64,000 bases of DNA from contig JAJDDB010000035.1 of assembly GCA_029260575.1 (NCBI GenBank), positions 124,001 to 188,000 of the forward strand. Direction: 5' to 3'. This stretch comes from Phycisphaerales bacterium (GTDB lineage: Bacteria; Planctomycetota; Phycisphaerae; Phycisphaerales; SM1A02). Positions 1 to 64,000 of the stretch are shown piece after piece; the stretch's first letter is position 1, and each line of letters starts with the position of its first letter. The translations under genes were made by a program, and so were the position numbers. The notes beneath the pieces were generated by a model. That model saw only the letters and a program-made list of their open reading frames with translations. It made no database searches and had not been told where the DNA came from.

Positions 1-1
1 G

Positions 2-571
2 GACATCAGCCTCAGCGGCACAATACGGGTGGACTCCAGCGACGACTGGCGCATGAACCCGCGCGTCAGCACGTTTACGATTCGCCCCGGCGGCGAGGTT
101 CGACTTCCCGTCGATCTTATCTTTGACCGCAACGTGTTAAGCGATGCCAAAGAACTGGAAGCCAAGATTTCACTCCTCTCGGATCGGCATTACGAATTTC
201 GCATCCGCAGTCAGTTTGCGATAGGTCTGAATGAACTGCACGTGTCAGCACACTGGCAGATTCTGACTCACGAAACTGCTGATGCGGATCTGCTCATTAC
301 GCAGTATGTCACAAATCGCAGCACGCAGCCGGTAACGATCAGCGCGTTCATGCACGCACCGGGGCTTGCGCCGCGGGTTCGGCCGCTTGGTCGTGTCGAA
401 GCCGGCGCGACTGCTGTGCAGACGTTTCGAATTCCCGGCGGTGCGGTGTCGCTTGCGGGCAAGAACATTCGCTACGGCGTCAAGGAAGTCGATGGCTCGA
501 CACGTCTGAATCGTATCCTTGCCATTCCCGATATGCAGCGTTCGGACCGTGCCGAGGCAGTGACACCGTAA
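2..571 (+). CDS. C-terminal part of an unknown, probably exported protein
   Basis: The reading frame is open from base 2, so this is the 3' end of a gene that begins before the window; the GTG at 29 is unlikely to be the true start. The 189 visible residues are rich in alternating beta-type segments (for example FTIRPGGEVRLPVDLIF and LLITQYVTNRSTQPVTIS), which resembles an immunoglobulin-like or beta-sandwich domain of a surface or periplasmic protein. No catalytic motif is visible. It converges on the membrane protein gene at 587-1210 with a 15-base gap. Function unknown. Confidence 0.6.
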   Translation, partial: DISLSGTIRVDSSDDWRMNPRVSTFTIRPGGEVRLPVDLIFDRNVLSDAKELEAKISLLSDRHYEFRIRSQFAIGLNELHVSAHWQILTHETADADLLITQYVTNRSTQPVTISAFMHAPGLAPRVRPLGRVEAGATAVQTFRIPGGAVSLAGKNIRYGVKEVDGSTRLNRILAIPDMQRSDRAEAVTP

Positions 572-586
572 CCGCAGCACCTGCAG

Positions 587-1210
587 TCAATATCCGATCC
601 AGTTCTGCTGCGGCGTCTGGTTGGCGATGCTGACACAGGTCAATTGCGTCACCTTCCACTGGTCGTCGTCCTGGCGCTGGATGCGCAGAATCCATTTCGA
701 CGGCGTCAAGAAGCTGTTCGTGTCGGTCAGACATCCCAAATGCACGATTGCTGTATCGCTTGATTCGCTGAAGCCATTCAGCATGCGAATGCGGTTGGAA
801 ACGATCGACTCTGCCGAAACCCGATCAAGACCGGCTCGGACGAATTCAATGCTCAAGCCGGGGTTATTCGGCGAGGCAAGTGATACGGTCGCATCGTCAG
901 TGAACAGTTGCATTGCGCCGCTGATGTCGTTGGCGACAACTCGCTCAACCAATTCTCTCGTCACGTCCTCGCCGTGTTCAGCCGACGTGGTGATGAGCGT
1001 CCCAAGGGCAAACACAAGCGCCGCCACGGCTAGCGCCGCCCCTGCCAGGCCAAGATTACTCTTCGTGCCGTCGCGCATGCCGAGCCAGCCAAAGATCGCA
1101 GCCATGAGCAGCAGCACGATTGCAACTGGCAGTGGATTCTCCAGCACATAGCGTGTCAGCAGGCCGGATGACGGAGGATCAGGCAATTTCGCAGCGTAAG
1201 TCAGCAGCAT
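587..1210 (-). CDS. Two-TM membrane protein with a SnoaL-like C-terminal domain
   Basis: A 207-residue protein. Two hydrophobic helices lie near residues 25-45 (PLPVAIVLLLMAAIFGWLG) and 53-72 (LGLAGAALAVAALVFALGTL). The remaining 130 residues (ELVERVVANDISGAMQLFTDD, then alternating strands ending ILRIQRQDDDQWKVTQL) resemble the cone-shaped SnoaL/NTF2-like fold used for small-ligand binding or as a non-enzymatic scaffold. That fold assignment is an inference from the helix-then-strand pattern and the W-K-V ending. An AGGTG stretch precedes the ATG. It is divergent from the glycosylation cluster starting at 1274. Exact role unknown. Confidence 0.65.
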   Translation of the reverse strand: MLLTYAAKLPDPPSSGLLTRYVLENPLPVAIVLLLMAAIFGWLGMRDGTKSNLGLAGAALAVAALVFALGTLITTSAEHGEDVTRELVERVVANDISGAMQLFTDDATVSLASPNNPGLSIEFVRAGLDRVSAESIVSNRIRMLNGFSESSDTAIVHLGCLTDTNSFLTPSKWILRIQRQDDDQWKVTQLTCVSIANQTPQQNWIGY

Positions 1211-1273
1211 TCCGATACACCTAACGCGGAATCAATTCCTTCATTGCCTCACATACCCGGAATCACATGCATC

Positions 1274-4200
1274 ATGTCATCGATCGTGGCATATCAGACA
1301 TCTTCGGTCAGTACCGCTGAATCCAGCAGAATCCTGACGCGAAACCTCGAAGCCCTGGGCAGCCGGCATCGCGAGCTAGCACAGAAACTCGCGCTAGCCT
1401 CGCCCGCACCCACACTTGCATTCGCGGAAACGCCGGATGGAGTTCCCAGCGTTGTGCTTGATGATCGCCCGCTGTGTTCACGACATCGCCCGATTGCCGA
1501 AGCCCGCCGGCTCGTCGATGGCATTGACATTGTCGAAAACGCAGTCGTGGTCGTATTCGGTTTTGGAGCCGGTTATCACGTGCAGCTACTTGCCCAGCGC
1601 ATGAAACGCACCGGCGTGGTGATCGTGTTCGAACCGGATGTCAGCCTGCTGCGCGGCGTGCTTGAGCGCAACGATATATCATCGTGGCTCGAGGTTTCGA
1701 ACATCGTCTGGATCACCGACGTTGCGGATCGGGCCGGGCTGGCAGCAGCGCTCGACGGCGCAGAGTCAATCCTCGCTCAGGGCGTCGAGTTTGTAGAACA
1801 TCCCCCCAGCAGGCAGCGGCTGGGTGATCAACCGGCGCAGTTCAGCGAGCTGTTGACGAACTACATCGCTACCGCCAAGACAACGCTGATGACAACGCTG
1901 ATGCGCTCTGTCGACACCGTGCGCAACCTGCTGCACAACATTGATCATTATGTCACTGCAGGCGGCATCACCGAACTCGAAGGCGCGTGCCGGAATCAAC
2001 CGGCAGTCATCGTTTCCGCTGGTCCAAGTCTCGCTCGATCGCTGAAGCTGCTTGCTCAGCCGGGCGTGCGTGATCGTTGTGTGATCATTGCGGTGCAGAC
2101 GACACTGCAGCCGCTGCTTGATGCTGGTATCAAACCGCATTTCGTAACGGCGCTGGATTATCACGAAATCTCACGGCGGTTTTATGAGCAATTGAACCCC
2201 GAAGATGTCGCGGATGTCACACTCATCGTCGAACCCAAAGCGCACCCTGTTATTCTCGATGCGTACCCGGGACCAATCCGCATTTGCGCATCGCGCTTCC
2301 TCGATGATCTGCTCGGCGAATGCGCCCGCGATATGGGAACCATTCGCCCCGGCGCGACGGTCGCGCATCTCGCGCTGTACGTTGCGGAACTGCTCGGCTG
2401 CAATCCGATCGCGCTCATCGGCCAGGATCTCGGCTTCACCGACGGTCTGTATTACGCGCCCGGCATTTCCATTGAAGATGTCTGGGCTCCCGAGCTTGGG
2501 CCATTCAACACGATCGAGATGATGCAATGGCAGCGCATCGCCCGACATCGTGTGCATCTGCACAAGACCACCGATGTGCATGGCCGTTCAATTTATTCGG
2601 ATGCGCAGATGTTGACGTACCTGCGACAGTTTGAACGTGATTTCAAGGACTTGGCAAATCGGGGCATAACGGTTATTGACGCAACGGAGGGCGGCCTTGC
2701 CAAGCAGCACACTGAATCGCAGTCGTTGCAGGCATTCCTGGCAGAACATACGTCGGGTGACGCAACACCCCCGCCGCTGCCGACTGATTCTGACGATGCG
2801 AAACACCGGTCTGCTGTGCAGCAGCGCATTGCGTCCATCCGTCAGGAAATCACAGCGCTGCAGCATGTTTCAATGCGCACGCAGCGGCTGTTGCAGACAA
2901 TGATAGCTGATCAGGATGATGCTGCGCGCATGGAAAAGCATTTTCAGCGACTGGAGAAATTCCGCAGCGAAGTCCAACAACGCATTCAGTCGTTTGAGTT
3001 ACTGAACCATGTCAATCAGCTCGGCGTGTTCAAACGGCTGAAAGCTGACAGGCGCCTGCACCTCTCCGCCGATATGTCGCCACTCGATCGACAGCGGGCT
3101 GAACTCGATCGCGATCTCGAAAACGTGCGCTGGATTGCAGATGCTGCCGATGAACTGTTGCGCCAGCTCCTCGATGCGGAACGTATTCTGAATGGTGCAA
3201 CGGTCTCTGCCCGTCCGGCACCCATCAGCATTGACGCGCTGGATGATGACACACACACGAACGATGGCATGCCGACGTGCATCGCAGCACTCATCGCTGT
3301 CGATCCCGATCGCAACGGCCTGTTGCAACCATGCTCGCTCATGGAAGACATACATGGCTGCAACGTTCTGCAACAGACACTTCAGCAGCTCGGCACCTCG
3401 CGCACGCTGAAGATGATCGTTATGCTTGTGCCCGACACATTCGATGTTGAACCTTTGCTCGATCGCAGCGCGATTGGCGTTCCCGTCGAGATCGAACGAT
3501 GCGGCGCGTCGCCGTACCCGCCGGAACATGAGGCGATTGCCGCAGCCCGTGCGTGGAGCGCTTCGTGCTGGCGCGGCGGCATCACTGGTGTCAGTATCTA
3601 CGATGAACTGCTGTGCCCGACGCTCATGCGTGATGTCATGGCAAAACGCGGCATCACTGCGGCACTACTCGTCGGGTCGGACTGGCCGCTGGTACAGGTG
3701 CTCGGCGAACACGGCTGCGATGCGATCATCCAGCGCCATCTCGATTATCCCAAACAAAACTCAATTGTCTTCACGCAGGCAGCCCCCGGGTTATGCGGCT
3801 GCGTCGTGAGCGCATCTGAGATGGATTCACTGGCCCAGCGCAATCGCGTTGCGACAATCGGCGCGCGACTGACCTATCAACCCGGTGCACCGCAAACTGA
3901 TCCGATTGCCAAAGATTTAAATGTGCAGATTCCACCAGCATTGCGGAACACCCTGGTGCGCGCAACTGCTGATTCACCGGCGAATGTGAATACGATAAAG
4001 CAGTTGCTTCAGCCGGACAGCCGTCGACGCGTGACAATCCCGCACGCTGATGAGATCGTACAGAAATTCGAAGCCCAACGGTTCAAAGACGCCGAGCGCA
4101 GCCCGGAACACCTGATCGTCGAATTGACGACACGCCGAACAAGTTGCGGTCAATTTGCGCGTCATCCGTTCGGCAACATCGAGCGGGCCGACCTCGAACC

Positions 4201-4921
4201 GGCCACCCTCGCGCAATTTCTTGACAGTTTCGGCGAGTCACGCCCGACCGCCATAACATTCGATGGCGTCGGTGATCCACTCCTGCATCCGGCATTCGAT
4301 GAATGCATTCGTTCAGCGAAACGCGCCAAATGTACAGTGCATGTGCGAACCGAACTTCTTTGCGATCACGCAACGGTTGATCGATTGCTCGACAGCGGTG
4401 TTGATGTTGTGAGCATTGATCTTCACGCAGATCGCGCAGCGACCTATCAGACGATGATGGGCACTGATCGCTTCAAAGAAGTGCTGCTCACCATGCAGTA
4501 TCTGCTCGATCATCGGCGCGTTCTGACTGCCCAGACCGGGTTGTCTGCAATTGCCCTGCCGTGGATCGTCCCGCGCCTGCAACGCTGCGCTGCAACGTAT
4601 GAAGACATTGATTCGTTCTTCGATCGGTGGCAGCACACTCTGGGAACTGCTGTTCTTGAAGGGTGCCCGACGTTCAACACAGCCGGTGAATCTGCCGATG
4701 ACACACTTCTGCCGGCTGTGACGCCGCGGGCTGTTGTCAAACGTGAATTGCAACGGCGCATGACCGTATTCTGCGACGGTTCCGTACCGATTGATGAATG
4801 TGATCTGCCGGGGCGCAGCACCGCCGGCAACATTCATGACACCGGCGCGACTGAACTGTGGAAACAACTGTTCCAATCGCGACGAACAAAACTTGATTCC
4901 CTGAACCTGTGGCGACCATGA
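1274..4921 (+). CDS. Maf/DUF115 family protein fused to cytidylyltransferase-like and radical-SAM-like regions
   Basis: A 1215-residue protein starting at ATG 1274 (an in-frame TTG at 1244 is less likely). Residues about 90-480 match the DUF115/Maf family, which transfers nonulosonic acids to flagellin in other bacteria: VFGFGAGYH near 94, VSAGPSL near 247, and ALIGQDLGFT near 381. A charged, Gln-rich helical stretch (about 520-660) follows. From about 668 the text (TCIAALIAVDPDRNGLLQP) resembles SpsF/KdsB-type cytidylyltransferases. From about 945 (LIVELTTRR) to the end it resembles a radical-SAM/SPASM protein, including a GNI..TGATELWKQL ending. However, the usual CxxxCxxC cluster is missing, since only one Cys remains after ELTTRR. 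Its stop overlaps the neuA-like start (ATGA), so it is translated with the CMP-sugar genes. The likely role is transfer of the sugar made by the next three genes; the two C-terminal regions may be structural. Confidence 0.75.
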   Translation: MSSIVAYQTSSVSTAESSRILTRNLEALGSRHRELAQKLALASPAPTLAFAETPDGVPSVVLDDRPLCSRHRPIAEARRLVDGIDIVENAVVVVFGFGAGYHVQLLAQRMKRTGVVIVFEPDVSLLRGVLERNDISSWLEVSNIVWITDVADRAGLAAALDGAESILAQGVEFVEHPPSRQRLGDQPAQFSELLTNYIATAKTTLMTTLMRSVDTVRNLLHNIDHYVTAGGITELEGACRNQPAVIVSAGPSLARSLKLLAQPGVRDRCVIIAVQTTLQPLLDAGIKPHFVTALDYHEISRRFYEQLNPEDVADVTLIVEPKAHPVILDAYPGPIRICASRFLDDLLGECARDMGTIRPGATVAHLALYVAELLGCNPIALIGQDLGFTDGLYYAPGISIEDVWAPELGPFNTIEMMQWQRIARHRVHLHKTTDVHGRSIYSDAQMLTYLRQFERDFKDLANRGITVIDATEGGLAKQHTESQSLQAFLAEHTSGDATPPPLPTDSDDAKHRSAVQQRIASIRQEITALQHVSMRTQRLLQTMIADQDDAARMEKHFQRLEKFRSEVQQRIQSFELLNHVNQLGVFKRLKADRRLHLSADMSPLDRQRAELDRDLENVRWIADAADELLRQLLDAERILNGATVSARPAPISIDALDDDTHTNDGMPTCIAALIAVDPDRNGLLQPCSLMEDIHGCNVLQQTLQQLGTSRTLKMIVMLVPDTFDVEPLLDRSAIGVPVEIERCGASPYPPEHEAIAAARAWSASCWRGGITGVSIYDELLCPTLMRDVMAKRGITAALLVGSDWPLVQVLGEHGCDAIIQRHLDYPKQNSIVFTQAAPGLCGCVVSASEMDSLAQRNRVATIGARLTYQPGAPQTDPIAKDLNVQIPPALRNTLVRATADSPANVNTIKQLLQPDSRRRVTIPHADEIVQKFEAQRFKDAERSPEHLIVELTTRRTSCGQFARHPFGNIERADLEPATLAQFLDSFGESRPTAITFDGVGDPLLHPAFDECIRSAKRAKCTVHVRTELLCDHATVDRLLDSGVDVVSIDLHADRAATYQTMMGTDRFKEVLLTMQYLLDHRRVLTAQTGLSAIALPWIVPRLQRCAATYEDIDSFFDRWQHTLGTAVLEGCPTFNTAGESADDTLLPAVTPRAVVKRELQRRMTVFCDGSVPIDECDLPGRSTAGNIHDTGATELWKQLFQSRRTKLDSLNLWRP

Positions 4922-5640
4922 CCATTCACACTCACAATCCGCCGGCCTGCGCAATCATCATCGCCCGGGCAGGCAGCAAGGGACTGCCCGGCAAGAACGA
5001 ACGCCGGTTGGGTGGCAGGCCGATGGTGGCCTACAGCCTCGATGCTGCCCGCGATGCGGTCACAATCAAGCGGACAATCCTCAGCACCGACAGCGCTGCA
5101 ATTGCTGAGACCGCTCACGCGCATGATGTCGAAGTCGTCAATCGACCGGCAGCACTGGCCAGTGACACAGCGACTGTTGACGATGCAGTTCGACATGCTG
5201 TGCAGAGTTCTGACGTCACTGAACCAATCGTTGTGATTCTGTATGCGAACGTTCCGATCCGCCCGAGTGATCTCATCGACCGCGCTGTGCGCGAATTGAT
5301 CATCAGCGGCGCGGACAGCGTGCAGTCATATACATTAGTCGGCAAGCATCATCCACATTGGATGGTGCAGCTTGCGCCCGGCGGGCGTGTCCAGCCGCAT
5401 GTCGACAATGCAGTCTATCGCAGGCAGGATCTTCCGGAATTGCTCATTCCCGACGGCGGCGTCATTGCGGTGACGCGCGATGTGCTGTTCGCTGCAGGTG
5501 AACATCCACACTCGTTTCTTGGCAATGATCGTCGCGGCATTCGCACAGAACCGGGTGCCGTTGTCGATATTGACTGCGAAGTTGATTTCATCGTCGCGGA
5601 ATCAACACTCGATCGTATGAGTGCAGGAGCGGCGGTATGA
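4918..5640 (+). CDS. neuA: Acylneuraminate cytidylyltransferase (CMP-nonulosonate synthetase)
   Basis: A 240-residue protein. It is predicted to activate a nine-carbon sugar acid with CTP to give the CMP-sugar and pyrophosphate in the cytoplasm. The N-terminal nucleotide-binding motif IIARAGSKGLPGKN is the family signature, followed by GRPMVAYSLDAA and the STDS segment (LSTDSAAIAETA). It ends with the usual VDIDCEVDF, which carries metal-binding acidic residues. ATG 4918 overlaps the upstream TGA; a GTG nine bases earlier (4909) is also in frame. Its own TGA overlaps the next ATG at 5637. The motifs do not separate Neu5Ac from legionaminic or pseudaminic acid. Confidence 0.9.
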   Translation: MTIHTHNPPACAIIIARAGSKGLPGKNERRLGGRPMVAYSLDAARDAVTIKRTILSTDSAAIAETAHAHDVEVVNRPAALASDTATVDDAVRHAVQSSDVTEPIVVILYANVPIRPSDLIDRAVRELIISGADSVQSYTLVGKHHPHWMVQLAPGGRVQPHVDNAVYRRQDLPELLIPDGGVIAVTRDVLFAAGEHPHSFLGNDRRGIRTEPGAVVDIDCEVDFIVAESTLDRMSAGAAV

Positions 5641-6662
5641 AGATCGGCTCCACCACGATTGATTGCGATTCGCCGCCGTTTGTCATCGCCGAGATCGGCG
5701 TCAATCACGATGGCAATGTGGATCGCGCACTCGAACTTGTCGACGTAGCGCAGCAATGCGGCGCGGATGCAGTGAAAATTCAGTTCTTCACAGCCGATCT
5801 GCTTCTGAGCAAAGCGGCGCGACTTGCGACATACCAGCATCAAAGCGGCGAATCCGATCCCGTGGAGATGCTCAAACGCCTTGAATTGTCAATAGATGAC
5901 CTCGCAACAGTTGTCGAGCGCGCACATACAAAGAAACTTGCAGCACTAGTCACAGTATTTTCCGTAGAGCTGGTTGAACTGGCTGCAGCACGTGCGTGGG
6001 ATGCGTGGAAAGTTGCTTCGCCGGACATTATCAATCGGCCGCTGATCAATGCTTTGTGCGCTGATGGCCGGCCGGTGCTGCTTTCGACGGGCGCTGCTAC
6101 CAAAGAGGAAGTGCAGCAAGCCGTGCAATGGGTCGGCGATCATCAGCATATTGTGATGCAATGCGTAAGTGCGTATCCCACGCCTGATGATCACGCCGCT
6201 CTGGCAGGCCGCATTGATCTTGAGCGGATCACGCCCTGGGCAATCGGTTACAGCGATCACACGACGAATATTCTGACCGGCGCATATGCTGTCGCCTCGG
6301 GAGCGTGTGTTCTTGAAAAGCACTTGACACACAATCGTAATGCAACCGGTCCGGATCATGCTGCCTCATTAGACCCGACACAGTTCGCACACTACGTTCA
6401 GCATGCACACGAAGCCTTTGCGATGCTCGGCAGCCGGAAGAAGCAGGTTCTTGACATCGAACTCGATGTGCGCGCACATTCACGGCAATCTATCGTCGCT
6501 CGTGATGTACTCGTCGAAGGTAAAACGATTGCGCGATCCGATCTCACGATCAAACGGCCGGGTACTGGCATCGCGCCAAGTTTGATTGATGACCTTGTGG
6601 GACGCACACTTACGAAGACTGTACAGCTTGATATGCCGTTGTCGCCGGACGCTGTGCAGTGA
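5637..6662 (+). CDS. neuB: N-acetylneuraminate/nonulosonate synthase
   Basis: A 341-residue enzyme of the NeuB/LegI/PseI family. It condenses phosphoenolpyruvate with an N-acetylated hexosamine (ManNAc or a diacetamido analogue) to form the nine-carbon acid. Visible hallmarks are FVIAEIGVNHDG near the start, GADAVKIQFF, KVASPDIINRPL, LLSTGAATKEEV and GYSDHT, together tracing the TIM barrel and metal/PEP site. The last 60 residues (RQSIVARDVLVEGKTIARSDLTIKRPGTGI) are the SAF (antifreeze-like) domain that covers the active site of a partner subunit. The ATG overlaps the neuA stop by four bases and its TGA overlaps the GTG of the epimerase, so all four genes are translationally coupled. Confidence 0.92.
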   Translation: MKIGSTTIDCDSPPFVIAEIGVNHDGNVDRALELVDVAQQCGADAVKIQFFTADLLLSKAARLATYQHQSGESDPVEMLKRLELSIDDLATVVERAHTKKLAALVTVFSVELVELAAARAWDAWKVASPDIINRPLINALCADGRPVLLSTGAATKEEVQQAVQWVGDHQHIVMQCVSAYPTPDDHAALAGRIDLERITPWAIGYSDHTTNILTGAYAVASGACVLEKHLTHNRNATGPDHAASLDPTQFAHYVQHAHEAFAMLGSRKKQVLDIELDVRAHSRQSIVARDVLVEGKTIARSDLTIKRPGTGIAPSLIDDLVGRTLTKTVQLDMPLSPDAVQ

Positions 6663-7771
6663 ATGCAACGCGACGGATTGCAGTGCTGACAGGTTCGCGG
6701 GCTGATTTCGGCCTGCTGCGTTCAGTCATGCTCGCAATTCATGAGCACTCACAACTCGAGCTATGCACGATTGTTACCGGCACACATCTGCTGCAACCGG
6801 ATCGGACGATTGATGAAGTCGCAGCTACGTTTACAATTGACTGTTCATTCGAAATGCAGCAATCGGGCGAGCACGGTCGAATTGCCGATGCTGCCGCATT
6901 CGGCAGAGGCGCGACGGCTCTCGCCCAACACTTGCCTGCATTGAATCCGGATGTGTTGCTCGTCCTCGGCGATCGCATCGAAGCATTCGCGAGCGCTGCC
7001 GCTGCTTCAATTGCTGGAGTACGCGTCGCCCACATGCACGGCGGCGACAGAGCCCAAGGCGTCGCAGATGAAGCAATGCGTCATGCAATCAGCAAATTGG
7101 CGCACATCCATCTACCCGCAACGCAACAATCTGCGGATCGACTTGCGCGCATGGGTGAAGACGCAACGCGTATTCATATAGTTGGCTCGCCAGCAATTGA
7201 TGATCTCGATTCATTTAGCCGGCTTGACGATGAGCAATTCGAACAACTCGGACGGCCTGACGTGGTTGTGCTGATGCATCCCGTCGGCTGTGAGGATTCT
7301 GTAGAAGCCCAGGGCATGCGCACCATTCTCAAGAGCTGCGCGAATGCTGGTAACGTCCTCGTGCTTGATCCAAATCACGATCCCGGACGAGTTGGCATCA
7401 TTCAGGCGATTCAAGATTCGGGCCTAACTCGCGCATCGCACCTGCCCAGGAGCACGTTTATCGCGCTGCTTCGGCGTGCCCACTTGCTCATCGGCAACAG
7501 CAGCGCGGGCCTGATAGAAGCCGCGGCGCTCGGCCTACCTGCAATCAATATTGGATCTCGCCAGGCTGGCAGAGAGAAACCCGCTTCTGTCATGGATGTC
7601 GCCACGCCAGACGAGGCTGAGCTTCTTCAAGCGATCACTACTGCTATGCAGCGCGGCACCGTTGACATTGTTCATCCATACGGCAACGGATCAACCGGCA
7701 GGCGTACCGCCGTCCTGCTCGCCGACTTCGATCCAGCAGCGCACCCGATAACAAAGCGTAATACGTTCTGA
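6659..7771 (+). CDS. neuC: UDP-N-acetylglucosamine 2-epimerase (hydrolysing), NeuC type
   Basis: A 370-residue GT-B-fold enzyme. It is predicted to convert UDP-GlcNAc (or a UDP-diacetamido sugar) to the free 2-epimer that NeuB uses. Evidence: LTGSRADFGLLRSVM near the N-terminus, LVLGDRIEAFASAAAAS, AHMHGGDRAQGVADEAMRHAISKLAHIHLPAT, and the late GNSSAGLIEAAALG nucleotide-sugar motif. The start is GTG 6659, which shares bases with the TGA of neuB. No legB-, legC- or legH-type genes follow, so the simplest reading is the three-step CMP-Neu5Ac route, although genes elsewhere could make it a legionaminic acid pathway. Confidence 0.9.
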   Translation: MNATRRIAVLTGSRADFGLLRSVMLAIHEHSQLELCTIVTGTHLLQPDRTIDEVAATFTIDCSFEMQQSGEHGRIADAAAFGRGATALAQHLPALNPDVLLVLGDRIEAFASAAAASIAGVRVAHMHGGDRAQGVADEAMRHAISKLAHIHLPATQQSADRLARMGEDATRIHIVGSPAIDDLDSFSRLDDEQFEQLGRPDVVVLMHPVGCEDSVEAQGMRTILKSCANAGNVLVLDPNHDPGRVGIIQAIQDSGLTRASHLPRSTFIALLRRAHLLIGNSSAGLIEAAALGLPAINIGSRQAGREKPASVMDVATPDEAELLQAITTAMQRGTVDIVHPYGNGSTGRRTAVLLADFDPAAHPITKRNTF

Positions 7772-7828
7772 ATTCAGAAGCAGGTGCCCCCGGCTGTACG
7801 ACCCGCACTGCTGATGCAATGCAACTGG

Positions 7829-7904
7829 TCGTTCTTCTTTGAACGATAAAGTCGCACGCCATCGAAACCGATTGCTCGGATAGACGGTGCCATGAAAGCG
7901 CCGT
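7829..7904 (+). promoter_or_regulatory. Leader region with two hairpins before the HDOD gene
   Basis: Two inverted repeats lie in the 158-base spacer after neuC. At 7829-7846, TCGTTC and GAACGA are separated by six bases and followed by TAAA; this could end neuC transcription, but there is no T-run. At 7884-7904, ACGGTGC and GCGCCGT surround CATGAAA, and the arm ends 25 bases before the HDOD ATG at 7930. No known riboswitch consensus is recognisable. Confidence 0.3.
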
Positions 7905-7929
7905 GCGGGTCACCAAGAGGGGATTTTCA

Positions 7930-8817
7930 ATGGCCGCTACTACCACCGAAGAACAGGCAGCAATCATCGATTCCGCAATCAAGGGCATCAGCCATATTGC
8001 GACGTTGCCTGAGATCACGATCAAGATCATCGAGTTGGTTGAACAGCCGACGAGCACCGCCCAGGATCTTCATAAGGTCATTGCAAACGACCCGGCACTG
8101 TGCAGTCGAATCCTCAAAGTTGTCAATTCCGCGTTTTACGGTTTGCCGCGACAGATCGGTTCGATCAATCGTGCGATCGTTTTGCTCGGCCTCAATGCGG
8201 TGAAGAACATCGCCATTGCAGCGAGTCTGACCAAGCTCTTCCGCGGGGGTGAGCTGTGTCCGAATTTCTCAGCTCGTGATTTGTGGGTGCATTCAATCGG
8301 CACCGCAGCATGCAGCAAACTGATCTGCGACACGCTCAAGATCGGCCTGCCTGATGAAGCGTTTCTTGCCGGCCTGATTCATGACATCGGCATGATGGTC
8401 GAAGTGCAGGCGCTGCGCGAACAACTCGTGCAGGTCTTTGATCAGCTTGAATTTGACGGCGAAGGCGTTCCGCAGCAGGACATGCGCGAACTCGAACGCC
8501 AAGTCATCGGCGCAGATCACTGTGCATTCGGCGCAGCGTTGTGCGAGACTTGGAAATTCCCCAAGTCGTTTGCGTTCGTGACCGGACACCATCACAACCC
8601 GATGGAGCTGCCCGGCGGCAGTCGAGCACTGACTTCCATCGTGTACATCGCAGACCGCATCACCGGCGAGGCTGGTTACGGCTTCCGCTCTGATCTGCAG
8701 AGCCTCGAACTCAATCCCGATATTCTTGCGGAACTGAAGATGACTGATGAGCACGTCGCATCGGTTCGTGAGAATCTGCCGGGTGTGTTCGAAGAAGTTG
8801 AAGGCATGTTCCGCTGA
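7930..8817 (+). CDS. HDOD domain signalling protein
   Basis: A 295-residue protein made almost entirely of an HDOD domain, a degenerate relative of HD phosphohydrolases usually found in signalling and cell-cycle or motility control. Visible: PEITIKIIELVEQPTSTAQDLHKVIANDPALCSRILKVVNSAFYGLP near the N-terminus (read in pieces), then SINRAIVLLGLNAVKNIAIA, FLAGLIHDIGMMV and FVTGHHHNPMEL. Some HD-like His/Asp pairs (IHDIG, GHHH) persist, so residual metal binding is possible. The start is placed at ATG 7930 because AGAGGGG lies just upstream; an in-frame GTG at 7903 would add nine residues that fit poorly. Output partner not visible in the window. Confidence 0.88.
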   Translation: MAATTTEEQAAIIDSAIKGISHIATLPEITIKIIELVEQPTSTAQDLHKVIANDPALCSRILKVVNSAFYGLPRQIGSINRAIVLLGLNAVKNIAIAASLTKLFRGGELCPNFSARDLWVHSIGTAACSKLICDTLKIGLPDEAFLAGLIHDIGMMVEVQALREQLVQVFDQLEFDGEGVPQQDMRELERQVIGADHCAFGAALCETWKFPKSFAFVTGHHHNPMELPGGSRALTSIVYIADRITGEAGYGFRSDLQSLELNPDILAELKMTDEHVASVRENLPGVFEEVEGMFR

Positions 8818-8907
8818 ATTCAGCCGGTCCCTGCAAGTCAGGTTCTGAGAATACAGGTAGTACAGCACATCGCCGGTGCGCTCTCGCCGCGCCTACGATT
8901 GCTGCGG

Positions 8908-9609
8908 ATGACAGAAGTAATCAGGGTCAACTTCACCCGGCCGATGCCGGTGTTCCCGCTGCCGGATGATGTGCTGCTTCCGCACGCCATCAAGGCGATT
9001 CACGTATTCGAACCGCGCTACCGCCAGATGATTGACGAAACACTGGATCGCAGTGGTCAGATCTGCCTGGCTGTGTACGAATCCGAAGACTGGAAGCAGC
9101 ACTACGAAGATCGCGCTTCGCTTCGACCGGTTGTTTGCGTCGGACAGTTGGTCAGACACGAATCGCTTCCTGATGGCAGGCACAATATTTTGCTGCATGG
9201 TATCTGCCGTGCGCGCATTGAGCGGCTCATCGAACCGACCGGCCAGCGCATGTATCGCCTTGCGGTGCTTCGGCCACTGGAACGTCTCGATGCTGACCCA
9301 CCGCCGATGGAAGATGTGCGCATCGAACTGCAATCCATATTGCAGTGCCCGTTCCTGCAACGGCTGCGCTGCATTGAAACGGTGACTGAGTGGATTGATC
9401 GTGATGAAATCTCAACCCATGCGCTGCTTGAGCTCATCGGCTTTGCGATCGTGCGCGACACGGAAGTTCGATATCGCCTGCTTTCCGAACCGGAGCCGAA
9501 GACGCGAGCCGAGATCATCATGTGTGAATTGCATCGACTGAGCAAAGTTGTCAGCACCGCATCGCGACAAAGTCACAAGCGCTGGCCGAAGGGTGCGAGT
9601 TGGAATTGA
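8908..9609 (+). CDS. LON substrate-binding (LonN) domain protein
   Basis: A 233-residue stand-alone Lon N-terminal domain protein. The opening VFPLPDDVLLPHAIKAIHVFEPRYRQM is the standard LonN beginning, and LVRHESLPDGRHNILLHGICRARI matches the following PUA-like barrel. The C-terminal half is helical. It has neither the AAA+ nor the protease part of Lon, so it probably recognises peptides or acts as an adaptor; many bacteria carry such stand-alone copies. ATG 8908 is preferred over a TTG at 8899. It lies 90 bases after the HDOD gene on the same strand. Confidence 0.88.
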   Translation: MTEVIRVNFTRPMPVFPLPDDVLLPHAIKAIHVFEPRYRQMIDETLDRSGQICLAVYESEDWKQHYEDRASLRPVVCVGQLVRHESLPDGRHNILLHGICRARIERLIEPTGQRMYRLAVLRPLERLDADPPPMEDVRIELQSILQCPFLQRLRCIETVTEWIDRDEISTHALLELIGFAIVRDTEVRYRLLSEPEPKTRAEIIMCELHRLSKVVSTASRQSHKRWPKGASWN

Positions 9610-9751
9610 TATTGCATTTGTTTCCGCGATCGTTTCACCGATGCACTGTGCTTCGCGTAACAATGGGTTGACCGTGCGCTGCAAATGCAGCCAGACCCGT
9701 AGGCCTGGCCGACTCCGACCAACTCATAGTGATTTGTATATTGCGCTGCGA

Positions 9752-10537
9752 TCAGACGAGTTGCCCGTTGGATCGCAGCGTGTTCATGTAGTGCTGCATC
9801 GATCGCCCCGGACAGGCTGTTGCGGCCCATTCCTGATGCGTACGCACGCGCGAAACCGGCACGCGGTACTGCGCTTGCAGTGAAACCAGGATCTTCTGTA
9901 GCCCCCGCACCTGCGCTTCAGTGGGTGTTTGCAGATCAAAGTTGCCGAGGTTCACGACGCCGATGTTCCCATCGTTGTGATCTTTGACATGCGCTCCCTG
10001 CCACGACAACGGCCGGCATTGAAACACCCGACCGGCACGATCGACAGCAAAGTGGTAGCCGATGTCGCCCCATTGCTGACCGCGATGTCCTCGGCGAATA
10101 GATTCCAGCCGTGCTGTGGATGAAGCAGTATCCGAAGCATAGAACGCGGTCGAACCGTCATGATGCACGGTGATATAACGCACCGGACGCATCATGTTCA
10201 TCAACGTCGGCACCGGCGCGCCCAGCGCCCATTGCGAACGTGGAATAACTCCGCCAGGCAGATCCGCATCAGCGTTTGGAATCTGCGCATGCGATGCATC
10301 CCCATCCGGCAGCGAATGACTGTCGCGCCATGTTGGATCAGGCAGGCGAGTTGTGCGCGAAGTGGAAGAACAACCAGTTAACAGGACTGCTGCGGCGCCC
10401 AATGCGCTCAGCAGGATTGTCCGTCGATGTGGCTGCGTTTCGTCAAGCGGCTCGGCAGCGCGGACGCGTGCGCCACGTCGGGCTGCGTTCATGAACATTT
10501 CTGCGGCACCCCGGACATGGGGATCAGACCGAGCCAT
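9752..10537 (-). CDS. N-acetylmuramoyl-L-alanine amidase lipoprotein (amidase_2/PGRP type)
   Basis: A 261-residue protein, predicted to cleave the bond between MurNAc and L-Ala in peptidoglycan. After an N-terminal region of about 37 residues comes HRRTILLSALGAAAVLLTGC with a lipobox Cys at 56. The RR pair just before the hydrophobic stretch also makes Tat export possible. The catalytic domain shows the expected zinc ligands: His in ITVHHDG, His in RTHQEW and Cys in ATACPGR. Start ATG 10537 is supported by GGAGG six bases upstream; the longer in-frame extension to 10576 is rejected. The long region before the signal segment is odd for a lipoprotein; an ATG nearer the RR is absent. Confidence 0.88.
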   Translation of the reverse strand: MARSDPHVRGAAEMFMNAARRGARVRAAEPLDETQPHRRTILLSALGAAAVLLTGCSSTSRTTRLPDPTWRDSHSLPDGDASHAQIPNADADLPGGVIPRSQWALGAPVPTLMNMMRPVRYITVHHDGSTAFYASDTASSTARLESIRRGHRGQQWGDIGYHFAVDRAGRVFQCRPLSWQGAHVKDHNDGNIGVVNLGNFDLQTPTEAQVRGLQKILVSLQAQYRVPVSRVRTHQEWAATACPGRSMQHYMNTLRSNGQLV

Positions 10538-13496
<2,959 letters not shown>

Positions 13497-13515
13497 CATA
13501 CACCATTCTCCAGCG

Positions 13516-14088
13516 TTAACAATCGCCCCACGCAGCGAGCAGGTCCAGCAGGTCAAAGACATCAACGAAATCATTAGGCGGATCGGCGATGTTTGCCCCG
13601 GGACCGTTCGTTGCCCAGTTGGCGAGCAGTTCCAACAGGTCAAACACATCCACTGCGCCGTCCGGCATATTCTTCGCACCACTGTCGGTGATGTCGGCTG
13701 GACACAACGGCTCATCAATCGTCAATGATGCGATCATGCCGACGCCTTCATGCACGACGCAGTAATACGGATATACGTTGCCGGGCATCGGGTTCGCATC
13801 AAGAAACGCCTGGTCAAATGTAAACTCGAAGATTGTTCCATTTGCGCTAGTCGGGTTACCAGAGCGAAAGTTTCCATCGTGCGCTCCGCTGACGCCACTT
13901 TCGACATTGTGAAAACCGCCTGCCCATGTCCAGCGCACTGTGTCGCCGAGCTGAATCGTCAGATCGGCCGGCGTGAAGTTGAAGCCCGGCCCCACACTGA
14001 CATCAAGAGTTGCGCCCGATGCCATCATCGTTGTCATGCAGATCGCGCCAACCGCACACAGAACCTGAAACACTCTTCGACTTCGCAT
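13516..14088 (-). CDS. Secreted cupredoxin with GC-type dockerin-like C-terminus
   Basis: A 190-residue exported copper protein. A signal peptide (MRSRRVFQVLCAVGAICMTTMMASG) is followed by a plastocyanin-like domain: FTPADLTIQLGDTVRW, then the presumed copper ligands His60 (GGFHNV), Cys110, His113 and Met118 in YYCVVHEGVGM, a type-1 copper arrangement. The last 60 residues are two VDVFDLL segments, each followed by a LLA.W motif, after CPADI. This is the dockerin-like tail widespread in Phycisphaerae, thought to anchor or sort proteins. ATG 14088 has AAAGGAGG upstream, so the 24-residue extension to 14160 is rejected. The electron-transfer partner is unknown. Confidence 0.9.
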   Translation of the reverse strand: MRSRRVFQVLCAVGAICMTTMMASGATLDVSVGPGFNFTPADLTIQLGDTVRWTWAGGFHNVESGVSGAHDGNFRSGNPTSANGTIFEFTFDQAFLDANPMPGNVYPYYCVVHEGVGMIASLTIDEPLCPADITDSGAKNMPDGAVDVFDLLELLANWATNGPGANIADPPNDFVDVFDLLDLLAAWGDC

Positions 14089-14242
14089 TGATTTCCTCCT
14101 TTGCACAGGTCGCGCGACTGCTGTTGCGCAGCACATCGCATGCCCGGCTGGGTTTCCCACTTCTGTAAACTCATGTCATCAGCGCGAAACGACCTTGCAG
14201 GAAGCTGCATGTTTCCCGAGCAAACTCGGTCGGCGTTTCAAT

Positions 14243-14968
14243 TCATTCAGCGCTGACTGCCGGGTCGGCAACGCCGGCCTGACGAAATCCTTGCGCCCGC
14301 AGCAAACATGAATCGCAGTGCCCGCACGGCCGCGCTACGCCGCGGTCATCTACAGCCGGGTCGTAGCAACTCCGTGTCAGGCCATAATCGACGCCGAGAT
14401 CAATACCGCGCCCAATGATCTGCGCCTTGGTGAGATCAATGAGCGGTGTATGAATAGTGAGTGCATTGCCGTGTACACCGCGGCGCGTGGCAAGGTTTGC
14501 CATGTTCTGAAATGCTTCGATGTATGCAGGCCTGCAGTCGGGATATCCGCTGTAATCGACTGCATTGACGCCGATGAAAATGGCATCCGCTTCGAGCACT
14601 TCCGCAAGAGCCAATGCGAAACTGAGAAATATCGTATTGCGTGCGGGGACGTAGGTGATGGGAATGTCAGCGTCGTCGTGATCATGTGAATCCGTCACAT
14701 CGCTGCGATCCTTCGGCACATCAATATCCGCCGTCAGCGCGCTGCCGCCGAAGGCGCGCAGGTCGATCGTTGTGACGCGATGTTCGACAGCGCCCAGCGC
14801 TGCCGCCACGCGCTTCGCTGCATCGAGTTCGTGTTTGTGCCGCTGGCCGTAATCAAAGCACAGAGCATGACAGACGTAGCCGGCATCGCGCGCAATCGCC
14901 AGCGTCGTAGCCGAATCCAGCCCGCCGGAGAGGAGGACGACAGCATGTTGAGATGATTCCATACCCAT
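14243..14968 (-). CDS. queC: 7-cyano-7-deazaguanine synthase QueC
   Basis: A 241-residue ATP-dependent enzyme that converts 7-carboxy-7-deazaguanine to preQ0 in queuosine biosynthesis. The PP-loop SGGLDS at residues 14-19, [26 protein letters not shown] and the zinc-binding CGHCDSC near the C-terminus are all present, the last preceded by the fourth Cys in TRSCYDP. The start is placed at ATG 14968 (14962 is an alternative); the 23 residues before it in the open frame do not fit the family. No queD, queE or queF gene lies nearby. Confidence 0.94.
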
Positions 14969-15094
14969 TGCTGAGAAGCGTAGCAGACATGATTGATGCT
15001 GATCACATGACCAGAACCAAGCAGCGCACGAAGACATTCTATTCGGCGGCTGAAGCCGCTGGCTCGTGTCGTGTCTATTTATCTTGGCATGGAT

Positions 15095-16546
15095 TTACGC
15101 GGCGTTGGGGTGCATGAATCCCTTGAACACCGTCATCCACAGAATGCGCAGGTCGAACAGGATCGACCAGTTGCGAATGTAAAACAGGTCGTACTGCAAG
15201 CGCTTGCGCAGACTCGTGTCGCCGCGCAAACCGTTCACCTGCGCCCAGCCGGTCATGCCTGCTTTGACGTTCTGTCGCAACATATATCCACGCCAATTCT
15301 CGCGGAATTCAGCGACAAGTTCCGGCCGCTCCGGCCGGGGACCAACCAACGACATCTCACCGAGCAGCACATTGAATAACTGCGGCAGTTCATCCAGACT
15401 CGTGCGCCGCAGAAACTTCCCGATCTTCGTCACGCGCGGATCGTCTTTACTCGTCCACGCACCGGTCCCCTTGCCCGCATCATCAAGCGCCTGTTTCTCT
15501 GCATCCCAATCGGTCATCGTGCGGAACTTGTAAATGCGGAACGCCTCGCCATACATACTCATGCGCTGTTGCCGAAACACAATCGGCCCGGGCCCGGACC
15601 GCCGCACAAGCAGTGCGATAATCAACATAGGAATACCGAATATCAGCAGCGCGACTATCGCGCCACCAATATCTACAGTGCGCTTCGCAAGTTTTCCCCA
15701 CCCGCTGGCCAGGCGACTTTGTCGAAGTGACAGCACCGGCATACCGTCCAGTTCGTTCGCCGACATATTCATCGGCATGAACTTCGGGTTCACATCGGGA
15801 ACGACGCGCACCTCCACCGGGAACTTCTCCAGCCGCAACAGCAACTCCGGCAGATGCGTGGACATACTGCCCGGCAGCGCGATCATCACGCTGGAAATAT
15901 CCGCATCGGCAAGCACCTTTTCAACATCGTTGATGCCGCCACGCACCGGTAAACCAAGCACACGACTCTGCACCGGCTCAGCATGATGACTAATGAAGAA
16001 CGATGGCTTGATACCCGTCCATGAGTTTCGCGAAAGCGTGTGGTACACGACCTGCCCGATGCGGCCGGTGCCGATGATTGCGACGTGCCGAAGGTTCCAC
16101 CCTCTGCGGCGCACTGTGCGCAAGCCGGCCCGAAACGCAACCCGCCAGATGATCAGCAGACCAGCGCATGTCGTGGTGAAGATCGCAAACTGCCAGCCGC
16201 TGTAATGCCTGCCTTCGAAAAGCACATTGCGCAGAAGGCTTGTCGTGACGATTGTGACCACCACGCCCACGACCACGGATTTGATAATTGCGGATGCTTC
16301 ACGATAGAAGCGCTGATCTCGGCGCGGCTGATACAGACCGAAACCGACCATCGACAGAAGCATCGTTGCCGCCACAAGAAAAATCGGTATGGAATGCGTG
16401 GCAAACGTCGGCTTGTCCAGCGGTTTAATCCACTGCGTCAACCAATCAAATCGCAGCCCATAGGCAAGCACATCGGCGGCGATGATGACAGCCACATCCG
16501 ATGCCATGAGCACACTGCGAAAGAATCGATGTTGTTCCTTGAGCAA
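15095..16546 (-). CDS. Exopolysaccharide polyprenyl glycosylphosphotransferase (WcaJ/WbaP type)
   Basis: A 483-residue inner-membrane enzyme that starts polysaccharide repeat units by moving a sugar-1-phosphate to undecaprenyl phosphate. Four N-terminal hydrophobic helices (DVAVIIAADVLAYGL, FLVAATMLLSMVGFGLY and two more) precede a Rossmann-like region (HVAIIGTGRIGQVVYH). The catalytic bacterial sugar transferase part starts at KRTVDIGGAIVALL and includes FRQQRMSMYGEAFRIYKFRTM, RVTKIGKFLRRTSLDELPQLFNV and LVGPRPERPE. The start is TTG 16546 with an AAGGCGGG-like site upstream; ATG 16507 would clip the first helix. It lies 82 bases after the DnaJ-like gene and no other polysaccharide genes are adjacent, so the product is unknown. 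Confidence 0.93.
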   Translation of the reverse strand: MLKEQHRFFRSVLMASDVAVIIAADVLAYGLRFDWLTQWIKPLDKPTFATHSIPIFLVAATMLLSMVGFGLYQPRRDQRFYREASAIIKSVVVGVVVTIVTTSLLRNVLFEGRHYSGWQFAIFTTTCAGLLIIWRVAFRAGLRTVRRRGWNLRHVAIIGTGRIGQVVYHTLSRNSWTGIKPSFFISHHAEPVQSRVLGLPVRGGINDVEKVLADADISSVMIALPGSMSTHLPELLLRLEKFPVEVRVVPDVNPKFMPMNMSANELDGMPVLSLRQSRLASGWGKLAKRTVDIGGAIVALLIFGIPMLIIALLVRRSGPGPIVFRQQRMSMYGEAFRIYKFRTMTDWDAEKQALDDAGKGTGAWTSKDDPRVTKIGKFLRRTSLDELPQLFNVLLGEMSLVGPRPERPELVAEFRENWRGYMLRQNVKAGMTGWAQVNGLRGDTSLRKRLQYDLFYIRNWSILFDLRILWMTVFKGFMHPNAA

Positions 16547-16628
16547 GCCTGCCCGCCTTTATTGCCCCATGCCGAACCCAATTCGGGACATCGTATGCAT
16601 ATCAACTGTCGATCCGGTTCGGTTCGTT

Positions 16629-17609
16629 CTATTGCGAATCGGTCCATGGTCCCGAATTTCTGGGGTTTTTCAACTCTTCACCAATTTCGCGAAGTGCAGC
16701 CTGAGCAGAATCCGAGAGATCCTTCGGCCCGACAATCTGCACAACAGCAAATTGATTGCCACTTCGGCCGGCCGCATTGGTGATACCCTTGCCCTTGATT
16801 CGAAGCTTCTGCCCGCTCGAAGTGCCCGGCGGAATGCGCAGCTCGACCGAGCCACTGAGCAGCGGAACCGTCACCATCACGCCGAGCCCTGCTTCTGCAA
16901 TCGTGATCGGCACATCGATATATACATCAAGGCCATCACGACGAAAGTACGGATGCGGCGCAACATCGATCGTCAGAATCAGATCGCCCGGCTTTCCTCC
17001 GGGCGGCGCGGGTTCACCTTTGCCGCGCACACGCAACTTCGCGCCGCTTTCAATACCTGCAGGAATCTTGACATCAATGGTTTGCACGCTGCCATCTCGG
17101 CTCATGCGTATCTGCTGGGTGCCGCCTGACGCTGCGGTGTTGAACGCAACCGACATGTTGTGCGATTGATCGCGCCCACGCCGCGGCCGAGGTTGCGCTC
17201 GCGGGCCGCGCGTTCGCCCAGCCCCGCCGCCGAACGGTCCACCGCCGCCGCTGAACATCTGTTCGAAAATACTGCTGAGATCTTCATCGCTTGCCTCGCC
17301 GGGTCTGCCGCCAGTAGTACTCCACCGCACACCGCCGGCTCCATATCCACCGCGCGCCCCTTCAGCTCCGCCGCCCGAGCTCGCCCCGACACCTGCATGG
17401 CCGAATCGGTCGTACGCCTTACGCTTGTCATCGTCGCTGAGCACGTCGTACGCTTCCTGCACTTCCGCAAATTTCCTGGATGCATCCTCTTGCTTGTTGA
17501 CATCCGGATGCAGTTTGCGCGCAAGCTTTCGATACGCAGAGCGGATTGCATCAGCATCGGCGCCGCGTTTGACGCCCAGTATTTCGTAGTAGTCGCGTTT
17601 GGTTGCCAT
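16629..17609 (-). CDS. DnaJ C-terminal domain co-chaperone, CbpA type
   Basis: A 326-residue J-protein. The J domain occupies residues 1-70 (YYEILGVKRGADADAIRSAYRKLARKL in pieces) with the HPD tripeptide at 34-36 that stimulates DnaK. A Gly-rich linker (about 75-140) follows. Two C-terminal substrate-binding lobes contain VKIPAGIESGAKLRVRGKG and LRIPPGTSSGQKLRIKGKG. The four CxxCxGxG zinc repeats of true DnaJ are absent, which makes this the CbpA class. It follows the sigma/anti-sigma pair on the same strand, suggesting but not proving stress-linked expression. The last residues (PRNSGPWTDSQ) are unremarkable. Confidence 0.93.
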   Translation of the reverse strand: MATKRDYYEILGVKRGADADAIRSAYRKLARKLHPDVNKQEDASRKFAEVQEAYDVLSDDDKRKAYDRFGHAGVGASSGGGAEGARGGYGAGGVRWSTTGGRPGEASDEDLSSIFEQMFSGGGGPFGGGAGRTRGPRAQPRPRRGRDQSHNMSVAFNTAASGGTQQIRMSRDGSVQTIDVKIPAGIESGAKLRVRGKGEPAPPGGKPGDLILTIDVAPHPYFRRDGLDVYIDVPITIAEAGLGVMVTVPLLSGSVELRIPPGTSSGQKLRIKGKGITNAAGRSGNQFAVVQIVGPKDLSDSAQAALREIGEELKNPRNSGPWTDSQ

Positions 17610-17685
17610 ACGTTTACGATCGCGCCGTCAAAGCTTCATGACGCAATTCGGTTCTGAGTATAGCAGTGGCCGATGGCTGGCTCGA

Positions 17686-18363
17686 TCACGGACGCCTGGA
17701 TTCACCGGTGTTGTCGTCGCTCGGTTCCATAGCATTGCGAAGTGCTGCTGGATCGACTTGCAGGTTGCGACTGCCGTCGATCTCGATCGTCTGATCAGCC
17801 GGCACATCAATGAACTCTTCAATCCTGCGCATGATCCAATACCGCATCATGCCGTTGTCCAAAGGTTCAATCTCAGTCAGATGTGGCTGCATCTGGCCGC
17901 GCACCCACGGGGCCTCAAGGTACAGGTTATAAGCTTCGTCATACGTGATCATCGGCACTCTTGGCGTCGGAACATCGACGGGCTGAACTCCGTCAATAGA
18001 AGGCGCCGCGCCGGGACTTGCGGTCCACAGCACCGCAAGAACCAGAACCGCAGCCCAGCCGACGCCTGCGACAATCCAGGGGCCGCGTAAAGATCGAGCT
18101 GGCGCAGCAGCATGCGCCGCAACAACCGGCAGATCAACATCCAGCGCCGCAGCGAGCTCGGCATCCACATAGCGCTCCAGCATCGCAGCAGATTCCTGCG
18201 CGTCCGCCAGTCGTCGCCACAACTCCGCATCGCCGGCTGCATACTGCTCGAAGCGCTGGCGATCACTGTCCGTCGCCTCGCCGTCTGTCAACAACGACAG
18301 CAGCCGATCGATTTCCGACAGCTCGCCGTGGTCATCCAGGTTGTGCTGATTCGTCTCAGCCAT
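17686..18363 (-). CDS. Putative membrane anti-sigma factor
   Basis: A 225-residue single-pass protein directly after an ECF sigma gene (32-base gap), the typical place for its regulator. The N-terminal 70 residues (EIDRLLSLLTDGEATDSDRQ, then ELWRRLADAQ) form the helical pattern seen in planctomycete anti-sigma domains. There is no zinc-binding HxxxCxxC. One transmembrane helix (GPWIVAGVGWAAVLVLAVLW) lies near 95-115. The outer part includes ITYDEAYNLYLEAPWVRGQM and no recognisable enzyme motif. The assignment rests mainly on context and topology. Confidence 0.65.
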   Translation of the reverse strand: MAETNQHNLDDHGELSEIDRLLSLLTDGEATDSDRQRFEQYAAGDAELWRRLADAQESAAMLERYVDAELAAALDVDLPVVAAHAAAPARSLRGPWIVAGVGWAAVLVLAVLWTASPGAAPSIDGVQPVDVPTPRVPMITYDEAYNLYLEAPWVRGQMQPHLTEIEPLDNGMMRYWIMRRIEEFIDVPADQTIEIDGSRNLQVDPAALRNAMEPSDDNTGESRRP

Positions 18364-18395
18364 AGTGCTATTCCGCGATCAATTGATCGATCACG

Positions 18396-19022
18396 TTACG
18401 TTCCCTCGCTCCAGACTTCTTCACCGATTTCTTCGCGCAACATTCGCCGGGCCCGTGCAAGTCGGGTCTCAATTGTCGTGACCGGCAGTTCGAGAACCTC
18501 GCCGATCTGTTGATAGCTCATACCCCGCATACTCCGAAGCAGCAGCGGCTCGCGATACTCCGCAGGCAGCGACATCACCTGGTGAAGTACCCGCCGTGCG
18601 GAATCTGACAGCGCGACCTGTTCATCGGCAGATTGGCCGTCCGCTGCGGGGACATTGACGCTGCCGCGCTGGTCATCGTCGTCAGATGATGCCGGCCCGG
18701 TCGACAGATGCAATGTGTGCTTGTGGCTTCGTGCCGCGCCACGACAGACATTGATAACGATGCGGCGCAACCACGGCCGAAACGCTTCGACATCACGAAG
18801 CGTATCCACCTTGGTAATAAATTTGATTGCCACGTCCTGCATCAGGTCCTCAACATCGATGGTGCGTGGGCGGTGGGCCAGTACAATCGCCGCCACCCAG
18901 CGCCGGTTGGTTTGCCAAAGGCTCTGAAGGGCGTCGCGGTCGCCAGCCTGACCCTGTCGGATCAGCTCGTGCTCGGCGTCCCTGCGACCCTCCTGTTCCC
19001 TTATCTTCTGATGCCCAGACAC
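18396..19022 (-). CDS. ECF RNA polymerase sigma factor
   Basis: A 208-residue sigma-70 family protein of the extracytoplasmic-function class. Region 2 reads VEDLMQDVAIKFITKVDTL, then FRPWLRRIVINVCRGAARSH. Region 4 has VMSLPAEYREPLLLRSMRGMSYQQIGEVLELPVTTIETRLARARRML, a helix-turn-helix that would contact the -35 element. The start is GTG 19022. The final residues (EEIGEEVWSEGT) end 32 bases before the putative anti-sigma gene, and genes down to queC share the strand, so the operon may include the DnaJ-like protein and the glycosylphosphotransferase. The target promoters cannot be read from the window. Confidence 0.92.
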   Translation of the reverse strand: MSGHQKIREQEGRRDAEHELIRQGQAGDRDALQSLWQTNRRWVAAIVLAHRPRTIDVEDLMQDVAIKFITKVDTLRDVEAFRPWLRRIVINVCRGAARSHKHTLHLSTGPASSDDDDQRGSVNVPAADGQSADEQVALSDSARRVLHQVMSLPAEYREPLLLRSMRGMSYQQIGEVLELPVTTIETRLARARRMLREEIGEEVWSEGT

Positions 19023-19149
19023 ACGCGCTCCGTCTGCAATGTTGGCCTTATTTTCTCACCGGAGGCCAGATAACCTGCTTCCCGTGACTTTTGGAGGCCT
19101 CTTTCGGCCCAGCAAATCGGTTCTCACCTGAATTCGAGGCAGTTTCTCC

Positions 19150-20280
19150 ATGGCGGCGTTCTTACACGGCCCTGACAACCCGGAAGCAATGATGAGCTTC
19201 GGCGACCATCTGGAAGACCTCCGCCGAAGGTTGTTATGGGCTCTCGCAGCGCCCCTGCCGATTGCGATCGTAGCGTTCTTCTTCAGCGATACGATCCTTG
19301 AGTGGTTGCTGTTGCCAGTAACTCAGGCACTTCACGCCCGCGGCCTGCCTGCTCAACTGCAATATCTCAGCCCGGCCGAAGCAATTGTCACCCAGCTCAA
19401 GATCAGCGTCGTCGTCGCAATCGTGCTGTCTGCGCCCTGGATTCTCTATCAGCTTTGGCTGTTTGTGCGCCCCGGTCTGTTCAACCAGGAACAGCGCTTC
19501 GTGTACTTCCTGCTGCCGGGCAGCGCGATCATGTCAATCGCCGGCACCGCGCTCATGTACTTCGCGATGATGCCGCTGATGCTGTTCGTGCTGATCGGCT
19601 TCGGACAGCAACTCGGCAGCCGCGAACTCGACCCGCGCGTGCAAATCATGCTCACCGACGGCGCTCCGCTGCACATCTATCACGGAGTCATTCCGCCGGA
19701 AGCTGAACCCAACACGCTGTGGATGCGCTGGCCGAGCATGGATCTGGCCGGCGTCGTGCTCGACGAAACCGCCAAGACTGAAACCGTCGATGTTCAGCGA
19801 TCATTTGTCAGCCAGCAGTTTCAGGTCAAACCAACGATCAGTTTCATCCTGCTGATGTTCCTGGCAATCGTGCTTGCGTTCCAGATGCCGTTGGTGCTGG
19901 TGCTGCTTGGCTGGGTGGGGCTGGCAACGCCACAGTGGCTCCGTAAACGTCGCCGGTATGCAATACTCATATGTGCCGTTATTTCAGCAGTTATCACACC
20001 TGCTGACGCTGTGAGCATGCTTATGATGCTGGTGCCTTTGTATGGCCTGTATGAACTGGGAATCCTGCTGATGGTGATCGCGCCGGCATCTCGTGTGGCT
20101 GAAGGAAGCATATTCGGACGCAGCGAGCGTGCAGCTGCTGCCGATAAGCGGTCCGGCCCGGCCGACCAACAGTTCGAACCGGTACAGTCGGAATACTCGG
20201 TGCCCCGACAGCCGCGCACCTCGACGCAGACGGATCAGTCCCGAGAGTCTGACGCCGATGACAGGGATGCTGGATCGTGA
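19150..20280 (+). CDS. tatC: Sec-independent protein translocase TatC with enlarged periplasmic loop
   Basis: A 376-residue Tat translocase subunit that recognises twin-arginine signal peptides. MSFGDHLEDLRRRL, LSPAEAIVTQLKIS, SAPWILYQLWLFVRPGL and the VITPADAVSMLMMLVPLYGLYELGI ending (read in pieces) are clear TatC signatures. Between the third and fourth helices (about residues 150-228) there is an insertion of roughly 70 residues (GSRELDPRVQIML ... VDVQRSFVSQQFQVK) not present in E. coli TatC, and a polar 60-residue tail follows the last helix. Neither tatA nor tatB is visible nearby. The stop shares bases with the GTG of tadA. The amidase at 9752-10537 is a possible substrate. Confidence 0.93.
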   Translation: MAAFLHGPDNPEAMMSFGDHLEDLRRRLLWALAAPLPIAIVAFFFSDTILEWLLLPVTQALHARGLPAQLQYLSPAEAIVTQLKISVVVAIVLSAPWILYQLWLFVRPGLFNQEQRFVYFLLPGSAIMSIAGTALMYFAMMPLMLFVLIGFGQQLGSRELDPRVQIMLTDGAPLHIYHGVIPPEAEPNTLWMRWPSMDLAGVVLDETAKTETVDVQRSFVSQQFQVKPTISFILLMFLAIVLAFQMPLVLVLLGWVGLATPQWLRKRRRYAILICAVISAVITPADAVSMLMMLVPLYGLYELGILLMVIAPASRVAEGSIFGRSERAAAADKRSGPADQQFEPVQSEYSVPRQPRTSTQTDQSRESDADDRDAGS

Positions 20281-20903
20281 TTGAAACCATTCGCCAGTTC
20301 GTACGGCAGATGCTCAATCCGCGAACCAGCCACCGGAGCGACGAGGCCATGCAGCACACTCGATCAACCAACCGGCGATCGACCCGAGCCACCGAAATCG
20401 ACGTGCGCATGATGCGCCGTGCGATTGAACTGGCCAAACAGGCTGCGAAAAACAACGAAGTACCCGTAGGTGCCGTCGTCTATCAAGGCTCGCGCATCAT
20501 TGCGGAAGCTGCCAACAACCGTGAAGCCTCACGCGATCCGGTCGGACACGCAGAACTGCTGGCTATCAGTGAAGCAGGCAAAAAGCTCGGCGAGTGGCGT
20601 CTGACAGATTGCTCATTGGCTGTCACACTTGAGCCGTGCCCAATGTGCGCCGGTGCTATGGTCAATGCCCGCGTTGGTCGATTGATCTACGGCACCACCG
20701 ATCCCAAGGCCGGCGCATGCCACACGCTGTACAACATCCCCACAGATGACCGGCTCAACCACAGCGTCGAAGTCATCGACGGTGTGCTCGCTGATGAATG
20801 CGCACAGGTTCTCAAAGACTTCTTCCGTCGTCGACGTGAAGAGAACAAGAATACGCGAGCCGGCAACGGCGCTCGCCGGGCTGTCGCCCGCTGCGGTCGC
20901 TGA
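20277..20903 (+). CDS. tadA: tRNA adenosine(34) deaminase TadA
   Basis: A 208-residue zinc deaminase that makes inosine at the wobble position of tRNA-Arg. The active site is complete: HAE at 91-93 and PCPMC at 120-124, with GAVVYQGSRIIAEAANNRE before it and LIYGTTDPKAGA after. GTG 20277 overlaps the tatC stop by four bases. About 40 residues precede the conserved part, so ATG 20349, with GAGG just upstream, is a realistic shorter start. The C-terminal tail (RRREENKNTRAGNGARRAVARCGR) is basic and may help tRNA binding. Because TadA is essential in most bacteria, the operon is probably constitutive. Confidence 0.93.
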   Translation: MIETIRQFVRQMLNPRTSHRSDEAMQHTRSTNRRSTRATEIDVRMMRRAIELAKQAAKNNEVPVGAVVYQGSRIIAEAANNREASRDPVGHAELLAISEAGKKLGEWRLTDCSLAVTLEPCPMCAGAMVNARVGRLIYGTTDPKAGACHTLYNIPTDDRLNHSVEVIDGVLADECAQVLKDFFRRRREENKNTRAGNGARRAVARCGR

Positions 20904-20931
20904 GTTCCCAGTCGTCTATCATTGCCGGCCT

Positions 20932-21588
20932 ATGAACAATGAACATCCAGTTCAGCTTGTCTGCTTTGATGTCGGCGGTGTGCTGCTGCGCATCTGCCGC
21001 ACCTGGGCAGAAGGATGTGAAGCTGCCGGGATTGATGTGCGCCATGATGATGCGCAGTTCAAAGCCTTGCGGTCGCAGTGGTATGCGTTGGTCCAGCAGC
21101 ATCAGACCGGCCGGCTCGACATTGATGGATATGCCGAGGCGGTCAGCGCACTTGTGGGCCGCATGTACACCCCACAGGAAATCGAGACGATCCACCGAGC
21201 GTGGGTGATCGAGGAGTATCACGGCGTCGCAGACATCATTGATGAACTCAACGCAGCGGATATTCAGACCGCTTCGCTTTCAAACACAAACCACGCGCAT
21301 TGGGACGGCATCACGCGCTACCCCGCACTCGCTCGGCTGGGCACACTCTACGCCTCGCATGAACTCGGCCTGCATAAACCCGAAGAAGCTATCTACAGGG
21401 CAATCGAGCAGCGCACTGGTTTCGCCGACAGCCGGATTCTCTTCTTTGATGATCTGCAGGAGAATGTCGAAGCTGCACGTCTGATTGGTTGGCGAGCTGA
21501 ACAGATTGATCCACTTCGCTGTACCGCTTCGCAGATTCGCAGCGCGCTCGATCAGCATGGCGTTCTTGCACATGCCGTTTCAGACTGA
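20932..21588 (+). CDS. HAD superfamily hydrolase (subclass IA)
   Basis: A 218-residue phosphatase-like protein. Motif I is CFDVGGVLL, with the second Asp replaced by Gly, which is normal in the YihX-type group. Motif II is SLSNTNHAHW, motif III the Lys in LHKPEEAIYRA, and motif IV FFDDLQENVEAA. The cap between motifs I and II is helical. The start ATG 20932 is 28 bases after tadA; an upstream extension in the same frame overlaps tadA and is rejected. The substrate cannot be told. Its last nine bases overlap the 3' end of the convergent truD. Confidence 0.9.
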   Translation: MNNEHPVQLVCFDVGGVLLRICRTWAEGCEAAGIDVRHDDAQFKALRSQWYALVQQHQTGRLDIDGYAEAVSALVGRMYTPQEIETIHRAWVIEEYHGVADIIDELNAADIQTASLSNTNHAHWDGITRYPALARLGTLYASHELGLHKPEEAIYRAIEQRTGFADSRILFFDDLQENVEAARLIGWRAEQIDPLRCTASQIRSALDQHGVLAHAVSD

Positions 21589-22899
21589 TTCAGCAGCTTC
21601 GTCCTGCATTGCGTTTTGTGAATCAGTTGCCTGCTGTTCGTCTGTATCGTTCTTCATCAGTTCGCGCAGCACAACTGTTGCGTAACTGCCGCGTGGCAGA
21701 TCAAACGCCACGCGAACATAACCGCCGTGTTCATCGACGCCGCCTTCGACTTCGACATGTGTAATTGGAATGCGCAGCGGTCGGCGTTCGCCATCCGGCG
21801 CAGCTTTGGAATTCACAAATTCTTCTGTGCTGATTCCCATTGCATCGAACGCTCGCTGCTCCGTCGCCGCCACCGCATCCATCGGCGTCCAACGTGAATT
21901 ACCCCAGATCGGCCCCGAAGGTGATATCTCAAATCGGTCCAGGCGCGGTTGCAGTTCGCCGGTAGCAAGCTCTTCTTCTGTCACCTCAAAGACATTGCGC
22001 GTGTCGTGCTTCCACGCAAGATCGCCGAACATGAGCGACGACATACGATCCGCATCGATACGCTCATCGAGCACCCGGTTGAATATCGCTGATTGAAACG
22101 CATTGACAAAAAACGCCCGCACAGTGCGATCCACCGCAAGGCTCGCAGATTTTGCGTTCCTCCCCTGCCGAAGCGCCTGCAGCATCTGCCTCTCCGTGCG
22201 ATCTGCTGGAGACCACTGCGTCAGCGCTGTTGCAAAATCACCGCGATCAGCCAATTCACGACGCTCGCGCTGATATTCGGGAAACGGTGTATACCCCGTC
22301 CCCGCAACTTCATGTACGAACTCTTCCCATCGTTCACTCAGCAGCATCGCGCCCAGCAGGTGATTATTCGAGCGGTATCCAAAACGCTGCGTTCCAAAGT
22401 ACGCAGGCACACCGATGCGCTCGAGCTGCTGCAATATCCGATGCACCTGCAGTGATTTCGTCGCCTCAACTTCGCGAATGCGAATCGAAAACCGATTGCC
22501 CGCCAGATGACCACGCCGAATCTTGTTGCGGTGACGCATTGCCCACATCACAGCAATGCGCTCATGCGGCAATTCAACACCATCCACATCGCCGCCGCCC
22601 GGCAGATGGATTGACACCGCCTGCCGCGTGACGCCGTGCTTGTCCTTCATCCCTGCGTACCCGATCGCGCGAGGCGGAACGCTGAAATGCCGCCGCAACA
22701 CCGACATCAACTCGCCGTGCGCGACGCCGGTCTTTTGAATACCGAGATACAGATGTTCGCCATCACCGCTTGGGTCGTACAACGGCAATTCATCAACGAT
22801 GAAATCTTCATTGCGTTGTTTGATCACGCCACCGATGCCCGCATCGGCCGTGCTATAACGCTTCGGCAGCGGATTTGTAATTGGAAGATCAAACGTCAT
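21580..22899 (-). CDS. truD: tRNA pseudouridine(13) synthase TruD
   Basis: A 439-residue enzyme that isomerises uridine 13 in tRNA. GYAGMKDKHGVTRQ contains the catalytic Asp (residue 86), NEDFIVDELP is the N-terminal family motif, and RGHLAGNRFSIRIREV, FGTQRFGYRSNNHLLG and VFEVTEEELATGELQPRLDRFEISPSGPIWG (in pieces) mark the rest, including the TRUD insertion. The C-terminus is extended by an acidic, Gln-rich tail (MKNDTDEQQATDSQNAMQDEA). Its stop lies within the last codons of the HAD gene on the other strand. The bifunctional nuclease gene is 19 bases away, upstream in the direction of transcription, so the two are probably co-transcribed. Confidence 0.95.
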   Translation of the reverse strand: MTFDLPITNPLPKRYSTADAGIGGVIKQRNEDFIVDELPLYDPSGDGEHLYLGIQKTGVAHGELMSVLRRHFSVPPRAIGYAGMKDKHGVTRQAVSIHLPGGGDVDGVELPHERIAVMWAMRHRNKIRRGHLAGNRFSIRIREVEATKSLQVHRILQQLERIGVPAYFGTQRFGYRSNNHLLGAMLLSERWEEFVHEVAGTGYTPFPEYQRERRELADRGDFATALTQWSPADRTERQMLQALRQGRNAKSASLAVDRTVRAFFVNAFQSAIFNRVLDERIDADRMSSLMFGDLAWKHDTRNVFEVTEEELATGELQPRLDRFEISPSGPIWGNSRWTPMDAVAATEQRAFDAMGISTEEFVNSKAAPDGERRPLRIPITHVEVEGGVDEHGGYVRVAFDLPRGSYATVVLRELMKNDTDEQQATDSQNAMQDEAAESV

Positions 22900-22918
22900 G
22901 GTTCCAGAGCGCTTCCGA

Positions 22919-23422
22919 TCAATCCCAGTTCAACTCGTCGTCCGGTTCATCTTCATCATCATCATCGATCGAAAAATCTTCTTCAGTCAGCTCATCAAGA
23001 TCATCCTCAGCCGTGCGCTCCAGAACATCTTCCGCAACATCAATCGGAACATCTTCCGCCACCGCCAGCGCAATCGCATCCGAAGGCCGGCAGTCAACTT
23101 CAATCTCCTGACCGTCACGCTCCAGTATCAACCTCGCGTAAAACGTTCCGCCTTTGAGATTGTTGATCACAACTTGCCGAAGTTCGCCGCCAAGGTGCTC
23201 GATGATTGAGGCGAGCAGATCGTGTGTCTGCGGCCGCTCGATTTCAATGCCCTTGAGTCTGCGTTCGATTGCAAACGCTTCGGGCAGGCCGATCACGATC
23301 GGAAACGTGCGCACGCCGCCGACTTCACTGAGTTCGATGATCTGCATGTCAGTCATCTCGCGAATAAAAATCCGCGACAATTCCATGCGCACCAGAATGT
23401 TTTCGTTGAACTCGCCAGACAT
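22919..23422 (-). CDS. Bifunctional nuclease (BFN/DUF151) domain protein
   Basis: A 167-residue protein. The family opening is LSRIFIREMTDMQIIELSEVGG, followed by FPIVIGLPEAFAIERRL and TYA-like GGTFYARLIL, then DCRPSDAIALAV, the most conserved motif. Plant and bacterial members have been reported to have DNase and RNase activity. The C-terminus is a strongly acidic tail (DDLDELTEEDFSIDDDDEDE). ATG 23422 has a GAGG site upstream; the open frame to 23533 adds 37 residues that do not fit. A hairpin (CCGGGCA, AG, TGCCCGG) at 23495-23510 lies in the spacer before it. Confidence 0.88.
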   Translation of the reverse strand: MSGEFNENILVRMELSRIFIREMTDMQIIELSEVGGVRTFPIVIGLPEAFAIERRLKGIEIERPQTHDLLASIIEHLGGELRQVVINNLKGGTFYARLILERDGQEIEVDCRPSDAIALAVAEDVPIDVAEDVLERTAEDDLDELTEEDFSIDDDDEDEPDDELNWD

Positions 23423-23564
23423 GAACAACCTCTTCACAGCAGCGGACAGCAATCGTGACAGCCCGCAACTGTTATCGTGTACCGCCCGGACCCGCCGGGC
23501 AAGTGCCCGGCCAACGAATTCAGATTCGTCCATTGTTGCCCGTTTTTACACCCACTGACTGAAT

Positions 23565-24485
23565 TCAAACTCCCAAGCGTTGCCGATCATTGCACTTCTC
23601 CAGCGCCACAAGCAGCGCCTGCGTCCCCTTTCGCGCCATTCCCTGAGCCCGGACCTCATCGTACAACTGCCTGGCCAGCTCCAGCCCGGGCAGCGACAGG
23701 TTCATCTGTGTGCTCTCCGCCAAGGCGATCTCCAGGTCCTTGATGAAATGCTCCACAAAAAAGCCCGGTTCAAAGTCCCGCCGAACCATACGCGGGCCGA
23801 GGTTGTTGATCGACCACGAACCCGCCGCCCCGCTGCCAACTGATTCGATCACCTTCAGCGGATCAAGCCCAGCCGCATCCGCATACAGCAACCCCTCACA
23901 GACGCCGATCATGTTCGTCGCAATCAGAATCTGATTCACCATTTTCGTATGTTGGCCGGCACCGGCTGCGCCCTGATGCACAATGTTGCTGCCGAGCAGA
24001 CGCAGGAGCGGTTCGACAGTTTGAACATGTCCGGTGTCGCCACCAACCATTATGGACAGCGTCGCATTCCGCGCACCGACATCGCCGCCGCTGACCGGCG
24101 CATCCACCGCGCCAACACCAAGCGACGCTGCGCGCTCAGCAATACGCTGCGCCAGCGTCGGGCTCGTAGTCGTCATATCCACAATGATCTCCGGCAGCGG
24201 ATCCGCAGCAAGCGTGCCGGATTCACCAAGATGCACCTGCTGCACATCATCGGGAAAACCGACAATGGAAAAGACGACATCGCGACCTGCCGCAGCTTCT
24301 GCAGGTGTATTCACCCACATCGCGCCGCGCTCTACCAGTTGCTGCGCCTTGGATTTGGTGCGCGTGAAAATGTGCAACTCGTGACCTGCATCGAGCACAT
24401 GCCCCGCCATGGGACCGCCCATAACGCCTGTACCGATCCAGCCGATGTTCATGGGCGTGATACTTGAAATTCCATCTGCGTTCAT
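23565..24485 (-). CDS. NAD(P)-dependent beta-hydroxyacid dehydrogenase
   Basis: A 306-residue protein of the 3-hydroxyisobutyrate dehydrogenase/tartronate semialdehyde reductase family. The Rossmann motif IGWIGTGVMGGPMAGHVLDAG opens it. The substrate-binding DAPVSGGDVGARNATLSIMVGG, the catalytic-Lys segment GAGQHTKMVNQILIATNMIGVCEGLLYA and the C-terminal FVEHFIKDLEIALAES (read in pieces) all match. ATG 24485 is used; ATG 24452 just before NIGWIG is possible. The open frame to 24671 runs through the neighbouring dockerin gene and is a shadow. The exact substrate is not determined; a small hydroxyacid is likely. Confidence 0.9.
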   Translation of the reverse strand: MNADGISSITPMNIGWIGTGVMGGPMAGHVLDAGHELHIFTRTKSKAQQLVERGAMWVNTPAEAAAGRDVVFSIVGFPDDVQQVHLGESGTLAADPLPEIIVDMTTTSPTLAQRIAERAASLGVGAVDAPVSGGDVGARNATLSIMVGGDTGHVQTVEPLLRLLGSNIVHQGAAGAGQHTKMVNQILIATNMIGVCEGLLYADAAGLDPLKVIESVGSGAAGSWSINNLGPRMVRRDFEPGFFVEHFIKDLEIALAESTQMNLSLPGLELARQLYDEVRAQGMARKGTQALLVALEKCNDRQRLGV

Positions 24486-24561
24486 AGTCGCGCAGGTGTA
24501 CCAGAAACGCCCAACGACTGCACGCACCATTGCATGTTGCGCCGCGACTTGTCGCGCACGA

Positions 24562-27012
24562 TCAACCCCCGGCCTGCGCCGCCCACAATTCCAGCAAACG
24601 CAGCAAATCAAACACATCGACCACGCCATCTGCGTTGATATCAGCCGGGCAGCATTGATCGGTGCAGACATCTGCCCAGTCCTTCAGCAGCGTCATGAGA
24701 TCATCAGCATCCGGCTGGCCGTCGCCATCAATATCGCCCGGCAGCAGTTTGTTCGGTGCCAGGCCCGCCACTTCATATGCGCCCATATCCACCACCGCAG
24801 GCATGCCGCAGCCAACATCCACTGCACTGTCAACATCCGCCACACGCGGGTTCCCATCCAGATCAACCGGATACAGCTCGCTTGTGTTGCCATCGCCATC
24901 AACATCGAACATGTCAATCGGCAGCGCGTTGTTGTTACCCGCATCAATGCTTGGGGAGTTGGCCATCAGTCGCAGGTCATCATCCGCATTGCCGGGAATG
25001 TCATCGGGTCCGTCGATGTCAATGAACATGGGGTCAGCCCCGAAGTTGCCGAACCCGCCAAGCGCGCCGGACCAGCCTTCGATGTTGCAATTGCCGATCA
25101 GCACGTCGTCAGCCTGTTCGGGTTCGATGAAGACTTGCGCATCTTCACCCGCGCCGGTGCTGTCGGTGTTGTTCCATACGATGCAGTTGTGGAGCGAGAA
25201 GCCGGTGTTGCCGCTGGCATTCTGATTCACGGTATATCCAGCGACCGCGCCTCCTCGGGCACCGGCACTATTCGAGACGAATGAGCAGTTTGTCATCCGT
25301 GGTGCATTTCGTCGGTCGGTTGCAATTGCACCGCCAAAACTATATTCGGTATTCCCGTCGAGGCCAATTGCGTGATTGTTGTTCAATACACAGTTTGTAA
25401 GACTTACAATGGTGAAAAACGACAGACGGATCGCGCCTCCAGGTCCACCGACGGACGTATTGTCAATGAATACGCATCCATCAAATGAAGCTGCACTGTT
25501 GGCAATTGCCCCTCCACTCCAAGCGCGATTACCTACAAATACACATCTTCGGACAGTATCGAATGTATCTACAGAGAGGGCGCCTGTAGTACCAAAATTC
25601 GTTGGTTCTGTAGAGTTGTTGATGAACAGGCAATCTTCCATGACAAGCGCATCAGCGCTAATGGATGCCGCCCCTACAGTTTGCTCAGCGCGATTATTTA
25701 GGAACTCGCATTCGACGACCATTGCATTGTCTACGTGTCGCACAAGAAGCGCACCAACATTGCCGGTATTATTGTCTTCAACGACCACGCTATTGGAATC
25801 AAACGTGCATTGACGCAGCTCAATTGGCGTACCTCGTGTCTGCATCGCTCCAGCATACGAACGCGCGCGATTGCCTTGAAATATACAATTCGTAAACTGA
25901 GCACTTGGGCATTCTTCGAGATTCACAGCGCCACCACGCTCAGCACCGAGCCCGAGAAAGAGACTGTCGGTGACGTCGATCACTCCCCCCTCGCATGACA
26001 TGCCATTACCCCAAAAGTTTGTAAACCCATCGTCCGGACGTGTGAACGTACACCGGTCGACAGTCACATCCGACTTTTCGGATTCTATAGCTGGAAGGCG
26101 GGTGTCGAAGGTGCTCCCGATCACCGTGACTACTGACTTGACGCACTGAATGCCAAAGGAGCAATTAGTACTTGTTGCATTATGCAACGCAATTACAGCG
26201 TTGTTTGCTCGCATGATTCGGAAGCAGGAGTCGAAGCTGGTGTTCCAAATGCTGACCGAGCCGGATTCCAGGTGAACCGCATCTCGCCAGTTGCCTACAT
26301 TTCCGATGAACTTGCAATTGCTTATGTCAACTTCGCTTCCCATGACAATGACCCCGCCGCCAATGTCGCCATGTCGTGAATCGCCAACGGAAATTGTGAA
26401 ACCGGAGATTACTAGCGGGCTTGTATGCCCCATTACATTCACGGTCTGATCAACTCGCCAATCCATCGTGTAGCAATCAAAGCCACACAGAAACTCAGCG
26501 AACAATACGCAATTCTCATCCCATGCCCCCGTGCAACACAGTGGGCGAATCGCACAGACCTCATTTCGGCAATACAGCGTCGTACACCCACCCGTCGAAT
26601 GCTCTTCACAACAATTTCCCACCGGGCCGAGCTCCGATTCCAACACCGTCTCAAACATCTCCGGGCTGTACGCATCAGGATCTGCCGCGCCGACTCCGGC
26701 GAAGCCGCCGGTCAACGCGACACCATCCACCATCGAGAACGTGGCATCTCGATCATCCGAACCAGTCGGCGACGTTGCGCTGAACGTCGGGATATACACC
26801 CCCTGTCCGACACGAATCTCTGTCACCGCGCTTCCCGGCTGCTGCGCTGCGGCCAGCGCATCCTGCAGGAACCGAAATGCCGTGTTCCAACTGGCTCCGT
26901 CCCCACCCGGTAGGGCGTCGTCATCGACAAACAACACCGATGCCTGTGTCTGAACCGTGAGCAGGGCAACACAAACAAAACCCAGAACAACGAACATTCG
27001 GAACTGATGCAT
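24562..27012 (-). CDS. Large secreted beta-helix protein with Cys-rich module and dockerin-like tail
   Basis: An 816-residue exported protein. A signal peptide (MFVVLGFVCVALLTVQTQASV) is followed by ASWNTAFRFLQDALAAA, typical of the start of planctomycete parallel beta-helix proteins. Around residues 133-181 is a Cys-rich module (CCEEH, GC, C, VC, CC, WDENC). From there to about 690 run repeats of the DISNCKF / GGAIANSAASFDGCVFIDN / MTNCSFVSNSAG kind, like Pmp-type GGAI..N repeats of a right-handed beta-helix. The end has DIDGDGQPDADDLMTLLKDW and CPADINADGVVDVFDLLRLLELW, a dockerin-like pair. ATG 27012 was chosen; ATG 27039 is also in frame. It is likely a surface or matrix protein; no lyase active site is apparent. 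Confidence 0.88.
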   Translation of the reverse strand: MHQFRMFVVLGFVCVALLTVQTQASVLFVDDDALPGGDGASWNTAFRFLQDALAAAQQPGSAVTEIRVGQGVYIPTFSATSPTGSDDRDATFSMVDGVALTGGFAGVGAADPDAYSPEMFETVLESELGPVGNCCEEHSTGGCTTLYCRNEVCAIRPLCCTGAWDENCVLFAEFLCGFDCYTMDWRVDQTVNVMGHTSPLVISGFTISVGDSRHGDIGGGVIVMGSEVDISNCKFIGNVGNWRDAVHLESGSVSIWNTSFDSCFRIMRANNAVIALHNATSTNCSFGIQCVKSVVTVIGSTFDTRLPAIESEKSDVTVDRCTFTRPDDGFTNFWGNGMSCEGGVIDVTDSLFLGLGAERGGAVNLEECPSAQFTNCIFQGNRARSYAGAMQTRGTPIELRQCTFDSNSVVVEDNNTGNVGALLVRHVDNAMVVECEFLNNRAEQTVGAASISADALVMEDCLFINNSTEPTNFGTTGALSVDTFDTVRRCVFVGNRAWSGGAIANSAASFDGCVFIDNTSVGGPGGAIRLSFFTIVSLTNCVLNNNHAIGLDGNTEYSFGGAIATDRRNAPRMTNCSFVSNSAGARGGAVAGYTVNQNASGNTGFSLHNCIVWNNTDSTGAGEDAQVFIEPEQADDVLIGNCNIEGWSGALGGFGNFGADPMFIDIDGPDDIPGNADDDLRLMANSPSIDAGNNNALPIDMFDVDGDGNTSELYPVDLDGNPRVADVDSAVDVGCGMPAVVDMGAYEVAGLAPNKLLPGDIDGDGQPDADDLMTLLKDWADVCTDQCCPADINADGVVDVFDLLRLLELWAAQAGG

Positions 27013-27222
27013 GGCAACATCCCCGGCAAGGAAAAGCACTTACATTCCCGGCCAACTGCTGCAACTCACAAACCGATGCAGCATGTGACCGGCCCATGCC
27101 AACCAGTACGGCACTGATCTGCCAATCCTGCGCGCGACAAAGGAACTTTTTTTAAAATTCAACCAGCGTTGGAATCGTGAATACAGATCAGGCAGAGCCG
27201 TATTCAGCGTTTGCGCGATCTC

Positions 27223-28422
27223 TTACGCCGTCGCGGTTGCCGTGTTGTTTGCTGCGCTTTTCAGCGTCGCTGCCTTGTCGGTCTTTTCCCACGTGAATGT
27301 GCCGGGACCGCCATCGCCGGGTTCGCGGCCGAAGTGACCGTGCGCTGCTGTCGGAAGATAGATCGGCTTGAGCAGGTTCAGAGATGTGATGATCCCGTAC
27401 GGCGTCAAGTCAAAATGCTCGCGCACCAGCTTCGACAACAACTCTTCATCAACCCTGTTCGTTCCCTGGCAATCGACATGCACCGATGTCGGTTCCTTCA
27501 CGCCGATGGCGTAGCTGAGCTGCACTTCGCAGATGTCTGCAAGTTCAGCTGCGACGATGTTCTTTGCAATATAGCGGGCCATGTACGCAGCCGAGCGGTC
27601 CACCTTGGACGGGTCCTTACCGGAAAACGCGCCGCCGCCATGCCTTCCACGGCCGCCGTACGTATCGACAATGATTTTGCGCCCGGTCAGGCCGCAATCG
27701 CCGTGTGGCCCGCCGAGTTCGAACTTCCCGGTCGGGTTCACATGCACCTTAATGTCATCGTTCCACCAGTCGCCGAGCACTGGTTTGAAGATCGTTTGAA
27801 CAACGCGCTCTGCGAGTTCACCCTGTTTGGTGTTCCACTGCGGGCCGTGCTGTGTGGACATGACCAGCGTGTCAATACGCGAGACGTCGTGGCCGGAGTA
27901 TTCAACGGTGACCTGCGCCTTGGCATCAGGGCGAAGATGTTCAATCTCACCTGCGAAGCGCACTTCCGCCTGCCGTTTGACAAGCTTGTGCGACAGATCA
28001 ATCGGCAGCGGCATCAGCGACTTGGTTTCCCTGCACGCAAAGCCGAACATCAGACCTTGATCACCCGCGCCCTGCTCTTGGGGGCTGGTCCGATCAACGC
28101 CCTGATTGATGTCGGGGCTTTGTTGATCCAGTGAAACAAGCACCGCACAGCTATGCCAGTCGAATCCCTTATCGCCGTCGTCGTAGCCGATGTTCTTGAC
28201 TGTCTCGCGGACGAGCTGCGGAATCTCGACATAGCCATTGCACGTGACTTCGCCGGCAACGACGACCATGCCGGTTGTGATCATCGTCTCGCAGGCGACG
28301 CGCGAATGTGGGTCTTCAGCCAGCATCGCATCGAGCACAGCATCGGAAACTTGATCAGCCACCTTGTCCGGATGGCCCATGGAAACGGACTCTGACGTGA
28401 ACAACTGCGTTCGATTGGACAT
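27223..28422 (-). CDS. metK: S-adenosylmethionine synthase
   Basis: A 399-residue enzyme that makes S-adenosylmethionine from methionine and [54 protein letters not shown], the P-loop-like [21 protein letters not shown] and [19 protein letters not shown] (in pieces) are family-defining. The C-terminus ends in an Ala/Thr-rich tail ([17 protein letters not shown]) that is longer than usual. An inverted repeat and a TATATT box sit 66-91 bases upstream and may control it. No SAM riboswitch core is seen. Confidence 0.97.
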
Positions 28423-28760
28423 TACGAGTTCTCATCGATCTGGAAGAATGTAGGAATTTGTCAAAGCGATGGCTGCGGCTTTGAGTCATTCATCCGATGA
28501 TTGGATGAATATACTGGCCGTAGCGTAGCTCAACTTCCGGTTTCGAGCAACAGGATTGTCATTGTACTCAACCAGCAGTGCCAATGATCGCTTATAGGAC
28601 GGACTCCGGATTCAGGCTGCGCAGTCTGGAGCAATGATCCGGCAGCGCTGACACCTTCAATTGCTGCCCTGTGATACCGATGCTGGACACCAACAATCGA
28701 CCGCGCATCTTCTGCTAAAGACATTGCGATCGAACCACAAAAGATCAGGAGAGAGAAACC
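28423..28760. other. Divergent intergenic region between metK and the PEP-CTERM gene
   Basis: This 338-base spacer contains the metK-side dyad described separately and, on the plus side, an AGGAGAGAGAAACC ribosome site just before ATG 28761. A short minus-strand open frame here lacks a ribosome site and family resemblance. No RNA gene is recognised. Confidence 0.5.
28488..28513 (-). promoter_or_regulatory. Candidate operator dyad overlapping a -10-like box upstream of metK
   Basis: A perfect 8-bp inverted repeat, ATTCATCC and GGATGAAT separated by seven bases (28488-28510), overlaps TATATT on the minus strand (28508-28513). That is the position of a repressor site over a promoter for metK, whose ATG is at 28422. 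A TTGACA also occurs on the minus strand closer to the gene, without a good -10. No T-run follows the dyad, so it is less likely to be a terminator. Confidence 0.35.
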
Positions 28761-29381
28761 ATGAAACGCGCCACCCTTGCCGCCACCGGAGCAGTCGCCG
28801 CTATCGCTTGTGCAGCTATAGCCCAGGCATCCGTCGTCGAGTACACATTGCACGGCGACACAACCGAAGCATCGCTCGGCGATACCATTCGCATTACTGT
28901 TGATGCAGTCATCGATCCACAGGGTGCTCCGTTCCATGCATTGGCTTTGTCAGTATTCAACATTGTCAATGACGACTTTACAGGCGGCGGGACGATGGAC
29001 TTTACTTCGCCGACACTCGGCCTCGCGCCTGAATTCGCACCAACCGGCTCACCCGGCACACTTATCGACAACGACATCATCGGGGTGCAGGCAGCGCAGC
29101 TTCCGGGCTTTATCAATCCTGCGGTCAACACCGATACGAATCTCACGATCTATACATTCGAATATTCGATCGACGACGCAACACCTCGTGATGTGACGTT
29201 TGATCTGAGCGGCCTGATGACGCAAGTCTACGCGGGCTCCGGCCCCGGCGGCAGCGCGATCATCACCAGCTCGTCCAATCCGTTCACCGTCAGCGTGAAT
29301 ACTGTCCCTGCACCCGGTGCTGCAGCGCTGCTCGGCCTGGCAGGCATATGCGGTCGAGGTCGTCGCCGCCGCAAGAACTAA
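28761..29381 (+). CDS. Secreted protein with PEP-CTERM-like sorting tail
   Basis: A 206-residue exported protein. The signal peptide MKRATLAATGAVAAIACAAIAQA is followed by a beta-rich domain (VVEYTLHGDTTEASLGDTIRITVDAVI in pieces) that resembles cohesin-like or other beta-sandwich domains. The end is VPAPGAAALLGLAGICGRGRRRRKN: a Pro-x-Pro motif, a hydrophobic stretch and a basic cluster, the layout of exosortase-sorted PEP-CTERM tails, with Ala in place of Glu. A strong AGGAGAG site precedes the ATG. The ligand or role of the main domain is unknown. Confidence 0.85.
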   Translation: MKRATLAATGAVAAIACAAIAQASVVEYTLHGDTTEASLGDTIRITVDAVIDPQGAPFHALALSVFNIVNDDFTGGGTMDFTSPTLGLAPEFAPTGSPGTLIDNDIIGVQAAQLPGFINPAVNTDTNLTIYTFEYSIDDATPRDVTFDLSGLMTQVYAGSGPGGSAIITSSSNPFTVSVNTVPAPGAAALLGLAGICGRGRRRRKN

Positions 29382-29443
29382 CCGAACGATTCCTCTTAGA
29401 CTCCTTCGCGCTCTACAGCGCATTGGTCATCACCTAACGCTTC

Positions 29444-29479
29444 GGACAGCCGCTTCGTCAACAAACGAAGCGGCTGTCC
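29444..29479 (+). terminator. Perfect 15-bp hairpin after the PEP-CTERM gene
   Basis: GGACAGCCGCTTCGT (29444-29458) and its exact complement ACGAAGCGGCTGTCC (29465-29479) enclose a six-base loop, CAACAA. It starts 63 bases after the stop of the PEP-CTERM gene and ends before the rsmB-like gene. There is no T-run, so it would be an intrinsic terminator of the non-canonical kind or an mRNA-stabilising 3' hairpin. Confidence 0.6.
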
Positions 29480-29536
29480 TGCGCAGATGCAGCGATGAGC
29501 ACGTATGTATTGGCCGTGCAGCTACACTTGCTGCCC

Positions 29537-30865
29537 ATGAACGCTCGCGATGCCTGCATGAAACAACTCTCGACACTCGTTCGGCGGTACCCGGATCTGC
29601 CCGCCGGCGGATTGTCGATTGATGATCTTGAATCGGCTGGATTGCAGCATCGCGATGCTGCCCTGGCTGTGGCGATCGAGCAAACCGTGCTGCGGTATTG
29701 GTCCGCACTGATCACGATCGCCCAAGCGCATCTCACCCGGCCGTGGGAGCAGACCGAACCAGGCGTGTGTGCAGCGATCCTCACCGGCGCCGCGCAATTG
29801 CTTTTCCTGGATCGCGTGCCTGATCACGCAGCCATAAACGAATCTGTGCAGTGGACGAAACAGCACGTGCGCCCCAAAGCCGGTGGGCTGGTTAACGCTG
29901 TGCTGCGCCGCATTTCTGAAATGCGCATGGATACAGTTGAAGCATTCGATGCAACAAGTCGTCGGCAGGTGCCGTTATCCGACGGCAGAGCGTTGTTGCT
30001 CTCCAAAGACGTATTCGACTCTGATGCATTCACCCGCCTGGCAGAGCAGACTGCGCATCCGACATCGCTTCTTGCGAGTTGGCGCACGCAGCACGGCACC
30101 TCGAGCGCTCACAAACTGGCGCTGCACAGCCTTGTGCATCCGCCGATTATTACTACTGGACTTGCCTCGACAGAAGCGCAGGTGAACGAATGCCTCAGCC
30201 CGCATGATGAATCGGGATTCTTCGTGTTCACCGGCAACCGCAGCGAACTCCATCAACTTCTCGATGCGATCCCCACAGCACGAGTGCAGGATTCAACTTC
30301 CGCTGCGCCGGTCAATGCCACAGCGTCTTTGCAACCGTCGCTGATCATTGATTTCTGTGCCGGCAAGGGCACAAAAACCCGCCAGCTCGCGGCGCTGCAC
30401 CCATCATCCACGATCGTCGCCACCGATGTCAATGACGAACGCCGGGCTGTACTCCTGCGAACGTTTGCCGATCATGATCAGGTTCAGGTTGTTGAGCCTG
30501 ATGAAGTGCGCAATTGGTCCGGCCGGGCCAGTCTTGTCATATTGGACGTGCCGTGCAGCAACACCGGCGTCCTGCCGCGGCGCGTCGAAGCCAAACATCG
30601 CGCAACACCTGCCAGTCGCAAGAGTCTCGTCGATCTGCAGCGACAGATCATCGCAGACTCCCTCCCGCTGCTCGCTGATGACGGTTTTCTGCTGTACTGC
30701 ACGTGCAGCATCGAGCAGCAAGAGAACGCTGAGCAGATCGATTGGATCCTCAAATGGCACGACTTCGATGTATCGGACCAGTGCCTGACCCTGCCCGTCG
30801 GCGCGCCCGGGGCACGCCCAACTCAGTATCGCGATGGCGGATACTTCGCGCTGTTGAAGCGGTGA
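29537..30865 (+). CDS. rsmB: 16S rRNA m5C methyltransferase, RsmB/Sun type
   Basis: A 442-residue protein with an N-terminal NusB-like domain (NARDACMKQLSTLV, ILTGAAQLLFLDRVPDHAAINESVQWTKQH in pieces) and a C-terminal SAM-dependent methyltransferase. DFCAGKGTKTRQLAAL is the SAM site and the two catalytic cysteines are in DVPCSNTGVL and YCTCSIEQQEN. The family methylates C967 of 16S rRNA in E. coli. ATG 29537 matches the usual beginning (MNAR..A); an in-frame ATG at 29495 adds 14 residues. The middle linker (about 150-250) is less conserved than in typical RsmB, so another target base is possible. Confidence 0.88.
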   Translation: MNARDACMKQLSTLVRRYPDLPAGGLSIDDLESAGLQHRDAALAVAIEQTVLRYWSALITIAQAHLTRPWEQTEPGVCAAILTGAAQLLFLDRVPDHAAINESVQWTKQHVRPKAGGLVNAVLRRISEMRMDTVEAFDATSRRQVPLSDGRALLLSKDVFDSDAFTRLAEQTAHPTSLLASWRTQHGTSSAHKLALHSLVHPPIITTGLASTEAQVNECLSPHDESGFFVFTGNRSELHQLLDAIPTARVQDSTSAAPVNATASLQPSLIIDFCAGKGTKTRQLAALHPSSTIVATDVNDERRAVLLRTFADHDQVQVVEPDEVRNWSGRASLVILDVPCSNTGVLPRRVEAKHRATPASRKSLVDLQRQIIADSLPLLADDGFLLYCTCSIEQQENAEQIDWILKWHDFDVSDQCLTLPVGAPGARPTQYRDGGYFALLKR

Positions 30866-30966
30866 TATGTTTTCCACTCAAACAGGTATCGCATCCCCCC
30901 GATGACTTTGATAGCATGGTTCCCTTTTCCGCGCCGAACCGCGGATTCTGAGATCGAGCGCCACAC

Positions 30967-31443
30967 ATGGCATTGTCCACAATGAACATCATTGATCTGC
31001 TGTCACCGAACGCTGTCAAAGTGCCGCTGGTCGCAACAGAGAAGAAAGCTGCCATTGACGAGCTGGTCGATCTTCTCGCATCGAACAACCTCGTTCCCGA
31101 CGCAGCCGAACTCAAACGCGTTGTCTGGGATCGCGAACAACAGCGCAGCACCGGCATCGGTGAAGGCCTTGCCATCCCCCACGGCAAGACATCCACGTTG
31201 AAGCAACTTGTCATGGCGGTCGGCCGACCATCCGAACCAATCTCTTTCGATGCCATTGATCAGAAGCCGGTGAAACTGCTCGTGCTTCTTGCCTCACCGC
31301 CGGACAAAACCGCAGAGCACATTCAGGCCCTTGGAAAGATCAGCAGGATGATGAGCAACCCGGCCACGCGCGGCATGGCGTACTACAGCGAATCTTCGCT
31401 GGAGCTCTACGAACTGTTCCGCACCACCGAACAGCGCGCGTAA
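30967..31443 (+). CDS. ptsN: PTS EIIA-Ntr (PtsN-like) phosphocarrier domain protein
   Basis: A 158-residue EIIA protein of the fructose/nitrogen class. The phosphorylated His is residue 72 in GLAIPHGKT; WDREQQRSTGIGEG before it and VKLLVLLASPPDKTAEHIQALGKISR (in pieces) after it are conserved. Such proteins usually regulate metabolism or ion balance and do not move sugar when no EIIB or EIIC is nearby, as here. Neighbours give no further hint. The gene begins 101 bases after the methyltransferase and ends 19 bases before the convergent Fe-S protein. Confidence 0.9.
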   Translation: MALSTMNIIDLLSPNAVKVPLVATEKKAAIDELVDLLASNNLVPDAAELKRVVWDREQQRSTGIGEGLAIPHGKTSTLKQLVMAVGRPSEPISFDAIDQKPVKLLVLLASPPDKTAEHIQALGKISRMMSNPATRGMAYYSESSLELYELFRTTEQRA

Positions 31444-31462
31444 GAATTTGCCTCACTTTAAT

Positions 31463-33439
31463 TTATTGACCGCTGCTCGAAGACGATGACTGTGTGCGTT
31501 CAATGTACTGCTGCGCTTCGTCTGTTCTTCCGGTGTATTGCAGCAACTCCGCCATGCGAATATTCAGCAGCGGATCGTTCGGCAGAACCTCAAGTCCATC
31601 ACGCAGAATCTGTTCAGCTTCCTCGATGCGGTTCAGCATTATTTTCACGCCGGCCAACTGGCTGTATGTCCCGCCGTGGCGGGGCTCGACTTCTATGGAG
31701 TGTTCCAACACCTGCTGCGCCAACGCGAATTCGTCCGATTCCAGCAGCAACTGCGCGCTCCAGGCAAGTGTTGCGGTGTTATTCGGCAATCGATCATCCT
31801 GTGTCATCTCACGCACGATCGACAACGACCGCTGGACATCGCCCTTCACCGCGTACATATACGCCAATCGAAAGTTGATACCAGTCTGCCAGTGTGAACT
31901 CACAAGCGCGATGCCGCCATCACCAATAAATGATGCTCGTTTGTACAGGCCGATCGCTGTGTCCACTTTCACTTCAATCTCGCCGTGCGTCGCAGCGCCA
32001 TCTACGGCAAGACGCTCCGCTGTTGTCGCGTAATGATCTGCAAGGCGAAAGACAATCTGCACAACACCGCTGTGCGCAACCAACGCAACGCACAGGCCGG
32101 CAATGACTGAAGCGATCCAACCGCTGCGCGTCATCGATCCGTTGGATTTCAATCGATACCGGTGCAGGTTGACATTCTTGTCGCAAAGCATTCGCCAGAG
32201 TTTCCACGCGAGAAATGTCGCGACTCCAGCGATGCCGACCGCCATCAACATCGGCACGAGACCGTAAATGCCGCGCACCGCAAGAAACGAACCCAGGAAG
32301 AATAGCGCGAAGCCGACTTCCTCCGGCCAGGTCATGTCGAACCTGCGTTTGGGCGCTTCGTGCTTCGGCGCACCTTTCATCGCCGCCGGTTTCCCGAACC
32401 CGAAATACAACGCATCGTTCGGACAGACACTCACACAATCCAGACACTTCATGCACCCGGGATCGACGACCATGCCGTACTCGCGCACTTCTTCATGCAC
32501 GCGCACGTTGCTGGTGCAAACCGCAGTGCAATGTCCGCATTGCTCGCAATCATTCGTGACGCGAATGCGCCCGGGGGCATACTTGTCAATAGGCGCGAAG
32601 AACCCGCCATACGGGCAACCGTATGTACAAAACCCCTTTGCACCAAGGAAATATACCGTTGCGAACCCGCAAATGAACAAGAACGGCACCGCAAGGATCG
32701 GACCCACAAACGTGTCCCAGAACCCCTCGGTGGTCAATCGATTGACAAGCTGCCAATCCGGAAGCTGCACCGGAATCGGAAAACCCAGCGCGCCGCTGCT
32801 GAAACGAATTGTCTGCACCAGCCAGTTGTCCGCGCCAAAACGCGCAACCAGCGAACCATCCATCGGCAACAGCAACCAGCGATGCACCATCGGCAGGATG
32901 AACATATACAGCGCAAGCAGCAGCGGAACGTAGATCAGCAGCCGGGAGCGAAACGGCTTCGGCCGAATGCCGATCTTCTTCATCATCCAGCCGCACAAAT
33001 CCTGCAACATCACAACGTGACAGCCCCACCCGCAGAACCACCTGCCAAGAATCAGCGTGGCCAGCAACGCGATCGCAAAGAAGATCAATCCTGCGTTTAT
33101 GACGCCGTGCTTGGAAAACTCCATCGATTCCGATGGTTCAATCGGCGTGAGCGTTACCCCGCCGAACCAGCCGTATTTCTGACTGAGCAGCCACATCGCA
33201 ATGTGCGCAGCGATCAGAATCTGCACCGTTGCCAAGACTATCGCTCTGCGTTTGCTGTTCTTGGAAGGGCGAATGCTACCGGCTCTCTTGCTCGGCGAAT
33301 CAGATTTCAGAACCGGCAATTGCACGGACGCAGCATTGTCGCTGCCGCTGCATTTGCGGTCATACGTCGCAGCATCAGCCCGACGGCTGTTCGCCGCCTG
33401 CCTCTTCGGCGATCGTGCTCTGCGCTGCTTTGATCCCAT
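31463..33439 (-). CDS. Membrane 4Fe-4S protein (NapH/CcoG-like) with C-terminal TPR domain
   Basis: A 658-residue protein. A basic 50-residue start is followed by transmembrane helices from IVLATVQILIAAHIAMWLL onward. The polyferredoxin motif GRWFCGWGCH and a second one, FCTYGCPYGG, are typical of NapH/NosR/CcoG. Two ferredoxin clusters follow: CEQCGHCTAVC with SNV, and CMKCLDCVSVCP. After two more helices, the last 200 residues are TPR-like (ALAQQVLEHSIEVEPRHGGTYSQLAGVKIMLNRIEEAEQIL in pieces). ATG 33439 was chosen over 33496. Electron carriage across or along the membrane is likely; the partner is not in the window. TPRs point to a complex-assembly or docking role. Confidence 0.85.
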   Translation of the reverse strand: MGSKQRRARSPKRQAANSRRADAATYDRKCSGSDNAASVQLPVLKSDSPSKRAGSIRPSKNSKRRAIVLATVQILIAAHIAMWLLSQKYGWFGGVTLTPIEPSESMEFSKHGVINAGLIFFAIALLATLILGRWFCGWGCHVVMLQDLCGWMMKKIGIRPKPFRSRLLIYVPLLLALYMFILPMVHRWLLLPMDGSLVARFGADNWLVQTIRFSSGALGFPIPVQLPDWQLVNRLTTEGFWDTFVGPILAVPFLFICGFATVYFLGAKGFCTYGCPYGGFFAPIDKYAPGRIRVTNDCEQCGHCTAVCTSNVRVHEEVREYGMVVDPGCMKCLDCVSVCPNDALYFGFGKPAAMKGAPKHEAPKRRFDMTWPEEVGFALFFLGSFLAVRGIYGLVPMLMAVGIAGVATFLAWKLWRMLCDKNVNLHRYRLKSNGSMTRSGWIASVIAGLCVALVAHSGVVQIVFRLADHYATTAERLAVDGAATHGEIEVKVDTAIGLYKRASFIGDGGIALVSSHWQTGINFRLAYMYAVKGDVQRSLSIVREMTQDDRLPNNTATLAWSAQLLLESDEFALAQQVLEHSIEVEPRHGGTYSQLAGVKIMLNRIEEAEQILRDGLEVLPNDPLLNIRMAELLQYTGRTDEAQQYIERTQSSSSSSGQ

Positions 33440-33916
33440 GAATGCCGAACCCCGACCGGAGCGATTGCCACCCCCTGCCCCCTTTGGACAGATCATTGTA
33501 CGGCTGAGCTCGAAAATCAGTTCAGAAAGTCCTCAAAGGCGCTGTGTCGTTGTCCCCATTCGTCGACCAATGCGCATGAGTTCCTGCACATCGCATTGAT
33601 ATGACTGATATGACTGGTATGGCTGAACGGCTTCTGACACACACGCCTGAGCTTGCTCAATGCCGACAGACTCGAGACCTGAGTGCAGCAGAGCGCGATG
33701 CATGCCCTTGATGCAGACCCACTCGTCATCATGCCGTCATCTTTGCTGGGCAGTTGGCGAGGTGGCGTCCTGTTTGTATGAGCACACAAGAACTTTCTCT
33801 TTGTCGTCATCTGACGATCATGCAGTGCGCTGTGCGTTCTCTACGCTTCGCTTCAGCACACCGACACGTTGCGCGGCTGTGCAATACCGAAGGTGAACAC
33901 TGCCCGGAGATACACG
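33440..33916. other. Intergenic region with a short imperfect repeat
   Basis: No supported gene lies in these 477 bases. At 33598-33624, the 9-mer GATATGACT occurs twice in tandem, followed by a related GGTATGGCT. A minus-strand open frame of 97 residues (33517-33810) has no family resemblance. The 3' part carries the CGGAGATACACG ribosome site of the next gene. Confidence 0.5.
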
Positions 33917-34831
33917 ATGAATGCGATGAAGTATACGTTCTGTGTGGGATCGATTGTTGTTGTCACAGCAACCGCTTCCGCGCATGAATGTCAACGGACC
34001 GCGCGCATGCAACTGACTGCTGCCAACCTCGAACTGCGCGAAGACTATGAAGAACGACTTGCTGTGTGCCTGAATCTTGGTGACTACAGCGAACGACTCG
34101 AATGCGTACTGGATGCGATAATCGAGTACGGCGAAGGCGCGCTGCTGGCACGCGAACAATATCAGGCTCGGCTGAACCTGTGCACGAAACTCGGCGGCGG
34201 TATTTACGATCCCGAAATTGATCCTGACAATTTCACCACTGTAATCGACAATGAATACCTCCCCTTCCCCGTCGGCGCACACTGGGTCTACGAGAGTGAA
34301 ACCGATGAAGGCCTGGAAACGATCGACATCACCGTGCTGCCCGAAACGCGCGTCATTTGCGGCGTTGAATGCGTTTCCGTTCGAGATGTTGTAAGTCTTG
34401 ATGGCGAGCCGGTGGAAGACACCATCGACTGGTACGCACAGGATATGGATGGCAACGTCTGGTACTTCGGCGAGATCTCGTTCAACTTCGAAGACGGCTT
34501 CGTCGCCAACATCGACGGCTCGTGGCTGGCCGGTGAAGACGGCGCTAAACCCGGCATCGTCATGCTCGGCAACCCGACCGTGGGCACAACCTACCGTCAG
34601 GAATGGCTTCTCGGCGAGGCTGAAGACGCCGCGACAGTGCTCAGCACCAACGCCACCGTTGAGATTGACTTTGACACGTTCACCAACTGCGTGCAGACGG
34701 AAGATTTTCTGCCGCCGGAACCCGATGCACTGGAACACAAGTATTACGCGCCCGGCATCGGTTTCATCTACGAAACCAAGGCTGACTCCGATGAGACTGT
34801 CGAACTCATAAGCGTCAGCGGTCTTCCATAA
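33917..34831 (+). CDS. Secreted protein of unknown function
   Basis: A 304-residue protein with a signal peptide (MNAMKYTFCVGSIVVVTATASA). A helical stretch with two Cys pairs (about 25-90: ERLAVCLNLGDYSERLECVLDAI) follows, then a beta-rich domain with FTTVIDNEYLPFPVGAHWVYES. It resembles secreted beta proteins with a conserved W-x-Y pattern. GGAGAT before ATG 33917 and the terminator at 34902-34943 support this strand over the 339-residue open frame on the other. No enzyme motif is visible. Confidence 0.75.
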   Translation: MNAMKYTFCVGSIVVVTATASAHECQRTARMQLTAANLELREDYEERLAVCLNLGDYSERLECVLDAIIEYGEGALLAREQYQARLNLCTKLGGGIYDPEIDPDNFTTVIDNEYLPFPVGAHWVYESETDEGLETIDITVLPETRVICGVECVSVRDVVSLDGEPVEDTIDWYAQDMDGNVWYFGEISFNFEDGFVANIDGSWLAGEDGAKPGIVMLGNPTVGTTYRQEWLLGEAEDAATVLSTNATVEIDFDTFTNCVQTEDFLPPEPDALEHKYYAPGIGFIYETKADSDETVELISVSGLP

Positions 34832-34860
34832 TGACAACGCGTTCTTGCAATGCTGATGCG

Positions 34861-34884
34861 CTGATTCACTGATTCACTGATTCA
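34861..34884 (+). repeat. Three tandem copies of an 8-mer
   Basis: CTGATTCA is repeated three times without interruption just after the stop of the secreted protein gene; a related CTGATGCG precedes it. It is too short to be classed with a named repeat family. Confidence 0.8.
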
Positions 34885-34901
34885 CGCAAGCAACAACAAA
34901 T

Positions 34902-34943
34902 GGGCGGAGCAGACTTCGAGGGGAGATCTGCTCCGCCCGTTTT
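34902..34943 (+). terminator. Rho-independent terminator of the 33917 gene
   Basis: GGGCGGAGCAGA (34902-34913) pairs perfectly with TCTGCTCCGCCC (34927-34938) over a 13-base loop and is followed by GTTTTG. It ends transcription of the plus-strand secreted protein gene. Confidence 0.8.
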
Positions 34944-34972
34944 GCTGGGCAACGGCGTGCCTACTTGCCAAT

Positions 34973-35000
34973 GAAAAACCCCGGCCGTAATGGCCGGGGT
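34973..35000 (-). terminator. Rho-independent terminator of the sigma factor gene
   Basis: On the minus strand, ACCCCGGCC and GGCCGGGGT (34978-35000) form a 9-bp stem with a five-base loop, followed by TTTTTCAT. It lies 31 bases after the stop of the sigma factor, so it terminates that gene. Confidence 0.85.
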
Positions 35001-35030
35001 CCATGTGCTCCACAAATGGGAGGAAGAGGT

Positions 35031-36110
35031 TTAATTATTCGACGGCCGAGGGTCTTCCTCGTCTTCGATCATGAGCAGGTCACGGCGGGATTCTTCGAAA
35101 GCCAAGCGGATTTTCTCCAGTGCCTTGTTCTGAATCTGCCGCACGCGTTCTTTGGTCACGCCGATGATCTGGCCGACCTGCTCGAGCGTCAACGGGCTCT
35201 TGTCTTCGTTGGATTCAAGACCGAATCGATGATCAATTACCGTTCGCTCAACATCCGTCAGTTCCGCATCGTTGTTCAGCACGATGTGCTTGACTTCCTC
35301 TGCGGATTCCTTCTCGGTCAGCTCGCGGAGCGTTTCGAGATGGTTTGACTTTTCCAGAGCCGGATCGAAATCCGTCGGGAACCGCTGACGATACTTGCTG
35401 AGCTTGACACCCTGTCGGCTGAAGGCCTTGAGGATGGCACGGCAGGCGTACGTCGAAAACTTGAAGCCGCGATCACAATCGAACTTGTCCACCGAGCGCA
35501 GCAAAGCCATGTTGCCTTCGCTGACGAGGTCGGCAAAGTCCACCTCGCTCATGCGGGTGCGCTTGGCCATCGCCAGCACCAACGCAAGGTTTGTCTCTGC
35601 AATCTGTTCGCGATACGCCTGGGCGATGCGATACCACCGCAGAAGATCCTTTGCCTGCTTCTCAGTCGGCTGCTCTGCGCCGATTTCCTTCTGAAGCTCG
35701 CGCACACTGTGGCGGGCGAAGTTGTACTGCAGAAACAGCACGCGCTCTTCAGCACCGGTCAGGATGACCGTACCGGGGCTGTTCAGCGATCGCTGCTTGC
35801 GCTTGGCGGCGCTGCTGGACAGATCATCCATCAGCGGGCGATACCACGAGACATCCGGCCGACGAATCGGCGGAGCATCATCGTAAATTCGCTTCTGAGC
35901 ACCCTTGCGGGCAAACTCAGTGCTGACGATGTAGTCCATCGGCTCTTCGAGGATCTGCTCGACCAGAAGACGCTCTCGCTCGGAGAGGCCCTGATTGAGG
36001 GATCGAGACCGACTCGAACCACCGCGTACCGATACCTTCTGCCGCTGTCGCAGCCGATCGAGTGGCGAATTGGTTCCTATCATGCGCTGCTGAAGCATTG
36101 CTCTAATCAA
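35031..36110 (-). CDS. Sigma-70 family factor with atypical region 2.3/2.4
   Basis: A 359-residue sigma factor. Region 2 has NLALVLAMAKRTRMSEVDFADLVSEGNMALLRSVDKFD (read in pieces) and GFKFSTYACRAILKAFSRQ. Region 4 has LTLEQVGQIIGVTKERVRQIQNKALEKIR, which is very RpoD-like. The tryptophan pair that melts the -10 element in RpoD (YATWWIRQAI) is replaced by YACRAILKAF, and region 3 is shortened. It is therefore unlikely to be the housekeeping factor, but it could be an abundant alternative one. The N-terminus (to about residue 110) has RERLLVEQILEEPMDY of unknown role. Start ATG 36110; ATG 36098 or 36083 are possible. Confidence 0.85.
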   Translation of the reverse strand: MIRAMLQQRMIGTNSPLDRLRQRQKVSVRGGSSRSRSLNQGLSERERLLVEQILEEPMDYIVSTEFARKGAQKRIYDDAPPIRRPDVSWYRPLMDDLSSSAAKRKQRSLNSPGTVILTGAEERVLFLQYNFARHSVRELQKEIGAEQPTEKQAKDLLRWYRIAQAYREQIAETNLALVLAMAKRTRMSEVDFADLVSEGNMALLRSVDKFDCDRGFKFSTYACRAILKAFSRQGVKLSKYRQRFPTDFDPALEKSNHLETLRELTEKESAEEVKHIVLNNDAELTDVERTVIDHRFGLESNEDKSPLTLEQVGQIIGVTKERVRQIQNKALEKIRLAFEESRRDLLMIEDEEDPRPSNN

Positions 36111-36592
36111 CCTTTGTGTCGAAGTGAAACTGCTGGACGCGTTGCCTGCTGAGAATCAAGACCGCTTCGACTCCGTCTTCCTTCCGTTACTCGGACCAAC
36201 ATTTGCACGGTCCGAGAATCTATTCGTGGGCTCCGGCCATCCGTCTGCGGGATTCTTGCCGGTTCCTAGTGGATACTGTCACATCCGAATAACGGTTCAC
36301 CAGTCTAGAATATTTCTAATGAAGTTGGCATAAAAAGCCCTAATCTGCCACCTGAAGGCCGTTTTGCCCGCCAGAGACCCGATCAGAGCGTGTTTGCTCT
36401 AAACGCCGCAAACCGCATACCCTGAATTCGCTGTGCAGATTCCACAGGCGAAACCAGCCAATCGGCCGTGTGGACCGCTCAGCACCATCTTTCGTGAACC
36501 GGACGATGTTGTTCCTGCCAAAATCTCCGCCACCGGCCGCGATCCACCTGCCATATTGTCGGCCCCGTACTGCCCCAGCGAGCCACAGCGGC
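36111..36592 (-). promoter_or_regulatory. Upstream region of the sigma factor with an 8-bp hairpin
   Basis: No gene is supported in these 482 bases between ndk and the sigma gene. A perfect inverted repeat, CTCGGACC and GGTCCGAG around 11 bases, lies at 36190-36216, about 80 bases before the sigma start. An AT-rich stretch at 36290-36350 is the most likely promoter location, though no clean -35/-10 pair is seen. Confidence 0.4.
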
Positions 36593-37063
36593 TTATTCCG
36601 GCGTGCCCGAGGACAAGTCGTAAATCCAGCCCTGGCTGGCGCGATCCCAATCCAGCAACTCCCCAGAGCTGAAAAAGAGACCGAGCTCGCGGATTGCTGC
36701 TTCGGGGCTGTCGCTGCCGTGGATCAGGTTGAAGCTGTTGGAGACGCCGAAATCGCCCCGGATAGTGCCCGGCTCGGCTTTGGAGCCGAACGTCGCACCC
36801 ATCATCTTGCGGCTGATCTCAATCGCGCCAACACCTCGCAGCGCCAGCACAACCACCGGCGAACTGGTCATAAACGCCACCAGACCGTCGTAGAAGGGCT
36901 TTCCCTGGTGCGATTCATAGTGCGTAGCAGCGAGTTTCAGCGAGATCTTCATCAGCTTGCAGCCGACGACCTGGAAGCCCTTGTCCTCGAATCGGCTGAT
37001 GATCCTGCCACAGAGGCCGCGCTGGACCGCATCGGGTTTGAGAATGATGAGCGTGGTTTCCAT
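36593..37063 (-). CDS. ndk: Nucleoside diphosphate kinase
   Basis: A 156-residue enzyme that equilibrates nucleoside di- and triphosphates through a phospho-His intermediate. METTLIILKPDAVQRGL opens it, SRKMMGATFGSKAEPGTIRGDFG carries the nucleotide site, and the active His is residue 115 in SFNLIHGSDS. The length is slightly above the usual 140-150 because of an extra C-terminal stretch (WDRASQGWIYDLSSGTPE). It is a single gene with long non-coding regions on both sides. Confidence 0.96.
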   Translation of the reverse strand: METTLIILKPDAVQRGLCGRIISRFEDKGFQVVGCKLMKISLKLAATHYESHQGKPFYDGLVAFMTSSPVVVLALRGVGAIEISRKMMGATFGSKAEPGTIRGDFGVSNSFNLIHGSDSPEAAIRELGLFFSSGELLDWDRASQGWIYDLSSGTPE

Positions 37064-37753
37064 GGTTCGATCGCCTGTGAATGTGAATGAAGTCGTTGAA
37101 ATGAGATTGCCCGGGATCCTGATACCAGCGGTGCCGGAATCGGGGCGGCGATGATAACGGGTCAGCGTGTGTAATGCGAGAGGTCAGGTTTGAAACGCCG
37201 AAACTGGAGGAACTGCTGAACAGCCGGATGTGAACGCTGCGTGTAGTGCGCAACATGTTTGTGCGCGCCTGACGCAACGAAAAAACACAGCGCTGCGGCG
37301 CGCGCACGTCTCTCAGGAGTCGTTTTTTCAGAGGGTCAACCCCGCTGGCGCGTTGCAATCAACGCATGCAACATCGCGGCGCTCGCCACATGCAATATTT
37401 TGCGCTCTTGCCGTAAGAATCGAAGCAAAACCGAAGACTTCTGCTGTGGAAACGTTCTGCGCAAAACCACAATCGAGAACAATCTGCTGTTGAAAAACGA
37501 CAATCCGCGCGGCCGTTTTGGACGTTGCGCGCGCCAGACGCTGGGGTATTGCATGAAAGTGCGTAATCGTGCAACGAAGCACGAACACGTCCCCAACTTC
37601 ACATCTTTTTTCAAGGTCGCGCGCAGGATCGGCAGGACCTGTGCCCTAAGTCTTGAATCGTGCGATTGTGCGCCGCGCCGCCGCACCGGTTTGCAATAAC
37701 GCGCCTACCGTTTTGCACCGATGAACTTCGGTTTACACTGAAAGGATGCCACC
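37064..37753. other. 690-base region without a recognisable gene
   Basis: The central part (about 37240-37720) has a composition unlike its neighbours. Short GCGC-rich blocks alternate with A- or T-runs, and TTGC or GCAA words recur near GCGC. A perfect small hairpin (GCGTTG, CAAT, CAACGC) is at 37350-37365. Several overlapping open frames exist on both strands (up to 146 residues), but none has a ribosome site, signal peptide or family motif. I looked for RNase P, tmRNA and SRP RNA signatures and saw none. A structured or foreign element is possible. Confidence 0.4.
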
Positions 37754-38050
37754 ATGACCACCCGCCCCAACGTTCAGTCGCTTGCCCTGGCTGCGATTCT
37801 GATTGCAGCCGGCGGCGCTGCGGCGCTGCTGCTGACAGCCCGGCCGACATACGCCCAGCAGGCTGATCAACCCGTTGTGAGTTCAAGAACCACCTGGGAA
37901 TATGCGATTGTGCGCCTCGAAGGCCCCGAACCTCGGCATCGCGATGCCTCGCTTGCGGTTCTGCGCAGTTATGGAGCTGAGGGGTGGGAAGCGGTCGAAT
38001 TGCTTCCGCCGGCCTACGACATTCTCATGAAACGCCCCACCGGCCGATAA
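37754..38050 (+). CDS. Small exported DUF4177-like protein
   Basis: A 98-residue protein. The hydrophobic N-terminus (LALAAILIAAGGAAALLLTARPTYA) is a signal peptide or membrane anchor. The mature part, TWEYAIVRLEGPEPRHRD ... LRSYGAEGWEAVELLPP, has the W-E-Y ... G.EGWE.V pattern of the DUF4177 family, whose function is unknown. AAAGGA lies upstream of the ATG. The lipoprotein gene follows after 180 bases on the same strand. Confidence 0.75.
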   Translation: MTTRPNVQSLALAAILIAAGGAAALLLTARPTYAQQADQPVVSSRTTWEYAIVRLEGPEPRHRDASLAVLRSYGAEGWEAVELLPPAYDILMKRPTGR

Positions 38051-38230
38051 TGAACCGGATTGCAGAGGTCCGGACGAACGATGCAGCCGGGCAACTGCAA
38101 TCTCAGTTGTCTGCTGGCGTTGAACACCTGCAGCGCCATCCGTACATCTGCGGGGTATTCTGCAACCATGTGCCTGCCCTGCTGACAGGTTTGTGCATGA
38201 CCATTTTCCTCTACCTGGAGTTTTCCGCCC

Positions 38231-38959
38231 ATGCGATGTGTCTCGATTTCCGCAGTGTGCCTCGTTGTCGTCCTGACCGGGTGTACCGACTCTGAGAATG
38301 CCGACCGTGCTGCGTCGACCAACGGCGCTGCCGATGGCGACATCCCGCAGATCTTCGAACCGACGACGAGCGGCTCTGCAAGTGTGGATGGTGAATTCGA
38401 CCGCACCAATTCGGTTCTGACAACTGCGGACATTATGGCCGCAATCGAGCTGGCCCCGGCGACGGTGCTCGACAACAAGATCACCATCATGATGCCTGTG
38501 TCGATGAACCAGATGAACGAAGAGCAACTTGAAGCCAAATACGCGGGCGACACACGGCCGGACCTTGCCTTCACCGACGATTCAACAACCGTCAACCTGA
38601 CGATGAGCCACACGGACACAGCCAGAACGCCGGGGCAGATTTACGAGTACCACTTCATCTTCAAATCGATGATGCAGCAGTCGCCTGTATACAAGAATGC
38701 TGAGTGGATCAGCAACGAAGAAGTGACCGTGGACGGCAGGCAGTGCTTCCTGGCGCAGTTCCGCCACCATCTCGCCGACCAGGAGGTGTACAACATGATT
38801 CTGGGCCTGTCGCTGGACGATCGCCTGATGTTTGTGACGTTCAACTTCCCGACGCGCTCGGAGAAAGTCTGGTTGAACAAGGGCAAGGAAATGCTCATGA
38901 CCGCGGATTTTCACGATGAATCCGAACGCGCCCCCTCTGCGACGAAGCCGGCCGAGTGA
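38231..38959 (+). CDS. Lipoprotein of unknown function
   Basis: A 242-residue protein with a lipoprotein signal (CLVVVLTGC, lipid-attached Cys at 18). A low-complexity, negatively charged linker follows, then a mixed alpha/beta domain (IMMPVSMNQMNEEQLEAKYAG, FTDDSTTVNLTMSHTD, KVWLNKGKEMLMTADF). That domain resembles small exported lipoproteins that bind ligands, but no named family is certain. TGGAG precedes the ATG. It is followed after 79 bases by the purF-like gene. Confidence 0.72.
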   Translation: MRCVSISAVCLVVVLTGCTDSENADRAASTNGAADGDIPQIFEPTTSGSASVDGEFDRTNSVLTTADIMAAIELAPATVLDNKITIMMPVSMNQMNEEQLEAKYAGDTRPDLAFTDDSTTVNLTMSHTDTARTPGQIYEYHFIFKSMMQQSPVYKNAEWISNEEVTVDGRQCFLAQFRHHLADQEVYNMILGLSLDDRLMFVTFNFPTRSEKVWLNKGKEMLMTADFHDESERAPSATKPAE

Positions 38960-39038
38960 TTCTCGTAGAGATGAATTGCTGTCAATCTGCCTTTGATGCG
39001 TTGCTGCGGGCACTACGAGTTCCTACCCTTGCGCGAAG

Positions 39039-40955
39039 ATGAGCGATTCAATCGGTCACGAGTGCGGCCTGGCGATGATTCGGCTTCGGCAGCCGCTGTC
39101 GTACTATCGTCAGGCCTTCGGCGACACCGCCTGGGGCTTGCGCCGGCTGTTCATCCTTATGGAGAAACAGCGCAACCGAGGCCAGGATGGTGCCGGCATT
39201 GCTGCGGTTAAGTTCGACATGCCCCCCGGCGAGCCGTACCTGCTGCGCATTCGCAGCGATAAGGACAATGCCCTCGATCGCGTCTTTCAGGCGGTGCTCA
39301 AAGATATTCACCCGCCCGACGATCCTTCGTGGCTTGATCGCACTGAACTGGAACTGAAACAGCACTGCGAATTCCTCGGCGAGGTGTATCTCGGCCACCT
39401 GCGCTATGCAACGCATTCCGATACGTCACTGGCCAACTGTCACCCGCGCGTCCGCAAGCACAATCAGGCCAGCCGCAATGTCGCAATAGCCGGCAACTTC
39501 AACATGACCAACTCACGGGAGCTGTTCGAGCAGCTTCTGGAATACGGACTGAACCCGGTCGGTGATTCGGATACACAGGTCGTTCTGGAACGGCTCGGCT
39601 TCTCGCTAGACAAAGAACACGAACGCCTGACGCACGACATGGGGCCGGGCTCATTTCGTGGTTTGGAAGGCCGCGATCTCGCAGAAGCGCTCTCGCAGGA
39701 ATTGAACATTGTGAATCTGCTGCGTCACGCAGCCCAGCCGTGGGACGGCGGGTACGTCTTCGGCGGAGTGATCGGCAACGGCGATGCGTTTGTCTGCCGT
39801 GACCCGGCGGGCATTCGGCCGGCGTTCTTTTATATAGATGATGATGTCGTTGCCGCTGCCTCTGAACGTGCTGCGCTGGCGAACGTCTTTGATGTACAGC
39901 CGCATGAAATCGAACCGATCCAGCCCGGGCACGTTCTCGTCATCAAACGCGACGGCCGTATTGAACATCAGCCGTTCATCGAACAATCTGAAATCCGCCA
40001 ATGTTCGTTCGAGCGCATCTATTTCAGCCGAGGCAACGATCCGGACATCTACAACGAACGCAAGAACCTCGGCAGACAACTCGCGCCGCGCGTGCTTGAC
40101 GCTATCGATCATGATCTGGAACGCACCGTTTTCAGTTACATCCCCAACACGGGCGAAACCGCATATCTCGGCCTTGTTGAAGAAATCGACCACATTTCCC
40201 GCCAGCGCAAAGCGGACAACATCTGGCAACGTGTCACTGAAGGCAATATCAACCGCGATGAAATCGCACAGATGCTCAACCACAGCCTGCGCACGGAAAA
40301 AGTTGCACACAAAGACCAGAAGCTGCGCACGTTCATTACACACGATGCTGCACGAAAAGATCTGGTGCTGCACATTTATGACATCACGCGCGGCTGCATG
40401 ACGCCTGATGAAACGCTTGTTGTAGTTGATGATTCCATTGTGCGCGGTACGACATTGCGCGATTCGATTGTGACGATTCTCAGTCGTTTGAATCCGAAGA
40501 AGATCATCATCGCAAGCAGCAGCCCGCCGATCATGTACCCGGATTGCTACGGCATCGATATGAGTCAGCTCGGCAGGTTTATTGCGTTCGAAGCTGCGGT
40601 CGCACTGCTCCATGAGAACGGTGAAGAAGCACTGCTTGACGAGGTCGAGCAGAAGTGTGAAGCGCAAAAAGACCTGCCCTCGAGCCGGATAGTGAATCAT
40701 GTCAGTGCGATTTACGATCGCTTCACGCTTGATGAGATCAGCGAACGCATCAGCCGATTGATCCGCCCGCGCGATTTGTCATGGACGGGCGATCTGCAAG
40801 TCATCTATCAGACACTGGACGGCCTGCACGCATCAATGCCCCATCACACCGGCGACTGGTACTTCACCGGCGCATACCCCACGCCCGGCGGGTTCCGTGT
40901 ACTCAACAACAGCTATCTGCAGTGGCGCAAACACGCGGATGTCCGCGCATATTGA
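39039..40955 (+). CDS. purF: Long-form glutamine phosphoribosylpyrophosphate amidotransferase (PurF family)
   Basis: A 638-residue enzyme for the first committed step of purine synthesis, transferring glutamine-derived ammonia to PRPP. The N-terminal nucleophile region is HECGLAMIRL (Cys9), followed by LMEKQRNRGQDGAGIA and GHLRYATHS. The PRPP-binding motif VVVDDSIVRGTTLRDSI lies near residue 461. The overall sequence, including the start MSDSIGHECG, and the length match the long variant I associate with Bacteroidetes and not the shorter E. coli/B. subtilis PurF. The extra length is spread over insertions and a C-terminal tail (HTGDWYFTGAYPTPGGFRVL). The Cys is not at position 2, so some N-terminal processing would be needed. 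Confidence 0.9.
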   Translation: MSDSIGHECGLAMIRLRQPLSYYRQAFGDTAWGLRRLFILMEKQRNRGQDGAGIAAVKFDMPPGEPYLLRIRSDKDNALDRVFQAVLKDIHPPDDPSWLDRTELELKQHCEFLGEVYLGHLRYATHSDTSLANCHPRVRKHNQASRNVAIAGNFNMTNSRELFEQLLEYGLNPVGDSDTQVVLERLGFSLDKEHERLTHDMGPGSFRGLEGRDLAEALSQELNIVNLLRHAAQPWDGGYVFGGVIGNGDAFVCRDPAGIRPAFFYIDDDVVAAASERAALANVFDVQPHEIEPIQPGHVLVIKRDGRIEHQPFIEQSEIRQCSFERIYFSRGNDPDIYNERKNLGRQLAPRVLDAIDHDLERTVFSYIPNTGETAYLGLVEEIDHISRQRKADNIWQRVTEGNINRDEIAQMLNHSLRTEKVAHKDQKLRTFITHDAARKDLVLHIYDITRGCMTPDETLVVVDDSIVRGTTLRDSIVTILSRLNPKKIIIASSSPPIMYPDCYGIDMSQLGRFIAFEAAVALLHENGEEALLDEVEQKCEAQKDLPSSRIVNHVSAIYDRFTLDEISERISRLIRPRDLSWTGDLQVIYQTLDGLHASMPHHTGDWYFTGAYPTPGGFRVLNNSYLQWRKHADVRAY

Positions 40956-40991
40956 GCCAAAGCCACCCAGCCACACAGGAATACACAAAGC

Positions 40992-41008
40992 CGCGACCGT
41001 TGGTCGCG
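40992..41008. terminator. Short hairpin between convergent genes
   Basis: CGCGACC and GGTCGCG form a 7-bp stem with a three-base loop between the purF and PEP-CTERM stops, a position suited to a shared terminator. No T-run is present. The flanking GCAGAGGCGCAGAGG at about 41024-41040 resembles short GCAGAG repeats common between genes in this phylum. Confidence 0.4.
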
Positions 41009-41020
41009 CGGCGGACGTAG

Positions 41021-41656
41021 TTACCGCAGAGGCGCAGAGGGGCGTTGCGATTCGTGCTGCTGTTCGGCCAGCCGCCGGATGCGTGAACGCATGAACAATA
41101 CACCTGTAAGCAGTACGAGGCCCGACGGGCCGGGTACGCGGTTGAAGTGCAGGTCGTCGATGAAAACTTGCCCATCTGCAAGATCTGATATGACAACCGA
41201 GTCGAATAGAACAGTTGAGATTATCCCTGAAAAGTTACCCGAACCATTGACGACGAAAAATTCATCGCCTACCAACTGCCCTTCAAAAAACAACTCAAAT
41301 CTCATCGTTCCTGGGTGATCAACAGCAACAAAAGTTATTGGCGTTTCAAAAGTAACGTCAATATCCCCGTTGCCATCCAGCCCCCAGCCGTCCTGTGGCC
41401 ACGAACTCGGCGCAAAGCCGGATGTGAGGTCATTGCCATCGGTGAATGTCACGCCCAGGTGTTCGTACTGATCCGTGATGAACACGTCATCGCCGAAGTC
41501 GGAGAAACCGATCGTGGTCACAGCCGAAGCGCCACCGACATCATTGAACCACGCATCGCGGTCGTCATTGCCGTACTTCGTAATATCAGCCCCAGCGTGC
41601 GAACAGAGGCCCACCGCAATGCCAATCGACCACGCTTTACGCAAATGCGAATTCAT
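41021..41656 (-). CDS. PEP-CTERM-like secreted protein, downstream duplicate
   Basis: A 211-residue exported protein. A signal peptide (SIGIAVGLCSHAGA) is followed by DRDAWFNDVGGASAVTTIGF and a beta-sandwich-like domain. The end is VPGPSGLVLLTGVLFMRSRIRR, a PEP-CTERM-type tail. It is closely similar to the next gene along its whole length (for instance FAPSSWPQDGWGLDGNGD is shared), so the pair arose by tandem duplication. Its ATG overlaps the stop of that gene by four bases. The last 12 residues are encoded in low-complexity GCAGAG sequence. Function unknown. Confidence 0.82.
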   Translation of the reverse strand: MNSHLRKAWSIGIAVGLCSHAGADITKYGNDDRDAWFNDVGGASAVTTIGFSDFGDDVFITDQYEHLGVTFTDGNDLTSGFAPSSWPQDGWGLDGNGDIDVTFETPITFVAVDHPGTMRFELFFEGQLVGDEFFVVNGSGNFSGIISTVLFDSVVISDLADGQVFIDDLHFNRVPGPSGLVLLTGVLFMRSRIRRLAEQQHESQRPSAPLR

Positions 41657-42333
41657 AACTCTCTTCCGTACCCGCTTACATGCGCATCTCGCCGCCGGAC
41701 GCGTGAACGCGCGAACAATACACCTGATAGAACAATGAGACCTGACGGCCCCGGAATGCGTGTAAAATGAAGGTCGTCGATATTCGCTTGAGGTCCCGCG
41801 AAATTGGACAATACCGCGGAATCAAATGCAATTGTCGAGGTTACTCCTGCAAAGTTGTCGTGCCGCCCGCTTTCCCCAAACAATGCGTCACCTACAAGTT
41901 CACCTTCTAAGAATAATTCAAATCGAATGAACCCTGGAAAATCAACCGCGATGAATGTTCGCGGCGCATCGAACATCAGATCAATATCGCCGTTGCCATC
42001 CAGACCCCAACCGTCCTGTGGCCAACTGCTTGGCGCGAATCCGGCCGTGATGTCGTTGCCGTCAGTGAACGTGACGCCAAGATGCTGGTACTGATCCGTG
42101 ATGAACGTGTTGTCCGCAAAGTCGGAGAAGCCGATCGTGATCACAGCCGAAGCGCCACCGACATCATCGAACCACGCATCGCGATCAGTATTCTCGTAGC
42201 GCGTGATGCCCGCGCGTGCTGATGACGTCATGGCGGCGATGACAACGATTGCGGTCGTGAGGCAAATCTGTGCTCCGCCTCTCCACTGGGGATATCGCTG
42301 ATGCGATTTCACACTCGATCTGTACCTACACAT
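41653..42333 (-). CDS. PEP-CTERM-like secreted protein, upstream duplicate
   Basis: A 226-residue paralogue of the gene that overlaps it. The signal region (ICLTTAIVVIAAMTSSARA) starts after about 23 residues, giving a rather long N-region. The mature domain shares RDAWF.DVGGASAV.TIGFSDF and ITDQY.HLGVTFTDGND with the other copy. The end IPGPSGLIVLSGVLFARSRVRRRD is a PEP-CTERM tail. A long hairpin (42405-42440) lies upstream. It is the first gene of the pair in transcription order. Confidence 0.82.
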   Translation of the reverse strand: MCRYRSSVKSHQRYPQWRGGAQICLTTAIVVIAAMTSSARAGITRYENTDRDAWFDDVGGASAVITIGFSDFADNTFITDQYQHLGVTFTDGNDITAGFAPSSWPQDGWGLDGNGDIDLMFDAPRTFIAVDFPGFIRFELFLEGELVGDALFGESGRHDNFAGVTSTIAFDSAVLSNFAGPQANIDDLHFTRIPGPSGLIVLSGVLFARSRVRRRDAHVSGYGREL

Positions 42334-42404
42334 GGCTCTGCCCTTCTCTCAGCAACGGTACGGCACGCGACCAGTGATCCTGCCATGGTCCGAGAATTTT
42401 TTTT

Positions 42405-42440
42405 GTTGGCATCGCCGCTGATCAGCAGCGGCATGCCAAC
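42405..42440. repeat. 15-bp near-perfect inverted repeat beside a T8 run
   Basis: GTTGGCAT-C-GCCGCTG and CAGCGGC-ATGCCAAC surround a five-base loop, with only one bulged C. On the plus strand it is preceded by eight Ts (42397-42404), the wrong side for a plus-strand terminator; on the minus strand it is followed by As. It lies between the divergent PEP-CTERM and helical-repeat genes and may be an operator or RNA element. Confidence 0.7.
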
Positions 42441-42592
42441 AGCCGGCCACTGCCTGATTGCCATACCTCGCCCTGTTTACCTGATCGGGCTCAACCGCAG
42501 GGTCTGGTAGTCCGATCACATGAACACTCGACGCACTGATCGAATGCGGTCCTGTGCAGGTTCGAGCAATGCCCCGCGGTGCGGAGCCTGAA

Positions 42593-43669
42593 ATGCTGAC
42601 TGTGCTTGCACGACTGATCAATCCACGCAAACGTCGCGATGCGCCAATTGTACTGCGCGCTGCGAAACAGTCTCGCGGGTTTGTACCAGACGATGCGGAA
42701 CGATCGGTGGCTCGCAGTCTGGCGGAGTCACTTGACGAAGCACTCGCGCACAATCACGAGCACCGCCTGAGCGTTCTGAGTGAAGCTTCACTGCGCATTG
42801 CCCACCGGCATCCGCACTTGACCGAGCGCCTTGCGCGTCTGCGCATGAACGCCAACGACGCCGACGGAGCGCTCGCGCTGATCGATGCGGTGACGGAACT
42901 TCCATCTTCGCTTCGATTGCTTCGGTGCGCGTGTCTTCTGCAGGCCGGGCGACGGGCTGAAGCGCACCAGGATTTATCCAAATGGTGTACCTACAGCGCA
43001 GCGCACATTGATGCACGGGTGATGGCAGCCCTGCTGGACTGGGAAGCCGGTGATGTGAAATCAGCCAATGCGCTGCTGCGTGAAAACCTGCGCCAGCTCG
43101 GAAACCTCGATGTGCGCACGCTTATGGCTGCGCTGTGTCTGGCAGTGCATGAGAACAATGCTGATCGTGTTGCGACTCTTGTTGAACAACTGCGCCAATG
43201 CACCGCAGGCCGCACATGTACGCCGGACATTGAAGTGCTCATGGGATCGCTTGGCGTAACCGCACCGGCACCAACGACGCACCTGTCAGACCCACAGCTT
43301 GACGCATTCGTCACCGAGATCATCGCAGCGGAACAAACACTTCCCGCACTTGTAGAATCGCTGGAAATCAAGCCGGATACTGCGATCTGCGCGATGTTGA
43401 TTGATGCCCTTGATCGGGCGCTGCCGGATCTGAGCAATGCATCAGCGGGCATTGAAGTGCTTGCCCGGCTGCATCTTCTGCAGGGGCAGCGCGACGCAGC
43501 GGCTGCGCTGGTGCAGCGCGGTTTGGAATCCAACCCGATGAGTGCTGCTCTGGTATTGCTGCATCATGAACTGGAGCAGCGTGCAGCAGTGACGCCGACG
43601 CCTGCTGATATTCGTCATGCCCAACGAACAATAGAAACTCGTGATCCGCATCGGAGCAAAGCTGCATGA
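42593..43669 (+). CDS. Helical-repeat (TPR-like) protein
   Basis: A 358-residue, almost wholly helical protein with paired-helix spacing like TPR motifs (LTERLARLRMNANDADGALALIDAV, ARVMAALLDWEAGDVKSANALL, GIEVLARLHLLQGQRDAAAALVQRGLESNP). No signal peptide, so it is cytoplasmic. ATG 42593 is preceded by GGAG at a six-base distance; other in-frame starts at 42554 and 42569 lack it. Its stop overlaps the next ATG by four bases. A protein-protein scaffold is likely; the partner is unknown. Confidence 0.75.
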   Translation: MLTVLARLINPRKRRDAPIVLRAAKQSRGFVPDDAERSVARSLAESLDEALAHNHEHRLSVLSEASLRIAHRHPHLTERLARLRMNANDADGALALIDAVTELPSSLRLLRCACLLQAGRRAEAHQDLSKWCTYSAAHIDARVMAALLDWEAGDVKSANALLRENLRQLGNLDVRTLMAALCLAVHENNADRVATLVEQLRQCTAGRTCTPDIEVLMGSLGVTAPAPTTHLSDPQLDAFVTEIIAAEQTLPALVESLEIKPDTAICAMLIDALDRALPDLSNASAGIEVLARLHLLQGQRDAAAALVQRGLESNPMSAALVLLHHELEQRAAVTPTPADIRHAQRTIETRDPHRSKAA

Positions 43670-44949
43670 ATTGCGACGATTGTCCCAGTGGAGAGTGCCC
43701 GAGGTCCGACGCGTTTGACGATGCTGCACAACTGTCTGCGGCTGCTGAGGCGATTCGCCGCGCCCGCCGGGCGCTGTGCAGCGGGACTGTTGATTGCGAT
43801 CTGATTACGCAGCTCGAAGAAACATGCAACGAACTGCCCAATCGATGTTCGCCGCAGCGCATGCTGATTGAACTGCTGCTGGATCGTGGCGAACTGGGCC
43901 GGGCTGATCGCCTGATTGCTCAAGCGCTGCTTGCCTGGCCGCGCGATCGAAAACTCGTGCTGCTGCGCTGCCGGCTGCTGATCCTGATGACGGAATTTCG
44001 AGCAGCGGTCAGCGAACTGCACTTCTGGCTGGCAACTGAACCGTGGGACGGCGCTGCACATGATCTGGCAGGTGAAGCTGCAGCGCTTGATAACGATCAC
44101 GAACTTGCGGCCGGGCATTTTGCACTTGCCGCTTCGCACACCCGAACGCGCCGCCGACGGCGGTGGCTGCTGGCGCGGGCTCATATTGAATCCGCCCAGT
44201 TCATCGCAGCCGAGCAGTGGCTTGCGGATGTCGGCAGGCCGTGCCCGAGGCTTGAGGGGCTGCTTGCGGCGCGACGCGGCCAATTGCTGGAAGCGTCGGA
44301 ACTGCTTTCCAGAGCCGCAGCGAATCACAATGAAACGCCTCTAGCACGGCAGATCATCACCTGCGAGTTGCTGGACGTTCGCAGACAGCTTGGCAATGCC
44401 GGAGCACTCAAGGCTGCAATTGATCGCATCACGCTCTGCCAGCCATTGGCGTGGTCAGCAGCAGCAGAATCGCTGCTCAGCATCGGCAGATCGGCTTCGG
44501 CAACGCTTATGGCAGGACGCCTGCAGCGCAAATGCAGACGCCACGCTCTTGCTGGACATGTCATGGTTGTCGGGTGCGCTCTGGGAAATCGGCCACGGGC
44601 AGCAGGTCGAAGTATGCGACGCCTGAACCAGCAGCATGTGAACCTGAATACAGATGTAATGGCCCGCCTGTGGCGAAACGGCCTTCTCAGCCAAATCATG
44701 CTCCAGCAGCGCGATGCCCGGCAATCCGGGGCAGATCCGCATTTTCATCGATTGCAGCCGCTTCTTGAACGGGCCAACGCAGTGCTGGAGCAGACATTGC
44801 GCGGTTCGACCGGCGGGCGTTCTGATGCCCGAAACAGTAGGCTGCTGCAGCTTCGAAACACCTGCCAGACTGCACTCGGCCGACCGCTGGCTGGTTCGCG
44901 ATCAATAGATCAGAACCGAACCGGCAGTTCGCTGCGCATTGCGGCCTGA
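43666..44949 (+). CDS. Cys-rich-tipped helical-repeat protein
   Basis: A 427-residue helical protein, coupled to the previous one by an ATGA overlap. It opens with MNCDDCPSGECP, a cluster of three cysteines that might bind zinc, and then follows TPR-like helix pairs (LIELLLDRGELGRADRLIAQALLAWPRD, LLILMTEFRAAVSELHFWLATEPWD, LLARAHIESAQFIAAEQWLAD). The C-terminal 100 residues are Arg-rich. The two proteins may form a complex, and their position just before rpsD suggests, without proof, a link with ribosome assembly or translation. Confidence 0.72.
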   Translation: MNCDDCPSGECPRSDAFDDAAQLSAAAEAIRRARRALCSGTVDCDLITQLEETCNELPNRCSPQRMLIELLLDRGELGRADRLIAQALLAWPRDRKLVLLRCRLLILMTEFRAAVSELHFWLATEPWDGAAHDLAGEAAALDNDHELAAGHFALAASHTRTRRRRRWLLARAHIESAQFIAAEQWLADVGRPCPRLEGLLAARRGQLLEASELLSRAAANHNETPLARQIITCELLDVRRQLGNAGALKAAIDRITLCQPLAWSAAAESLLSIGRSASATLMAGRLQRKCRRHALAGHVMVVGCALGNRPRAAGRSMRRLNQQHVNLNTDVMARLWRNGLLSQIMLQQRDARQSGADPHFHRLQPLLERANAVLEQTLRGSTGGRSDARNSRLLQLRNTCQTALGRPLAGSRSIDQNRTGSSLRIAA

Positions 44950-44954
44950 AACGG

Positions 44955-44983
44955 TTGACGATTGGGGCAAAACCTGCTTGAAT
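44955..44983 (+). promoter_or_regulatory. Candidate rpsD promoter
   Basis: TTGACG (44955-44960) and TTGAAT (44978-44983) are 17 bases apart, placing a start about 65 bases before rpsD. A GCCCC...GGGGC stem (45006-45026) lies in the leader and could be part of an S4 autoregulation site. Confidence 0.4.
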
Positions 44984-45052
44984 GCTCGGCTCGACTGAAT
45001 GCTGCGCCCCGGACGTGCTTTGGGGCGGTAGCTATTTCACAAGGACTTGCAG

Positions 45053-45652
45053 ATGGCTCGCTATACAGGCCCCAAGGTCAGATTGTCCCGCCGCGTGGGT
45101 GTCCCCGTTGCGGATATCCCGAAGCACACAGCCAAGCGGCAGCTCACGCCGCCGGGTGTGCATGGTTTTCGCGGTCGCCGGCAGAAGGACTACGGCATCC
45201 GCCTGACCGAGAAACAGAAGCTGCGCTACCACTACGGCTTGATGGAAAAGCAGTTCCGTCGCAATGTGGACGAAGCGTCGCGTCGCAAGGGCAACACCGG
45301 TGAGCTGCTCCTGCAGCTTCTGGAACAGCGCCTTGATAATGTCGTTCGCCGCGCGGGCTTCACCCGAACCGTCTGGGCCAGCCGGCAGATGGTTGTACAC
45401 GGGCACGTACTCGTGAACGGCAAGAAAGTCGATCGGCCGAGTTACCCGGTGAAGACCGGCGACCGCATCACGCTGCGTGATGGCATACACAAGCTTGCAC
45501 GAGAAAACATGGAATCACTTGCCGGGCATATTGTTCCGGACTGGCTCGATGTCAACCCGTCTGAGCTGTCAGTACAAGTGGCCGCAATTCCAGTTGCAGA
45601 CCAGATTCCGTTCGATGTGAACACGAATCTGATCGTCGAATTTTATCGATAA
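45053..45652 (+). CDS. rpsD: 30S ribosomal protein S4
   Basis: A 199-residue small-subunit protein that starts 16S rRNA folding. ARYTGPKVRLSRRVGVPV, PPGVHGFRGRRQKDYGIRLTEKQKLRYHYGL, RLDNVVRRAGFTRTVWASRQMVVHGHVLVNGKKVD (in pieces, the S4 RNA-binding domain) and LIVEFYR are diagnostic. The N-terminus has no Cys, so it is the zinc-free form. It stands away from the usual alpha operon (rpsM-rpsK-rpsD-rpoA); no other ribosomal gene is in the window. ATG 45053 has AAGGA upstream. Confidence 0.97.
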   Translation: MARYTGPKVRLSRRVGVPVADIPKHTAKRQLTPPGVHGFRGRRQKDYGIRLTEKQKLRYHYGLMEKQFRRNVDEASRRKGNTGELLLQLLEQRLDNVVRRAGFTRTVWASRQMVVHGHVLVNGKKVDRPSYPVKTGDRITLRDGIHKLARENMESLAGHIVPDWLDVNPSELSVQVAAIPVADQIPFDVNTNLIVEFYR

Positions 45653-45822
45653 GTCTTTGCGCGGCGCTGCCGGGCGTTTCGGCTGCGATGGATTGACTCT
45701 CGCCGCCGCAACGAACGCCTTTGATGCGTCGGAACACATGTGCGACGGACGCTGCGCGTCGATCCGTTGGCTGGCGCAAGGCTGAAAATTGAAACCGAAC
45801 AATCGCGCAGACGGCGACTGCA

Positions 45823-47733
45823 ATGTTCAAGTTCCTGCGCAAGTACAACAAATTCATTCTGGCGGTCGGCGGCTCGCTGCTGGTGATCGTCTTCCTGATC
45901 CCGCAAGCGATTCAACAGCTCAGCCAGCAGGCGGCGCTGCGCAGCACGGAAGTGGCCACGGTGGGCGCGACCGAAGAGGACGTGTCCTACACCGAATGGC
46001 AAAACGTCCTGGCAGAGTCGCAGATTGTGCAGCGGCTGACATCGACAGGCGTGTTGAATATCCCCGGTGTACCCGAGATTCAGGATGCAGGACACTGGTA
46101 TCTGCTGACCCGTGAAGCCGAGCAACTTGGTTTCATGCCCCCGCGACCGACGCCGCCGTTCACAATTTCAGAAGCGGATGTGCTTTCATTACAGCAAAGC
46201 GGCGAATCAGTTGCGCTGTACCAGCGGACGATGGCCAAGGTGCAGGGCGTCGTACAGATGCTGCGCACGTTCATCCAGGCTGGCGACATGTCCGATCGGC
46301 GACTGCAGAAATTCGCAGAACGCCTCTTCCATGCTGTCGGGCTGCAGACTGTGGTCATCAGCGCAGATGCTGAAAAGGCAACGCTCACGCCCAGCGAGCA
46401 GCAGTTGCAGGAACAACTTGAAACATACAAAGATGTGTTGCCCGGCGAAGGCAAGCACGGCTTCGGATACAAACTTCCCAATCGCGTCAAGCTTGCATGG
46501 GTGACCGTTACTGCAGATTCCGTTCGGGCAGCGATTGAAGCCAGCAACAAGATTGACGGCCGTGCGCTGCGTCGACACTGGAATGAGAATGCGGGGCAGC
46601 GCGGTTTGCCGCCGATTCCGGATGAACTGGCCGCTGTCCCGGATGTGGTGCGCGAGGATCTGCTGGACCAACTGGTGAGTGACGAGCTGGACCAGATTGA
46701 GAAATTTGCGTACGACCAGATTCGCGTTCCGCAGCGGAACCTGAGCAAACGCGACGGTTTTTATGAACTGCCCGATGATTGGGCCACGCGTCAGATTGAT
46801 CTGCAGGAACTTGCAAAGCAGATCCGGCAGCGATTCAACATTTCACCGCCGCAGTACACCGCACCCGGGTCGGACTGGGTTGCAGTGGATGAACTGCCAA
46901 GCATGGAAGGCATCGGCGCCGCACGCACCGAGAAGTTCGGCAGGCTTGCATCAACACTGTCTGGGATTGTCGCCCGAGCCAGGGAATTTGACGGCAACGG
47001 AACCATTCCGATTCAGCAGGGTGTAGCCGGCCCGCCGCTACGCGGCACCGACGGCTCGGTATACATCTTTCGCATCAGCGCAACCGATCCATCCCGGCCG
47101 CCGACATCTGTCGATGAGGTGCGCGATCAACTGGTCAGTGATCTTCGTCGTAGCGTGCATTACGAACAGTTGGTAACGCAGACGCAGCAGATGCAAGAAA
47201 TCGCTCAGAACGAAGGCCTGCTGGCTCTGGCGCTGCAATATGACAGCGAAATTGCGGCTGACAATCGGGCTGCGCTGTACGACCCGGACAAATACTTCAT
47301 CGATTCAATCCGCGGGCAAGGACTGGACGCGCTGCCAAGTCAGGTTCCCGGTCTTGGTGATGCGCCGAAGGTACTGGAAGCCATTATCGATTGGGCTCGC
47401 ACGTTTCCGGTCGATGCCAAGATGAAATCGATTCCTGCGGCTGAGCGCATTCGCGTGTTCGATGCGGAGGATCAATTTGCAGTTGTCGTCGTGCTGCTGA
47501 CCAAGCAGTATCCGTTGACGGTCGAAGACTACAAAAAGCTGACGGCTGACAGCCAACTCGAAGCATTGCTGATGGGTGAAGAGCTGGGCGATGTAACAGT
47601 CATTCAAGAAGTCTTCGGCTACGACGCGCTAGCAGCACGGCATAACTTCACGCCATCGCAACCGGCGAATCAGACCGATCAGACCACCCAACCGGATGAT
47701 GATGCCGGCGAAGGCGCTGACACCGAAGCGTGA
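45823..47733 (+). CDS. Membrane-anchored PpiD/SurA-like chaperone
   Basis: A 636-residue protein. After the N-terminal KFLRKYNKFILAVGGSLLVIVFLIPQAI anchor, the long helical domain (EWQNVLAESQIVQRLTS, AMQ-like VVQMLRTFIQAG) resembles the SurA/PpiD chaperone region. A parvulin isomerase domain is not obvious; some matching sections (GFGYKLPNRVKLAWVTV) occur. The protein is probably periplasm-facing and helps outer-membrane or secreted proteins fold. The tail (QPANQTDQTTQPDDDAGEG) is acidic and disordered. It abuts the convergent tRNA-binding gene with no gap. Confidence 0.68.
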   Translation: MFKFLRKYNKFILAVGGSLLVIVFLIPQAIQQLSQQAALRSTEVATVGATEEDVSYTEWQNVLAESQIVQRLTSTGVLNIPGVPEIQDAGHWYLLTREAEQLGFMPPRPTPPFTISEADVLSLQQSGESVALYQRTMAKVQGVVQMLRTFIQAGDMSDRRLQKFAERLFHAVGLQTVVISADAEKATLTPSEQQLQEQLETYKDVLPGEGKHGFGYKLPNRVKLAWVTVTADSVRAAIEASNKIDGRALRRHWNENAGQRGLPPIPDELAAVPDVVREDLLDQLVSDELDQIEKFAYDQIRVPQRNLSKRDGFYELPDDWATRQIDLQELAKQIRQRFNISPPQYTAPGSDWVAVDELPSMEGIGAARTEKFGRLASTLSGIVARAREFDGNGTIPIQQGVAGPPLRGTDGSVYIFRISATDPSRPPTSVDEVRDQLVSDLRRSVHYEQLVTQTQQMQEIAQNEGLLALALQYDSEIAADNRAALYDPDKYFIDSIRGQGLDALPSQVPGLGDAPKVLEAIIDWARTFPVDAKMKSIPAAERIRVFDAEDQFAVVVVLLTKQYPLTVEDYKKLTADSQLEALLMGEELGDVTVIQEVFGYDALAARHNFTPSQPANQTDQTTQPDDDAGEGADTEA

Positions 47734-48123
47734 TCAACTGACTGGCGAACCGGCGGGTACATCGCGGTCAATCGTGAGCACGACAACATCGCGCTCGGGT
47801 TCGCTGCCATCGGCCGGTGGTTCACCTTTGATATCGCTTGCTGCAAGAATCATCCCCTGGCTCAACTCACCGCGAATTTTCCGCGGTTCGAGGTTGGCGA
47901 CGATGACTACCTGCTTGCCGACGAGGCCGGCCGGGTCGTACCACGCCTTGATGCCGGCGCAAACCTGCCTGCCTTGGGGTGTGCCGTCATCGAGTTGAAT
48001 CTTCAGCAGCCGGTCCGCGTTGGGGTGCAGCTCGGCGGCTTTGATCGTCGCCACCCGAAGATCCAGTTTGATGAAATCGTCAAAGGCGATCTGTGGCTTG
48101 ACGGCAGTAGCAGTCTCGGTCAT
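47734..48123 (-). CDS. Stand-alone tRNA-binding domain protein (MetRS beta/CsaA type)
   Basis: A 129-residue OB-fold protein. FDDFIKLDLRVATIKAAELHPNADRLLKIQLDDG and GLVGKQVVIVANLEPRKIRGELSQGMILAA (in pieces) match the tRNA-binding domain found at the C-terminus of MetRS and as the chaperone-like CsaA. ATG 48123 is supported by GGAGG seven bases upstream. It may increase tRNA binding by a MetRS lacking this domain; metG is not in the window. Confidence 0.88.
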   Translation of the reverse strand: MTETATAVKPQIAFDDFIKLDLRVATIKAAELHPNADRLLKIQLDDGTPQGRQVCAGIKAWYDPAGLVGKQVVIVANLEPRKIRGELSQGMILAASDIKGEPPADGSEPERDVVVLTIDRDVPAGSPVS

Positions 48124-48221
48124 GAATCGTTCCTCCAGGAGAATCGGCCATCCTACGCGGGGCCGAGCCGTTCGGCCAGATGCGTTCGATGCACAGATTG
48201 CTGCAGCCCTATGCTTTCTGC

Positions 48222-49340
48222 ATGAGAACAACATCGCTGAAGAATTCGCGTCGAGTCTGCGGCATTATCTTTTTCGGAATCGTGCTTGCTGCGATGCCCG
48301 GATGGCGCGCACCGGATGCCGATCAATCGCCGGGGTCGTGGCGTGATGATCCCTCGTGGAATCAGGGCAAAGCTGAGTGGGCTGTGTATGACGCCCAGCG
48401 CGTGATCTATGACAAACCGCGGAACTATGAAGCGACGATCTTCACCAACAAACAGGTAATGGACCCCAACACCACAACCAAGGCTGCGAACGCAGACATG
48501 CCTGGCGGAGTGGAGGTCTTCAAACACAACGTCAGTGAGATGATCGAAACGGATAATTACATCTACCGTTTTCTGACGACGAGTTTCGTGCGCACTGATG
48601 ACATGAGCGTGTTCAAGATTTCGAGCAGCTCACAGGAAGACTGTGGTTCGACATATCGGCAGGTCACCGCTCGTGACGGACAAATTACTGCACGACAGTT
48701 CGGGTATTTCCCGGATGAAGGTTCTTCGATGGCGTCCTTTCAAATGACTGACAATCTGCTGTTTCATGATGCGCTGACGGTGGCGCTGCGCGATTTTCCA
48801 TTTGAGACAGCTGATACAACTGATGCGCAGCATGTTGCATTGGTGCAGGATCTGACGGACACGCATTGGGTGAAACTCACGCCGAGCGGCGCGATGCTGG
48901 AATACGTCGGCACGGAACAGATCCGCGTGCCCTACGGCATGATGCAGACTTTTCACATTCGATTGCGGCACAACGAAATCGGCGGCGCAACGGAAAGTCA
49001 CTATTACTTTGCAGTTGATCCGGAATTGTGCCATGTGTTGGTGCAGTACGTCGGCCCGTTTGGATTGCGCTATCGACTCAAAAGCCTCGACTGGTGGGCG
49101 TATTGGTCCGAGCCGCAGCCGGACAAGGTATCCATGAAGATCAATCAGACCGAAGTGACGCAAATTGCGATTGACGAGATGCACAGTCGTGGATGGACGG
49201 ACATTCGTTCTGTAGAAACGAGGCAGCACGGAGACAGATGGCTTGTCAGCATCTCCTATGATCCGCCAACGCCTGGGGGGCACGCAATGGTCGAAATCAG
49301 CGAGACCGGAAAAGTGATTGTTGTCCATCCGGGCGCGTAA
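48222..49340 (+). CDS. Secreted protein of unknown function (possibly DUF1571-like)
   Basis: A 372-residue protein. The N-terminal segment VCGIIFFGIVLAAMPGWRA is a signal peptide. The mature domain contains NYEATIFTNKQVMD, YRQVTARDGQITARQFGYFPDE and a later ESHYYFAVDPELCHVLVQYVG ... LKSLDWWAYW. The last pattern resembles the end of DUF1571 proteins of planctomycetes, but this is a guess. ATG 48222 was used; an in-frame ATG at 48180 lacks support. It is divergent from the tRNA-binding gene (98 bases between). Confidence 0.65.
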   Translation: MRTTSLKNSRRVCGIIFFGIVLAAMPGWRAPDADQSPGSWRDDPSWNQGKAEWAVYDAQRVIYDKPRNYEATIFTNKQVMDPNTTTKAANADMPGGVEVFKHNVSEMIETDNYIYRFLTTSFVRTDDMSVFKISSSSQEDCGSTYRQVTARDGQITARQFGYFPDEGSSMASFQMTDNLLFHDALTVALRDFPFETADTTDAQHVALVQDLTDTHWVKLTPSGAMLEYVGTEQIRVPYGMMQTFHIRLRHNEIGGATESHYYFAVDPELCHVLVQYVGPFGLRYRLKSLDWWAYWSEPQPDKVSMKINQTEVTQIAIDEMHSRGWTDIRSVETRQHGDRWLVSISYDPPTPGGHAMVEISETGKVIVVHPGA

Positions 49341-49395
49341 CAGCTGTCCTCGTCCTTTTCGACGGGCTCCATGAGGCGTCCCTGCAGTTGGAAAC

Positions 49396-52269
49396 TCACT
49401 TCATCGCGTCGGCGCAGCGATCGCAGAGTGTCGCGCCGTCGGATCGTGCAGTTGTGTCAACTGTCCGCCGCCAACAACGATCACAACGCGGTTCATCGCG
49501 CAGATCGTATGCTCGAAACACCACGCCACTAACTGATGGCTCGACGTCCGTGTTGGAAGGCTCCTCATCAATCCGACTGACACCAACTAAGTCAGCCAAG
49601 TCTTGATACTCGAAGCTCCGAACCACCTCCTCATTGCTTAGAAGCTGTAACTTGACGCCAATATCAAGTGGATTGTCAACGTCTAAACTTGACTTGGCCA
49701 TTTCTACAGCTTTTAAGAGTACATCACGCAACTCCAAAATGGATGGCCATCGTTCATTGCATGGCCAGTCGGGCAACTCGACTTGCGTCTGCAAATGCAC
49801 CGTCTGCATCGGATCGTCTGCATTGTGCAGCGCCCGAAACGTTTCATCTGCTGTGTGCGGCATGATCGGGGCAAGCAGTCTGCTGAGCATGTCTGCGATC
49901 GTGAACATTGCCCGCTGCGTTGAGCGCCTGCGGTCGGCGTCTTCTGCATCGCAATACAACCTGTCTTTCACCGCAGCGCAGTATGTTGCGCTGAGCGTGT
50001 CATTGCAAAAATCGTACAGCAGTTGATGCACACGGCGGAATTCATACGTGGTATATGCTGCGGCGACCTGCTGTTGCAGCCTTCCCGCTTCATGCATGAT
50101 CCATGCATCGAGTGCATTGGGCGCGGGTAATTGTGCAGCATCGCTTTGGTTTGCGTCGTAATCAAACAGATTGCTCAACAGGAAGCGAAGTGTGTTGCGC
50201 ACCTTGCGGTAACTCTCAGACGCAAGATCGAAAAAACCTGTGTCGGCTTTGACATCGTTTTCGTAGCTCAGCGAGCTTACCCACCACCGACAGACATCAG
50301 CGCCGTAGTCTTTGAGAACTGCTTCGACATCGAGCGCATTGCCGCCGGACTTGGACATTTTCCTGCCGTCCTTGTCGACGACGAACCCGTGCGTGAGCAG
50401 CGTCCTGAACGGCGGCTGGCCCGTCACAGCGAGCGCAGGCAGCAGTGAAAGCTGAAACCACCCGCGGTGTTGGTCGGAGCCTTCAAGATAGAGATCAACC
50501 GGATACCCGAGGTCGCGTTGCCGCATCACCGCATTCCACGAGGAACCGGATTCAAACCAGACATCGAAGATGTCGTACATCGGTTTGAGGCGTGCGACAT
50601 CGAGGTTGTCGGGCGCATCCGGATCATCGGCGGGGTTGTAGTGGCGCAACAATTCTTCCGGGGCTTCGGTGAACCAGGCATCGGAGCCGCCTTCGTGTTC
50701 GCCAAAGCGTTTGGCGACGGCGCGCACGCTTGCTGCGGTCAGGAAGACTTCATCGTTTTCCATGGCGAACGCGGGGATCGGCAGGCCCCACGCGCGCTGG
50801 CGGCTGAGGCACCAGTCCGGGCGCGATTCCAACATGCCGCGCATGCGGTTGCGCCCCCACTGCGGGATGAAGTTGACTTCGGTTTCGGTTTTGTCCAGTG
50901 CGAGTTGCTGCAGCGATTGTTTATCCCAGCGGGTTGGTCGCTCCACGCCGACAAACCACTGATCGGTCGCGCGGAAGATGACCGGGCTTTTGCCGCGCCA
51001 GTCGTGGGGATAGCTGTGCACGAATTCATGATCGTGAAACAGGTGGCCGCTGCGGCGGAGGTGTTCGACGATTTCGCTGTTGGCTTTCCAGATGTTCTTG
51101 CCGACGAGCCATTCGGGCACGGTGTCGTCGTAGCTGCCATCGCCGAGCACGGGGCAGTAGATGTCAAGGCCCTCGCGCAGGCCGGTGTTGTAGTCATCAA
51201 CGCCATGCCCGGGCGCTGTATGCACGAGACCGGTGCCGTCTTCGAGCGTGACGTAGTCAGCTGCGACGACCGGACTTTCGCGATCACAAAATGGATGGCG
51301 ATAGCGCAGGCCGACGAGTTTGCTGCCGTCAGTTTCAGCCAGCACTTCGACCGCTTCAGATTTCGCAGCGGCAGTGACTTTGTTGAGCAGTTCTGAAGCG
51401 ATGATTGTGACGTTGCCATCAACGAGCACAAGTGCGTAACGGAATTTCTCGTGCACAGCGATGGCAAGATTCGCAGGCAGCGTCCACGGCGTGGTGGTCC
51501 AGATCATGAACGTCGGAGTCTGATCGAGTTCGACGCCAAACGCTTGCGCGACTGCATCACGATCAACTGCTTCAAAATCGACGTACACGGAGATGTCGGT
51601 CTTGTCGTAATACTCAAGCTCCGCATCAGCGAGTGCGGTCTGGTTCTCGATCGACCAATGCACGGACTTGAGCGCGCGGAAGACCAGGTCCTGCTGCACA
51701 AGATCAGCGAAGACTTCCAGCACAGCCTGTTCGTAGTCCGGCGTCATTGTGAGATACGGATTGTCATAATCCGCATGTGTGAGCAGCCGCTGCATCTGCT
51801 GCGCTTGCAGTTTGATGTGCTTGTCTGCGTATTTTCGGCACTCACGGCGGATGGCCATGCGGCGCTGGTTGTCGGTAAGCGTGTTGAACTTGGCGATCTT
51901 GCCGCTCTCAACGAGACCGGTCATCACGCGGTGTTCGATGGGCAGGCCGTGGCAATCCCAACCGGGAACGTATGGACAATTCTTACCAGCCATGAGCCGG
52001 CTGCGCACAACGATGTCCTTGAGGACTTTGTTGAGCAGGTGGCCGGCATGGATGGAACCGTTGGCGTACGGCGGGCCATCATGAAAGACGAACGGTTGGC
52101 CGTCGCGGCGGGCTTCATTGACCAGACCGTAGAGACGCTGCTTGTCCCAGCGCTTCATGGATTGCGGTTCGTTCTGGGCGAGATTGGCCCGCATGGGGAA
52201 GCTGGTCTTGGGCAGATTCAGCGTGGGTTTGTAATTGACCTTCTCGGTCGGCTGTGTGGATTCGGACAT
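49396..52269 (-). CDS. ileS: Isoleucyl-tRNA synthetase
   Basis: A 957-residue class I synthetase that charges tRNA-Ile. The HIGH motif is HAGH at 74-77 (PPYANGSIHAGHLLNKVLKD), KMSKS is at about 637 (DGRKMSKSGGNALD), and the editing CP1 domain carries TTTPWTLPANLAIAVH and HTAPGHGVDDYNTG. The C-terminal zinc motif CDRCW ... CDRC is present. Its size agrees with bacterial-type IleRS. No tRNA-responsive leader is seen upstream. Confidence 0.97.
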   Translation of the reverse strand: MSESTQPTEKVNYKPTLNLPKTSFPMRANLAQNEPQSMKRWDKQRLYGLVNEARRDGQPFVFHDGPPYANGSIHAGHLLNKVLKDIVVRSRLMAGKNCPYVPGWDCHGLPIEHRVMTGLVESGKIAKFNTLTDNQRRMAIRRECRKYADKHIKLQAQQMQRLLTHADYDNPYLTMTPDYEQAVLEVFADLVQQDLVFRALKSVHWSIENQTALADAELEYYDKTDISVYVDFEAVDRDAVAQAFGVELDQTPTFMIWTTTPWTLPANLAIAVHEKFRYALVLVDGNVTIIASELLNKVTAAAKSEAVEVLAETDGSKLVGLRYRHPFCDRESPVVAADYVTLEDGTGLVHTAPGHGVDDYNTGLREGLDIYCPVLGDGSYDDTVPEWLVGKNIWKANSEIVEHLRRSGHLFHDHEFVHSYPHDWRGKSPVIFRATDQWFVGVERPTRWDKQSLQQLALDKTETEVNFIPQWGRNRMRGMLESRPDWCLSRQRAWGLPIPAFAMENDEVFLTAASVRAVAKRFGEHEGGSDAWFTEAPEELLRHYNPADDPDAPDNLDVARLKPMYDIFDVWFESGSSWNAVMRQRDLGYPVDLYLEGSDQHRGWFQLSLLPALAVTGQPPFRTLLTHGFVVDKDGRKMSKSGGNALDVEAVLKDYGADVCRWWVSSLSYENDVKADTGFFDLASESYRKVRNTLRFLLSNLFDYDANQSDAAQLPAPNALDAWIMHEAGRLQQQVAAAYTTYEFRRVHQLLYDFCNDTLSATYCAAVKDRLYCDAEDADRRRSTQRAMFTIADMLSRLLAPIMPHTADETFRALHNADDPMQTVHLQTQVELPDWPCNERWPSILELRDVLLKAVEMAKSSLDVDNPLDIGVKLQLLSNEEVVRSFEYQDLADLVGVSRIDEEPSNTDVEPSVSGVVFRAYDLRDEPRCDRCWRRTVDTTARSDGATLCDRCADAMK

Positions 52270-52643
52270 GTGGCTGGTCGCTTATGAATGCGGAAAAAGG
52301 AAATCCAGCAGTTTTGTCGGCTGGCACGTTGGTACACGAAGACAATCAGCCCCGCTTTCGAGCGAAGCTGACTGGTCGATTGTGTGTGTCAGTGTGACAG
52401 CGACCGCCGCTCGCCCTCATCGGGGCTTGGTAATGGCGATGCTCGTGATGGCTGCGTTGTGCGGCATCATGGTGACTCAGGATAGCTGTCGGGCCGATGG
52501 GGTCAAGAGATGACGAAAAAGCCAAACTCCTGAACAGCCAAACAGCCGGAATTGCGGGCGGCTGGCGACACATGTGGTGGTGCTGAGCAATGGGAAGTGG
52601 GTCATTCCCGCTGGCGCTTTGGGTTGGTTGGTGTGCTGCTGAA
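52270..52643. other. Intergenic region before ileS
   Basis: A 374-base spacer between ileS and the ZIP gene, both on the minus strand. A plus-strand frame (to 52513) could encode a short hydrophobic peptide (MAMLVMAALCGIMVTQDSCRADG), but it has no ribosome site and no follow-up. No RNA element is recognised. Confidence 0.4.
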
Positions 52644-53549
52644 TCAGTGGTCGTGATCGTGGTCGGGCTCATCGACGATCACTTCGTTTGCGTGATCGTG
52701 CTGATGCGCTTTCGCTTCGAAATGCGCGATGACGCCTGCCAGGGCGATGCCGAGGATCAGTGCTGCTGAAAGTTTCACGCGGTCGTGACGGTGGAATTGC
52801 AGTTCCGGCAGGACATCGCTGAGCGCGATACACAGGAACACGCCACTGGCCAGGGCCAGGATTGCTCCGAGCATCGGCCCTTGCGCGATGTTCAGATTCG
52901 ACAAGCCAAACGCAAAACCAACAACGCCCAATGGAACGATCAGGCCAAAGAGACTGTTGACGATGTGGCGATTGAGCTTGGGCGACTTGTCCGCAGCCAT
53001 GAGCGTCCCGACCGCAATGGAATCGAACGGCTTGTGCAGCACGATGACAAGAAAGACGCCGAGCCCCGCTGCGGCGACGCCAGATGTGGATTCAACTTCA
53101 ACAGCAGCGGCAAGCACCATGCCCGCAACAATGCTGTGCACGGTGAACCCGAGCAGCGCCGCCGGCCAGCTCAGATGCCGCGTCGACACGTCACAGCTTT
53201 CGTCGTGGCTGTGGTCATGTTTGTGCTCAAGTTCCGGTGCATCGTCGGATTCGTGATGATGGAACGGAAAGAAGCGTTCAAGCAGGAAGATGCCGAGGAA
53301 CCCGCCGAGCACCCACCACATTGCGGTGAGGCCGGAATGGTTGTGCGTGGATGTGCCGGCATCGAATTGTGCAAGAGCATGCGGCAGCATGTGCAGCAGG
53401 CTGATGCCGAGCATGACGCCGGAAACAAAGCTGAGCGCCAGTTCGAGCCTGCGGTGGGTGAGCCGAACGATCATTGTGATCCAGCCGCCCGCCAGTGAGG
53501 CGAGCAGGATCGCAATGCAGTAGATCGTCAGCAGCAATGCCGGGGTCAT
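52644..53549 (-). CDS. ZIP family divalent metal transporter
   Basis: A 301-residue membrane protein of the ZIP family, usually importing zinc. Helices carry the conserved HSIVAGMVLAAA (helix IV) and HKPFDSIAVGTLMA (helix V) metal ligands. A His-rich cytoplasmic loop (FHHHESDDAPELEHKHDHSHDE) and a His-rich tail (HQHDHANEVIVDEPDHDHDH) likely sense or hold metal. The start is set at ATG 53549; ATG 53615 lies inside a hairpin. An ArsR-type regulator is just upstream on the same strand, suggesting metal-responsive expression. Confidence 0.9.
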   Translation of the reverse strand: MTPALLLTIYCIAILLASLAGGWITMIVRLTHRRLELALSFVSGVMLGISLLHMLPHALAQFDAGTSTHNHSGLTAMWWVLGGFLGIFLLERFFPFHHHESDDAPELEHKHDHSHDESCDVSTRHLSWPAALLGFTVHSIVAGMVLAAAVEVESTSGVAAAGLGVFLVIVLHKPFDSIAVGTLMAADKSPKLNRHIVNSLFGLIVPLGVVGFAFGLSNLNIAQGPMLGAILALASGVFLCIALSDVLPELQFHRHDRVKLSAALILGIALAGVIAHFEAKAHQHDHANEVIVDEPDHDHDH

Positions 53550-53607
53550 GGCGGTGATGATAAACGCGGAAGCTGCGGAACGCTTTGAGTCGTCGTGCAG
53601 CAAAGAA

Positions 53608-53629
53608 CCCAGCATCAGGAGATGCTGGG
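53608..53629 (-). promoter_or_regulatory. Hairpin between the ArsR and ZIP genes
   Basis: CCCAGCATC and GATGCTGGG with a four-base loop make a perfect 9-bp stem directly before or within the ZIP 5' end (an in-frame ATG at 53615 lies in it). It might attenuate or process the two-gene transcript. No T-run follows. Confidence 0.45.
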
Positions 53630-53670
53630 CTTTGATGATCTTGCGTATTCAATGTATAGGGTGCAGGTGA

Positions 53671-54078
53671 TCAGATGCTGTCAGCGCCGTTGTGAACAGT
53701 TGGCGGGGCCGGGTTGACTTCTTCTTCTACAGGCGAAGAAGCACCGCGACGTTCAGTAAGAATCTGCAGCGCGATATCGCCTGCGTGAATCTTCACCCCG
53801 CCATGGTCGCCGAGGTTGGAAACGATCGCATCGTTGAGGCAGTAGAACACCTGTTTACCATTGCGGCGGTTGCGCACCAGACGTGCATTGCGCAGCAACC
53901 CAAGGTGGTGGCTGACCGTCGGCTGTGGAAGATCGAGCTGCTCGCACAACGAGGTGACGTTCATCTCACCGCTTTGCAGCGCGCCCAGCAATCGCAGGCG
54001 CGTTCGATCACACAACACGCGCAGTGCCTGCACGAGTTCATCGACTGAGTCCGGACTTGTAGTCAACGCGTTCAGCAT
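53671..54078 (-). CDS. ArsR/SmtB family metal-responsive repressor
   Basis: A 135-residue winged-helix regulator. LVQALRVLCDRTRLRLLGAL, NVTSLCEQLDLPQPTVSHHLGLLRNARLVRNRRNGKQVFYCLND (in pieces) is the DNA-binding domain. The ELCVC-like site is reduced to SLCEQ. A His/Asp-rich segment (NLGDHGGVKIHAGDIALQIL) in the last helix may form the alpha-5 zinc site, so zinc is the likely signal. ATG 54078 has GGAGGGG upstream; 54132 is rejected. The ZIP transporter lies downstream on the same strand. A GTTCCAAGAAC dyad at 54162-54172 may be part of its operator. Confidence 0.85.
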   Translation of the reverse strand: MLNALTTSPDSVDELVQALRVLCDRTRLRLLGALQSGEMNVTSLCEQLDLPQPTVSHHLGLLRNARLVRNRRNGKQVFYCLNDAIVSNLGDHGGVKIHAGDIALQILTERRGASSPVEEEVNPAPPTVHNGADSI

Positions 54079-54200
54079 GGAACGTTCCCCTCCGAGTGGG
54101 TTCCCCACGTGTGTGGTGCTTTCTATAGACATACTCTAGCGTGCGTTTGAAGCGATGCAATGTTCCAAGAACGTTGGCAACTGATCCACATTGGTCTCGG

Positions 54201-54228
54201 TGGACTTGATCAGGGCAGGTGCTATAGT
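54201..54228 (+). promoter_or_regulatory. Candidate tRNA-Ala promoter
   Basis: TGGACT and TATAGT are separated by 16 bases and lie 45 bases before the tRNA. A partly complementary CGACGCCCGG ... CCGGCGGTCG leader hairpin (54241-54263) precedes the tRNA 5' end. Confidence 0.5.
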
Positions 54229-54272
54229 CTGAATCGTTCGCGACGCCCGGAAACCGGCGGTCGTGAGAATCT

Positions 54273-54345
54273 GGGGCAGTAGCTCAATTGGGAGAGCGCC
54301 TCGGTCGCATCGAGGAGGTTGTGAGTTCGAGTCTCATCTGCTCCA
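54273..54345 (+). tRNA. tRNA-Ala (anticodon CGC)
   Basis: A 73-base cloverleaf. The acceptor stem GGGGCAG/CTGCTCC includes the G3-U70 pair that identifies alanine tRNAs. The anticodon stem CCTCG/CGAGG encloses GTCGCAT, giving CGC, which reads GCG. The T-arm is GTGAG-TTCGAGT-CTCAT. The 3' CCA is not encoded. It is the only tRNA in the window. Confidence 0.95.
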
Positions 54346-54353
54346 CGTCCCAG

Positions 54354-54386
54354 CGGTCCCATTTTCGGGGCCGTTTTTTTCTTTTT
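54354..54386 (+). terminator. Rho-independent terminator after tRNA-Ala
   Basis: CGGTCCC and GGGGCCG (one T-G pair) form a 7-bp stem with a six-base loop, followed by TTTTTTTCTTTTT. It separates the tRNA from mutS. Confidence 0.85.
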
Positions 54387-54470
54387 GAAAATCGGCATTT
54401 CAAAGCGCCACGGTGATGTGGTGTCAACTGTCTGACAGCATCGGGTAGATGCGGCTCAGCCGGGCTTACA

Positions 54471-57254
54471 ATGGCAGCGATGTCGGCTTCAACTGATTCC
54501 AAGACGACCGGCCGGCCGCCCAGCAAGGCTTCGGCTGAGAGGCGCGATACGCCGGCCATGCGGCAGTTCCGCACGTTCAAGCAGCAGCACCCGGATTGTG
54601 TGCTGTTTTTTCGCATGGGCGACTTCTACGAAATGTTTGAAGACGATGCGGTGCTGACGCACAAAGTGCTCGGTATCACACTCACCCAGCGCACCGAAGG
54701 CATTCCCATGGCGGGTGTGCCGTACCACGCCGTCGAAGGTTATTTGCGGCGGATGATCGAAGCGGGCTACCGCGTTGCGGTGTGCGATCAGGTGCAGGAT
54801 CCCAAGGACGCAAAGGGCGTTGTGGATCGCGCAGTGACGCGCGTCGTCACGCCTGGCACACTGGTGGATGAAAATCTGCTTGACGCTGGGGCTGCCAACG
54901 TCGTTGCTGCGATCATGTTCACAGAAGCAGGCGAAGACTCCCCTGCTGTGCTCGGGGCTGCGGAATTGTCAACGGGGTCATTCACCGTCTGCGAATTGGC
55001 GCACGACCGCATCGTTGATGAACTGGCGAGGCTTGCGCCGTCGGAATTGTTGTACGTGGAGACAGCCGATGGCAATACGCCGCCGCGCGTGGAAGCGATT
55101 CGCAGCACCACCGGATGTTCGTTGACCGCGCGCCCGGGATGGTCGTTTCGTATATCCGATGCAGGCGATCTGCTGCGCGAGCATTTTTCGACGCGCACAC
55201 TGGCCGGCTTCGGTCTTGAAGATGATGCACTTGTGCTCGGTCCTGCGGGTGCGCTGCTACGGTATCTCCTGGAAACACAGACGCCGTACGACGACGGGAC
55301 AAAGGAAACTGTTGATGGTGATGCCCCGCAGCGGCCGCTTGGGCATCTGCAGCCGCCCAAGCGCAGCAGTCATGATGATGCGATCATGCTCGATGCAGCG
55401 AGCCTGCGCAGTCTGGAGATCGAGCGGACGATGCGCACCGGCCAGGTTGCCGGTTCGCTGCTGTCGGTGTTGCAGCAATGCGCCACGCCGATGGGACGCA
55501 GATTGCTTCGGCAGTGGCTGTGCTATCCATCGCGACGGCTGGCCGTCATTACCCAGCGGCAGGAAGCTGTGGCTGCGTTTGTTGCTGATCGTGAACGTGC
55601 CGCAGACCTGGCTGAACATCTTGGCCGGGTGCAGGATGTGGCCCGGATCGTCGGCCGGGTTGCACTGGGGCGGGTGACGCCACGGGACATCCTTGCACTG
55701 GCGCGATCGCTGTCGCAACTGTCCAAGATCAGTGAACTGCTGGACGCATGTGATGCGTTTATGCAACGTTCAGAGGAACTGACAACGCTCGGTGAAGCGC
55801 TGCTTCCGGTGGCGCGAACGATTACGCAAAAGTGTGTGGAGGAGCCACCTGTGCACCTTCGCGATGGCGGCATCTTTCGAGATGGCGTTGACAGCGAACT
55901 GGATGCAGCGCGCGCGCTGCAACGTGATGCCAATACCTGGCTGGCTGCGTATCAGAAGCAGCTTATCGATTCGACCGGGATCAATTCGCTGAAGGTCGGG
56001 TACAACAAAGTGTTCGGCTATTACATCGAAGTCACGCACGCGCACACCAGCCGGGTGCCGGAGACGTTCACGCGCAAGCAGACGCTGAAGAATGCGGAGC
56101 GGTATATCACGCCGCAGCTCAAGGAATTCGAAGACAAGGTCACGACTGCTGAAGCCCGCGCGATCGAGCGCGAAAAGGTGCTGTTTGCAAAGTTATGCGC
56201 GCTGGCTGGAAAGCACACAGATGGCATCAGTCGATTCGGCAGCATTATTGCGGAACTGGATGTGCTGTGGTGTTTCGCAGAAAACGCAGTGCGGCAACGA
56301 TTCGTGCGGCCGGCAGTTGTTGATGAGCCGGTCCTGAAGATTGTGCAGGGCAGACATCCGGTGCTGGATTTGTCGCTTCGTCAGCAGTTTGTCCCCAACG
56401 ATTGTGTGCTGGGACTGGCAAACAATGATACAGACGGTGATGAGCAGGATCGAAGGACAGACGAGCGTGCAGTTCTGGCGCTGATCACCGGGCCGAACAT
56501 GGCGGGCAAGAGTACGTACATTCGACAAGTCGCGCTCATCACATTACTCGCACATGCAGGCAGTTTCGTGCCAGCAGAAGTCGCAACGATCGGCTTGACG
56601 GACCGCATTTTTACGCGCATCGGCGCCAGCGATGAACTGCACGCAGGACAAAGCACGTTCATGGTCGAGATGACCGAAACTGCAAACATTCTGCATCACG
56701 CAACACCGCGCAGCCTGGTGATTCTCGATGAGATCGGCAGGGGCACATCAACGCTTGACGGTCTGTCACTTGCATGGGCAATAACTGAAACACTTGCAGA
56801 CATCGGCTGCAGAACAATGTTCGCAACGCATTACCACGAACTGACTGATCTTGCGGATCAATTTGAGAGTGTTACGAATCTGCATGTCGCAGTGCGCGAG
56901 TGGAATGATGATGTGGTGTTCCTGTACCGCATCCAACCGGGTCGCGCGGATCAAAGCTACGGCGTACACGTTGCGAAGATTGCTGGTGTGCCCAAAGCGA
57001 CGATTGAGCGGGCCAAAGTGCTGCTGAAGAATCTGTCGGTACACAGTGAAGTGCCCAGCCGCAGCGGATCTCTTCAGGCGGCCAGGCCGCATGCTGCTCA
57101 GATGAATCTGTTTACGGAATACGTCGAGCATCCAGCGTTGCAGCAGCTGCGTGATCTCGATCTGGATGATTTGTCGCCGATGCAGGCATTCGACGCGCTG
57201 CGGCGCCTGCGCGAACGGATCGATTCCGCCGCAACCGGGGGCGACAGCCCATAA
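54471..57254 (+). CDS. mutS: DNA mismatch repair protein MutS
   Basis: A 927-residue ATPase that recognises mismatches. The mismatch-contacting Phe-x-Glu is F52-Y-E54 in FFRMGDFYEMF. The ATPase has the Walker A GPNMAGKSTY near 674, the FMVEMTETANIL signature and LVILDEIGRGTSTLDG. The C-terminus (FDALRRLRERIDS) is the dimer/tetramer region. It is a long MutS1-type protein. The sulfotransferase gene starts seven bases after the stop, so they are co-transcribed. mutL is not in the window. Confidence 0.97.
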   Translation: MAAMSASTDSKTTGRPPSKASAERRDTPAMRQFRTFKQQHPDCVLFFRMGDFYEMFEDDAVLTHKVLGITLTQRTEGIPMAGVPYHAVEGYLRRMIEAGYRVAVCDQVQDPKDAKGVVDRAVTRVVTPGTLVDENLLDAGAANVVAAIMFTEAGEDSPAVLGAAELSTGSFTVCELAHDRIVDELARLAPSELLYVETADGNTPPRVEAIRSTTGCSLTARPGWSFRISDAGDLLREHFSTRTLAGFGLEDDALVLGPAGALLRYLLETQTPYDDGTKETVDGDAPQRPLGHLQPPKRSSHDDAIMLDAASLRSLEIERTMRTGQVAGSLLSVLQQCATPMGRRLLRQWLCYPSRRLAVITQRQEAVAAFVADRERAADLAEHLGRVQDVARIVGRVALGRVTPRDILALARSLSQLSKISELLDACDAFMQRSEELTTLGEALLPVARTITQKCVEEPPVHLRDGGIFRDGVDSELDAARALQRDANTWLAAYQKQLIDSTGINSLKVGYNKVFGYYIEVTHAHTSRVPETFTRKQTLKNAERYITPQLKEFEDKVTTAEARAIEREKVLFAKLCALAGKHTDGISRFGSIIAELDVLWCFAENAVRQRFVRPAVVDEPVLKIVQGRHPVLDLSLRQQFVPNDCVLGLANNDTDGDEQDRRTDERAVLALITGPNMAGKSTYIRQVALITLLAHAGSFVPAEVATIGLTDRIFTRIGASDELHAGQSTFMVEMTETANILHHATPRSLVILDEIGRGTSTLDGLSLAWAITETLADIGCRTMFATHYHELTDLADQFESVTNLHVAVREWNDDVVFLYRIQPGRADQSYGVHVAKIAGVPKATIERAKVLLKNLSVHSEVPSRSGSLQAARPHAAQMNLFTEYVEHPALQQLRDLDLDDLSPMQAFDALRRLRERIDSAATGGDSP

Positions 57255-57261
57255 TGGTTCT

Positions 57262-58728
57262 ATGACGCCTGCTGATCTTCAAGCCCTGATCCGTCACGCA
57301 TGGCAATTGCGTCGAGCCGGAGCGTATGCGCAGGCCCAGAAGGCCGCACAGCACATCCTCGAGTTGAAATGGAACGAACCGAACGCACTGACCATACTGG
57401 GTTTGAACGAGCATTCCCACGGCAAGTACCGAGAGGCGATCCAACTGCTGCGCCGGGCACTGCAGAACGCCCGGCAGTCGACGGATGTGCAGTGCTATCT
57501 CGCCAACGCCCACACCGGTCTCGGAGAATACAGCAAGGCGATCGCGATCTTTGATCGAATACTTCGCAAGAATCCCGAGCATCCGGTGGCCCTGGCTGGC
57601 GCATCACATGCCTGGGAGATGCGCGGCCGGGCCGACAAAGTGCTCGCGCTGCTGACATCACATATTCGCCGCGGCAGCGCCACGCCGTTGATACGAGTGG
57701 TTTATGCTCGTGCGCTTCTGCAGCAGCAAGAGCATGAGCAGGTTCCCGCCGTTGTCGCGCCAGCCATGCAATCCGAGCAGACCGTCGGGCAGGATCGGGC
57801 CGAACTGCACAGGGTTCTGGGCAAGGCGCTCGCGAAACTTCAGAAACACGACGAAGCTTTCGAGGAGTTTGCTGCAGCAAACGCGCTTCTGCGGCAGCCG
57901 TATGATCATCACAGAACCGTTGCACACTATGACGCGTTGATCGACGCCTTCGATGCACAGGCGATGAACACCGCAGCGCGTTCATCATGCGACAGCGAAC
58001 TGCCGGTGTTTGTCGTCGGCATGCCCCGGTGCGGCTCCACGCTGGTGGAGCAGATCATCCACGCACACCCTGACGGCTGGGGGGCCGGCGAGATCTCGCA
58101 CCTTCGCAATGTCCTTGCTGATCATCTGAAAATTTCAGCACTTCCGGAACTCCTTGCCTGCGAAACTGCGCAACTTGATTCGGCTTCTGCGCAGTACCTC
58201 AAACTGTTGCGATCGGTGAAGCGAGGACCGGCTCGAATTGTTGACAAGAATCTCTTTCATTTTGAATTCCTGCCTGCGATTGCGATGCTGTTCCCCAATG
58301 CTCGCATTCTTCACATTCGCCGTGATCCACTGGATACCTGCCTCTCCTGTTTCATCGAGGCGCTGCCCCCGGCTGTCCATACCTTTGCATGTGATCTGGA
58401 AGATCTCGGCAAGTACTACGCTCAATACGATCGACTCATGCAGCATTGGACGGATGTCATTGACGGTTTGAACATCCTGGAAGTGCAGTACGAAGCGCTG
58501 GTCGCCAATCAGGAAGAGGTTTCGCGCGACATCATCACGTTCCTCGGTCTGGACTGGGACGACGCCTGTGTACACTTTCAGGACGTTGTTCGACCGATCG
58601 CCACGGCAAGCTACAGTCAGGTCACCAGACCGATGTACAACACATCGGTTCGCCGGCATACACTTTATGATGCGCACCTGCAACCACTCCGCAATGCGCT
58701 GCGGCGCGGAGGCTACGTCTTCGACTGA
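57262..58728 (+). CDS. TPR-sulfotransferase
   Basis: A 488-residue two-part protein. Residues 1-230 are TPR repeats (ALTILGLNEHSHGKYREAIQLLRRAL, LANAHTGLGEYSKAIAIFDRILRKNPEHP). Residues about 245-488 are a PAPS-dependent sulfotransferase: VVGMPRCGSTLVEQIIHAHP is the 5'-phosphosulfate loop (about 253), and LHIRRDPLDTCLSCF the 3'-phosphate site (about 353). The TPR part may bind the acceptor. The start ATG 57262 is seven bases after mutS; the longer frame to 57151 overlaps mutS and is rejected. The acceptor (peptide, lipid or polysaccharide) is unknown. Confidence 0.88.
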   Translation: MTPADLQALIRHAWQLRRAGAYAQAQKAAQHILELKWNEPNALTILGLNEHSHGKYREAIQLLRRALQNARQSTDVQCYLANAHTGLGEYSKAIAIFDRILRKNPEHPVALAGASHAWEMRGRADKVLALLTSHIRRGSATPLIRVVYARALLQQQEHEQVPAVVAPAMQSEQTVGQDRAELHRVLGKALAKLQKHDEAFEEFAAANALLRQPYDHHRTVAHYDALIDAFDAQAMNTAARSSCDSELPVFVVGMPRCGSTLVEQIIHAHPDGWGAGEISHLRNVLADHLKISALPELLACETAQLDSASAQYLKLLRSVKRGPARIVDKNLFHFEFLPAIAMLFPNARILHIRRDPLDTCLSCFIEALPPAVHTFACDLEDLGKYYAQYDRLMQHWTDVIDGLNILEVQYEALVANQEEVSRDIITFLGLDWDDACVHFQDVVRPIATASYSQVTRPMYNTSVRRHTLYDAHLQPLRNALRRGGYVFD

Positions 58729-58794
58729 ACGGATTGGACGCGGGCGTATTGACCGCTACGCTCATCACGGCCTCAACTGTCCAGACGGAGAATT

Positions 58795-59358
58795 ATGAAC
58801 GCCCAATACCTTGCCAAACACTTTGACGCCGGTCTGTCGTATGAGCAATATCTTGCGACTGATCCGGAAAAGGCAGCGAACTGGAACACGATCTACCAAC
58901 AGGTTGCACTGACCGACGAACAACGCACGCTCATTGAAAGTTTCGAGCGCACCATAAACCTGCTATGCGTATCAGGAATCTGGTGCGGCGACTGCGCCCA
59001 GCAGGGTCCGCTGATTCAGCGCATTGCGGAAGCGGGATCGACTCTCAACCTGCGCTGGGTGGATCGTGATGCGCATGCGGATCTGTCCGAACAGCTTAAG
59101 GTCAATGCCGGCCTGCGCGTCCCGATGCTTGTTTTCATGGCTGAAGATTTCGAGCCGGTGTCGATATACGGTGATCGCACACTAACGCGGTATCGGTCAA
59201 TAGCTGCCAAGCAGCTTGGCGGTGCGTGTCCGCTGCCCGGTGCGCCGGTGCCGGATGATGAACTGCTGGGCACAATGCAGGATTGGCTTGATGAATTTGA
59301 GCGTGTACACCTGCTGCTACGGCTGTCGGGGCGCCTGCGACAGAAGCATGGCGATTAA
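58795..59358 (+). CDS. Thioredoxin-like protein with WCGDC motif, copy 1
   Basis: A 187-residue protein, with LLCVSGIWCGDCAQQGPLIQRIAEA carrying the Cys pair C64-C67 of a thioredoxin fold, VNAGLRVPMLVFMAEDFE with the usual cis-Pro, and a helical C-terminus (WLDEFERVHLLLRLSGRLRQKHGD). No signal peptide, so it is cytoplasmic. GGAG precedes the ATG. Its closest relative in the window is the gene at 61995, on the other side of the hydrolase. The GD between the cysteines, in place of GP or PH, suggests an unusual redox potential. Confidence 0.85.
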   Translation: MNAQYLAKHFDAGLSYEQYLATDPEKAANWNTIYQQVALTDEQRTLIESFERTINLLCVSGIWCGDCAQQGPLIQRIAEAGSTLNLRWVDRDAHADLSEQLKVNAGLRVPMLVFMAEDFEPVSIYGDRTLTRYRSIAAKQLGGACPLPGAPVPDDELLGTMQDWLDEFERVHLLLRLSGRLRQKHGD

Positions 59359-59425
59359 GCGGGCACCCTTGTAACCTGCCGCCTGTGTGGCGGTATGACG
59401 AGAGCAGAAGAACTGGAGTTGAAAT

Positions 59426-61873
59426 ATGCGGCGTATTGCTGAACTGCGTGTGTGGTTACTGATTCTTGCAATTTTTGCAGCTGTATGTGCAGCACGACCC
59501 GGCGGCGCGCAAGAGTCAGCGACGACACAGTCGCAGCCGGAGGTACAGCCGGAGCCGATCGAGGTCGATTACGCAGGACGTATTGATGCGCTTCTTGCTG
59601 CACTCGAACAGCAGCGCGTCGAACAACACGTGCCCGGTCTGGGCATTGCGGTCGTGCATGGCGACGACGTACTCGTGTGCGCGGGGCTTGGACAGGCGAA
59701 TATCGAAGACGCTGTACCCGCAACCTGCGATACGACGTTTGCGATCGGCTCGAGCACCAAAGCCTTCACATCGACACTGATCGGCATGCTGATCGACGAT
59801 GGCAAAATGCAATGGGACGGACATATTCGCGAGTACCTGCCCGGTTTTCATTTGCACGATGCCGATGCCGATGCCAACGTCACCATTCGCGACCTGCTTT
59901 CACATCGAACCGGGTTAAGCCGCATGAGCCTTCTGTGGGCATCCGGCAAGTTGACCCGGAGCGAGATTCTCGATGCAGTTGTCAACGCTGAACCGTCGCA
60001 TGACTTCGGCAAAGATTTCAACTACAGCAACATAAATTTCATTGCGGCCGGCGAAGCATCCGCACGTGTTTCGGGTCTGCCGTGGGAAGAGCTTTTGCAG
60101 AAGCGCCTGCTTGATCCGCTAGGTATGTCAGACACGACCGTAACCGTCGACACCGCCCGAGCTCAGGGTTCGCTGGCTGTGGGGTACATGTATGACGACA
60201 TCAACGAACGATTCAAAGTTGATCCGATGCGGCCGATTGATGCTGGTGCGCCTGCGGGGGCGATCAATTCGTCAGCCCGCGATATGACGAAATGGCTGCA
60301 GATGCAGTTGCGCAACGGCGTCGTGGACGGAGCGCAGTTGATCAGCCAGGAAAACCTGCAGGAGACCCGGTCACCACAAATCACCATGGCCCCCGGCATG
60401 CAATACGGACTCGGGTGGATGCTCAGTAAATTCGACGGCCACGCTGTCGTTGAGCACGGCGGCAATATCGATGGGTTTTCTGCACAAGTCGCATTCATCC
60501 CGGAACTCGATCTTGGTTATGTCCTCTTGATGAACTGTTCGTTCAGTCACCTTCAGGCAGCAGCCAATGCAGTTGTACTCGGCACGCTGCTTCATGATGC
60601 TGCTGACACAACGAATGATGACGGCCCATCACCTGAAGACATGCAGCAACTCGTCGGCAAATACATTGCAGATTTCGGGCCGTTTGTTGATGCCCGCTTC
60701 ACCGTACAGACCAAGAACGGTGCTCTTGCAGTCGATGTGCCGGGGCAGACGTTGTATGAACTGAAGCCGCCGGATGATGAAGGCAAATGGTATTTTGCAA
60801 TCACAGACCAGATCGCAGTGTCGTTTGCGCGCAACGAAGAAGGCGAGCCAATCGCGCTGGTGATGCACCAGGGCGGACTTGACATTGAACTTCCGCGTGA
60901 GGGAGTCGTGCAGGTCGCGGAAGTTGATCATGCAGCGGTGCGCGAATACCTGGGCACGTATCACTTTGACCCGTTGAACAACGACGTGAAAGTCTTGATT
61001 CAAAACGGCAGACTGGCTGTCGATGTTCCGGGGCAGATGATCTATGAAATGCATCTGCCCGATGCGGACGGCCGATGGACCTTCCGCGCGACCGATGCGA
61101 TTCAAGTGAAGTTCAACGCCAACGACGACGGTGATGTTGAATCGATGACGATGTACCAAAAGGACATGGTTTTCGAAATGCCGCGCACCGGCGGTGTTGA
61201 TGAATCTGAAGATGTAACACTTGATGATGTCCTCGCGCTGCAACAGAAGGCATACGGCGGGGAACACCTCAGTGCTATCAACACGCTGCGCATGGCTGGC
61301 AGCATTCGATTTGTGAATCAGGCGGTTGATGGACGCATTGAAATCCTGGCAGATGGTCTGAGCAAGTATCGCACGCTCGTAGATCTCGGCCGAGCCGGAT
61401 CGATTACGGTAACTGTCGCAGGCGACACCGGATGGACAAGTTCATCCTTTGATCCTTCTGATGAACTCCAGGGCAAGTATCTTCAGGCAGTGCAGCGTCA
61501 GCACCCGCTTCTGGTGGCTGCAGACTGGCGTGACGTCATGGATGAAGTTGCCCTGAAGGAAGTTGCCGAGCGTGACGGCCGAAAGGTGTACCTCATTCGT
61601 GCTCGTCTCGGTGAAATCATCAACAGCACGGTGACGCTGGATGCAGAAACCGGTCTGGTTGTGCATGAAGATCTGGTGATGATGGCGCCGGGCATCGGCG
61701 CGCTGCCGATGGAAGTGCAATACGACGACTATCGCGAGGTCGCCGGAATCATGCTGCCGTTCCAAATTCGGTCAGAGAATATGTGGCAAGGAATTGCGAT
61801 CATTGAATTTGATTCGATCGAGACGAATATCGAGCTTGCGGAGGATGCGTTTGCCGCGCCGCCGGACCTGTAA
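59426..61873 (+). CDS. Secreted serine hydrolase of the beta-lactamase/PBP-like family with extra domains
   Basis: An 815-residue exported enzyme. The signal peptide is VWLLILAIFAAVCAARPGGA. The class C beta-lactamase-type domain (about 50-390) has Ser109-x-x-Lys112 (IGSSTKAFTS), the Tyr-x-Asn motif YSN and HGG in VEHGGNIDG. Two tandem domains of about 80 residues follow (each with NG.LAVDVPGQ..YE), like DUF3471. The last 200 residues resemble a LolA-like or DUF-type beta-barrel (INTLRMAGSIRFVNQAVDGRIE). It may be a peptidase, esterase or D-amino-acid-type hydrolase, not necessarily a beta-lactamase. It is flanked by two related thioredoxin-like genes on the same strand. Confidence 0.85.
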   Translation: MRRIAELRVWLLILAIFAAVCAARPGGAQESATTQSQPEVQPEPIEVDYAGRIDALLAALEQQRVEQHVPGLGIAVVHGDDVLVCAGLGQANIEDAVPATCDTTFAIGSSTKAFTSTLIGMLIDDGKMQWDGHIREYLPGFHLHDADADANVTIRDLLSHRTGLSRMSLLWASGKLTRSEILDAVVNAEPSHDFGKDFNYSNINFIAAGEASARVSGLPWEELLQKRLLDPLGMSDTTVTVDTARAQGSLAVGYMYDDINERFKVDPMRPIDAGAPAGAINSSARDMTKWLQMQLRNGVVDGAQLISQENLQETRSPQITMAPGMQYGLGWMLSKFDGHAVVEHGGNIDGFSAQVAFIPELDLGYVLLMNCSFSHLQAAANAVVLGTLLHDAADTTNDDGPSPEDMQQLVGKYIADFGPFVDARFTVQTKNGALAVDVPGQTLYELKPPDDEGKWYFAITDQIAVSFARNEEGEPIALVMHQGGLDIELPREGVVQVAEVDHAAVREYLGTYHFDPLNNDVKVLIQNGRLAVDVPGQMIYEMHLPDADGRWTFRATDAIQVKFNANDDGDVESMTMYQKDMVFEMPRTGGVDESEDVTLDDVLALQQKAYGGEHLSAINTLRMAGSIRFVNQAVDGRIEILADGLSKYRTLVDLGRAGSITVTVAGDTGWTSSSFDPSDELQGKYLQAVQRQHPLLVAADWRDVMDEVALKEVAERDGRKVYLIRARLGEIINSTVTLDAETGLVVHEDLVMMAPGIGALPMEVQYDDYREVAGIMLPFQIRSENMWQGIAIIEFDSIETNIELAEDAFAAPPDL

Positions 61874-61994
61874 TCCCGGACAGGAAGATTGGCGTTTAGT
61901 GACTACCGCTTGAACTTGCCTGGCCCGGTTCGTACAGTGCTCGCTGTTCGAAACGATATCTGCACACACCTCCAGACCATGGCTGTCGAGGGTT

Positions 61995-62576
61995 ATGCTC
62001 CTAACTTCAGAGTTCCTTAAACATAAATTCGACCAGGCACAGACTTTCGAATCATTCGTTGCCACCGGCGAAGCAGACAATCACCGCGGCAAATGGGATG
62101 AGCGATACGGCAGGCTTGCACTCGATGAGGGCCAACTCGGTCTGATCCGTGGGTTTTCTCGCACGTATAACGTGCTCTGCCTGTCGGGCATCTGGTGCGG
62201 CGATTGCGCATTGCAGGGTGCTGCAATGCAGCGCATTGCTGAGGCCAATCCCGACCGTATTAATCTGCGGTTCCTGGGGCGCACTGAAGACCACGCTGAC
62301 CTTATCACGCGATGCCAGATCAACGCGGGCTTTCGTGTGCCGGTGACGTGGTTTCTGGCTGAGGACTTTGAACCGGTCAGCAGGTTCGGCGATCGAACAT
62401 TAAGTCGGTATCGATCGATGGCTCGCAAGCAGCTTTCGGAAGGCGCAGTGCTCGTTCAAGCCCCCCCGCCGGTCGATCCCATCGCAACAGTGCTGCAGGA
62501 GGTGCTCGATGAGTTTGAGCGCGTGCATCTGCTGCTGCGCACCAGCGGCCGGTTGCGCGCCAAACATGGCGATTGA
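61995..62576 (+). CDS. Thioredoxin-like protein with WCGDC motif, copy 2
   Basis: A 193-residue paralogue of the gene at 58795. VLCLSGIWCGDCALQGAAMQRIAEA has C68-C71, and INAGFRVPVTWFLAEDFEPVS and the C-terminal LDEFERVHLLLRTSGRLRAKHGD correspond closely to copy 1. It lacks a signal peptide. GAGGG is just upstream of the ATG. The duplication on both sides of the hydrolase suggests rearrangement of an ancestral pair, with the hydrolase inserted or one copy moved. Confidence 0.85.
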   Translation: MLLTSEFLKHKFDQAQTFESFVATGEADNHRGKWDERYGRLALDEGQLGLIRGFSRTYNVLCLSGIWCGDCALQGAAMQRIAEANPDRINLRFLGRTEDHADLITRCQINAGFRVPVTWFLAEDFEPVSRFGDRTLSRYRSMARKQLSEGAVLVQAPPPVDPIATVLQEVLDEFERVHLLLRTSGRLRAKHGD

Positions 62577-62624
62577 CGCCGGTCAATCGCATCTTGCACA
62601 AGCCCGCGGCCGTACACTTGTGCG

Positions 62625-64000
62625 ATGATGCTGCGGACTGCATTACTCCTGTCTTTTGTCGTCCTGTTCGGTTTATCCGAACGATCGCAAACCGACGCCC
62701 CCGTAGTTGCTGAGCACGTCGATGCGGCGACCGCGGAAGACGCCGATGCTCAGACGCGACGCCTCATGGTTGACACCATGGACGATCGGCACTGGCTGAT
62801 CCGCGCGGTGGCGGCGCTTCGACTGGAAACGTGGCAGCACGCCGATGCTCTGGCTCTGCTTCAGCAACTTGCATCAGATTCGGACTGGCGCGTGCGCAGT
62901 TTCGCGGTGCGCGCACTTGCACGTCGGGCCGACGGACAGCCGCTGCTTGCGAATCTCAACGATCGTTCGCCGCACGTCATGCGCACCGCTCTGCTCTACG
63001 GAATCACTGTGGATGTGAAACGGCTGCGCCAGCATATTGCCCGGCAACTCAGTGAAAGCAATCTCGACGATGTGCTGCTTGGCGTGGAACTTGCAGCTCT
63101 AAGCGCCGATGCGACCCTGCACGAACGGGCGCAAACAATCCTCGCAGAGCTCATCCCCCGGCTGGATGACAATGAACTACTCGTGCTCAGCGATCGCCTT
63201 GGTGCAGCGTGTGGATTGGCAGCCGAAGCAACGCGTGCCGACTGGCAGTTGTGGATCGATGATGACAGCGCTTCCATCGTCGTCAAACCTCGCACACATG
63301 CGCCGAGTTGGACGACAGTTGACAACGATGCGGCTGTCGACGATGCACAACCCGAAACACGCGCATCCATTGCCGCGCTCGACGACACACGATTTATCGC
63401 ATTTCGTGATGACTATCTGCGAAGTCTGCGGCGCCAGTCGATTGATCTTGTTATCTGTATTGATCGCTCGACATCAATGACGCAGACGATCAACGCAGTC
63501 AAGACAAGCACATCATTGCTGATAAATTTCATGGACAACGCATCTGCATCCGCGCGCGTCGGTGTGGTGACGTATGCAGGGCATCCGAGCGAGCTTACGG
63601 CATTACCGCTTTCGAATCGACCGGCACAGGTGCAGCAATTCGTACGCAGTATCGGGCTTGGCCATGGCTCGATCGAAACCGTGACCCTCGCGCTTACAAC
63701 TGCGCTGGATACAAATACATTTCGAAAGAATGCGCTGAAGGTCGTCATTCTGATCGGCGATGAGCCGTATCAGAAACGTAATCGCACTGAATTGCAGGCG
63801 CTGCTGGAGCGTGCGCTCGATGAAGAAATTGTTGTCTGCACTGTCAAAGCGGGCAGCGAAGAGCGCAGGAATGTTGCAGAAGGTGCGACGTTTCTGCCGG
63901 AGTTCGAGGAAATTGCCCGTAGTGGCGGAGGGCGCTGTGCTGATCTCTTTGAGCCGTCTGATGTCGCTCGGCTGATTCTGGCGCTGGCGATCGGAGGTTC
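62625..64000 (+). CDS. Secreted protein with HEAT-like repeats and a VWA domain (partial)
   Basis: The frame opens at ATG 62625 and is still open at the window end, so 458 residues are visible. The signal region is MMLRTALLLSFVVLFGLS. Residues about 40-200 are short helix pairs with HWLIRAVAALRLETW and DWRVRSFAVRALARR, a HEAT-repeat style. A VWA domain then starts at SIDLVICIDRSTSM, where DRSTS is the metal-ion-dependent adhesion site, followed by VGVVTYAG and VVILIGDEPY. It may bind ligands at the surface in a metal-dependent way. It lies 48 bases after the second thioredoxin-like gene. Confidence 0.8.
   Translation, partial: MMLRTALLLSFVVLFGLSERSQTDAPVVAEHVDAATAEDADAQTRRLMVDTMDDRHWLIRAVAALRLETWQHADALALLQQLASDSDWRVRSFAVRALARRADGQPLLANLNDRSPHVMRTALLYGITVDVKRLRQHIARQLSESNLDDVLLGVELAALSADATLHERAQTILAELIPRLDDNELLVLSDRLGAACGLAAEATRADWQLWIDDDSASIVVKPRTHAPSWTTVDNDAAVDDAQPETRASIAALDDTRFIAFRDDYLRSLRRQSIDLVICIDRSTSMTQTINAVKTSTSLLINFMDNASASARVGVVTYAGHPSELTALPLSNRPAQVQQFVRSIGLGHGSIETVTLALTTALDTNTFRKNALKVVILIGDEPYQKRNRTELQALLERALDEEIVVCTVKAGSEERRNVAEGATFLPEFEEIARSGGGRCADLFEPSDVARLILALAIGG

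Follow-up and report, generated by a model that had tools for sequence, protein, structure and literature searches.

A Maf-type glycosyltransferase fused to a spiro-SPASM-like module in a planctomycete: a putative non-catalytic partner for flagellin glycosylation

What does a planctomycete do with a single gene that resembles three enzymes? The window analysed here, a stretch of 64,000 nucleotides from a Phycisphaerales bacterium, contains an open frame on the plus strand (1274-4921) that encodes 1215 amino acids when counted from its ATG; an alternative start, TTG, lies 30 bases upstream. An earlier note, made from the letters alone, had distinguished a Maf/DUF115, a cytidylyltransferase-like and a radical-SAM-like region in this one 1215-residue chain, and both the open frame and the positions of the three regions are as it placed them. 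Scans for promoters and terminators gave signal no higher than in shuffles. The reading that we favour, at a probability of roughly 0.55, is that a flagellin glycosyltransferase for nonulosonates, which are sialic-acid-like sugars, is joined here to a partner without catalytic activity. Support for the identity of the Maf half is good; the role that we propose for the C-terminal module is what we infer from its motifs and its company. The parts of the gene are as follows.

1274..4921, plus strand: fused gene, 1215 aa, Maf-type glycosyltransferase and spiro-SPASM-like module
1274..1918, plus strand: Rossmann-like N-terminal domain of Maf, residues 1-215 (PF20157 below threshold here)
1922..2443, plus strand: DUF115/MptE-like catalytic core, residues 217-390, with VSAGPSL, TVAHL and LIGQDLGF
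2798..3190, plus strand: helical domain, residues ~509-639, where Maf has its C-terminal helical bundle (modelled secondary structure)
3212..3274, plus strand: low-confidence linker, residues ~647-667, from the Maf part to the module; the split point in relatives
3275..4114, plus strand: degenerate cytidylyltransferase-like domain, residues ~668-947, phosphate-binding Arg/Lys lost
3569..3607, plus strand: signature of the family, WRGG-x7-DE, at residues 766-778, with invariant W, R, G and D (45/45)
4115..4720, plus strand: pseudo-radical-SAM barrel, residues ~948-1149, GxGD at 998-1001 kept, CX3CX2C absent
4721..4918, plus strand: remnant of the SPASM region; the Cys ligands of split relatives are missing here

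Residues 1-640 belong to the Maf-type (DUF115/PF01973) flagellin glycosyltransferases by both profile and structure-model matches, as had been suggested from the motifs. PF01973 matches residues 217-390 (E=3e-37, 128 bits against a cut-off of 34.6), the PseD profile NF050051 matches residues 91-573 (E=3e-19) at 69 bits against a cut-off of 670, and a profile built from relatives matches the Maf structure 5MU5 at 6e-16. The same structure is the best Foldseek match of the full-length AlphaFold model (E=1e-17), with the three-domain fold of Maf, so the DUF115 fold is borne out by modelling; the pTM of this model is 0.54, at which the arrangement of the domains and the placement of the two halves are not reliable. 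PF20157, the Maf N-terminal family, scores 15 bits against a cut-off of 23.5 in this protein and passes its cut-off in split relatives. Behind the Maf part, the linker at ~647-667 comprises about 20 residues with pLDDT below 50 in the full-length model. Compared with Maf/PseD (PF01973; 5MU5 is from Magnetospirillum magneticum), the planctomycete protein has in common the three-domain layout, the DUF115 core motifs, nonulosonate genes alongside and co-occurrence with flagellin, but it differs in its low NF050051 score and in an added C-terminal module of 550 residues. Judged by family and co-occurrence, the Maf half is most likely a nonulosonate transferase acting on flagellin.

The sugar donor is suggested by the genes directly downstream, where the nonulosonate pathway expected by the earlier note is indeed encoded.

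4909..5640, plus strand: neuA, CMP-nonulosonate synthetase, motif intact
5637..6662, plus strand: neuB, nonulosonate synthase
6659..7771, plus strand: neuC, UDP-GlcNAc 2-epimerase, above the NCBIfam cut-off
7903..8817, plus strand: HDOD-domain gene, conserved neighbour
8899-9609: LON-domain-like gene

The first four of these recur in the same order in relatives, where the LON-domain-like gene also comes after neuC. In the scheme that we propose, NeuC, NeuB and NeuA would produce CMP-nonulosonate, and the Maf-type part would move the nonulosonic acid from its CMP form to flagellin in the cytoplasm, prior to export. The C-terminal half would be a non-catalytic binding module that holds a ligand or client for the transferase, perhaps the CMP-sugar, flagellin or a component of the export machinery, and the fusion would maintain transferase and module as a 1:1 complex.

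Flagellin as the acceptor is predicted from co-occurrence. Across the phylum, 225 of 392 genomes encode flagellin, but among the 52 that have the Maf half the figure is 51 (Fisher 8e-13; kinship among the genomes, on which all such counts depend, is left uncorrected), and a NeuB-family gene accompanied the pair in 52 of 52, with 51 strong matches. Among 161 genomes of the order there were 131 matches: 126 full, split or contig-broken genes, every one in a genome with flagellin, and five short forms. Flagellin is absent from 27 genomes of the order, four of which have a short form and 23 no gene, and seven flagellin-bearing genomes, two of them incomplete, are without the gene. Because the full-length gene co-occurs so strictly with flagellin, the surface-protein glycosylation envisaged in the earlier note is better narrowed to this one predicted acceptor. 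Some other surface or secreted protein might be modified instead, given that not every DUF115 protein is a flagellin transferase and that no flagellar gene adjoins the fused gene, but the co-occurrence makes this unlikely.

The remaining residues, ~668-1215, form a separate module that combines a cytidylyltransferase fold with a radical-SAM barrel. Modelled alone, residues 661-1215 reach a pLDDT of 89.9 and a pTM of 0.91. Residues 7-287 of this model match cytidylyltransferases (6oew, Z 19.6; KdsB, Z ~14), confirming the nucleotidyltransferase fold, and residues 283-555 match radical-SAM/SPASM enzymes (SuiB, Z 21.1; MoaA, Z 20.1). The best family match is to spiro-SPASM (TIGR04321), over residues 813-1202 with E=3e-15 and 56 bits against a cut-off of 250; with separate-gene relatives, most of this profile is covered at 80-159 bits, all below 250, and the matches of split relatives include SPASM. 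PF04055 matches residues 972-1080 just below its cut-off. Unlike spiro-SPASM proteins, the protein studied here has Maf attached and carries neither of the two Cys sets. That such folds can lack the SAM cluster was recognised before, as the name of TIGR04347 (pseudo-SAM/SPASM) and its weak matches to split relatives (to 2e-11) show, but that is another family, and the match does not include the cytidylyltransferase-like part. The Leptospira protein 6oew was considered as a spiro-SPASM fragment and dropped, as its alignment shows an ordinary SpsF-type motif; a tblastn search of plasmids for spiro-SPASM returned just generic radical-SAM proteins, one of them on a Brachyspira plasmid.

Judged by motif, the module counts as a pseudo-enzyme: the residues for catalysis in either parent fold are gone. 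Residues 950-961, where CX3CX2C would stand, read ELTTRRTSCGQF, and the motif occurs at the radical-SAM position in 0 of 110 relatives, the only two pattern matches both lying in the SPASM end. An active classical radical-SAM enzyme is rejected because the cluster motif is missing in all relatives. Four SPASM Cys residues are kept in separate-gene relatives (80 to 86 of 110 rows), where PF13186 is passed, and are gone in the fused clade, this protein included. With neither CX3CX2C nor the SPASM Cys set present, the description of this end as radical-SAM/SPASM-like is true of its fold only. Residues ~668-947 share their fold with the SpsF/KdsB/NeuA cytidylyltransferases (6oew, 1gqc), but the catalytic Arg and Lys are replaced and the module has a signature of its own, WRGG...DE. 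In the alignment, the position of the catalytic Arg of NeuA is Asp in the modules of 36 of 45 relatives, and at the Lys position of the phosphate-binding loop 30 of 45 have Arg, and this protein has Ser. The metal-binding Asp positions and the DE of the signature are retained, which leaves room for some unusual activity. The invariance of WRGG...DE (766-778) and of GxG (998-1000) indicates that the module is conserved for something.

The distribution of the module is that of a lasting partner of Maf. In a scan of named genomes we found 80 loci, with titles nearly all Planctomycetota or Phycisphaerae; the relatives are Phycisphaerae, in line with the planctomycete origin that had been guessed. 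In 77 of the 77 loci with readable downstream DNA the module lies directly behind the Maf gene, usually as a separate gene, and in deeper lineages the neu genes are not beside the pair. One carrier of the split pair, strain ZRK32 (L149), is a planctomycete reported to be in culture (PMC10945688). The statement that Maf proteins are normally separate is correct for Maf in general, but in the Planctomycetota the module is always its neighbour. The domain-order search proposed in the earlier note recovered the same full-length order, with zero stops and at 37-51% identity, in many genomes of the same order. Its remark that no protein of this order had been described agrees with our literature search (conducted without most subscription journals), in which neither a DUF115 fusion of such order nor planctomycete nonulosonate together with flagella nor the term 'spiro-SPASM' was found, but the order is not unique to this gene.

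On the module tree a single branch (SH-aLRT 98) sets apart the joined state, in families f1, f2 and f5, and the fusion has arisen once within the order. This count refers to the order; outside it, a member of another planctomycete family (f82; L053:7601-11110) has an independent fusion of 1169 aa, whose chain matches DUF115, nucleotidyltransferase, radical-SAM and SPASM and in which SPASM is kept. That the same neighbours were joined twice, both times in this order, speaks for a physical partnership. An assembly error or frameshift that artificially joined two genes was also considered. The two are separate genes in many relatives, but the identical fusion is present in dozens of independently sequenced genomes from four families, it falls on one side of a branch, and its stop-free recurrence at such divergence leads us to reject an artefact with near certainty. 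Within the fused clade, one genome (G502; L159:7939-11684) has two overlapping frames with the break in the helical region, which may be a genuine fission or a frameshift introduced by sequencing. A planctomycete-type pair also occurs in a MAG titled Alphaproteobacteria (L104:7947-11494), which is probably a mislabelled bin.

If the module is conserved, what is it conserved for? Activation and transfer of the sugar by a single polypeptide, as put forward in the earlier note, would have the middle region carry out the CMP transfer and the Maf part pass the sugar on. The cytidylyltransferase fold (Z as high as 19.6) and the retained Asp residues are in its favour, but the Arg and Lys of the phosphate loop are missing from the module, the module is kept in short forms without NeuB, and a dedicated NeuA stands next door in which R20, S23, K29, D220 and D222 are kept and are invariant in ten relatives. 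We therefore abandon the claim of coupling as improbable. A new type of active enzyme, in which the WRGG...DE site would act on the CMP-sugar or the SPASM of the split forms would serve a redox role, fares a little better and is still doubtful: the signature residues W, R, G and D are invariant in all 45 modules, and the SPASM Cys residues persist in ~80 of 110 relatives, but the radical-SAM cluster site is found in none of the 110, and the whole fused clade has lost the SPASM Cys and kept the gene itself. For a module that is not required for CMP-activation, cannot be a classical radical-SAM enzyme and is always beside Maf, the simplest explanation is that it binds or handles something.

A more serious competitor comes from the short forms, which are found in five genomes (G295, G360, G481, G463 and G499, the last cut by a contig end; loci L051, L052, L156, L157 and L158) and measure 677 to 964 residues. 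What they retain is a DUF115 remnant and the complete module; the N-terminal and helical domains of Maf are gone. The neuABC genes are missing at their loci, and NeuB was found in 0 of the 5 genomes. In two cases (L156, L157) the LON-domain-like gene, the counterpart of 8899-9609 in the window, lies directly behind the short gene, so the segment from neu to HDOD was deleted on the spot. Judged by dN/dS over the module, 0.29 for L051/L158 and 0.11 for L052/L157 (dS saturated), the short forms are under purifying selection on this part. Flagellin and the hook/rod families are missing in four of the five genomes, all five have a FHIPEP (FlhA) match, which may be flagellar FlhA or an injectisome homologue, and four relatives without FlhA have no copy of the gene. 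Since the short forms persist without NeuB and, in four of five, without flagellin, the module has work beyond nonulosonate transfer, perhaps located at the export gate.

It is conceivable, then, that the module serves mainly a step of flagellar export or assembly and that Maf was joined to it because the export gate is where the two encounter flagellin. The trimmed but selected short forms and their link with FlhA suggest this, but four of these genomes are without flagellin and hook/rod proteins, five other genomes with FlhA and flagellin are entirely without the gene, and a sequence link to export proteins was not found; we regard the idea as possible but rather less probable than our main reading. 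Slightly more tentative still is the view that the module is a new pseudo-enzyme component tied to the apparatus of flagellar export, with a role older and broader than the sugar transfer to which it was fused. This is suggested by the lineages that keep FlhA and retain, under selection, the module and a trimmed transferase core after losing the synthesis of nonulosonate and even flagellin and hook.

Under our preferred reading, a nonulosonate flagellin transferase with a non-catalytic partner, an obligate and apparently non-catalytic component has been added to a well-studied glycosylation system, and it is a standing, unexplained companion of Maf enzymes across the Planctomycetota. The pairing also provides a lead to function for the spiro-SPASM family. 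The roles of the Rossmann-like N-terminal and helical C-terminal domains of Maf are unclear in the literature (PMC11339370), and the planctomycete short forms are natural deletions in which exactly these two domains were lost together with NeuABC and the rest was kept. The downstream genes have themselves been joined in places: in several relatives of the same operon, a single frame matches both neuA and neuB (L054:10619-13060, L055:10209-11960, L137:11470-13245, L143:6504-8309, L150:10807-12555 and L039:11251-13101).

Follow-up and report, generated by a model that had tools for sequence, protein, structure and literature searches.

A probable flagellin O-glycosylation operon encoding a Maf-type transferase fused to a degenerate partner in a phycisphaeral planctomycete

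Which acceptor receives the sialic-acid-like (nonulosonate) sugar that a small operon of a phycisphaeral planctomycete is predicted to make? The window, that is, the whole stretch of 64,000 nucleotides analysed here (C35:124001-188000 of genome G000), contains four genes that were located by ORF calling (Table 1). Two start candidates, 1244 and 1274, were found for gene 1. The original prediction described four-base overlaps between the genes, and these are present at all three junctions. The epimerase, the synthase and the CMP-synthetase that it named are confirmed as families by the domain scores. According to the overlaps and the families, the claim of a coupled module for the synthesis and use of a nonulosonate in a planctomycete is supported. 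We conclude, with a probability of about 0.85, that the module is a flagellin O-glycosylation operon. The gene order, families, folds, cluster-site loss, co-occurrence and flagellin of the same genome were computed here. Promoter and terminator scans at the operon gave signals no more than in shuffled sequences. A gene with an HDOD domain is located at 7903-8817 on the same strand, about 130 bp 3' of the operon.

Table 1. Features of the operon (positions in the window)
Feature	Position	Strand	Basis or remark
Four-gene operon	1274-7771	+	ORF calling
Gene 1, predicted Maf-type glycosyltransferase fused to spiro-SPASM-like pseudoenzyme, 1215 aa	1274-4921	+	
Maf part, residues 1-609 as folded	1274-3100	+	Pfam and predicted model
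MptE-like core, residues 217-390	1922-2443	+	Pfam MptE-like
Cytidylyltransferase-like fold with R.W....WRGG motif	3275-4063	+	Predicted model
Pseudo-radical-SAM fold, CxxxCxxC absent	4085-4663	+	Predicted model and motif check
SPASM-like end	4727-4918	+	Four Cys of free-standing relatives not kept in the fused window copy
Gene 1/gene 2 stop/start overlap, ATGA, 4 bp	4918-4921	+	
Gene 2, NeuA-like CMP-nonulosonate (NulO) synthetase, start ATG 4918	4918-5640	+	CTP_transf_3
Gene 2/gene 3 stop/start overlap, ATGA, 4 bp	5637-5640	+	
Gene 3, NeuB-type synthase with SAF domain	5637-6662	+	NeuB and SAF domains
Gene 3/gene 4 stop/start overlap, GTGA, 4 bp	6659-6662	+	
Gene 4, NeuC-type hydrolysing 2-epimerase	6659-7771	+	Epimerase_2, NeuC_NnaA

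The MptE-like domain (PF01973) scores 128.4 bits in gene 1, above the cut-off of 34.6. A single-sequence search of gene 1 against solved structures found no Maf match, and a profile of 29 relatives detected the Maf structure 5mu5 with an E value of 2.5e-12. The predicted model of the Maf part (pLDDT 83.7) also has 5mu5 as its top structural match, with Z 23.7 and an r.m.s.d. of 8.0 over 505 aligned residues, and the whole three-part Maf fold is present in the model according to this match. The second match is an archaeal kinase (8sd5, Z 15.2, 190 residues), and sialyltransferases such as CstII follow near Z 9. With the model NF050051 (flagellin modification protein PseD), gene 1 scores 69.2 bits, far below the cut-off of 670. 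The window gene is the only MptE-like gene of its genome. The Pfam, profile and predicted-fold matches identify the first half of gene 1 as a flagellin glycosyltransferase of the Maf type. The earlier description as a putative transferase needs changing here, since the transferase can be specified. The original prediction also overlooked the fusion: the second half, about 575 aa, is a degenerate cytidylyltransferase-like/pseudo-radical-SAM protein.

The second-half model, built with 30 sequences, has a pLDDT of 83.9 and a pTM of 0.86. In this predicted model, the nucleotidyltransferase fold is nearest to the Leptospira cytidylyltransferase 6oew (Z 20.1), with other nucleotidyltransferases at about 14, and the radical-SAM/SPASM fold matches SuiB (Z 21.2), DesII (20.1) and BtrN (18.8). 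These matches express the likeness of a predicted model and are no evidence of function. The sequence support for the cytidylyltransferase-like part is weak (4kt7, E 0.0024; 6oew, E 0.17), and no literature on the 6oew structure was found in one library. The cluster motif CxxxCxxC is present in none of the 30 second-half proteins, one of which is shortened by a stop; lacking it, this part of the protein cannot act as an ordinary radical-SAM enzyme. An in-frame TGA interrupts the second-half gene of genome G109 (L028/L068). The four SPASM cysteines are invariant in 12 of 12 free-standing relatives and are not conserved in the window protein and three fused relatives. With the spiro-SPASM model TIGR04321, the window protein scores 56.1 bits (E 2.5e-15), and residues 813-1202 are aligned to positions 105-486 of the 510 of the model. 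Ten free-standing relatives score 103.7-159.2 bits. As all these scores are below the cut-off of 250 bits, the second half is a relative of the spiro-SPASM family and not a member. The likeness extends over most of the model, whereas the second-half proteins are planctomycete and are adjacent or fused to Maf. Plasmid records were tried as relatives and rejected: 27 matched, none covered 80% of the query, and the ten listed match the radical-SAM part only. Probably the second half has no catalytic activity and acts as a partner by which flagellin or the CMP-sugar is positioned.

The original prediction proposed a search for the cluster across the class, and the cluster does recur there. We compared 198 class genomes for the second-half family, flagellin, MptE-like domain and NeuB; two weak second-half matches (G070, E 5.6e-7; G100, E 3.3e-8) were left out, and a NeuB match had to be at least about as strong as E 1e-25 to be counted. 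In counts that ignore relatedness, the second-half family is present in 94 of the 198 genomes, together with Maf in 92, flagellin in 91 and a strong NeuB in 91, and a strong NeuB occurs in 10 of the 51 flagellate genomes that lack the family. Maf and the second half share one operon, so they do not occur independently of each other. Among the 108 genomes listed, genomes with Maf have longer flagellin frames, with a median of 504 aa (n=66) against 399 aa in the others (n=42), again ignoring relatedness. The family also occurs outside the class: with a threshold of E 1e-15 it was detected in 56 of 392 phylum genomes, and some of these matches are limited to the radical-SAM part.

Gene order was read in 78 rows, made up of the window, 37 loci and 40 fetched regions, with four genomes represented by two rows each. 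In 76 rows, Maf shares the strand of the second-half gene and is located nearby, upstream of it; in 19 rows the two are fused. NeuA, NeuB and NeuC, where present, come after the second half in that order. Since the order of Maf, second-half domain, NeuA, NeuB and NeuC recurs across the class, it is not due to chance. In a tree of 69 rows, a branch with support of 100/99 separates the fused rows from all others; as the root was set by midpoint, the tree does not set the direction, fusion or fission. The 37 loci came from a contig scan with narrow patterns of alignment A3, and 36 are titled planctomycete. The other, L103 (JANQQE010000011.1), is titled Alphaproteobacteria and takes the same position as class genome G022; its label is probably wrong. 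Because the patterns are narrow, non-appearance among spirochaetes carries no information.

The original prediction left the acceptor open because no flagellin was nearby. This is correct within the window, but the genome has two flagellin genes on another contig (C27:534-543 kb), adjoining FlgL and FlgK, which were named by eye from the sequence. FlhA and further hook/rod genes are also present, some of them at C35:203-214 kb on the contig of the window. In neither of the two flagellins do Ser/Thr residues form a striking cluster. FlhA was checked in six genomes and hook/rod genes in eight. With a Maf-type gene 1, a genome that encodes flagella and flagellin in 91 of the 94 genomes with the second-half family, the acceptor need no longer be left open. 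As the first half of gene 1 is assigned as a Maf-type flagellin glycosyltransferase, the acceptor of the nonulosonate is most likely flagellin.

Gene 2 scores 84 bits with CTP_transf_3 (cut-off 22.6), and its best solved relative is the CMP-Neu5Ac synthetase 1eyr (E 1.7e-21). Gene 3 is above the cut-offs of both NeuB (PF03102, 212.8 bits against 22.1) and SAF (23.3 bits), with N. meningitidis SiaC/NeuB as a solved relative (2wqp, E 7.6e-41). It does not reach the cut-offs of TIGR03569, the N-acetylneuraminate synthase equivalog (296.6 bits against 399.65), and of the PseI model (207.9 against 340.25). Gene 4 scores 213 bits with Epimerase_2 and 303.7 bits with NeuC_NnaA (TIGR03568), above the cut-off of 235.9, and its best solved relative is A. 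baumannii LegG (5xvs, E 5.4e-48), at 167 bits against 146 for human GNE. The window enzymes belong to the same families as SiaC and LegG, but each has Asp for one aligned Glu. In NeuB, Asp130 (6024-6026) is located at the position of SiaC Glu134, and NeuC has HGGD (Asp130, 7046-7048) where LegG has HGGE. Among the distinct genomes aligned, the operon NeuB has Asp (ASPD) in 22 of 23, with Asn in G008, and the operon epimerase has HGGD in 25 of 25. The 12 NeuB loci outside the operon comprise eight with ASPD, one with ASTD and three with Glu. A literature search on NeuB Glu134 in one library found nothing. In L106 (CP087563.1), a complete genome not labelled as MAG, Maf, the second gene, NeuA and NeuC are together, an ASPD-type NeuB is located elsewhere, and a second, PseI-like NeuB is also present.

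According to these families, a Neu5Ac-like product from UDP-GlcNAc would be the simplest reading, and the distinct NeuB/NeuC branch suggests that the sugar may differ from the usual ones. A possible but doubtful alternative, compatible with flagellin as the acceptor, is legionaminic acid or another di-N-acyl nonulosonate, for which the missing steps would be encoded elsewhere in the genome. The closeness of NeuC to LegG, the deviation of NeuB and NeuC from the reference enzymes and the four strong DegT aminotransferases of the genome (95.3% complete) are in its favour. None of the four, however, reaches the LegC or PseC cut-off, a genome-wide result that agrees with the earlier remark that no legC is nearby. 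The sole strong PF02719 match is one 581-aa frame, and no match of equal strength corresponds here to the 330-aa type, which in G143 is found close to a PseI-like NeuB. Adjoining dehydrogenase, acyltransferase and aminotransferase genes at C20:55-58 kb (L136:9733-12646) resemble a UDP-3-amino-sugar pathway. We take this cluster to be WlbA/B/E-like; as a source of another precursor it was set aside for want of evidence.

A decoration of another acceptor (capsule, LPS, S-layer or another surface protein) is improbable. Other uses of nonulosonates do exist in the class, since a strong NeuB is found in 21 genomes without the second-half family and some relatives have separate copies of NeuB/NeuC in which the usual Glu residues are kept. 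These copies, however, differ from the operon type, the Maf-type protein is the sole transferase among the operon genes, and almost every genome that has the second-half family is flagellate. It is still far less probable that gene 1 has an unrelated role in metabolism, either as a pterin-type kinase like archaeal MptE or as an active radical-SAM enzyme. The archaeal kinase belongs to the same Pfam family, and radical-SAM folds head the structural matches of the second half. Against this, 5mu5 ranks above 8sd5 and covers 505 model residues against 190, the cluster motif is missing from every second-half protein, and the operon context argues against both enzymes.

Some relatives speak against a role in glycosylation alone. 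In G102 (C39, L043:11406-14297) and G155 (C7, L045:9037-11532), which belong to the family of the window genome, the fused gene is kept with a shortened or degraded Maf part and a well-kept second half. No flagellin, hook/rod domain or NeuB was found in these two genomes. Both keep FlhA, and FliP, FliR, FlhB, FlhF and a sigma factor were read in the fetched stretches of one or both. G137 and G177, of the same family and without the fused gene, also lack FlhA. Thus, the second half may also serve something besides sugar transfer; the gene 1 protein may go with the export apparatus instead of with glycosylation, or it may be a relic. In G127 (86% complete), the second-half family occurs without Maf, flagellin and NeuB. 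The low PseD score and the placement of flagellin and operon on separate contigs also weigh against the flagellin reading.

In flagellin glycosylation as preferred here, homology suggests that NeuC would produce the free 2-epimer from a UDP-HexNAc, for which UDP-GlcNAc is the simplest candidate. NeuB would join this with phosphoenolpyruvate into a nonulosonate of the Neu/Leg group, and NeuA would activate the product with CTP. Then the Maf half of gene 1 would transfer the sugar to Ser/Thr of flagellin in the cytoplasm before export, and the second half would hold flagellin or the CMP-sugar in place without catalysis.

That flagellin is glycosylated with nonulosonates by Maf proteins is well known (PMC11339370, PMC4065374). 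A Maf of C. botulinum accepts Neu5Ac on flagellin (PMC11339370), and A. caviae Maf1 works before export (PMC4065374). The Maf systems of Aeromonas, Campylobacter and Clostridium botulinum, and of Magnetospirillum (5mu5), share with the window the MptE-like core, the three-part fold, the nonulosonate genes and a flagellated genome. The planctomycete Maf, in contrast, is fused to, or located directly before, a second degenerate protein, and NeuA, NeuB and NeuC, which have distinct residues, are encoded in the Maf operon itself. To our knowledge, the second degenerate protein is absent from all these Maf systems. The Bacillus subtilis sps system (SpsE, SpsG, SpsF) has the NeuB-type synthase SpsE (1vli) in common, but it serves the spore coat rather than the flagellum, and SpsE has the usual Glu at the NeuB site. 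We know of no Maf in this system. SpsF is likened here by description only; spsF is tied to nonulosonate transfer and sps is a legionaminic acid pathway (PMC7439481). Glycosylation of spirochaete flagellin is known (PMC13144727). Neither for the spiro-SPASM family nor for the glycosylation of phycisphaeral flagellin did a search in one library find literature. The planctomycete sialic acid literature found in that library deals, judged by titles, with the metabolism or catabolism of sialic acid. Nonulosonates have also been studied in anammox planctomycetes.

Two points are new: Maf is constantly paired with, or fused to, a doubly degenerate protein, and NeuB and NeuC form a distinct branch. 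Tentatively, the second-half family might be a doubly degenerate Maf partner dedicated to the flagellum and needed for nonulosonate transfer or for handing flagellin over to export; with the dedicated NeuB/NeuC branch, it would serve a nonulosonate other than Neu5Ac, legionaminic acid and pseudaminic acid. If true, this would provide the spirochaete spiro-SPASM family with a role. What looked like a sialic-acid module lacking an acceptor becomes a system for flagellin glycosylation that can be tested throughout a planctomycete class. The branch of NeuB and NeuC is singled out as one whose sugar may differ from the usual. An uncharacterised protein family, tied to Maf by fusion and gene order, provides a handle on how Maf recognises flagellin.
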